Positions 1-25,157 of a stretch of 25,157 nucleotides of DNA are shown here, in pieces. The translations under genes and the position numbers were made by a program. This DNA comes from a virus, in the IMG/VR virus record IMGVR_UViG_3300022745_000137, positions 1-25,157 of that record, one strand, 5' to 3'. The first letter of the stretch is position 1. The number at the start of each line of letters is the position of its first letter. The notes beneath the pieces were generated by a model. It did not search any database and was not told the DNA's origin. It was given only the letters and a program-made list of their open reading frames with translations.

Positions 1-10
1 CGGACAGCAT
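1..10 (-). CDS. Start of a gp37-position gene (partial, cut by window edge)
   Basis: An ATG on the minus strand at 10-8 follows the stop of the gp36-like gene by one base (TGA-C-ATG). Only the codons M-L-S are visible before the window ends. In Mu-like phages the gene after gp36 is gp37 (DUF1834), a head-tail joining or tail-proximal protein, so that is the expected product. The assignment rests on position only. Confidence 0.3.
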
Positions 11-11
11 G

Positions 12-443
12 TCAGATGAACCCCGTCATGGTTTCCGGGGTGAAGGGCCGCTCGCGATCGGTGTACTGCACGCCCGATCCACCGTTGACCGGCATCTCGG
101 CCCCGGCGATGCCCGGGATGCGGACAAGGCCCGAGGCAATGTCGCGCAGCATCTTCAGACTGCCGTCATAGTCGGCCTTGATCTTGTCCGAGGGGGCGAA
201 GACGTGAAGGTTGTAGATCCAGACCTTCAGAACCAGATCGAGGACCAGCGCCGGAACTGTGCCCAGCGGCAGGGCATACCGCGCGCCCAGAAAGCCGTCG
301 ACGAGCGCCTCGGCATCGATCCGGCAGCGTTCGGTCACGGTCGTGTCGATCGTGCCGGTCGGCACGGCGGCGCGGTCGGTCAGGTCCACCAGAAAGGCGC
401 TGCCGTAGCGGTCGGTAAGGTTCTGGAGTGTGGCATAAGCCAT
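12..443 (-). CDS. gp36-like protein, DUF1320
   Basis: This 143-residue protein starts MAYATLQNLTDRYG and matches the DUF1320 (Mu gp36) family in length and in the opening pattern of a short helix ending in RYG. The DAEALVDGFLGARYALPL stretch at about residues 43-60 is also typical. The family sits between the major capsid gene and the tail genes and is thought to act in head completion or head-tail joining. Here it follows the gpT and gp35-position genes, as in Mu. No membrane segment or signal peptide is visible. The function is inferred from family and order. Confidence 0.85.
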   Translation of the reverse strand: MAYATLQNLTDRYGSAFLVDLTDRAAVPTGTIDTTVTERCRIDAEALVDGFLGARYALPLGTVPALVLDLVLKVWIYNLHVFAPSDKIKADYDGSLKMLRDIASGLVRIPGIAGAEMPVNGGSGVQYTDRERPFTPETMTGFI

Positions 444-535
444 GGTTCAAACGTCCATTTAAGGGGTCGTTGGGAAGGGACGGCGACGCCCGCCCCTTCC
501 CGGCTCCACCAGTTTCAACCCCCGGTGACGGGCGG

Positions 536-558
536 ACCGGGCGCAAAGGCAGCCCGGC
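536..558. other. GC-rich hairpin between gp35- and gp36-position genes
   Basis: ACCGGGC (536-542) can pair with GCCCGGC (552-558) around a 9-base loop, allowing one G-U pair on the transcribed strand. It lies in the 130-base gap between two head genes. No T-run follows on the minus strand, so a strong terminator is unlikely. It may tune message stability, or may be incidental in GC-rich DNA. Confidence 0.25.
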
Positions 559-573
559 CCTCTCGTTTATGGA

Positions 574-894
574 TCAGGGCGCAGGCTGTTCGGCTTGGGC
601 CGGTTCGACTGCAGCTGGATCGACAGGCGCGGGATCAGGCGCAGGCGCATCCACCGGGCCCACATCAGCGGGCTTGGACTCGTCCGACGGCAGGACCAGT
701 TCGGTCACGACGACCTTCAGTTCGGGGTCTTCCTGCAGCTCTTCGATCTCGTCCGCCGTCAGGGTCAGATCGGTAAACTCCTGCGGTTCGCCGATGAAGA
801 ACCGCGGCGTGCCGAAACGGCCCCGCCAGCGGCCCCGCTCGGGACCGGTGACAGTGATCAGGAGGGTCGGCACGGGAACGGGTTTCTTGGCCAT
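574..894 (-). CDS. Small acidic, Pro/Ala-rich protein at the Mu gp35 position
   Basis: This is a 106-residue protein. The ATG at 894 (MAKKPVPVPT) is preferred over one eight codons upstream because AAGGAGC sits just before it. The N-terminal half (to about residue 65) looks folded and includes RGRWRGRFGTPRFFIGEPQEF. The C-terminal 40 residues are a low-complexity tail of Pro, Ala, Asp and Val. It lies between the major capsid gene and gp36, the Mu gp35 slot. The role is unknown, probably in the head, and possibly decoration or completion. Confidence 0.7.
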   Translation of the reverse strand: MAKKPVPVPTLLITVTGPERGRWRGRFGTPRFFIGEPQEFTDLTLTADEIEELQEDPELKVVVTELVLPSDESKPADVGPVDAPAPDPAPVDPAAVEPAQAEQPAP

Positions 895-914
895 CTGAGG
901 CTCCTTTCGGTTCG

Positions 915-945
915 ACAAAAGGGGCGACGTCGCGCCGCCCCTTCA
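915..945 (-). terminator. Probable rho-independent terminator after the major capsid gene
   Basis: On the minus strand an 8-bp perfect stem (AAGGGGCG with CGCCCCTT, 919-943) encloses a 9-base loop, and the transcript continues with a short U run (four U encoded at 917-920). It lies about 20 bases beyond the gpT stop codon and just before the next ribosome-binding site. Partial termination here would keep capsid protein levels above those of the downstream genes. This is inferred from structure alone. Confidence 0.5.
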
Positions 946-961
946 GGTGAAACCGACCGGA

Positions 962-1855
962 TCAGGCCAGCCACGGCACCATCAGCACCTCGGCCGTGTC
1001 CTGCCATTCGTTGGTCGCACCCGAGGCTTGCTGGGCATTCTTGATGATCTGACGGCCAGCCTGCTCCAGGGACGGCGGAACCACCAGAAGATCGGGGACC
1101 AGACCCAAGGGACGGCCATAGTCGCCCTTCATGGACATGATCGCGGCGCGGGCGATGGCATAGTTGGCCGAGTTCAGGGTCTGCTTGGACCCCCAAGCCA
1201 TCTGCCAGAAGCCGTAGCCCACGTTGTACCGGGCATCGACGCCATATTGGAACTGCCGCTCGGTGAAGACGTTGTCGTCGGTGATCCGGTCCTTGGACAC
1301 GAACTCCGGCGTCTTGCGCGACTGGAACAGCAGGGGCTTGATCGGACGCTTGGTGCACAGAAGGAACCACGGCGTGCCCGAACCACCATCGGTGTTGGCG
1401 ACAGTCGTCACGTTGTTCGAAACGTCCAGGACAGGGTGGACAGTGTCGAAGAAGTTCTGGCCGTCATAGCACTTGGACGAGAAGCCGTTCTTCAGCGCGT
1501 TGAAGGTCAGCAGTTCTTCGTTGCCGGTGGTCGAGGCCCCCATCTCCTGGAAGAGCGAGGTGTAGACGCCCAGATTGTCGTCCTCGATGTCGTAGCGATC
1601 GACGCCGATCGACAGTTCCCACGGCAGGTTGGCCAGCGTGTAGGACGATTCCGAGATGTTCTGGATCACACGTGCGCCGACCCACTGGCGCATCGACGGG
1701 ATCTTACCCAACCAGCCATAGGTGCTTTGGGCATTCTGCGACGGAACGGTGGTGGCAACCCGGTCCTTCATCGACGGCGACATCGCCAGACCGTCTTTGA
1801 AGTTGCCGGCGAAAGTCACGCGCAGGGCATTGAGGGTGGAGGTATTGATGATCAT
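962..1855 (-). CDS. T: Major capsid protein, Mu gpT family
   Basis: This 297-residue protein opens MIINTSTLNALRVTFAGNFKDG, the typical start of Mu-like gpT. Other gpT-type stretches are VPSQNAQSTYGWLGKIPSMRQW (residues about 38-59) and ISESSYTLANLPWELSIGVDRYDIEDD. It forms the icosahedral shell after cleavage of scaffold by the phage protease. It sits directly after the decoration-protein gene and before a hairpin that looks like a terminator, as expected for the most highly expressed head gene. Length is close to the Mu protein (about 305 residues). Confidence 0.95.
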   Translation of the reverse strand: MIINTSTLNALRVTFAGNFKDGLAMSPSMKDRVATTVPSQNAQSTYGWLGKIPSMRQWVGARVIQNISESSYTLANLPWELSIGVDRYDIEDDNLGVYTSLFQEMGASTTGNEELLTFNALKNGFSSKCYDGQNFFDTVHPVLDVSNNVTTVANTDGGSGTPWFLLCTKRPIKPLLFQSRKTPEFVSKDRITDDNVFTERQFQYGVDARYNVGYGFWQMAWGSKQTLNSANYAIARAAIMSMKGDYGRPLGLVPDLLVVPPSLEQAGRQIIKNAQQASGATNEWQDTAEVLMVPWLA

Positions 1856-1865
1856 CTCAGGGTCC

Positions 1866-2294
1866 TCAGTAAGCGCGGTTCAGGGCTTCATCGAAACGAA
1901 CCCAGACGCCGTTCGCGTCCACGTCCTCGATGATGCCAGCAGGAGAGCGGGTCGACGTGCCGTTGGTACGAGCGACCGTCTGATCGTCGGCGATCCAGCA
2001 CTTGGCCCCGATATCGGTGACCAGGCACAGGTCGGCGGCGAGGTTGGCCAGATAGGCCACGCCCGGACGCCAGTTGACGCTGATGGCGCCGTTCGCGCCG
2101 GCGGAGTTGTCGGCCAAGGTCTGGGCGATGCCCACCCCGAACGAGCCGGTGGCCGTGGCGCCCTTGATCAGGTAGCCGGCGGCATTGCGCATGATGATTG
2201 CGCCTTTGAAGATCTTGGTCGATGCGCCGACCAGGCCGGACCGCAGGTCCCCCTGTTTCAGCGGCGTGTTGCGGTCAGCGGTCAGTGCGGTCAC
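1866..2294 (-). CDS. Capsid decoration/cement-like protein (DUF2190-like)
   Basis: This 142-residue protein starts at a GTG that overlaps the protease stop (GTGA) and is preceded by AAGGAGG. It is a small beta-rich protein with Gly/Ala-rich strands such as KGATATGSFGVGIAQTLADNSAG. A C-terminal VWVRFDEAL segment recalls DUF2190 cement proteins. It lies between protease/scaffold and major capsid, where transposable and lambdoid phages commonly carry a decoration protein. It probably binds the outside of the mature capsid. Motif support is moderate and position support is good. Confidence 0.7.
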   Translation of the reverse strand: MTALTADRNTPLKQGDLRSGLVGASTKIFKGAIIMRNAAGYLIKGATATGSFGVGIAQTLADNSAGANGAISVNWRPGVAYLANLAADLCLVTDIGAKCWIADDQTVARTNGTSTRSPAGIIEDVDANGVWVRFDEALNRAY

Positions 2295-2866
2295 AGGCGA
2301 GCCTCCTTCTCTTTGCGGTCAGCGGCCATCATGGCGGCGAAATCGGCGGGGCTGCGGCCCGTGGCCTTGGCGACAGCCAGTTCCTCGGCATTGAGGGACG
2401 TGACTTCGCCTTCGGTCTTGGGCGGCAGGTCGTTGGTGTGGGTCACACCCAGCGTCGGCAGACCGGCGATGATCGCCTCGGTGCCTGTCGGGTCGGACAT
2501 GTGCATGGCGATGAAGCGGTCACGCGACGGCTTCACGCCCACGCGGCCCGCCTTGATGGCGTCATCGACGAAGGCCACGGACTGCGCCTTCTTGAAGGCC
2601 TTCAGGTCGGTCGTGACCTGCGCCAGTTCGGCCTGCAGCGCGGTGACTTCGGCAGGCAGGGCGCTGGTCTTGGCGCGGATCGCGTCGATCAGCGCGGGGG
2701 CCGCTGCACCCGGCAGGCCGATGATGGTGGCAATCTCGGTCAGCGAGGCTTGCGCCGCCTCGGCACAGGCTGCGTCTTCCACAGCCGGAATCGCGGCGAG
2801 GATATCAGCCTCGGTGGCGCCGGGGGGAAGCCCCAGCTTGGCGATCAACTGCTCCATGAGCGTCAT
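2291..2866 (-). CDS. Nested scaffold protein (Mu gpZ analogue), internal start within protease gene
   Basis: An in-frame ATG at 2866 inside the protease gene begins MTLMEQLIAKLGLPPG and is preceded by AGGAG (2873-2877) at six-base spacing. This is a much better ribosome-binding site than chance coding sequence usually gives. Translation from here gives 191 residues, exactly the helical scaffold half. Mu makes its scaffold gpZ from an internal start in gene I in the same way. It would be coexpressed in excess and then degraded by the protease. Confidence 0.7.
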   Translation of the reverse strand: MTLMEQLIAKLGLPPGATEADILAAIPAVEDAACAEAAQASLTEIATIIGLPGAAAPALIDAIRAKTSALPAEVTALQAELAQVTTDLKAFKKAQSVAFVDDAIKAGRVGVKPSRDRFIAMHMSDPTGTEAIIAGLPTLGVTHTNDLPPKTEGEVTSLNAEELAVAKATGRSPADFAAMMAADRKEKEARL

Positions 2867-3355
2867 GGGGGTCTCCTGATTGAGCGCGGTCAGATCGCGC
2901 AGGTTGGGGTAATTCACGAGGGCGGCATTCTTGATGCGCAGCACGGTGCCCTTGGCGTCGTGCACGACGACCGGGCTGATCCCGCGATAGGACTGATCGG
3001 CCAAAAGGGCGCGGCCTGCGGCGTTCCACTCAACCCGGCCCCAGATGCCATCGGCACGGGCCTGCATCGCGGTGATCCGGCCACGGGCGGGCGACGGCCC
3101 ACCCTTGGGCGCTGCCAATTCAGAGGCGTGGTTTTCGTCGATGATCAACCCGCCGTCATTGCGGGGATCGGCGCTGAACGAGGCCGCGATGACAGCGGCG
3201 GCATCTGTTACATGATAAGGTCCTCGCCCGTCGAAGGTGCGCAGCTCGCCTTGCGTGGTCGGCAACAGATGAACCCAGTCCGGAACCTCAGCCGCTGCGG
3301 GCAGGTCCAGCGCGGCCATGGTCGCGGTCAGGTAAGGGGGGGCTGCTTTGCTCAT
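2291..3355 (-). CDS. I: Phage head maturation protease, Mu gpI family, with scaffold region
   Basis: This 354-residue protein matches the Mu-like protease family (PF10123 type). Residues 1-160 hold the protease domain, with the conserved IIDENHASELAAPKGG segment around residues 71-86 and a candidate His at 76. Residues 164-354 are Ala/Glu-rich and helical (LPAEVTALQAELAQVTTDLKAF is likely coiled coil), as expected of scaffold. As in Mu, one gene seems to encode protease plus scaffold, with a second start inside (separate entry). The product would cleave scaffold and itself during prohead maturation. It follows gpG and precedes the decoration and capsid genes. Confidence 0.92.
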   Translation of the reverse strand: MSKAAPPYLTATMAALDLPAAAEVPDWVHLLPTTQGELRTFDGRGPYHVTDAAAVIAASFSADPRNDGGLIIDENHASELAAPKGGPSPARGRITAMQARADGIWGRVEWNAAGRALLADQSYRGISPVVVHDAKGTVLRIKNAALVNYPNLRDLTALNQETPMTLMEQLIAKLGLPPGATEADILAAIPAVEDAACAEAAQASLTEIATIIGLPGAAAPALIDAIRAKTSALPAEVTALQAELAQVTTDLKAFKKAQSVAFVDDAIKAGRVGVKPSRDRFIAMHMSDPTGTEAIIAGLPTLGVTHTNDLPPKTEGEVTSLNAEELAVAKATGRSPADFAAMMAADRKEKEARL

Positions 3356-3468
3356 GCCCCACTATCGCGGGCGGGGCGGGACCGAATAAGCCGCAACGGT
3401 TTGCGGGTTGGTCAGGTCAGGGCCGGTGAAGCCCGTCGATCAAGCCTGCGCCAGAGCGAGGCCTTTGG

Positions 3469-3996
3469 TCAAGGGTGCAGAATGCCTTCGATGTAGTCCG
3501 AGATCAGGTTGAGGATGTCCGTACGGTTGTCATCGGAGATGCCGAAAAACGGACGGGCGGGGATATCACCCCAGGGCGAAGATCCTTCGACTACCTTTCC
3601 CGATTCAGTGGTCCACCAATAGGCCCCCAGACTTCCTTTGCGCGCGCCGAATTGCATGGCGGCGGCATATGGTTCTGGCGAGGATACCATTGCGAAGTCC
3701 GGACCGTGTGAAGAGAAAAGGTTATCGTTCAGCTGACCACTGTAGCGCAGAACGCCGCCCCAGCTTTTAACGCCATCTGCCGTCTTCGCGCGGCGTTCGT
3801 ATGCATTCAACGTGGTGGGTGAGCGGGGTGCCCAGGGCGTACCATCGGGAGCTTTCTGGTCTTTGAACCGCTGCTCGGTCTGATCCAACAGAAGATTTGC
3901 GACTCCGGACATCAAAGGCGTGAGATCAGTCAGCATCGCAGCTGCGCGAGCCAGCGCGCTGGTGACATCAGCATCCTTGAGTTCAATCGTGATCAT
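3469..3996 (-). CDS. G: Phage virion morphogenesis protein, Mu gpG family
   Basis: This 175-residue protein starts MITIELKDADVTSALARAA. The ATG at 3996 is preferred because AAGGA lies upstream and family members begin this way. Family-typical segments are RFKDQKAPDGTPWAPRSPTTLNAY (residues about 45-70), LRYSGQLNDNL, and the C-terminal IPARPFFGISDDNRTDI motif near residues 145-162. gpG proteins take part in virion morphogenesis; in Mu, gpG is also linked to tail assembly. It sits between gpF and the protease, the Mu order. Base composition is slightly more AT-rich than in neighbouring genes. Confidence 0.9.
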   Translation of the reverse strand: MITIELKDADVTSALARAAAMLTDLTPLMSGVANLLLDQTEQRFKDQKAPDGTPWAPRSPTTLNAYERRAKTADGVKSWGGVLRYSGQLNDNLFSSHGPDFAMVSSPEPYAAAMQFGARKGSLGAYWWTTESGKVVEGSSPWGDIPARPFFGISDDNRTDILNLISDYIEGILHP

Positions 3997-4099
3997 GATT
4001 ACATTTATCCTTGAGGTGACGACCACGGAAATTCGGAGTACGTGACACCGTCCCGACGCAAGTCGAACGCTAGTGAATGAGGGGAGTTCCGGCCCTCCG

Positions 4100-5368
4100 T
4101 CACCTCACCTCTCCCAAAATCAGTTCCAGCGTATCATTCGACAACCGGCGCAGTACTTCGGCAATGACGGGCCGATAGGCTGAAACGACCATGTTGGTAG
4201 TTAAGCTCCCATTCTCACCCTTCACACGATAGTCGAGCGAAACCGCAATTTGCGATTGTCCCTCCTGGGCGGACAGAATGTAGAGAAGGTTGCCGCTTTT
4301 CTTGTCAAGCAGGACGGCTAAAGGCTTTCTCAATCGCTCGGAGAGTTGCACCCAGTCGTTTGGTGACAGGGCATTTCCAGCGGCTTCATGTCTTGTTGCC
4401 TTTGGTCCCGCCAGCAGACCGGGTCTGACCTGCATATCAGCGGTCTGTGGACCGATACCCTTGGCAGCCAAGGAATCGATCACATCATGAGAAATCACGC
4501 CAATAAGGCCGGGCTTTGCACGACCACCAACGGTCAGGGTATCGTCCACCCATTTGATCCAAGCGGCATCGACCACTTGGGCAAGACTCATCCCGAGATC
4601 ACTGCCCAATTCCGCCGGCAAGGTTTCGATCTTGGGCTGTACGATGTTCAAGGCATCCATCGCATCTTGCGCTCTGGACGTGATGTCCCCGGAAACCGAC
4701 CCGCCGACCTTGTAGTTCCAGCCTTTGTCGATGCCGACTTGTGCCCCCGTCTTGGGATCAATCGCCTGCCAGCCATCTGGCAGCATTTTTGCAGGATCAC
4801 CACCAGCGGCCTTGATACCGCGTTCGGAATAGGCCCCGCTCAGACGGCAGGTGCAGCCCCAGCCATTCGGAGGAGCGTGCGTTTCCCAGAAGGGATGGTC
4901 AGGCGGAAGCGCCACACCGTCCCAAGCCAAATGCTGTAAACGCGGCTCCACTGAGTTGCCGTGCTTGTAGATCCAGAACTTGTAGTTGGCCGCTCTGATC
5001 TGGGCCATGCGGCCGGCGGCGTAGCTGGTCGCCATGTTGGTGCGGTAGATCACCTTGGTCCGCCAGGCCTCGCCCTTCGGACTGCCCTCCCCCGTCCAGC
5101 CATGCCAGCCCCGATCCGTGACGATCTGCCGGAAGTCCTGCCGAAAGGTCTCGATGGATCGATGCTCGGCAATCGCCCGTTCAACGGCCTTGCCGAGGTC
5201 AGCCAGCAGATCTGCCTTCATCGCCCCGGCGACGACGAAAGCGCGGTCGTGTTCGGCCTTGACCAGATCATCCCAGGCAGCCGTTCCCACCTGGTTGGCC
5301 AGCCGCAGCCGCAGGGCTGCGATCTGCAGGTCGAAGGGCTTGGCGAAAGATGCCTTGATGTCAGCCAC
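4100..5368 (-). CDS. F: Mu gpF-like head morphogenesis protein with a C-terminal RNase-like domain
   Basis: This is a 422-residue minor head protein. The Mu F domain covers about residues 50-180, including VIYRTNMATSYAAGR (107-120) and the HAPPNGWGCTC motif (His164, Cys172, Cys174) typical of SPP1 gp7/Mu F proteins. Residues about 275-415 look like an added PBECR-type domain (phage-Barnase-EndoU-ColicinE5/D-RelE-like nuclease), with SHDVIDSLAAKG, an ERLRKPLAVLLDKKSGNLLY strand pair and a closing AYRP element. Such domains occur on phage minor head proteins and may be injected with the DNA. It overlaps the portal gene by eight bases. The core assignment is strong; the nuclease call is from pattern memory. 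Confidence 0.88.
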   Translation of the reverse strand: MADIKASFAKPFDLQIAALRLRLANQVGTAAWDDLVKAEHDRAFVVAGAMKADLLADLGKAVERAIAEHRSIETFRQDFRQIVTDRGWHGWTGEGSPKGEAWRTKVIYRTNMATSYAAGRMAQIRAANYKFWIYKHGNSVEPRLQHLAWDGVALPPDHPFWETHAPPNGWGCTCRLSGAYSERGIKAAGGDPAKMLPDGWQAIDPKTGAQVGIDKGWNYKVGGSVSGDITSRAQDAMDALNIVQPKIETLPAELGSDLGMSLAQVVDAAWIKWVDDTLTVGGRAKPGLIGVISHDVIDSLAAKGIGPQTADMQVRPGLLAGPKATRHEAAGNALSPNDWVQLSERLRKPLAVLLDKKSGNLLYILSAQEGQSQIAVSLDYRVKGENGSLTTNMVVSAYRPVIAEVLRRLSNDTLELILGEVR

Positions 5369-6989
5369 CTTCGGTCACCACGTCCAGCCGGCCAGAGGCA
5401 TTGGCCACCGTCATTGCCTGCGCCACGATCCCCGCCAGCGGTCCGGAATCGAGCGTCGGAAACGCCGCCTGCATCATCACCCGCAGCTCTTCCAAGGACC
5501 CTGCGGCCTGCAGCATGGCCTCGATCTTGACCAACATCTGCTCGACAGCCGGAGCTGCTGCCGATGCCAGCGCATCCGCCAGAAGCACCTCGGGCAGATC
5601 GGCGGCTGGGAGGCCCGCTACAGGGCCTTCTGCCTGCGGGGCGGTCACTGAGCCTGAAACCCCGTCACCCCGTTTAATTTCGCCGGAAACCCGTTTAATT
5701 TCGGAAACCGGCGGCGGAGGCACCGTCGCAGGTGCGCCAGACGCGGCGGGCGACAGCAATTTCGCCCCCGGACGGGCCTCGGGCAGGCCAAAGCGGGTCA
5801 GGATCGTCGCCTGCTCGACCTCAAGCCCACGGTCGATCAGGGGCGTGATGGCATCGGACAGGACCTTCAGGTCCTCGCGCTCGACCTCTTCGATCCGGAT
5901 ACGCGGATAGGCCTTGCGGGGACCATAGTTCAGTTGGACCCAAGGACGCACAAGGTCGCGGTTGAGGATGGCAGCCAGGGCGCGGCCATCGGCCATCTGG
6001 ATGTCCTTCTGGACCTGGCGATGCTCCTTGCCGGACCCCAGCCCACCCACGACGGCATCGGTGGTCGACGTCTGCCCAAGGACGGCTTTCGATATCTGCT
6101 GATCCAGCCAGTCCGCCCGTTCCTTGTACATCTGATGGCCGGCGCCGACATTCGCCGACTCGATGAACTCGATCATCATCGATTCCGGGATGATCGCCGC
6201 ACAGTCGCCTGCGATATTGGCCACGGCACGGAACAGGGTCGCCTTGTCGGCCTCAGTTGCGCCGGCACCGAACTTGCCGACTCGAACCGGCTGACCGAAG
6301 GTCTGGCTGAAGATGGCCCAGTCGCGCAGGGTATACATCTTGAACATCCAGCCCCAGGCGGCAACCCGGGCCAGACCCGACCGCAGCGTCAGACCGGACT
6401 TGGCCTTGATCTGGGCATAGACGAACTTGAACGGCTCCAGCGGCATGTCCTGCCCGTCGTCGCCGATCATCACCGGGGTCTTCAGGTTGTTGCGTTCGAA
6501 CCGGAACCAGCGCGGATCGCGCCATTCCAGCGCCTTGGGCATCCACTGACCTTCCGAGGTATCCCAGATGATCTCGGTCATCGAGAAGCCCTTGCCGATG
6601 CAATCGAGGATGTCGAAGATTTCGTCGGTCAACGCGTCCCGGGAAAGCCAGGCGCGGATATCCTGCGCAATCGCCTCGTCGACTGGATCGTCCGAGGCGG
6701 CATCGACCGTGATGCCAATCTGCGCAACGGATCTGCGGCGGGTGCCCAGAACGCCCAGATAGTGCGGGTCACGCTCCTCGATCGTCTCGGCCAGTTCCAG
6801 ATAGCGGACCGGGCTGCCGGCATCGGCCTCGCGCAGGATTTCGGCAAGGGTGACCGGGGTCAGGCCATCGGCGGGATAGCCGGCGATGGGGCTGCGCACG
6901 CCGCCCACGGTGGCGGCGGCGATCTCGGTCTGCAGCACGTCGCGGCGGATCGGGCGACCGTAGGCGTCAAGCAGTTGCGGCGCGGCCAT
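5361..6989 (-). CDS. Portal protein, Mu gp29 family (DUF935)
   Basis: This 542-residue protein starts at the ATG at 6989 (MAAPQLLDAYGRPI), which overlaps the terminase stop and has GAGAGGAGG upstream. DUF935-type features are LAETIEERDPHYLGVLGTRRRSV (about residues 68-90), DIRAWLSRDALTDEIFDILDCIGKGFSMTEIIW and WKRF-like core strands. It forms the dodecameric DNA-entry ring at the head vertex and docks the terminase. The C-terminal 130 residues are Pro/Ala-rich. They contain a short duplication EIKRVSG/EIKRGDG encoded by a 14-bp AT-rich direct repeat, which is unusual in this gene. Confidence 0.93.
   Translation of the reverse strand: MAAPQLLDAYGRPIRRDVLQTEIAAATVGGVRSPIAGYPADGLTPVTLAEILREADAGSPVRYLELAETIEERDPHYLGVLGTRRRSVAQIGITVDAASDDPVDEAIAQDIRAWLSRDALTDEIFDILDCIGKGFSMTEIIWDTSEGQWMPKALEWRDPRWFRFERNNLKTPVMIGDDGQDMPLEPFKFVYAQIKAKSGLTLRSGLARVAAWGWMFKMYTLRDWAIFSQTFGQPVRVGKFGAGATEADKATLFRAVANIAGDCAAIIPESMMIEFIESANVGAGHQMYKERADWLDQQISKAVLGQTSTTDAVVGGLGSGKEHRQVQKDIQMADGRALAAILNRDLVRPWVQLNYGPRKAYPRIRIEEVEREDLKVLSDAITPLIDRGLEVEQATILTRFGLPEARPGAKLLSPAASGAPATVPPPPVSEIKRVSGEIKRGDGVSGSVTAPQAEGPVAGLPAADLPEVLLADALASAAAPAVEQMLVKIEAMLQAAGSLEELRVMMQAAFPTLDSGPLAGIVAQAMTVANASGRLDVVTEGG
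5669..5703. repeat. 14-bp direct repeat inside the portal gene
   Basis: CCCGTTTAATTTCG occurs at 5669-5682 and again at 5690-5703, a 21-base (7-codon) spacing. It encodes the tandem EIKRVSG-EIKRGDG in the low-complexity C-terminal part of the portal protein. The repeat is clearly more AT-rich than the surrounding gene. It keeps the reading frame, so it is either a short tandem duplication or a small inserted element. Confidence 0.85.
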
Positions 6990-8647
6990 CAGAGGCCTCC
7001 TCTCACGTTGGCCCCAAGGGGCTGCGACCACCAGCCTTTGGCCGGGGCTTGATTGTCATCTGGCGGATAGTCGGGCATCGGGTTGCGCGTCGCGTCAGGC
7101 CGCACTGCAGCGCGGTAGCCATATTCCACCCAGCGCATCCGGCTGGCGAAATGGGCCAGAGCGACGGCGATGGCATGGTCACCGTGCCGCTTCTTGCCGG
7201 TCTCGCCCTCGCGCAGGGTGGGGACGCGGGCAATGCCACGCATGACCTTGATGGCGCGCAGGTCGCCCAGGTGGTCGTTGTCCCGGATGATCGCCAGCAT
7301 GTCATCCTCGAAGGCAGCCTTCAGGGGCGGCATGTGGATGCGATACCATTCCTCGGTGAACTTGATGGCCCAGATCAGGCCGGACCCTTCCGGGTCCTCA
7401 CGCAAGCCGAAGATGCGACCCATGTCTTCGGCCACGGTCCAGCCCATGCCGGTGGCGTCGAAGGCAGCACCCACCAGCCGTTCGCGGACGTGTTCAAGAA
7501 TGGTCCGGGCGATCAGCTTTTGCTCATCACCAGGCACATTGCGCAGCTCGTAGGCCAGAACTTCGCGGCGTTTCAACTGCGGTTCAATGGCCATTAAAGA
7601 CCCGGTTGTCAGGTCAGCCACGCGGGCGAAGTCCGACCCGAAAGCGAAGTTCGGCGTCAGGTCGAGCGCGGCCAGCTGCGCCTTCAAAGCCTCCATGAAG
7701 GGCGCCATCAACGCGGCCTGCGAGACGCGGTCCAGATAGAGATAGTCCTTGGGCAGCTCCAGCCGCAGCACCGGCGTCGTCACCGTCATCCGCGCCTCGA
7801 TCAGCGGCGCAGGCAGCCACGAGCCCGAGGTCAGCGAGGGCACGCAGTAGAGTTCCTCGTCCGCATTGTCGCGATAGAAGTCGAGGATGTCCTGCCGCCA
7901 CTTGGCCTCGCCCTCGGGCGTCCAGGTCTTGCCGGTAACCAGAGCGATCCGGCGGTACAGGCCCTGATGCAGCGCCTCGTCCAGATCGATCCGCATGTGG
8001 GCGTATTTCGACCGCCCGGCGAGGATGTCCTGAATCTGCGTGTTGAACTCGTTGTCGGCCCCCAGATGGGTCGAACAGACCACGACCTGCCCGCCCCACA
8101 TCAGGAAGGCCATGGCGGATTTCAGCAGGGCGGCGAGGTCATCCACGAAAGCCGCCTCGTCGATGATGACACAGCCCTGCTTGCCGCGTAGCCCGCGCGG
8201 ACTGGACGACAGCGCCATGATCTCGAATCCGCTGGCGAACTTGATCCGGAAGCTGTTGATGGCTTTGCGCTCGTCGCCCTGGTCGAACAGCACCTCTTCG
8301 GCGGCATCGGCGGCGACATCGAAGGCCTTGGCCCACATGGCGCAGGCGTCGATGAACTCGCGGGTCATCTCGCGGGAATAGGAGATGTACATGACGTCCA
8401 TCCCGCCTGCCGCCTTCTGGCGACCGGCGCGCAGCACGGCATAGGCGGCAAGGCCCCACGTCAGGCCGATCCGCCGGCTCTTTTCCACGAAGAGCACCGG
8501 ACAGGCCCCGTCCAGCAGGCCGACAGTCTTGGCCTGATAGGGCAGGAGGACCTTGGGCAGGCCACCCGCCTGCACCTCGGCGGGGATCGAGGACATGGCC
8601 GCGCGCCGCGCCTTCTCCCACTGGTCAGCCGTCATCTGGACGCTCAT
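6989..8647 (-). CDS. Terminase large subunit (Mu gp28 family)
   Basis: This 552-residue packaging motor starts at the ATG at 8647 (MSVQMTADQWEKARR) in an ATGA overlap with the zinc-ribbon gene. The ATPase half shows a degenerate Walker A, EKSRRIGLTW (residues 55-64), typical of Mu-like terminases. It also shows Walker B VIIDEAA (160-166) and the coupling motif CSTHLG (191-196). The nuclease half begins near residue 335 with FGSDFARVADLTTG, where Asp339 is the likely first metal ligand, followed by an FDATGMG segment. It cuts phage DNA and pumps it into the prohead through the portal. It lies immediately upstream of the portal gene, as in Mu. Confidence 0.95.
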   Translation of the reverse strand: MSVQMTADQWEKARRAAMSSIPAEVQAGGLPKVLLPYQAKTVGLLDGACPVLFVEKSRRIGLTWGLAAYAVLRAGRQKAAGGMDVMYISYSREMTREFIDACAMWAKAFDVAADAAEEVLFDQGDERKAINSFRIKFASGFEIMALSSSPRGLRGKQGCVIIDEAAFVDDLAALLKSAMAFLMWGGQVVVCSTHLGADNEFNTQIQDILAGRSKYAHMRIDLDEALHQGLYRRIALVTGKTWTPEGEAKWRQDILDFYRDNADEELYCVPSLTSGSWLPAPLIEARMTVTTPVLRLELPKDYLYLDRVSQAALMAPFMEALKAQLAALDLTPNFAFGSDFARVADLTTGSLMAIEPQLKRREVLAYELRNVPGDEQKLIARTILEHVRERLVGAAFDATGMGWTVAEDMGRIFGLREDPEGSGLIWAIKFTEEWYRIHMPPLKAAFEDDMLAIIRDNDHLGDLRAIKVMRGIARVPTLREGETGKKRHGDHAIAVALAHFASRMRWVEYGYRAAVRPDATRNPMPDYPPDDNQAPAKGWWSQPLGANVRGGL

Positions 8648-8847
8648 TCGATCACCGAAATGCAGTTGGGGGTTTCGCAGTACAGGCGCAGGTGCAGCTT
8701 TTTGCCGGTCAAATAGGCATGAAGCACGCTGCCGCATCGGGGGCATTCTTCCCGCGCCGAGAGGGTTTTCTCCTCCAGCATCTTCGACTTCAGGCGGATC
8801 GCGACGTCGATCGACTGCAAGATGCTGGGCGGAATCGCCGCACTCAT
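8644..8847 (-). CDS. Small zinc-ribbon-like protein upstream of terminase
   Basis: This is a 67-residue protein starting MSAAIPPSILQSIDVAIR at 8847, chosen because ATG overlaps the upstream stop (ATGA). The C-terminal half has a CPRCGSV knuckle and a second pair, CETPNC, about 20 residues later. Together they make a plausible CxxC...CxxxxC zinc site (spacing between the pairs about 19). The N-terminus is helical (VAIRLKSKMLEEKTLSARE). It is coupled to the terminase gene by another ATGA overlap and may assist packaging or be a small DNA- or RNA-binding protein. Function unknown. Confidence 0.75.
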   Translation of the reverse strand: MSAAIPPSILQSIDVAIRLKSKMLEEKTLSAREECPRCGSVLHAYLTGKKLHLRLYCETPNCISVIE

Positions 8848-9131
8848 GGCACAACCTCGAAGAGGGTCGGGAAGACGGCGGGGGCATAGGCCACGAACTG
8901 CTGATGACGGACGCGGACGATCCACCAGCCTGCAACGGCCCCCAGCACTTCACCGGATCGCAGCGGCTGGTAGACGGTCTGCGCCTGATAATGGCCCTGC
9001 GGCACCTCGTATTCATGCGCGGCTCTGATCCATTCGATGATCTGGTCGGCATGAACCTTGGACCCATCGAAGCAGACGGCCTCCATCGGTTGCAGCCGAG
9101 TGACCCGGACGAGGTTGGCGGGGGCAGTCAT
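8844..9131 (-). CDS. Hypothetical phage protein in the packaging cassette
   Basis: This 95-residue protein reads MTAPANLVRVTRLQPMEAVCFDG at the start and contains AGWWIVRVRHQQFVAYAPAVF (about residues 67-87). It looks like a compact alpha/beta protein with no signal peptide or membrane segment. Both ends overlap neighbours by ATGA. I recognise the C-terminal pattern loosely as one seen in phage hypothetical proteins, but cannot assign a function. Confidence 0.75.
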   Translation of the reverse strand: MTAPANLVRVTRLQPMEAVCFDGSKVHADQIIEWIRAAHEYEVPQGHYQAQTVYQPLRSGEVLGAVAGWWIVRVRHQQFVAYAPAVFPTLFEVVP

Positions 9132-9355
9132 TTCCGCCCCTTCGATGCCAACAAGCGCTTCAGGCTGTCAGACTTGGTTTTGACTTCTTGTGGCCGACTG
9201 GCAATGGGCTGTTGTGAAACGCGCTTGCTGTGGCGGCGACGTCGCACTTCGTCCGTCGTCGTAGAATCGTCGAGCACATCGCGGTCCGTCGCAACAGCTG
9301 CGTATCCTTGGCCAAGAAGGCCAAAAAGCGCACCCATCAGGGCAATCTTCTTCAT
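9128..9355 (-). CDS. Small secreted or membrane-anchored basic protein
   Basis: This 75-residue protein begins MKKIALMGALFGLLGQGYA, a clear Sec-type signal sequence: two Lys, a hydrophobic core and an AxA-like end (GYAAVA). The remainder is polar and strongly basic (RRRRHSKR at about residues 38-45). There is no lipobox Cys, so it is not an obvious Rz1-type spanin. It lies between the small and large terminase genes, an odd place for an exported protein. Possible roles are lysis, envelope disruption or superinfection exclusion; none is shown by the sequence. Confidence 0.7.
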   Translation of the reverse strand: MKKIALMGALFGLLGQGYAAVATDRDVLDDSTTTDEVRRRRHSKRVSQQPIASRPQEVKTKSDSLKRLLASKGRK

Positions 9356-9942
9356 CCCGCCACTCCCAAAATCTGCGCCTTGATCGCCTCGGCCGTCTCG
9401 CCCGTCATGCCCTTGGCCTTCGCAACGGCATCCACAGCAGCGCCAACAGCCTCTTTGAGTTTGGCTTCTTCCTTCGTCCGCCGATCCGACGACATGTTCT
9501 GCGCGGACTGGGCTGCGCGATGGGCCTCGGCCAGCGCCTTCAGGTCCTTGGGATCGATGCCATCGGCGGCATCGCCCAGGGTTTGAAACACCGTGGTCTT
9601 GATCATTTCCGCCGTCAGGATCGTCAGGTCATCCGACGACTTTGCGTCGTACTTCTCGGCCAGGACGGCGACAATCTGCCGAGTCTGGTCCATACGCCGG
9701 GTCATCCGTGCCTGCCTCAGGCTGTACCGGTTGAAGCTGCTGAAGGCCGGGATGTCGAACTCCAGCTCGCCGCGGTGCTCGGCCATCAGGGCTTCGCACT
9801 TGGTGACGAACTCGGCATAGATGTCGGTCTGGGTCTTCTCCCGATCGGCAAGTTCGCTGGCAGCCCAAGCCACGATGTTCTCGGCCTCGGGCGGCAGCAG
9901 ATCGAAGCTGGACAGGCGTCCGCGCCCGGTAGCCATGATCAT
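9352..9942 (-). CDS. Terminase small subunit-like protein, DUF3486 (Mu gp27)
   Basis: This 196-residue helical protein starts MIMATGRGRLSSFDLLPPEAENIVAWA; the ATG at 9936 is an alternative start. Family features are the N-terminal RGRLSSFDLLP, the DIYAEFVTKCEAL helix, FDIPAFSSFNRYSLRQAR (about residues 62-79) and a long helical remainder. DUF3486 proteins occupy the small-terminase slot in Mu-like phages and would recognise the packaging site near the phage left end. ATGA overlaps link it to both neighbours. Confidence 0.9.
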   Translation of the reverse strand: MIMATGRGRLSSFDLLPPEAENIVAWAASELADREKTQTDIYAEFVTKCEALMAEHRGELEFDIPAFSSFNRYSLRQARMTRRMDQTRQIVAVLAEKYDAKSSDDLTILTAEMIKTTVFQTLGDAADGIDPKDLKALAEAHRAAQSAQNMSSDRRTKEEAKLKEAVGAAVDAVAKAKGMTGETAEAIKAQILGVAG

Positions 9943-10244
9943 TCCCCCGGGCGAGACGGGCGCTTGATGCCCTCGATTTCAATGGCGCGGCGCAGGTGGC
10001 GGTGGCCCTTTTCGGTGAGGGTCGCGACATAGACGCTGTCGAACTTCTTCACCGTCACGGCGCCCATCTGGTCCAGCCAGGCAAGCTCGTCGTGGATCCA
10101 CTCGCGCGGGCGGTCGATGCCCAACTCGGACAGTTCGGCGGCGATCATGCCCGAATGCAGACGCTCGTCGATCTGCTTGGCCAGCGCCTTCAGGATGATC
10201 AGGCGGGCATCCGGGCGGACTTGGGTGTTCTCGTATTCGCTCAT
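9939..10244 (-). CDS. gp26-position winged-helix-like phage protein
   Basis: This 101-residue protein starts MSEYENTQVRPDARLIILKALAKQ. Two helices are followed by LSELGIDRPREWIHDELAWLDQMGAVTV and a wing-like VYVATLTEKGHRHLR, consistent with a winged-helix fold. It resembles the VpaChn25_0724 family found at the Mu gp26 position between DUF2730 and DUF3486 proteins. The role is probably DNA binding during packaging. The neighbours on both sides are coupled by ATGA overlaps. Confidence 0.8.
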   Translation of the reverse strand: MSEYENTQVRPDARLIILKALAKQIDERLHSGMIAAELSELGIDRPREWIHDELAWLDQMGAVTVKKFDSVYVATLTEKGHRHLRRAIEIEGIKRPSRPGE

Positions 10245-10606
10245 CGGCCTTTTCCGTCCAGAAGGTGATTTTCGTGGCGGCTGACTATGGCCTCCAACCG
10301 TTCCATGATGGCGACGTGCCCGCTCATGACAGCGGACATCGTCTCGATGCGGCCCTGCAGCTTCTCGATCGACAACTCCAGTTCGTGCAGGTCCTTGGGG
10401 GCGGGCAGGCTGCGCGTGGTCTGTTCGACCGAACTCATCCGCTGGTCGAGGTTCTCCAGGCGCGTTGCATGGCCGTCGATCTTCTTGGCGTTCGATCTTG
10501 ACCCCGACATGATCAGGCCAAAGATCGACAGCCCGAAGTTCAGAAGCTGCGACAGGGCGCCGACCCAGAGGACGATCGGCGAAATGTTCAGCACCTGCCC
10601 GTCCAT
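10241..10606 (-). CDS. DUF2730-like membrane-anchored coiled-coil protein (Mu gp25)
   Basis: This is a 121-residue protein. Residues about 9-32 (ISPIVLWVGALSQLLNFGLSIFG, shown in part) form one transmembrane helix. The rest (about 40-115) is a heptad-patterned coiled coil: ATRLENLDQRMSSVEQTTRS, then LELSIEKLQGRIETM. This architecture is the DUF2730 family at the Mu gp25 position, next to lysis genes. A role in lysis or envelope interaction is plausible but not established. Confidence 0.82.
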   Translation of the reverse strand: MDGQVLNISPIVLWVGALSQLLNFGLSIFGLIMSGSRSNAKKIDGHATRLENLDQRMSSVEQTTRSLPAPKDLHELELSIEKLQGRIETMSAVMSGHVAIMERLEAIVSRHENHLLDGKGR

Positions 10607-10609
10607 GCG

Positions 10610-10807
10610 TCAGGCCGCCAGCTTCTTGCTGATGGCCGACAGCAGCATGGAGACCAGCGTCACGGCGGCACCGGCAAAGACCTCGACCTGCGAGCCGCCG
10701 ATGTAACCGTTGGTGGCAAGGGCGGTGCCGCCCAGCGTGGCGAGGTGGCGCAACTGGCCGGTGACGATGGACAGGAACGTCGGGTTGGTGAGGATCTGCT
10801 TGATCAT
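10610..10807 (-). CDS. Holin-like small membrane protein (Pam3 gp28 type)
   Basis: This is a 65-residue protein. It reads RHLATLGGTALATNGYIGGSQ then VEVFAGAAVTLVSMLLSAISKK, two hydrophobic stretches with a basic C-terminus. This is the pattern of the short Pam3-gp28-type putative holins of alphaproteobacterial phages. It would permeabilise the inner membrane so that the endolysin reaches the wall. It lies in the lysis cluster just after the endolysin and one small gene. Confidence 0.78.
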   Translation of the reverse strand: MIKQILTNPTFLSIVTGQLRHLATLGGTALATNGYIGGSQVEVFAGAAVTLVSMLLSAISKKLAA

Positions 10808-10819
10808 GTCGGGCCTCCT

Positions 10820-11029
10820 TCAGAGGGTTTCGAGTTGGGGGACTTTTTCGGCGGCAAGCTCGGAGGGCTGAACCTCGTGGATCAGCAGGTCCTGCGTCGA
10901 ATGGACGTAGAAATCGCGCGTCTCACCCGGCTGCACGCGAACCGGCTTGTAACGGGCGCCGCTCGGCGTAATGGCCGTCACATCGACGGGCCAGCCATGG
11001 GCGGCGAAAACGGTGACCTTCGTGGTCAT
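10820..11029 (-). CDS. Hypothetical small protein of the lysis cluster
   Basis: This 69-residue protein starts MTTKVTVFAAHGWPVDVTAI at 11029, with GAGGAG about ten bases upstream and one base beyond the endolysin stop. It looks like a small beta-sandwich (KPVRVQPGETRDFYVHSTQDLLIHE). There is no signal peptide or membrane segment. The family appears next to endolysins in alphaproteobacterial phages as far as I recall, but its function is unknown. Confidence 0.75.
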   Translation of the reverse strand: MTTKVTVFAAHGWPVDVTAITPSGARYKPVRVQPGETRDFYVHSTQDLLIHEVQPSELAAEKVPQLETL

Positions 11030-11031
11030 GA

Positions 11032-11958
11032 TCAGAAGCTCCTCAGATAGGCCGCGATGCGCGGGAAGGTGGGGGCAAGGCTGGCAGCCGCGATGTCGCG
11101 GTAGGACCAGAGGTGCTGGGCCAGCCACAGGACGGCCAGCGCGATGGCAGCCGTATCGGAATGGGGGATGGCGGCGATCTGCTCGGTCACGCCGCTGGCG
11201 ACCGCTGCAGGCACAGCTACAACCGCAGCGACCGGCAGGGTGGCCTTCTTACGGGCATCCAGCGCCCGCTGCAGGGTGGACAGGGTGGCGCGGCCAATGA
11301 TGCCATCCGGCGTCAGATCATGGGCGCGCTGGAAGGCAGTGACCGAGGTCAAGGTCGGCACGCTGCCGTCTCCGGGCTGATAGCCCAGCGTGGTCAGGCC
11401 TTCGAAAACCGCGCGGATCTCGGCACTGGACAGTTTGATGCCCCACTGCGCCCAAAGCTGGTTCGGCGCCGGGACCGGCTCCGCCGCCCGATAGTAGATG
11501 CCATCCATCAGCATGGCGAATTCACGCTCGCGCCGCGCCTTCAGGCTCGGCAGGACCTTGCCGCCAGCTTTCGACCAGGCGGTGAAGGCGAGACGGATGT
11601 TGAAGCGGCCAGACCGCTCTTTCCACAGCTTGACCCACGAGGCCTTGGCGATCGACCCCGTATTGAAGTGAAACGACACCCCGGCATCGAATTCATTCTG
11701 GGCGGGGCGGGTGATGGCGCCCTCGGTCACCGTCATGGCCATCTCGACCGCAGGCTCGTAGTTCTTGCGCAGGGCCTCGGTCAGCAGGGCGTCCGATTGC
11801 TCCGCCGTGATGACCATGCTGGCCACAGGCTTTACAACGCCCGAGGCAGCGGTCAGGCCGACGCCAATGGTCCAGTTACCGGCCACGTCGCGATAGGCCT
11901 TCAGGACCTCGCCCTCTTCCGATTTCAGGGCGGTGCGGCCTTGTGCGCTGGTCTGCAT
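11032..11958 (-). CDS. Endolysin: GH24 muramidase with peptidoglycan-binding and C-terminal hydrophobic segments
   Basis: This is a 308-residue lysozyme. The start at 11958 (MQTSAQGRTALKSEEGE) is preferred because GGGGA lies seven bases upstream and the catalytic domain begins here; an ATG at 11994 is possible. The T4-lysozyme triad spacing is exact: Glu15, Asp24 and Thr30 in EGEVLKAYRDVAGNWTIG. Residues about 180-235 form a peptidoglycan-binding repeat (GYQPGDGSVPTLTSVTAFQR, then DGIIGRATLSTLQRAL). Two C-terminal hydrophobic stretches (about 240-262 and 270-285) could anchor it in the membrane. It cleaves cell-wall glycan at lysis. It is the first gene of the lysis/packaging run. Confidence 0.92.
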   Translation of the reverse strand: MQTSAQGRTALKSEEGEVLKAYRDVAGNWTIGVGLTAASGVVKPVASMVITAEQSDALLTEALRKNYEPAVEMAMTVTEGAITRPAQNEFDAGVSFHFNTGSIAKASWVKLWKERSGRFNIRLAFTAWSKAGGKVLPSLKARREREFAMLMDGIYYRAAEPVPAPNQLWAQWGIKLSSAEIRAVFEGLTTLGYQPGDGSVPTLTSVTAFQRAHDLTPDGIIGRATLSTLQRALDARKKATLPVAAVVAVPAAVASGVTEQIAAIPHSDTAAIALAVLWLAQHLWSYRDIAAASLAPTFPRIAAYLRSF

Positions 11959-12063
11959 GGTGATCCCCGGAAAGCGCGGGGTCAGGCCCGCCATCTGGGA
12001 TCATTGTGCAATGCAACCGGGGGTTCGATTCACCCACAACGGTGTGCGGGGTGCGCCGTGGCG

Positions 12064-12456
12064 CTACCAGAGGCTCAGTTGATCGGGGTCATTCTTCGGC
12101 CAGGCATCCTCGCTGCGATCTGCCATTCCGGCAATCCAGCGGCGCACCGTCACGTCCGTCGTGTGCAGTTTGCGGGCGATTTCGGCGTGTGACAAGCCCC
12201 CTGCGGTTTTCATATAGCAGGCGATCCACGGCTTGGCCGTTGGCACCCGCCGCGGCAGGGCAGTGCGCTCGGCCAGTTCAGACAAGGCCTTGGCGGCGGG
12301 CATGCCCAGCACATCGACGACACGGCTTGCCCCCTTGGGGTCTTTCGGGATCGACAGTTCCGCCCCGCCAAACTCCAACAAAAAGACAACCGCTGTCTCC
12401 GCGCCAAGCGCATCGACATAGGGCTGCACATGGGCTGGCGGGCGGGGGTAGGTCAT
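12064..12456 (-). CDS. Mor/C-family transcription activator
   Basis: This is a 130-residue DNA-binding protein. FLLEFGGAELSIPKDPKG (about residues 28-45) resembles the GG-x-x-x-IP strand of the Mor/C dimerisation region. SHAEIARKLHTTDVTVRRWIAG (about 92-113) is a helix-turn-helix. Mu Mor and C activate middle and late promoters, and this gene lies directly before the lysis and morphogenesis genes, fitting a late activator. It ends in QLSLW, a candidate sliding-clamp-binding peptide (see findings). Coupled to the upstream gene by ATGA. Confidence 0.72.
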   Translation of the reverse strand: MTYPRPPAHVQPYVDALGAETAVVFLLEFGGAELSIPKDPKGASRVVDVLGMPAAKALSELAERTALPRRVPTAKPWIACYMKTAGGLSHAEIARKLHTTDVTVRRWIAGMADRSEDAWPKNDPDQLSLW

Positions 12457-12701
12457 TTGACGGGGGCCGCCCCGCCGTTCGGCCAGTCATGTGGCATCAC
12501 GGTCACGACGACACGCACATCAAGGACGTCGCGGATCACATAGCGCTGGCCGTCCAGGATGATGGCCGATGCTCCCTCGGGCGCCTTGGCCTGAATTTCC
12601 GCCTCGATCGACCGCCGGAGCTTTTCGATCTCGAATCCACCGACCCGCTCCAGATAGCGCAGCAGGGCGTGGTTGCTGACCTTGATCGGACGCTTCTTCA
12701 T
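12453..12701 (-). CDS. Hypothetical small basic protein
   Basis: This 82-residue protein begins MKKRPIKVSNHALLRYLERVGG. A helical first half (FEIEKLRRSIEAEIQAKA) is followed by beta strands (SAIILDGQRYVIRDVLDVRVVVTV). The SNHALLRYLERV opening and the beta-rich end superficially recall RelE/HigB-type RNase folds, but no catalytic set can be named. It lies in the middle region between the antirepressor group and the Mor-like activator. Function unknown. Confidence 0.72.
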   Translation of the reverse strand: MKKRPIKVSNHALLRYLERVGGFEIEKLRRSIEAEIQAKAPEGASAIILDGQRYVIRDVLDVRVVVTVMPHDWPNGGAAPVK

Positions 12702-12734
12702 GCTGCGGCCCCCCGGTGGAGGGCCGCAGTTGGG

Positions 12735-12956
12735 TCAGGCCTGCGCGAGGTGGCTGTCGCGCGGTACGTAGTGCTGAATTTCTTCGGCAGCCGACCCCAG
12801 CGTATCGTGAATGAGGCTGACCAACGGGCCGATACAGTCGGCCTGAATATCCGAGTTGGGGGCCAATTCGTTAAGCAGGGTCCGCAGCCCAAGAAGGGCG
12901 CGTTCGGCGGTGCCGATCCGGTCGCGGGGGTCGCTCCCGCTACAATGGCTGCACAT
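12735..12956 (-). CDS. Hypothetical small helical protein
   Basis: This 73-residue protein starts MCSHCSGSDPRDRIG at 12956, where GGGAG lies upstream and the ATG follows the previous stop by one base. An ATG at 12998 is less likely because it would overlap the neighbour deeply. A single CxxC occurs at residues 2-5. The remainder is helical (ALLGLRTLLNELAPNSD). There is no recognised family. Confidence 0.65.
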   Translation of the reverse strand: MCSHCSGSDPRDRIGTAERALLGLRTLLNELAPNSDIQADCIGPLVSLIHDTLGSAAEEIQHYVPRDSHLAQA

Positions 12957-12957
12957 G

Positions 12958-13194
12958 TCAGTGCACTCCCTTCTTCGGTTCTTCCGAGCCGAAGACATCC
13001 ATCACCACCAAAACCTCGTCCGTCACAAGGTTGGTGAAAGCCTGCGCTGCCTTGAACGCCTGATGGGGGTCGGGGAAGCGCGTGGTAAGTTTCAGCACCA
13101 GCACGTCCAGCATGAAGCCCAAGGCTTCCGACCAGTCTTCGTCCAACGCATCCGCAAACTCGGCGGCCCACTCGGGCAGGTGATCTTCTTCCAT
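12958..13194 (-). CDS. Hypothetical acidic helical protein
   Basis: This is a 78-residue acidic protein (MEEDHLPEWAAEFADALDED at the start) that is mostly helix by composition. It starts three bases after the antirepressor-like gene stops. There is no motif, signal peptide or membrane segment. It could be a partner or modulator of its neighbour, by position only. Confidence 0.65.
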   Translation of the reverse strand: MEEDHLPEWAAEFADALDEDWSEALGFMLDVLVLKLTTRFPDPHQAFKAAQAFTNLVTDEVLVVMDVFGSEEPKKGVH

Positions 13195-13197
13195 GGC

Positions 13198-13938
13198 TCA
13201 GACCTCCCCGAACAGCGGCAGTTGATCGGGATTTTCCCGCTCGGCCCGGTACGCCGCGACAGACATGCTGCGTGCCTCGGCCTGCCGCCAGTCGCGCTCG
13301 TTCTGCAGCATCCGTTCCAGTTCGGCGATCCGTTCCAGCCACGACGAAGCGGTATTGTCCGCAACCCCGTCCGGATGAACCATCCCGCAGCGCTGGATCG
13401 CATGCATCTCCTCCAAGGTCCGGTCCTGCGACCAGTTCAGCCGCTTGGCGATGACCGAAAGGCTGTAGGTTCCGGCCTCCATCATGGCCAGCAACTGCCC
13501 CCATTTCGGGTCGGCCGCCTTCAGATGCGCATGGCAATGGTCGAGTTGCCCGCGCAACTGGCGGATTTCCTCGACATGCACCTCGTCCCGATTCAGGAAG
13601 TAGGCTGCCAGCACGTCGTCCGCCTCGTCCTGATAGAGTTCCAGCATTGCTCGGACCTCCGGCTTGACCCGGTTTGCCGAGATCGACGCCAGCCAGCCGA
13701 ACAATTTTGACCGGGGAATGCAGTAGGTTTCCTGCAATCCGCCTGCCGAAGGGGTGTTGATAGCAACACCCCTCCAGCGCTTTTCGGCCTTCAACCGCTG
13801 AAGCTGACTGCTCCAACTCATGCCGAGGCGCTCGCAGATTGGCCGAACGGCGACCATCTGTGCGTCCGGCGTTTCGATTGCCGTGATCGTGTCCTCGTGA
13901 AAGGGCACGGATATGACGGAAAGTTTGTCCTGAGACAT
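13198..13938 (-). CDS. P22 antirepressor-type N-terminal domain protein
   Basis: This is a 246-residue protein. Residues about 6-110 match the P22_AR_N pattern: VPFHEDTITAIETPDAQMVAVRP (shown in part), ICERLGMSWSSQLQRLK, and PRSKLFGWLASISANRVKPE. The middle part (about 145-180) carries a possible helix-turn-helix (SLSVIAKRLNWSQDRTLEEM) and the C-terminus is helical. P22 Ant binds and inactivates phage repressors. A comparable role against the S24 repressor here is possible but unproven. The start has CAGGAG seven bases upstream. It is first after a long leader with a promoter candidate. It ends QLPLFGEV, containing a candidate clamp-binding motif. Confidence 0.82.
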   Translation of the reverse strand: MSQDKLSVISVPFHEDTITAIETPDAQMVAVRPICERLGMSWSSQLQRLKAEKRWRGVAINTPSAGGLQETYCIPRSKLFGWLASISANRVKPEVRAMLELYQDEADDVLAAYFLNRDEVHVEEIRQLRGQLDHCHAHLKAADPKWGQLLAMMEAGTYSLSVIAKRLNWSQDRTLEEMHAIQRCGMVHPDGVADNTASSWLERIAELERMLQNERDWRQAEARSMSVAAYRAERENPDQLPLFGEV

Positions 13939-14184
13939 TAGTTTCTCCTGCGGTTACGGAAGCCGAAACGGCTCCGGGTGTTAGAACGACTGCCGCAGGA
14001 CAGCCTCCATGCGCCTTTAGGCCGAAGCCTTGGACATGCGCGCACGTCACCCGGATGTAGCTCGTCTCAAAGGAGACGCTCTGTCGGGGCGTAACCGCCT
14101 GCGGTATCGTGTTCGGGGGGAGTTCTACTTCCCCGTCGAACGACCCGAATCTGAGGCAGTTCGCCTGATTTGTCAAATGGTGGC
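13939..14184 (-). promoter_or_regulatory. Gene-free leader with middle-promoter candidate and hairpins
   Basis: These 246 bases separate GemA from the antirepressor-like gene in an otherwise packed genome. On the minus strand a perfect TTGACA (14171-14176) is followed after 17 bases by CAGATT (14148-14153), a weak -10. Downstream the leader can fold. GTCTC-CTTT-GAGAC forms a hairpin. CTGCGG and CCGCAG enclose a further hairpin (CGGAGCCG with CGGCTTCCG, one bulge) that ends at the ribosome-binding site of the next gene. This suggests RNA-level control of the antirepressor-like gene. Confidence 0.45.
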
Positions 14185-14622
14185 TCACAGCTTGATCCCC
14201 GCTCTTGTGCACATGGCCTTCAGCGCCTCGATCACCGTGGCGATCTGCTTCCAGTCCTGCATCTTGTCGATGTCGATCGGGGCGGCACCCCATGCCTTCT
14301 CGAACCGGGCGCGGATAAAGGCGTTGAGACCCTTGGCGCCGGTGCCGTCGACGGCCCCAGCCTTGACCAGCTTGCCCCACAGGACGTGGCAGAAGCGGAT
14401 ATCGCCGCGCGGCGCGGCTTTCCTGCCCTTGCGGGCGAATTTCGTGCCGGGGGCGAAACCCCGGGCTTTCAGGGCTTCGACGACGCTGTCCAACTCGCCT
14501 GCGGTCATCTCCGTCAGGCTGGACTTGCCGGTGGTGACCAGCTGCAGGTCGCGCCGCGTGTCCTCGTCCAGCCCCAGCTCACGCGCGGCGACATGGATCA
14601 ACCTGATCTGCGGATGGCTCAT
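14185..14622 (-). CDS. gemA: GemA-family regulatory protein (DUF1018, Mu gp16)
   Basis: This 145-residue protein opens SHPQIRLIHVAARELGLDED, followed by RRDLQLVTTGKSSLTEMT, the hallmark start of GemA/DUF1018 proteins. FCHVLWGKLVKAGAV and FIRARFEKAWGAAPI follow, also typical. In Mu, GemA affects host gene expression and DNA relaxation during lytic growth. It lies at the end of the early block, as in Mu. It overlaps the upstream gene by an ATGA junction. Confidence 0.92.
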   Translation of the reverse strand: MSHPQIRLIHVAARELGLDEDTRRDLQLVTTGKSSLTEMTAGELDSVVEALKARGFAPGTKFARKGRKAAPRGDIRFCHVLWGKLVKAGAVDGTGAKGLNAFIRARFEKAWGAAPIDIDKMQDWKQIATVIEALKAMCTRAGIKL

Positions 14623-14867
14623 TTGCTTCTCCTCGGCAGGCCCAGCTTTGCCTCGATCTCGGCAACGGCGGCTTTCACGATGGCGTTGAGGTCCAGCACG
14701 AAGGCCGGGCCCTCACGGTCGGCAAAGCTGATGTGAATCTCGACAGGGGTGACCGCCACGGTCAGCGGCCACCCGTTGATATGCCCCGCGCTCTCGGCCA
14801 AGGACGAGCCGAACGGACGGCGATCCACCGTCAGCAATGGGACCCGGACGAGATTGAGTTCGGTCAT
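14619..14867 (-). CDS. Hypothetical early protein upstream of gemA
   Basis: This 82-residue protein starts MTELNLVRVPLLTVDRRPFG at 14867, where AGAGG lies nine bases upstream. The reading frame continues upstream to 14993, but that part looks like a remnant of another gene (separate entry). The protein is beta-rich in the middle (PLTVAVTPVEIHISFAD) and helical at the end (LNAIVKAAVAEIEAKLGL). No known family is recognised. Confidence 0.7.
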   Translation of the reverse strand: MTELNLVRVPLLTVDRRPFGSSLAESAGHINGWPLTVAVTPVEIHISFADREGPAFVLDLNAIVKAAVAEIEAKLGLPRRSK

Positions 14868-14993
14868 TACGGCAGCGCCTCTACCATGCGTTTCATCATG
14901 GGACTCGCCCTGCAGCTTGGGTTCATCGTGCTGATGGCTTTGCGAAAGCGGGCTGATCCCGGTGATCGTGACGGTGGCAATGGAACACTGCAT
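14868..14993 (-). pseudogene. Truncated 5' remnant of a phage gene fused in frame to the next ORF
   Basis: The ATG at 14993, preceded by GAGGAAA, starts CSIATVTITGISPLSQSHQ, then DEPKLQGESHDE. This opening resembles a larger phage protein family with an SPLSQS...H..P..EGESHD pattern, normally followed by about 150 or more residues. Here the resemblance stops after about 35 residues and the frame runs into the next gene. It is probably a deletion remnant that kept its start and signal for translation. The family match is from memory. Confidence 0.45.
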
Positions 14994-15089
14994 GGGTTTC
15001 CTCGTTCAGTTTGAAAGGGCGGTGCGCTGCGATGAGGTGCGACGCGCGGTGGCGAGTTGCGAAGCCACGCGGAGCGAAGGGGAATGGGT

Positions 15090-15740
15090 TCAGGCGCGGG
15101 CCAGATCGATGGTGATCGGCTGCTCGCGCCCGTCCGCGTTGTCGTAGCGGAAGAAGCGGACATAGGTCTTGGTGCCGTCCACCCGCATCGAATCGCGGAT
15201 GGCTTCCATCGCGCGCTTCCAGCGGGAGTCAGAGAATTCCAGCCGCAGCAGGGAGTAGAGGGCAGCGCGGTTGATCTGGCCTGCCTTGTCGACGCTGAAC
15301 GCCTTTCCGACGATGGCCTTCAGCTCATCGCCAGCAGTCGCGGTCCAGTCGCTCAAGCATTCATCGACGAGGGTTTTTGCCACCTGCAGTTCAGGACCAA
15401 AGCTGATCTGGTCGGCGACCTGGACGCGGATGGCGAACTTGCCGTCATAGGTGCGCAGGGTGACGTTGCCCTTCGGCCCGCCGACCTTGGCGTCATATTT
15501 CTCAGCCAGCAGCTCTTCGAAGGCACCGAAGTTGGCGAAGAAATGAGCAAGGAAGCGGCTCATCTGCTCGGACAGGGCGATGGCATGGCCGACCTCATCG
15601 CGCACGAAGCTGTCCTCCATGACATGCTGCGGCTTCACGGTACCAAGGGGTAGTTTCTCGCCTTTCGGGCCAAGGATATGCTCCTCGCCGCCGATATCGA
15701 CGCGTCCAGTGGGCATGGGGGCGGGGGGATAACGGGTCAT
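15090..15740 (-). CDS. DUF3164 family early phage protein
   Basis: This 216-residue protein matches DUF3164 of transposable phages. Evidence includes FVRDEVGHAIALSEQMSRFLAHF (about residues 45-67, shown in part), LAEKYDAKVGGPKGNVTLRTYDG and a C-terminal REQPITIDLARA. These proteins lie between the transposition genes and gemA in Mu-like phages; their biochemical role is not established. The start ATG directly follows the upstream stop (TAA-ATG). The downstream 96 bases to the next gene contain nothing recognisable. Confidence 0.88.
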   Translation of the reverse strand: MTRYPPAPMPTGRVDIGGEEHILGPKGEKLPLGTVKPQHVMEDSFVRDEVGHAIALSEQMSRFLAHFFANFGAFEELLAEKYDAKVGGPKGNVTLRTYDGKFAIRVQVADQISFGPELQVAKTLVDECLSDWTATAGDELKAIVGKAFSVDKAGQINRAALYSLLRLEFSDSRWKRAMEAIRDSMRVDGTKTYVRFFRYDNADGREQPITIDLARA

Positions 15741-15959
15741 TTAAACCTCACTCAAATGGGGGTTGAAGAAGTGCGCCGGGGCGGGTTTTCCCGGCTCGGT
15801 GGCGATCAGGCCCATGGCTGCCAAGAGGACGGCCATCGCCTCGGTCTCGTCGATCGACAGCATGGTGACGCCGCGACGACCCCACAGATCGACCTTGCCA
15901 AGGGCAGAGGAGGCCAGTGCCAGCACGGTTTGGCTGGGCATGGGATCAACGGGTGGCAT
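15741..15959 (-). CDS. Hypothetical small early protein
   Basis: This 72-residue protein starts MPPVDPMPSQTVLALASSAL at 15959, chosen because GGAGG lies six bases upstream. It overlaps the previous gene by 14 bases. It has a hydrophobic helix near residues 40-55 (EAMAVLLAAMGLIATE), which is more likely core helix than membrane. Function unknown. Confidence 0.65.
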   Translation of the reverse strand: MPPVDPMPSQTVLALASSALGKVDLWGRRGVTMLSIDETEAMAVLLAAMGLIATEPGKPAPAHFFNPHLSEV

Positions 15960-16329
15960 CGTCGGCCTCCGTCTGATTGCGCGGGCACATGCGGCAGGCG
16001 CGGAACATCCGGGTCCGCATCGGGTTGCCGGCAGCAAAGGTCCGCGACTTCTGCCGCCAGTCCTGACAGGCATGGACTGCCATCTCACCGATCGCCGGGC
16101 AGTGCAGCTTGCCGTCCAGATAGACGCCGCGCACACGTTCTTCGATGTGCCTCATGTCAGCCGAGTATTTGCGGTGCAGCACCTGGCTGATCACCGACGA
16201 TGAACGGTCGAGCTTGTCCGCTACCCGGTTGGCCGATGTTCGTCCGCATTCGATTGCCAGCACTTCGACCCAATCGGGTAATGCCGAGCCCCATGCCTTG
16301 CGCGCGATATCCAGCGGGGTCTCTTTCAT
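15946..16329 (-). CDS. Putative DNA-binding protein with helix-turn-helix and Cys cluster
   Basis: This is a 127-residue protein. RTSANRVADKLDRSSSVISQVL (about residues 30-51, shown in part) is a helix-turn-helix. The C-terminal half has four Cys (HCPAIG, HACQDW, ACRMC), including a CxxC near the end, suggesting a zinc or other metal site. It sits in the early block after the MuB gene and another winged-helix protein, with ATGA coupling, so a role in transposition or early regulation is plausible. No precise family name can be given. Confidence 0.72.
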   Translation of the reverse strand: MKETPLDIARKAWGSALPDWVEVLAIECGRTSANRVADKLDRSSSVISQVLHRKYSADMRHIEERVRGVYLDGKLHCPAIGEMAVHACQDWRQKSRTFAAGNPMRTRMFRACRMCPRNQTEADDATR

Positions 16330-16877
16330 TGACCAACCCCCCGGATCAGGTGAACGGCGTCCGTATTGTCATCGACGATGGCCCGCAGGCGGCGCTCCAT
16401 CGGCGGCTTGGGACCGGTGTTGTTGATCAGCCGGTAGACGGCCTCGACCAGCGGGGGCGATGCCTTGCGCATGACGCGCAGATAACCTGCGGCCAGCAGA
16501 CTGCGGCAATAGGCCTGCGCCTCTTCAGTCGTGACAACCATTGGATCAACCGTGGCGTTCGCGGCTAGAACCGAGGGTGTGAAGGCCCCAAGGCCTCGCA
16601 TCGCAGTCCACAGGTTCTCCTCGGCCGACCGACCGCGCGGCTTTTCCGGACGGGCGGCACCGGGTGCAACGCGCCACAGCTTGCGCTTGTTGACTTCAGG
16701 AGCGACCACTTCCAGGACACCGCTTTTTGCCCATGACCGCACAATGACCGTGGCGCGCTCATGGCTGATCTTCACGGCAGTCGCGATTTCAGAATAGCCG
16801 AACTTGGGAAGCTGAAGCGCTGCCGCCCAGGCTGCGGCAAAGATGGCGGAACTCGTCGGGGAAACCTTCGGCATCAT
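16326..16877 (-). CDS. Putative winged-helix accessory protein of the transposition module
   Basis: This is a 183-residue protein. Residues about 25-55 (KFGYSEIATAVKISHERATV, then IVRSWAKSGVLEVV) form a winged helix, and a second similar unit may lie near 118-140 (EEAQAYCRSLLAAGYLRVMR). It starts with ATGATG overlapping the MuB stop, so it is translationally coupled to it. It may bind DNA in transposition or replication of the phage, by position. I do not recognise a named family. Confidence 0.75.
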   Translation of the reverse strand: MMPKVSPTSSAIFAAAWAAALQLPKFGYSEIATAVKISHERATVIVRSWAKSGVLEVVAPEVNKRKLWRVAPGAARPEKPRGRSAEENLWTAMRGLGAFTPSVLAANATVDPMVVTTEEAQAYCRSLLAAGYLRVMRKASPPLVEAVYRLINNTGPKPPMERRLRAIVDDNTDAVHLIRGVGQ

Positions 16878-17665
16878 TTGCCCCCCTTCAGGCGACGAGC
16901 CATCCCGGTTTCCTTCAGGTCGACCTGCTGCACGCCTCCGCGACCCGGCGGGTTGCCGGTATGGAAATCACCAGTCCAGTCGGCCCGGGTAACGCGATGC
17001 AGCCCCCGGATGACGGCAAAGTTGCGGATGTTCGACAGGTTGTTGGCGATATATCCCTGCGAGGCGCCAGAGGCCGTTAGGATGGCCTGCTGCAGATCCG
17101 GGGCAATCTCTACCCCTTGCGCATAGACCGCAGCCAGGTGGCCCACGTCTTGCAAAGTGGCGGGCTCGGCCTCAACCCAGTTCAGAATACGCCGATGCAC
17201 CCGTTCCCACTGGGTCAACTTGTGGGGCAGCCGTTCTTCGCCCATCAGGATGACCGCGACGCCGCTTTTGTCATGCAAATGGCGGATCGTCTCGATCTTG
17301 GTATCGTTCAGGACAAGGTCAGCCTCATCGATGATCAACGGGCGTTGCGTGATCGCCAGTTCCTGTGCCGCCTGATCGAACAGATCGCTCGACAGGCGTG
17401 CGGGTTTCAGGCCCAGCTCCTGAACGATCATCTCCAGCAGCTTCTTGACGCCGCCCAGCGGCACCGCCTCGATGTGGCAGACATTCATCCGGCTGTTGGA
17501 CGCATGGATGGCACCTTGGGTCTTGCCGCGTCCGGTCTTGCCATAAAAGCAGCCCATGCCAGCCAGTCCGTAGTCGCGGTTCTGGCACTGGTCGATCAAG
17601 GCCATCAGCCTTGCTACATTGGCAAGTGGTGCGAAACCCTTGCTCGGTCGTTGGTCATCTGACAC
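16874..17665 (-). CDS. B: MuB-type AAA+ ATPase, target DNA activator
   Basis: This is a 263-residue ATPase with Walker A GKTGRGKT (residues 42-49), Walker B PLIIDEAD (109-116) and sensor-like VILMGEERLPHKL (about 136-148). This matches the MuB/IstB-like TniB group. MuB polymerises on target DNA, brings it to the transposase and protects phage DNA from self-integration. The start is GTG at 17665 with GGAGG ten bases before it. Compared with Mu B (312 residues) it lacks most of the N-terminal extension with the helix-turn-helix, as in other short MuB homologues. It follows the transposase after a hairpin-containing gap. Confidence 0.94.
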   Translation of the reverse strand: MSDDQRPSKGFAPLANVARLMALIDQCQNRDYGLAGMGCFYGKTGRGKTQGAIHASNSRMNVCHIEAVPLGGVKKLLEMIVQELGLKPARLSSDLFDQAAQELAITQRPLIIDEADLVLNDTKIETIRHLHDKSGVAVILMGEERLPHKLTQWERVHRRILNWVEAEPATLQDVGHLAAVYAQGVEIAPDLQQAILTASGASQGYIANNLSNIRNFAVIRGLHRVTRADWTGDFHTGNPPGRGGVQQVDLKETGMARRLKGGK

Positions 17666-17688
17666 CCTGTATCCTCCTGCTTGTTACC

Positions 17689-17719
17689 GCCGCTGTGGGG
17701 CCTGCACGCCCCCAGCGGC
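17689..17719. other. Strong hairpin between transposase and MuB genes
   Basis: GCCGCTG (17689-17695) pairs with CAGCGGC (17713-17719), and after one bulged base GGGGC (17697-17701) pairs with GCCCC (17708-17712). That gives twelve pairs with a six-base loop. It fills most of the 59-base gap between the A and B genes. No U-run follows on the minus strand, so it is not a classical terminator in the operon direction; TTTCTTC follows on the plus strand. It may set the A:B ratio or stop antisense transcription. Confidence 0.5.
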
Positions 17720-17724
17720 TTTCT

Positions 17725-19908
17725 TCATCCAAAAAACGTGTCACCCACCGACTCCCAGACCAGAAGCTGGCCCCGGTACTCGGATGAATTCTGATAGGCT
17801 CTCAGCCAGCGCAGCTGCTCGGGCGTCACAGTCGCCCCGGCCTCGATCTGCCGCTCCAAACTGATCGCAGTCTTGAAGCGGTCGATTTCCCGCTCCTCGA
17901 AGGGGCGCACCTCCGTCCGCTTGCTCTCCATCGACAGCACATTGCTGACCATCTCCGACTGGAAACGCGCTGCCTCCGGCGTCAGATCGCTGCCCTGACG
18001 CACCTCGTGTACCGGCGCTTCGGCAGGTGACCGGGCAGGCTTGCCGAAGATCGGCTTGATCAGCTTGGCCTCGGGCAGCGGCGTCTCAACGGGGGCGACC
18101 TCATTCAACAGGTTGCCCGCTTGTGTGGCGGTATACTTTCGATGGGCCGCCAATAGACGACGGGTCGCAGCCTTGAACTCGTTGCGGGCGCGGTTATGCG
18201 CAATGGCCTCTTCCTGATCCAGAAAGCCCACGGCCTCGGTCACCGGCGCATGGCCAAGGTAGGCACCAGCCCGGCTGTAAACATGCAAACCGGCCCAGAA
18301 GTCGCCCAGGTCGAACCGGATGATGACTTCCTGCTTGGCGATATCCAGCATCCAGTCCGCCCAATAACGGTTCTTCTGGAATGTAATCGCCCCGGTTTTG
18401 CTCTCGGCCCGCAGTCCCTCCGACCCCAGCAACCACAACCGCCGCTGCGCCGCCGTGGCCTTGCTGATCACCGATGTCGCATAGCTTTCCTCAAAGACCT
18501 CGGCAAAGCTGCGCTGATAGGCCGTGGGTGACCGGCGGTTCTGCCGGGTATTATGCTCGGCAATACGTTCCGCCAGCACCTTCAGGAAGGTCTCCAGCGG
18601 CACCGCGCGGCTGCCATAGTCTTCCGGCTTGGCGGTCGGCTTGTTGCCCGTATAGGCCCCGTCGAACCGCACATCCTTGGCAATCGACTGCGCCATATCG
18701 CGGAACGCTCGCTCGATCGGCTTGGCCTGACCGTGATAGGGCGTAGCCCAGTGGATCTGGCACCCCAGTTGGGTGAACAGCCCTTTGACGTCATCTTCCT
18801 TGACCTTGAACCGAAAGCGGTTGGCAGCGCCGCCCGTGATCTTCTTGGCGGCGTTTTCCCGGCCATTGTCGAACAGGATATGTTTCGGGATGCCGTAGTC
18901 TTCAATCATGTCGCCAGCTGCCATTTGAACGGCAAAGGCTGTCGTGGCCTTGTCGACCCGGTAGGAAAGCACCATCCCGGAAAATACGTCCTGATACATC
19001 ACCATGTGCGGGCGGCAGGGCGGGTTCTTCTTCGGGTCCTCGCCCTGGACATGCGGCCACTGCACGAACACGTCGAAGGTATGCGTGTCCGAGTTCACGA
19101 CCTCCATCGCATGCAGGGCAGTCTTGTCACGGATCTGTGCGGGGTAAAGCTGGGCCACCGCCTCGTCACCCTCGCGTGCCAGCACCTGCACCTGGCGCGG
19201 CACAAGGCGGTCCATGTGCCGACGCATGGTACGCTCGGGCAGATACTGCCAGCCCTTGGCCTCGGCCACTTTAACGGCATCCCGATAACAGTCGGTGAAA
19301 GTGGGACCGGCCAAACGCAGATAGAGGCTCTTCAGATAATCGAAGAAGCCGAGATCATACTCCTTGCCGCGCGGCCGCTCAGCAGCAGCCCGATTGCGCG
19401 GTGCCAGGTAGGCCAGACGATCGTCCGCCCGTACCCCGGCGATCATGCCGAACCAGTCCCAGATCGTCCGGACACCGACGCCCTTGTCCCGTGCGATTGC
19501 CCGCACCGCCGCATCGCGGCCCAATCCGCTGGATTGCTCAAAAGCCTCGATCATCTGGAGGATCAGCAAACGATCACGGGCCTTCTTCTTCACCGTTTCG
19601 GGCAGCTTCTCGAACCATGACCAGGCATCATCCCGGTTCATCGCTTCGGTAGGACGCTTTGGTGCCACCGGGGCAGAGGCATCCTTCAGCAGCTTGCGTT
19701 GTGCTCGGGCTGGGAACAGCTTCCAGCTATATTCCCACCCGCCGCCCTTGCCTGCCCGACGCCGCGCAAGGTCGGACTGCGCCTGCCATGCCAGCCGGTC
19801 TGCCAACAGATTGGTTCCACGCTTGGTGGCGGGCATATCTGGCAACTCGGCTGCCGCGATCTCTTCGGCCGTCCACCATTCTTGCGCAGGGATCAGGGCG
19901 TGGCTCAT
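17725..19908 (-). CDS. A: MuA-type DDE transposase
   Basis: This 727-residue transposase has an N-terminal DNA-binding region (WWTAEEIAAAELPDMPATKR) and further end-binding helix-turn-helix units up to about residue 240. The catalytic core holds Asp274 (VVNSDTHTFDVFVQW), Asp347 (PKHILFDNGRENAAK) and Glu399 (GQAKPIERAF), equivalent to Mu Asp269, Asp336 and Glu392. A beta-barrel follows, then a C-terminal tail that would contact MuB and ClpX. Length is slightly above Mu A (663). It pairs the phage ends and carries out strand transfer. It overlaps the ParB-like gene by ATGA. Confidence 0.97.
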   Translation of the reverse strand: MSHALIPAQEWWTAEEIAAAELPDMPATKRGTNLLADRLAWQAQSDLARRRAGKGGGWEYSWKLFPARAQRKLLKDASAPVAPKRPTEAMNRDDAWSWFEKLPETVKKKARDRLLILQMIEAFEQSSGLGRDAAVRAIARDKGVGVRTIWDWFGMIAGVRADDRLAYLAPRNRAAAERPRGKEYDLGFFDYLKSLYLRLAGPTFTDCYRDAVKVAEAKGWQYLPERTMRRHMDRLVPRQVQVLAREGDEAVAQLYPAQIRDKTALHAMEVVNSDTHTFDVFVQWPHVQGEDPKKNPPCRPHMVMYQDVFSGMVLSYRVDKATTAFAVQMAAGDMIEDYGIPKHILFDNGRENAAKKITGGAANRFRFKVKEDDVKGLFTQLGCQIHWATPYHGQAKPIERAFRDMAQSIAKDVRFDGAYTGNKPTAKPEDYGSRAVPLETFLKVLAERIAEHNTRQNRRSPTAYQRSFAEVFEESYATSVISKATAAQRRLWLLGSEGLRAESKTGAITFQKNRYWADWMLDIAKQEVIIRFDLGDFWAGLHVYSRAGAYLGHAPVTEAVGFLDQEEAIAHNRARNEFKAATRRLLAAHRKYTATQAGNLLNEVAPVETPLPEAKLIKPIFGKPARSPAEAPVHEVRQGSDLTPEAARFQSEMVSNVLSMESKRTEVRPFEEREIDRFKTAISLERQIEAGATVTPEQLRWLRAYQNSSEYRGQLLVWESVGDTFFG

Positions 19909-20750
19909 ACCTCATCGCCCTCGTCATTCAGCAGGGCTGACAGTTCAGCCCGCATATCATCGACGAAGCGACGCTTGGCAGCCTTCGGCGTGCGACCCCA
20001 CAGAACCAGAATGGCCCGCAAACTCGTTTCAACCGGGTCTTTAACGGTCGATTTAACAACACCTTCCTCGGCCTCGATCTGCCGCCGCGCCTCGCCGACC
20101 TTCTTGGCAGCACCAAGACCGATCTTCTGCACAATGCGGGCGCGCAGGTCGGTATCTGCGATCTTGCCAATGTCCTGAAGGTCTTCCAGCGACACAGGGG
20201 CTTTCGCTTGATCCAGCAGAAAGACTTCGCTCTCGGTCAGCCGCTCGCCGACAGCCATGATATTGAAGATCTGGCGCGGCTTTCGACCGAAGGAATCGGA
20301 GATGGCTTTAGTGAGTGCATTTTCTGCACTCACTACCTTTTCGGTGTACCGGTTGCCCTTGAACACACCCGGTTTGCGCTCCGGATGCAGCTCATAATAG
20401 GTCCGCTTCCACGAGGCGATGAAAACAGCCGTCTGCAAGGGCGTCATCCGGGCAGCACCAAGATTGTTGCTTGCCTCCATGGCGCGCATCTCATCCAGGC
20501 GGCATTCGACCAGCAGACAGGCGATGTCGGGCAAACCCATCCGGCGCGACGCTTCCAAACGGTGCGCGCCGTCGATCAGATAGTGCTTGTTGCCAACCTT
20601 GCGGACATGGATGGGCGTCGTGATGCCGGTATCTTCAGCCATGGCAATCAGGTTGACGACCTGCGCCTCGCGCACCACGCGCAGCCTATCTCCAACCTCG
20701 ATCTGATCGATCGGCAGCCGAACCACATTGCCGCCATTGAGGATTTTCAT
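19905..20750 (-). CDS. ParB/Srx-fold DNA-binding protein
   Basis: This is a 281-residue protein. The N-terminal ParB nuclease-like domain (about residues 8-95) shows LPIDQIEVGDRLR, ITTPIHVRKVGNKHYLIDG and AHRLEASRRMG, the ParB GxHR-type box. The middle region (about 110-170) contains a probable helix-turn-helix (NALTKAISDSFGRKPRQIFN). The C-terminus is helical. ParB proteins bind centromere-like palindromes. In transposable phages of this group a ParB-like gene directly precedes the transposase. Its role may be regulation or DNA organisation rather than partition, as no ParA is seen. A long palindrome lies inside its own coding sequence. Confidence 0.88.
   Translation of the reverse strand: MKILNGGNVVRLPIDQIEVGDRLRVVREAQVVNLIAMAEDTGITTPIHVRKVGNKHYLIDGAHRLEASRRMGLPDIACLLVECRLDEMRAMEASNNLGAARMTPLQTAVFIASWKRTYYELHPERKPGVFKGNRYTEKVVSAENALTKAISDSFGRKPRQIFNIMAVGERLTESEVFLLDQAKAPVSLEDLQDIGKIADTDLRARIVQKIGLGAAKKVGEARRQIEAEEGVVKSTVKDPVETSLRAILVLWGRTPKAAKRRFVDDMRAELSALLNDEGDEV
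20309..20335. repeat. 27-bp perfect inverted repeat inside the parB-like gene
   Basis: TAGTGAGTGCA (20309-20319) and TGCACTCACTA (20325-20335) are perfect reverse complements around a five-base spacer. The sequence encodes VVSAENALTKA just before or within the likely helix-turn-helix. It could be a protein-binding site (for example for the ParB-like protein itself) or an RNA hairpin. On the plus strand it is followed by CCTTTT, a weak terminator-like context. Confidence 0.85.
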
Positions 20751-20947
20751 TTCGCCACGGCCTTCTCAAGCTGGGCAAACCAGAAATCGACCGCGCTGAC
20801 GCTCTCGCGCAGCATCTCGACCCCGAATGGCAGGCCGCTAACGTCACCGACCAGCAGCAGCTGCGCGATGGCACGCGCCCGATGGTTCAACTCGGCTGCT
20901 TTGGCTTGCAGACGTGTGATGGCTGTGATGGTGGGATCGGTCTTCAT
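20747..20947 (-). CDS. Hypothetical small helical early protein
   Basis: This 66-residue protein (MKTDPTITAITRLQAKAAEL at the start) is mostly helical. It is joined to the ParB-like gene and to the upstream winged-helix gene by four-base overlaps. There are no motifs, membrane segments or signal peptide. Function unknown. Confidence 0.7.
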   Translation of the reverse strand: MKTDPTITAITRLQAKAAELNHRARAIAQLLLVGDVSGLPFGVEMLRESVSAVDFWFAQLEKAVAK

Positions 20948-21177
20948 ATCGTCGGGGCCTTTGTCATCGTGTAGTAAAAGCGCCAGCCTTGACCGGCGGG
21001 CGCTGCCTGCTTGACGCAGGAAATCACGGCGCCATGGGTGCGCAGTTCGGAAATGCAGGCATTCACGGCCATCACCCGCGCCCGCCGCACGATGTCCCGC
21101 GTCGTGTGCGGGCGACCGTCCGACAACAGCGCCAACACGCGCTGCAGCCGGGGCGAGGCGAGGGTGTCCGCATGCAT
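20944..21177 (-). CDS. Small winged-helix protein
   Basis: This 77-residue protein starts MHADTLASPRLQRVLALLSD at 21177, chosen for the ATGA overlap with the preceding stop. RPHTTRDIVRRARVMAVNAC then ISELRTHGAVISCV (about residues 22-55) form a winged helix, with the wing in GWRFYYTMT. It is probably a small DNA-binding regulator of the early region. No named family is recognised. Confidence 0.75.
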   Translation of the reverse strand: MHADTLASPRLQRVLALLSDGRPHTTRDIVRRARVMAVNACISELRTHGAVISCVKQAAPAGQGWRFYYTMTKAPTI

Positions 21178-21509
21178 CACGCCCGCTTCCTCCCGTTCAT
21201 CGACCCAAAGCTGTAGCCCGCAGGCATCGCCTCGGCTGACCCGCGATTGCGGCAGGTATTGCAAAGCCGGTTGTGGATACCCTCGCTGGGGAACGGCTCA
21301 CGGCAACACATGCAGGGCCGCGTGGGCCATTTATCCTTCTTGACCAGACCGCTTTTCTGCCGGGCAACGCTCTTGGCATACCTTTCGTTGGTGTAGATCG
21401 CGCTGGGGACAACGCCCTTCGGACCGATGATTTCCCAGACCTTCTTTGCCGCGTTGTACTCGGCAAAGAAGGCGGGCTCGTTTCCGGGTTTTGCGTAATG
21501 CATCGTCAC
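21177..21509 (-). CDS. Zinc-ribbon early protein
   Basis: This 110-residue protein starts with GTG at 21509 overlapping the previous stop (GTGA); an ATG two codons later is an alternative. The C-terminal half has RPCMCCREPFPSEGIHNRLC then NTC. This is a CxxC...CxxC zinc ribbon with the FPSEGIHNRLC signature seen in small phage zinc-finger proteins. The N-terminal half is basic with aromatic residues. Nucleic-acid binding is likely; the specific role is unknown. Confidence 0.75.
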   Translation of the reverse strand: MTMHYAKPGNEPAFFAEYNAAKKVWEIIGPKGVVPSAIYTNERYAKSVARQKSGLVKKDKWPTRPCMCCREPFPSEGIHNRLCNTCRNRGSAEAMPAGYSFGSMNGRKRA

Positions 21510-21721
21510 AGCACCCCCCTGCGCGCGGCCGAGGCCACCCGGATCAACGCCTGCTGCTCGGCCAGCGTATCCATCAGGGCCAGAAGCCGGTCCGTATGAC
21601 GCGACAAAGCCACCACCGCTTCATCGCGGAACACCGGGGCCAGCCCCTTGTTGCGAATGGCCTCACGCGACACCTGCGTCATGCGGTGGGTCTGCAGCAA
21701 TTGGTCCCAAAGCGTGCTCAT
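21506..21721 (-). CDS. Hypothetical small helical early protein
   Basis: This 71-residue protein starts MSTLWDQLLQTHRMTQVSRE at 21721 (ATGA overlap with the previous stop). It is almost all helix (DRLLALMDTLAEQQALIRVA) and might form a coiled coil. Function unknown. Confidence 0.7.
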   Translation of the reverse strand: MSTLWDQLLQTHRMTQVSREAIRNKGLAPVFRDEAVVALSRHTDRLLALMDTLAEQQALIRVASAARRGVL

Positions 21722-22119
21722 ATCGCACCCCCGATGTCCGCCATCGGCGCGGCCTGATCCGCCTCGGCCCAAGGTCCGGATGATCCCGGAAACCAGTTCG
21801 GCCCGCAGGGTTTCAGTGGCGTGGTATCCGGATTCTCCCGCAGATTGACACCAGCGATGATCGCGCCTGTCACGACATATGGTTCACACTGGTCGACGAT
21901 CAGCGCGACCTTCAGCAGCTTCGCCATCACAGCCTGCCCCTCGGGGCTGGCGATCAAGCCCAGAAGGCCTGCAATGGCGCCGTCGAAGTCCTCCCAATAT
22001 ACCGTCTCCGAAGCATCGCTTTCAGCAGCATGGGCAAGGCCTTCACTGCGGTTCGCAAGCAGCGAGAAGTCTGAAATCTTGCGGATAAACTCCGCCAGCG
22101 TCATCGCGGTCTGGGTCAT
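21718..22119 (-). CDS. Hypothetical early protein
   Basis: This 133-residue protein (MTQTAMTLAEFIRKISDFSL at the start) is helical and acidic in the first half (SDASETVYWEDFDGAIAGLL). The C-terminus is Pro/Gly-rich (PCGPNWFPGSSGPWAEADQA). It is coupled to both neighbours by four-base overlaps. No family is recognised. Confidence 0.7.
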   Translation of the reverse strand: MTQTAMTLAEFIRKISDFSLLANRSEGLAHAAESDASETVYWEDFDGAIAGLLGLIASPEGQAVMAKLLKVALIVDQCEPYVVTGAIIAGVNLRENPDTTPLKPCGPNWFPGSSGPWAEADQAAPMADIGGAI

Positions 22120-22244
22120 TTCAGCCCCGCCGCGCAGCCGATGATCAGCAGACCATAGCCGCTGCCAAACAGGCAGAAGCAGCCGATAAGATCACCGATC
22201 CAATGGTCATCCAGACGTGCCAAAGCACGAAGCAAACGCATCAT
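22116..22244 (-). CDS. 42-residue single-pass membrane protein
   Basis: A small gene at minus 22244-22116 encodes MMRLLRALARLDDHWIGDLI followed by a hydrophobic segment with GCFCLFGSGYGLLIIGCAAG and a final LK. GGAGG lies five bases before the start. The stop overlaps the next gene as ATGA, the same coupling used throughout this operon. The basic N-terminus and one hydrophobic span suggest an inner-membrane protein with the N-terminus in the cytoplasm. Function unknown; membrane-associated exclusion or regulation is one possibility. Confidence 0.7.
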   Translation of the reverse strand: MMRLLRALARLDDHWIGDLIGCFCLFGSGYGLLIIGCAAGLK

Positions 22245-22570
22245 TCAGCCTCCGCAAAAGGGTGAGAAATGACGGACAGCGCGACGCATTTACCGACGGG
22301 CACCGCACCCGTATGGTTGCGGCACCGGAAAGCGCTCCAACGCCCTCCGGTGCCTTTCATCCCCTTCCGTTGAACCCCAAAGGAGACGAATTCGATGAAT
22401 GAGATTTTCCTGTCCAACATCGATGGCGATCGACTCCGGCCACCGTTGCAATTGTTCTGGCGCAGCGAGCTGTTCGATGAAATTGCCGCACTGGAAGACA
22501 TGCTGTTTCCCGATGCGCCGGTGCCCCGCAGAAAGCCGAGTTGCGATATCGAGGAATGGGCCGAGATCAT
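22241..22570 (-). CDS. Alternative minus-strand reading of the 22.3-22.6 kb gap (doubtful)
   Basis: A 109-codon minus frame starts at 22570 with a strong AAGGAGG and an ATGA overlap with the upstream gene. Its stop overlaps the start of the small membrane gene. These are the marks of an operon member. Against it, the product is Ser-rich and shadow-like. By hand count its codon positions 1/2/3 run about 38/60/69% GC where it overlaps the plus-strand gene, the reverse of the coding pattern. The plus-strand reading (22395-22898) fits better, so only one of the two is likely real. Confidence 0.28.
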   Translation of the reverse strand: MISAHSSISQLGFLRGTGASGNSMSSSAAISSNSSLRQNNCNGGRSRSPSMLDRKISFIEFVSFGVQRKGMKGTGGRWSAFRCRNHTGAVPVGKCVALSVISHPFAEAE

Positions 22571-22898
22571 GCTCGACCTCCTTCATCAGATCCCCTCGGC
22601 TGCCAACGGTATTGACCGCCTGAAGCTGGCTGCATGGCCTTCATCACCCGGCGGGAAAGCCCTTCGCTGGCGCATACGGCAGACGCTACAAGCGCTCGGA
22701 CCGCTGCCTCAGCTTCCGTCAGAGGCCCATCCCCCAGCAGGCGTTCTGCCATCGCACCAAGTTCTTCTTCCGATGCGACTGAAAGCCAGGCTTGAACGTC
22801 TTCTCGACTTTTCAAGTCTTCCCATGGCTTGGGTTCGCTCGATTGATCTTGCGCAGATGCCTGCGCCGCAGATCCGACCCGAGCGCCCACCCGAATAG
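22395..22898 (+). CDS. Probable plus-strand gene antisense to the early operon
   Basis: This 167-residue frame starts MNEIFLSNIDGDRLRPPLQL with AAAGGAGA (22379-22386) upstream. Over the first 58 codons, GC at codon positions 1/2/3 is about 60/38/69% by hand count, a normal coding pattern for this DNA. The N-terminal part (FDEIAALEDMLFPDAPVP, IEEWAEIMLDLLHQI) looks like a folded acidic helical protein. The last 110 codons run antisense through the end of the minus gene at 22567-23115. A 34-codon plus frame (22269-22373) precedes it. It may be a separately expressed accessory gene (moron). The true 3' limit is uncertain. Confidence 0.42.
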   Translation: MNEIFLSNIDGDRLRPPLQLFWRSELFDEIAALEDMLFPDAPVPRRKPSCDIEEWAEIMLDLLHQIPSAANGIDRLKLAAWPSSPGGKALRWRIRQTLQALGPLPQLPSEAHPPAGVLPSHQVLLPMRLKARLERLLDFSSLPMAWVRSIDLAQMPAPQIRPERPPE

Positions 22899-23115
22899 CT
22901 GCGATAAACTCCAGCTGCGCCTTGGAATGGGTGTGGGCCTCTTCGACATCGAAGAACCCCAAATTGGAGCTATAAGCCGCGGCCTCTTCGAAGGTCATAG
23001 AGGGCGCATTGACGGCGGCCATGGCTTCTTCCTTCGTGTCAAACCGGCGCGGCGGCGCAGGTGCCAATGCCGGACAGATGGTCAGCGCCAAGCTCCGGCG
23101 CAGGCGAGAAAACAT
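22567..23115 (-). CDS. Hypothetical early protein
   Basis: This 182-residue protein starts MFSRLRRSLALTICPALAPA at 23115, where the ATG overlaps the upstream stop (ATGA). The middle holds MTFEEAAAYSSNLGFFDVEE and the C-terminal half is helical and acidic (REDVQAWLSVASEEELGAMA, then EAEAAVRALVASA). The last 330 bases face the plus-strand gene at 22395-22898, and GC at third positions is unusually low there, as might be expected of overlapping coding. No family recognised. Confidence 0.65.
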   Translation of the reverse strand: MFSRLRRSLALTICPALAPAPPRRFDTKEEAMAAVNAPSMTFEEAAAYSSNLGFFDVEEAHTHSKAQLEFIAAIRVGARVGSAAQASAQDQSSEPKPWEDLKSREDVQAWLSVASEEELGAMAERLLGDGPLTEAEAAVRALVASAVCASEGLSRRVMKAMQPASGGQYRWQPRGSDEGGRA

Positions 23116-23564
23116 CACGCAGTCTCCTTCTTGATTGTGGGTTTGGGGGGATGGGGGAAATCGACAGTTCTGCCATCTCTCCGGATGAACCGGACGACAT
23201 ACAGCCCAAGGCAGTGGGACCGATAGATTGCCAGTTCCGGCGGCGGCGCTTGGATTGCCGGCGACCAGCTGCCATGCGGCAAATGCCAGAAGATCCACAG
23301 CAGCAGCCGGAATGACGTCATCGATACGCCGACACCGCGCAATGCTTCGCCAGTGATCCGAAGAAACCGTTCGACGTCACGCCGATGAACGTCAGGCACA
23401 AAGCGCGCCAGCAGGTCGGCTGATAGTGCTTCCGGCAGGTCCAGGCCGTTGATCAGCGTTTGAACTAGGATGGCACGCCATTGCTTCGACTGGCGGCTTT
23501 CCAGCAGTGCATGCGTGACCCCATCGGCAAGAAAACCGAAATGATCAGCGACAACTTCGCGCAT
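23115..23564 (-). CDS. Hypothetical early protein
   Basis: This is a 149-residue protein. The start at 23564 (MREVVADHFGFLADGVTHAL) overlaps the previous stop as TGATG. It is helical in the first half (RFVPDVHRRDVERFLRITGE). An amphipathic or hydrophobic stretch, MTSFRLLLWIFWHLPHG, lies near residue 80, followed by a basic beta-rich end. There is no signal peptide and no family I can name. Confidence 0.7.
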   Translation of the reverse strand: MREVVADHFGFLADGVTHALLESRQSKQWRAILVQTLINGLDLPEALSADLLARFVPDVHRRDVERFLRITGEALRGVGVSMTSFRLLLWIFWHLPHGSWSPAIQAPPPELAIYRSHCLGLYVVRFIRRDGRTVDFPHPPKPTIKKETA

Positions 23565-23815
23565 CACGCGGCCTCCCGCTTCGACTTCGCAGGACGGGGG
23601 ATATGGCGCGGCCACTCGAGGTCGCCGGGCCAGTTTTCGTTGAACCAGACAAAGAGCTTGGCCGCTGTCTGGGTCCGGCAGTCGGCGCCCTTCTCAATCA
23701 TATTCTTGAAGAAGTCGCCTTTGCCCAAGGCCCGCATCGAGATCGCAAAGTGGGTAACCCCGCGATGCGCCGCGAGCGTTTCGGCCAGTGTGATGAGTGA
23801 GGTTCGCTGATCCAT
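23564..23815 (-). CDS. First early gene: small putative DNA-binding protein (Ner/Cro position)
   Basis: This 83-residue protein starts MDQRTSLITLAETLAAHRGV at 23815. LAETLAAHRGVTHFAISMRA then LGKGDFFKNMIEKGADCRTQ could form a helix-turn-helix-like helical unit, followed by AAKLFVWFNENWP. It is the first gene leftward of the repressor operators, the position of Mu ner, which turns down early and repressor transcription. A similar role is inferred from position. No ribosome-binding site is visible, and the proposed promoter would start the message about two bases before the ATG, so it may be a leaderless message. Confidence 0.68.
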   Translation of the reverse strand: MDQRTSLITLAETLAAHRGVTHFAISMRALGKGDFFKNMIEKGADCRTQTAAKLFVWFNENWPGDLEWPRHIPRPAKSKREAA

Positions 23816-23823
23816 AGGCCAAT

Positions 23824-23852
23824 AGATAGCCTGTAGCGGCCACACAAGTAAA
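23824..23852 (-). promoter_or_regulatory. Candidate early promoter driving the leftward operon
   Basis: On the minus strand TTTACT (-35, 23852-23847) and CTATCT (-10, 23829-23824) are separated by 17 bases. Transcription would start near 23817 and run into the first early gene. Two AGCC-type operator half-sites overlap the elements, so repressor binding would block it. This is the place of Mu Pe. The assignment is from sequence pattern only. Confidence 0.5.
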
Positions 23853-23894
23853 GCCTCTACAGGCTATAATTTGCATATTAGCCAATACAGGCTA
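23826..23894. promoter_or_regulatory. Repressor operator cluster between divergent promoters
   Basis: Two palindromic sites with the same frame occur: AGCCTCTACAGGCT (23852-23865) and AGCCAATACAGGCT (23880-23893), 28 bases apart. A third, degenerate site begins AGCCTGTAG (23828-23836). ATAGCCTGTAG (23826-23836) is also a perfect inverted copy of CTACAGGCTAT (23857-23867). They overlap both promoter candidates and lie directly upstream of the S24 repressor gene, as expected of repressor and Ner/Cro operators. Confidence 0.75.
23865..23870 (+). promoter_or_regulatory. -10 box of the repressor gene promoter
   Basis: A perfect TATAAT lies 34 bases before the repressor start codon on the plus strand and is embedded in the edge of an operator palindrome. 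No good -35 is seen at 17 bases, suggesting a weak or activator-dependent promoter subject to autoregulation. Confidence 0.5.
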
Positions 23895-23904
23895 AAGTGG
23901 GCTG

Positions 23905-24597
23905 ATGGACCCGATTCTAGATACCATCGACGCTGCTCTGAGGAAGAAAGGGCTGACTGATGCAGCAGCTTCGAAGCTGGCTGTCGGGCACCCTTCGTTG
24001 ATCAAGAATTTGCGAATGCCTCGGGATAGCGAGAAGCGTTACAATCTACCGTCCTTGATGAAACTGGCTGCAGTTCTCGATCTTGAGTTCCACTTTGGGC
24101 CGCGACGGGAGCCAATTGGCGTCGAACATGTCATCGTCGACGGCGCCGACTTCGCCTCGATCCCCTTGCACGAGGCCTATCTCTCCGCCGGTCCAGGCCT
24201 GATGAACGGGGACGATGTGGCGATCATCGATCACCTGGTCTTTCGCCAGGACTGGCTGCGCAAGATCGATGTGAAGGCAGGCGATGCGGCCATGGCACGG
24301 ATCTCCGGCGATAGCATGGCGCCGGGCATCCAGAACGGCGACCTCGTGATGATCGATACCACCCGCCGTGAGGTGCCCACGCGCAAGGCTGTGCGTAAGC
24401 CGCAGCAGCTGCCGATCTTTGCCTTCATGCAGGATCAGGAGGCACGTGTTAAACGGCTTGAGCGATTGCCGAAAGAGCGTATCCTCATCCTCTATTCTGA
24501 CAACAAGGACCTCGCGCCAGAGATCATCAGCGAGTCCGATGCCCATACCATCAACATCCTCGGGCAGGTCGTGTGGTCTGGTCATGTGTGGCGTTAA
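23905..24597 (+). CDS. LexA/CI-type phage repressor, S24 peptidase
   Basis: This is a 230-residue repressor. Residues 1-65 form an XRE-like helix-turn-helix region (LTDAAASKLAVGHPSLIKNL). The C-terminal S24 domain has the nucleophile Ser137 in ISGDSMAPGIQNGDLVMID and the likely general-base Lys183 in ARVKRLERL. An Ala95-Gly96 pair in YLSAGPGL is the probable self-cleavage site. It should hold the prophage silent and be inactivated through RecA after DNA damage. This differs from Mu c, which is not a LexA-type repressor. It is divergent from the early operon and faces the phage left end. Confidence 0.93.
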   Translation: MDPILDTIDAALRKKGLTDAAASKLAVGHPSLIKNLRMPRDSEKRYNLPSLMKLAAVLDLEFHFGPRREPIGVEHVIVDGADFASIPLHEAYLSAGPGLMNGDDVAIIDHLVFRQDWLRKIDVKAGDAAMARISGDSMAPGIQNGDLVMIDTTRREVPTRKAVRKPQQLPIFAFMQDQEARVKRLERLPKERILILYSDNKDLAPEIISESDAHTINILGQVVWSGHVWR

Positions 24598-24719
24598 CCC
24601 GTTCTTCCCGCCCTTCGCCGTCACAGGTGCTGGCCTGAATGATCTGCGGATCGTCGGTCGTGTTAGGGCTGTCTTTACGACCCTGTAAACGGCCCTTGAA
24701 CGACCATAGAATGCAAAAT

Positions 24720-24834
24720 CAGTTCCCAGTTGGGTGCGGCGATCAGCGGTGTACCCATGCTCTATTATTGTTTTGTATCCGTAGCTTACGTCTAACTGGG
24801 AACTGCGTTTCCTTCTGGGAACGATACTTCCCAG
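24720..24834. repeat. Inverted TTCCCAG repeat cluster
   Basis: CAGTTCCCAGTT (24720-24731) recurs as a perfect inverted copy AACTGGGAACTG (24794-24805). Next to it CTGGGAA (24815-24821) and TTCCCAG (24828-24834) form a 20-bp palindrome with a six-base centre. These four heptamers share the core of the end-proximal sites near 25058. They are candidate transposase-binding or regulator-binding sites near the phage left end. Confidence 0.7.
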
Positions 24835-25050
24835 TTCCGAGGGCACCGAGTCAGGCGGGAAAGTGGGTATGATGCCCCTTTCAGTTGACTTTCTATAGCT
24901 AGAACAATGATTTAAACAGTCGCTGCTAGGCCGGACCGCCCACGCGTACCAACGCCGCGGCTCGCGCCAAAGTGCCGATTTTGGCCCTTACTGCGGACTT
25001 TCCCACGCACGATCGCGCCACCGGCCATCGCCGCCTAAGCCCCCGTTCTG

Positions 25051-25093
25051 CCAGCGATTCCCAGCTAATACGGCTATTACCAGCTAATCCCGC
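25051..25093. repeat. End-proximal direct repeats, candidate transposase-binding sites
   Basis: CCAGCTAAT occurs at 25061-25069 and 25080-25088, with extended similarity (TTCCCAGCTAATACGGC and TTACCAGCTAATCCCGC, 14 of 17 matching). A weaker copy CCAGCGATT lies at 25051-25059. The repeats end about 30-60 bases from the proposed terminus. Mu-like ends carry multiple MuA sites at such distances. Confidence 0.6.
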
Positions 25094-25110
25094 AAATACT
25101 GCAGACTTAG

Positions 25111-25123
25111 GTGTCAACACACA
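25111..25123 (-). mobile_element. Candidate left terminus of the prophage (attL)
   Basis: Read on the minus strand from 25123 the sequence is TGTGTTGACACC, compared with TGTATTGATTCA at the Mu left end (first eight bases differ once). Mu-like elements end in 5'-TG...CA-3'. The bases beyond (25124-25157) would be host DNA, with the five-base target copy ACGGG if duplicated. TG steps two and four bases further in are alternatives, so the exact base is uncertain. Confidence 0.55.
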
Positions 25124-25157
25124 ACGGGGGGCCTTTTGTTCGGTCTTGGGGCCGGAT
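25124..25157. other. Putative host flank
   Basis: These 34 bases follow the candidate phage end. They contain no recognisable gene, and the stretch is too short to tell which host locus was hit. Confidence 0.4.

Follow-up and report, generated by a model that had tools for sequence, protein, structure and literature searches.

Clamp-type C-terminal tails on Mor/C-family activators and an antirepressor-like protein of Mu-like phages

Introduction

It has been reported that late transcription in phage T4 is activated by the sliding clamp, to which gp33 and gp55 attach through C-terminal epitopes placed on linkers (PMC2988020, PMC7892883), and clamp-activated transcription has been regarded as special to the T4 family (PMC2988020). 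Mobile elements are also known to use the clamp of their host: insertion-sequence transposases, e.g. that of IS1634, bind it through a C-terminal QLxLF in an alphaproteobacterium (PMC4549789). The clamp motif has been described as Q-phi-x-[L/M]-[F/L] or Q-phi-x-[L/M]-x-[F/L], and its strict form has F, L or I at position 5 (PMC11139829).

Mor and C, the middle and late activators of phage Mu, have been studied for decades. Middle and late transcription of Mu reportedly depends on Mu replication, a result ascribed to work of Marrs and Howe in 1990. In vitro, RNA polymerase is sufficient for activation by Mor, which requires the C-terminal regions of alpha and sigma70 (PMC4287176). According to a second paper, which also states the timing of the Mu late genes, C too activates in vitro with RNA polymerase alone and works through beta prime (PMC4461284). 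Complexes of Mu C and Mor with polymerase have been deposited in the PDB (9l0x, 9l0y and 9vw8). In the papers found, which cover the literature in part, the mechanisms described for Mor and C involve DNA and RNA polymerase only and a clamp-type tail is not mentioned; within the same partial coverage, no paper was found in which the sliding clamp is linked to Mor, to C or to transposable phages.

Results and discussion

Gene layout of the window

The window, i.e. the whole stretch of DNA analysed, is the 25,157-base virus record IMGVR_UViG_3300022745_000137 (positions 1 to 25,157). Its gene order is Mu-like: an S24-type repressor, a ParB-like protein, MuA transposase, MuB, GemA and a P22_AR_N protein are followed by three small genes, a Mor-like activator, a lysis-type gene and structural genes, the last two groups being assigned by our own reading of the translations. 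Since a MuA-type transposase is present, the phage should replicate by transposition. The order GemA, activator, lysis gene, as for Mor/C activators, was found in the window and in related loci. No PF00712 match, which would mark a phage-encoded sliding clamp, was obtained in the record, a 25-kb piece that is possibly incomplete. The main features are listed in Table 1.

Table 1 Features of the window with clamp-type tails and Mu-like marker genes
Feature	Position	Strand	Basis
MuA-type transposase	17725..19908	-	PF02914, E 2.3e-47
MuB-type AAA ATPase	16874..17665	-	PF13401, E 2.9e-14
GemA, Mu-like phage marker, upstream of both tailed regulators	14185..14622	-	PF06252, E 9.2e-18
P22_AR_N antirepressor-like protein, 246 aa	13198..13938	-	PF10547, E 1.5e-32; phrog_524 anti-repressor Ant, E 1.5e-38
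QLPLF clamp-type pentapeptide, residues 239-243 of the P22_AR_N protein	13210..13224	-	translation; followed by GEV and stop
Mor/C-family middle/late transcription activator, 130 aa	12064..12456	-	phrog_836; Mu Mor/C profile match
QLSLW clamp-type pentapeptide, extreme C-terminus of the Mor-like activator, residues 126-130	12067..12081	-	translation

Among 234 stop-to-stop frames of at least 60 aa in the window, only two, those of the P22_AR_N protein and the Mor-like protein, show a clamp-type motif within the 12 C-terminal residues. A scan of the MuA-type transposase and the MuB-type ATPase with Q[LMIV]x[LM][FLW] gave no motif in either. The window tails resemble IS1634-type docking, where a mobile element reaches the host clamp by a C-terminal QLxLF, but there the motif is on the transposase, whereas in the window it is on transcription regulators. 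QQLPIF in the S24-type repressor (23905-24597) was not counted, being an internal motif located inside the peptidase domain.

Identity of the Mor-like activator

The Mor-like protein ends in KNDPDQLSLW by translation. The preliminary description had given its tail correctly but had counted it as the third gene downstream of the P22_AR_N gene; since three small genes lie between the two, it is the fourth. The phrog_836 late transcriptional activator profile matches it (E 1.2e-20) and matches Mu Mor and Mu C as well, while the Pfam Mor model PF08765, to which Mu Mor and C do match, gave no match to the window protein at E up to 1. When the window family was aligned with the Mu Mor/C family, hhalign returned a probability of 95 and E 4e-8, and the aligned region took in the tail; on this profile evidence, the two families are homologous. 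They also share the position before the lysis gene and the C-terminal tail.

The AlphaFold model of the Mor-like protein has a core at pLDDT 85-97, and residues from about 115 onward, i.e. the tail, are near 60. Fold searches with this model returned sigma-4-like and other common helix-turn-helix matches, and Mor/C entries were absent from the matches listed. The protein also has a sub-threshold match to Sigma70_r4_2, and the helix-turn-helix of its model resembles sigma region 4. QLSLW fits the clamp consensus except for W at position 5, a weaker fit that falls outside the strict form. There is precedent for W in QLPLWG of mycobacterial ImuB, a functional clamp motif (PMC10421592), and in the closest Mor relative, at 74% identity, the C-terminus reads QLTLF.

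Conservation of the tail among Mor homologues

Starting from 11 matching phage records, an alignment search led to 78 viral loci and 77 non-redundant Mor homologues, nearly all of which have a tail of the form DPRQ[L/M]xLF. The last 12 residues fit a relaxed clamp pattern in 73 of the 77, versus a mean of 3.9 after shuffling the tails and 38 of 3,200 background ORFs (other ORFs from the related phage loci). The canonical pattern, taken from PMC11139829 with P, F and G also permitted at position 2, occurs in 53/77 (shuffled tails 1.5; background 13/3,200), and 29/77 have Q[LM]x[LM]F (shuffled tails 0.07; background 2/3,200), the homologues being mutually related and the counts therefore not independent trials. 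Ten columns are invariant in an alignment of 48 Mor sequences, and two of them are Q126 and L129 of the tail. The linker before the Q/L element is mostly 6 to 20 residues long and changes freely. Both motif classes seen in known clamp ligands occur, pentamers as well as hexamers such as QLKLPL, QLNLPL, QLTLRL and QPNLPL, and the motif is the exact protein end in 56 of 75 Mor-family motifs, with up to 14 residues after it in the others. The Q, L and F codons vary synonymously, and the constraint therefore acts on the protein; for this reason, we rejected the idea that the 3' end of mor holds an element acting at the nucleotide level.

The residues just before Q are strongly kept too (D 58/75, P 43/75, R 58/75), which exceeds the clamp consensus. 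One homologue of the alphaproteobacterial-type set (L059:3370-3876) ends in RRYLSRDGPRARV, which contains no motif; it may be frameshifted or truncated.

The tail in phage Mu and other gammaproteobacterial phages

Mu Mor ends in RQYQPSLL, with the motif QPSLL. Mu C ends in HQPDLFSPETPK, where the motif QPDLF is followed by six residues; the peptide around it is RHQPDLFSPETPK. A clamp-type tail was found in 14 of 14 aligned Mor/C proteins of gammaproteobacterial phages, of which the 13 besides Mu Mor are 28-63% identical to it. Q is invariant and the key residue is L (M once). The 14 motifs are QPSLL, QPDLF, QYSLDM, QPELF, QPNLF, QRDLF, QRRLF, QPDLF, QGKLF, QMPLL, QRRLF, QGKLDL, QGDLF and QFDMF, and several of them, with R, G or Y at position 2, fit the relaxed pattern only.

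Link of the tail to transposable phages

PF08765 proteins from 398 Pseudomonadota genomes were pooled with phage examples, and the presence of GemA in the fetched stretch was used as a proxy for a transposable phage. The tail is present in 38 of 46 Mor proteins with GemA in the same stretch versus 4 of 39 for which GemA was not found (Fisher p 8e-12, with relatedness ignored), and the four tailed GemA-less cases are phage records for which only short flanks were fetched. Most tail-less Mor-domain proteins stop directly after the helix-turn-helix. Eight of the 46 GemA-linked proteins have no recognisable motif; some of these exceptions resemble the motif in a variant or decayed form (TGDLFH, NGTLF, KDLFNN, RQLSFNF). 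If the tails bind DnaN, they would be a sequence mark separating the Mor of transposable phages from other Mor-domain proteins.

The short Mor-domain proteins that end after the helix-turn-helix (L124-L127, L130, L132, L133, L135, L149, L153 and others) occur in up to five copies per genome, mostly in a GemA-less neighbourhood.

The P22_AR_N antirepressor-like protein

The P22_AR_N protein ends in ERENPDQLPLFGEV by translation. Its PF10547 score is 112.6 bits against a cut-off of 30.7, and it is thus assigned by sequence to the P22_AR_N family; the antirepressor role is predicted from this domain. Within its last residues, NPDQLPLFGEV, the QLPLF codons run from 13224 down to 13210, exactly where the preliminary description had placed them, and the pentapeptide matches Q-phi-x-[L/M]-[F/L]. 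Residues 239-246 have pLDDT below 50 in an AlphaFold model that is weak overall (mean pLDDT 67), so that the QLPLF stretch is predicted to be disordered. The flexible C-terminal setting that had been supposed for QLPLF is thus borne out at the level of the model.

Three other Mu-like phages have P22_AR_N tails upstream of mor, QLSLFAGA, QLQLFANA and QPSLFAEG, and an ORF6N-domain protein of a fourth ends in QPDLFDQV. Q, L and F are invariant in the five related proteins, the window's included, while the rest of their C-terminal parts is dissimilar. The two P22_AR_N homologues L039 and L047 have tails of the Q[LM]x[LM]F form. P22 Ant-type antirepressors share the N-terminal PF10547 domain with the window protein, but a clamp-type tail is absent from five P22_AR_N proteins of non-Mu-like settings (BaM-IFTN8, CUS-3, ABMM1, E6 and L106). 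In this small sample, QxxLF plus three residues is thus found in 4/4 P22_AR_N proteins from Mu-like phages versus 0/5 elsewhere. Single-protein scans of the viral and genome collections with the antirepressor gave no relatives, and an alignment search returned the three loci known before and one tail-less P22_AR_N protein. PF10547 was not found in 394 genomes of the family of G001, and the evidence on the antirepressor, which comprises five proteins, is therefore thin. The Mor/C result is the stronger of the two.

Host clamp and proposed role of the tails

DnaN of three alphaproteobacterial genomes that carry related prophages shares 37-39% overall identity with the E. coli protein, and 18 of 20 positions of its docking pocket are the same as in E. 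coli, the host of the window phage being known by kinship alone. The comparison of C-termini that the preliminary description had proposed gave a strongly positive result, the homologues of both regulators in transposable phages keeping Qxx[L/M][F/L/I] or Qxx[L/M]x[F/L]. It had also suggested a shared docking partner and a possible coupling of the lytic switch to replication, with the emphasis on the antirepressor. Since the tail is conserved in both sets of homologues and the DnaN pocket is conserved as well, the shared partner is well supported at the sequence level; the emphasis has to be moved, because the broad result lies in the Mor/C family.

From these facts we infer both binding and coupling: the tails probably dock the regulators on the host beta clamp and so tie middle/late activation to phage DNA under replication. 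As the phage transposes replicatively, DnaN (beta) clamps would be left by the host replisome on freshly copied phage DNA, and the flexible C-terminal Qxx[L/M][F/L/I] tail of a promoter-bound Mor/C activator, attached by its helix-turn-helix, could reach such a clamp. Docking would concentrate or stabilise the activator, and RNA polymerase too, on replicating copies of the phage, and middle/late transcription would thereby be tied to replication. The antirepressor-like protein, with a similar plug, may be brought to the clamp-bearing site as well. Because Mor and C are active in vitro without a clamp, the clamp would assist or restrict activation and not be strictly required.

More tentatively, and with some doubt on our side, this may extend to Mu-like phages in general: they would use the host beta clamp as a transcriptional co-activator, with Mor/C docking on newly replicated DNA, which would make a second, independent case of replication-coupled late transcription besides T4, in Mu itself. 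Both systems would place a short C-terminal clamp epitope on a flexible linker of a transcription factor, the Mor tails being alike at the motif level, and in both the late genes follow replication. In T4 the clamp, the sigma factor and the co-activator are all the phage's own, whereas here a DNA-binding Mor/C activator is used and the clamp would be host DnaN; the coupling is demonstrated in T4, whereas for Mor/C we infer it. Clamp docking by Mor/C would be convergent with that of gp33/gp55 on gp45. If the tails bind DnaN, Mu Mor and C would be clamp-assisted activators; there would then be a direct mechanism for the Mu late genes coming on after the start of replication, and clamp-activated transcription would extend beyond the T4 family.

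The same motif evidence could be explained if the tails bound the clamp to divert or restrain the host replisome, by competing with polymerases and repair proteins or by drawing the replisome to phage DNA, with no coupling to transcription. An overproduced clamp-motif peptide does inhibit growth of E. coli (PMC11139829), and the tailed antirepressor-like proteins are, as far as known, not promoter activators. We consider this unlikely, given that DNA-binding transcription activators would make poor general inhibitors and that MuA and MuB of the window are without the motif. Rather improbable is a reading of the tail as an RNA polymerase contact for activation (alpha-CTD, sigma region 4 or beta prime), with the likeness to clamp ligands due to convergence. 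It would agree with the polymerase parts through which Mor and C work, and the tail, coming after the helix-turn-helix, could reach polymerase; but interchange of pentamers and hexamers, tolerant positions 2 and 3 and an invariant Q are the behaviour of clamp ligands, linker length is widely variable, and antirepressor-like and ORF6N proteins have the tail without an activator domain.

A C-terminal degradation signal that shortens the lifetime of the regulators is very improbable: hydrophobic C-termini can act so and most motifs are the exact protein end, but six residues follow the motif in Mu C, up to 14 in others and three in the antirepressors, and the invariant element is the internal Q, not the final residue. 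Chance likeness or plain shared ancestry without function can hardly be credited, even though these proteins have common descent and a motif of five residues is easily found, since the tail is far better conserved than the linker, reaches Mu Mor/C at low identity and is missing from most Mor-domain proteins outside a GemA context. The motif, its conservation, its link to transposable phages and the host pocket are observed, and flexibility is predicted; the tails are not a product of chance. Docking on the host clamp is thus our preferred reading.

Additional peptides in Mor/C proteins

A [Q/N]xxLF-like peptide is present at the N-terminus of several gammaproteobacterial Mor/C proteins, namely MQHDLF in Mu C (L093:2464-2886) and others in L094-L098 and L102 (QDDLF, QSELF, NQDLF, QLDLL), and may be a second clamp-type motif. 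One Mor protein (L123:1456-1815, minus strand) has two tandem clamp-type motifs at its end, QGDMF and QPSLL. In L136, two adjacent Mor-family genes (1042-1779 and 1820-2413) follow GemA, one tailed with PRQLSLF and the other tail-less.
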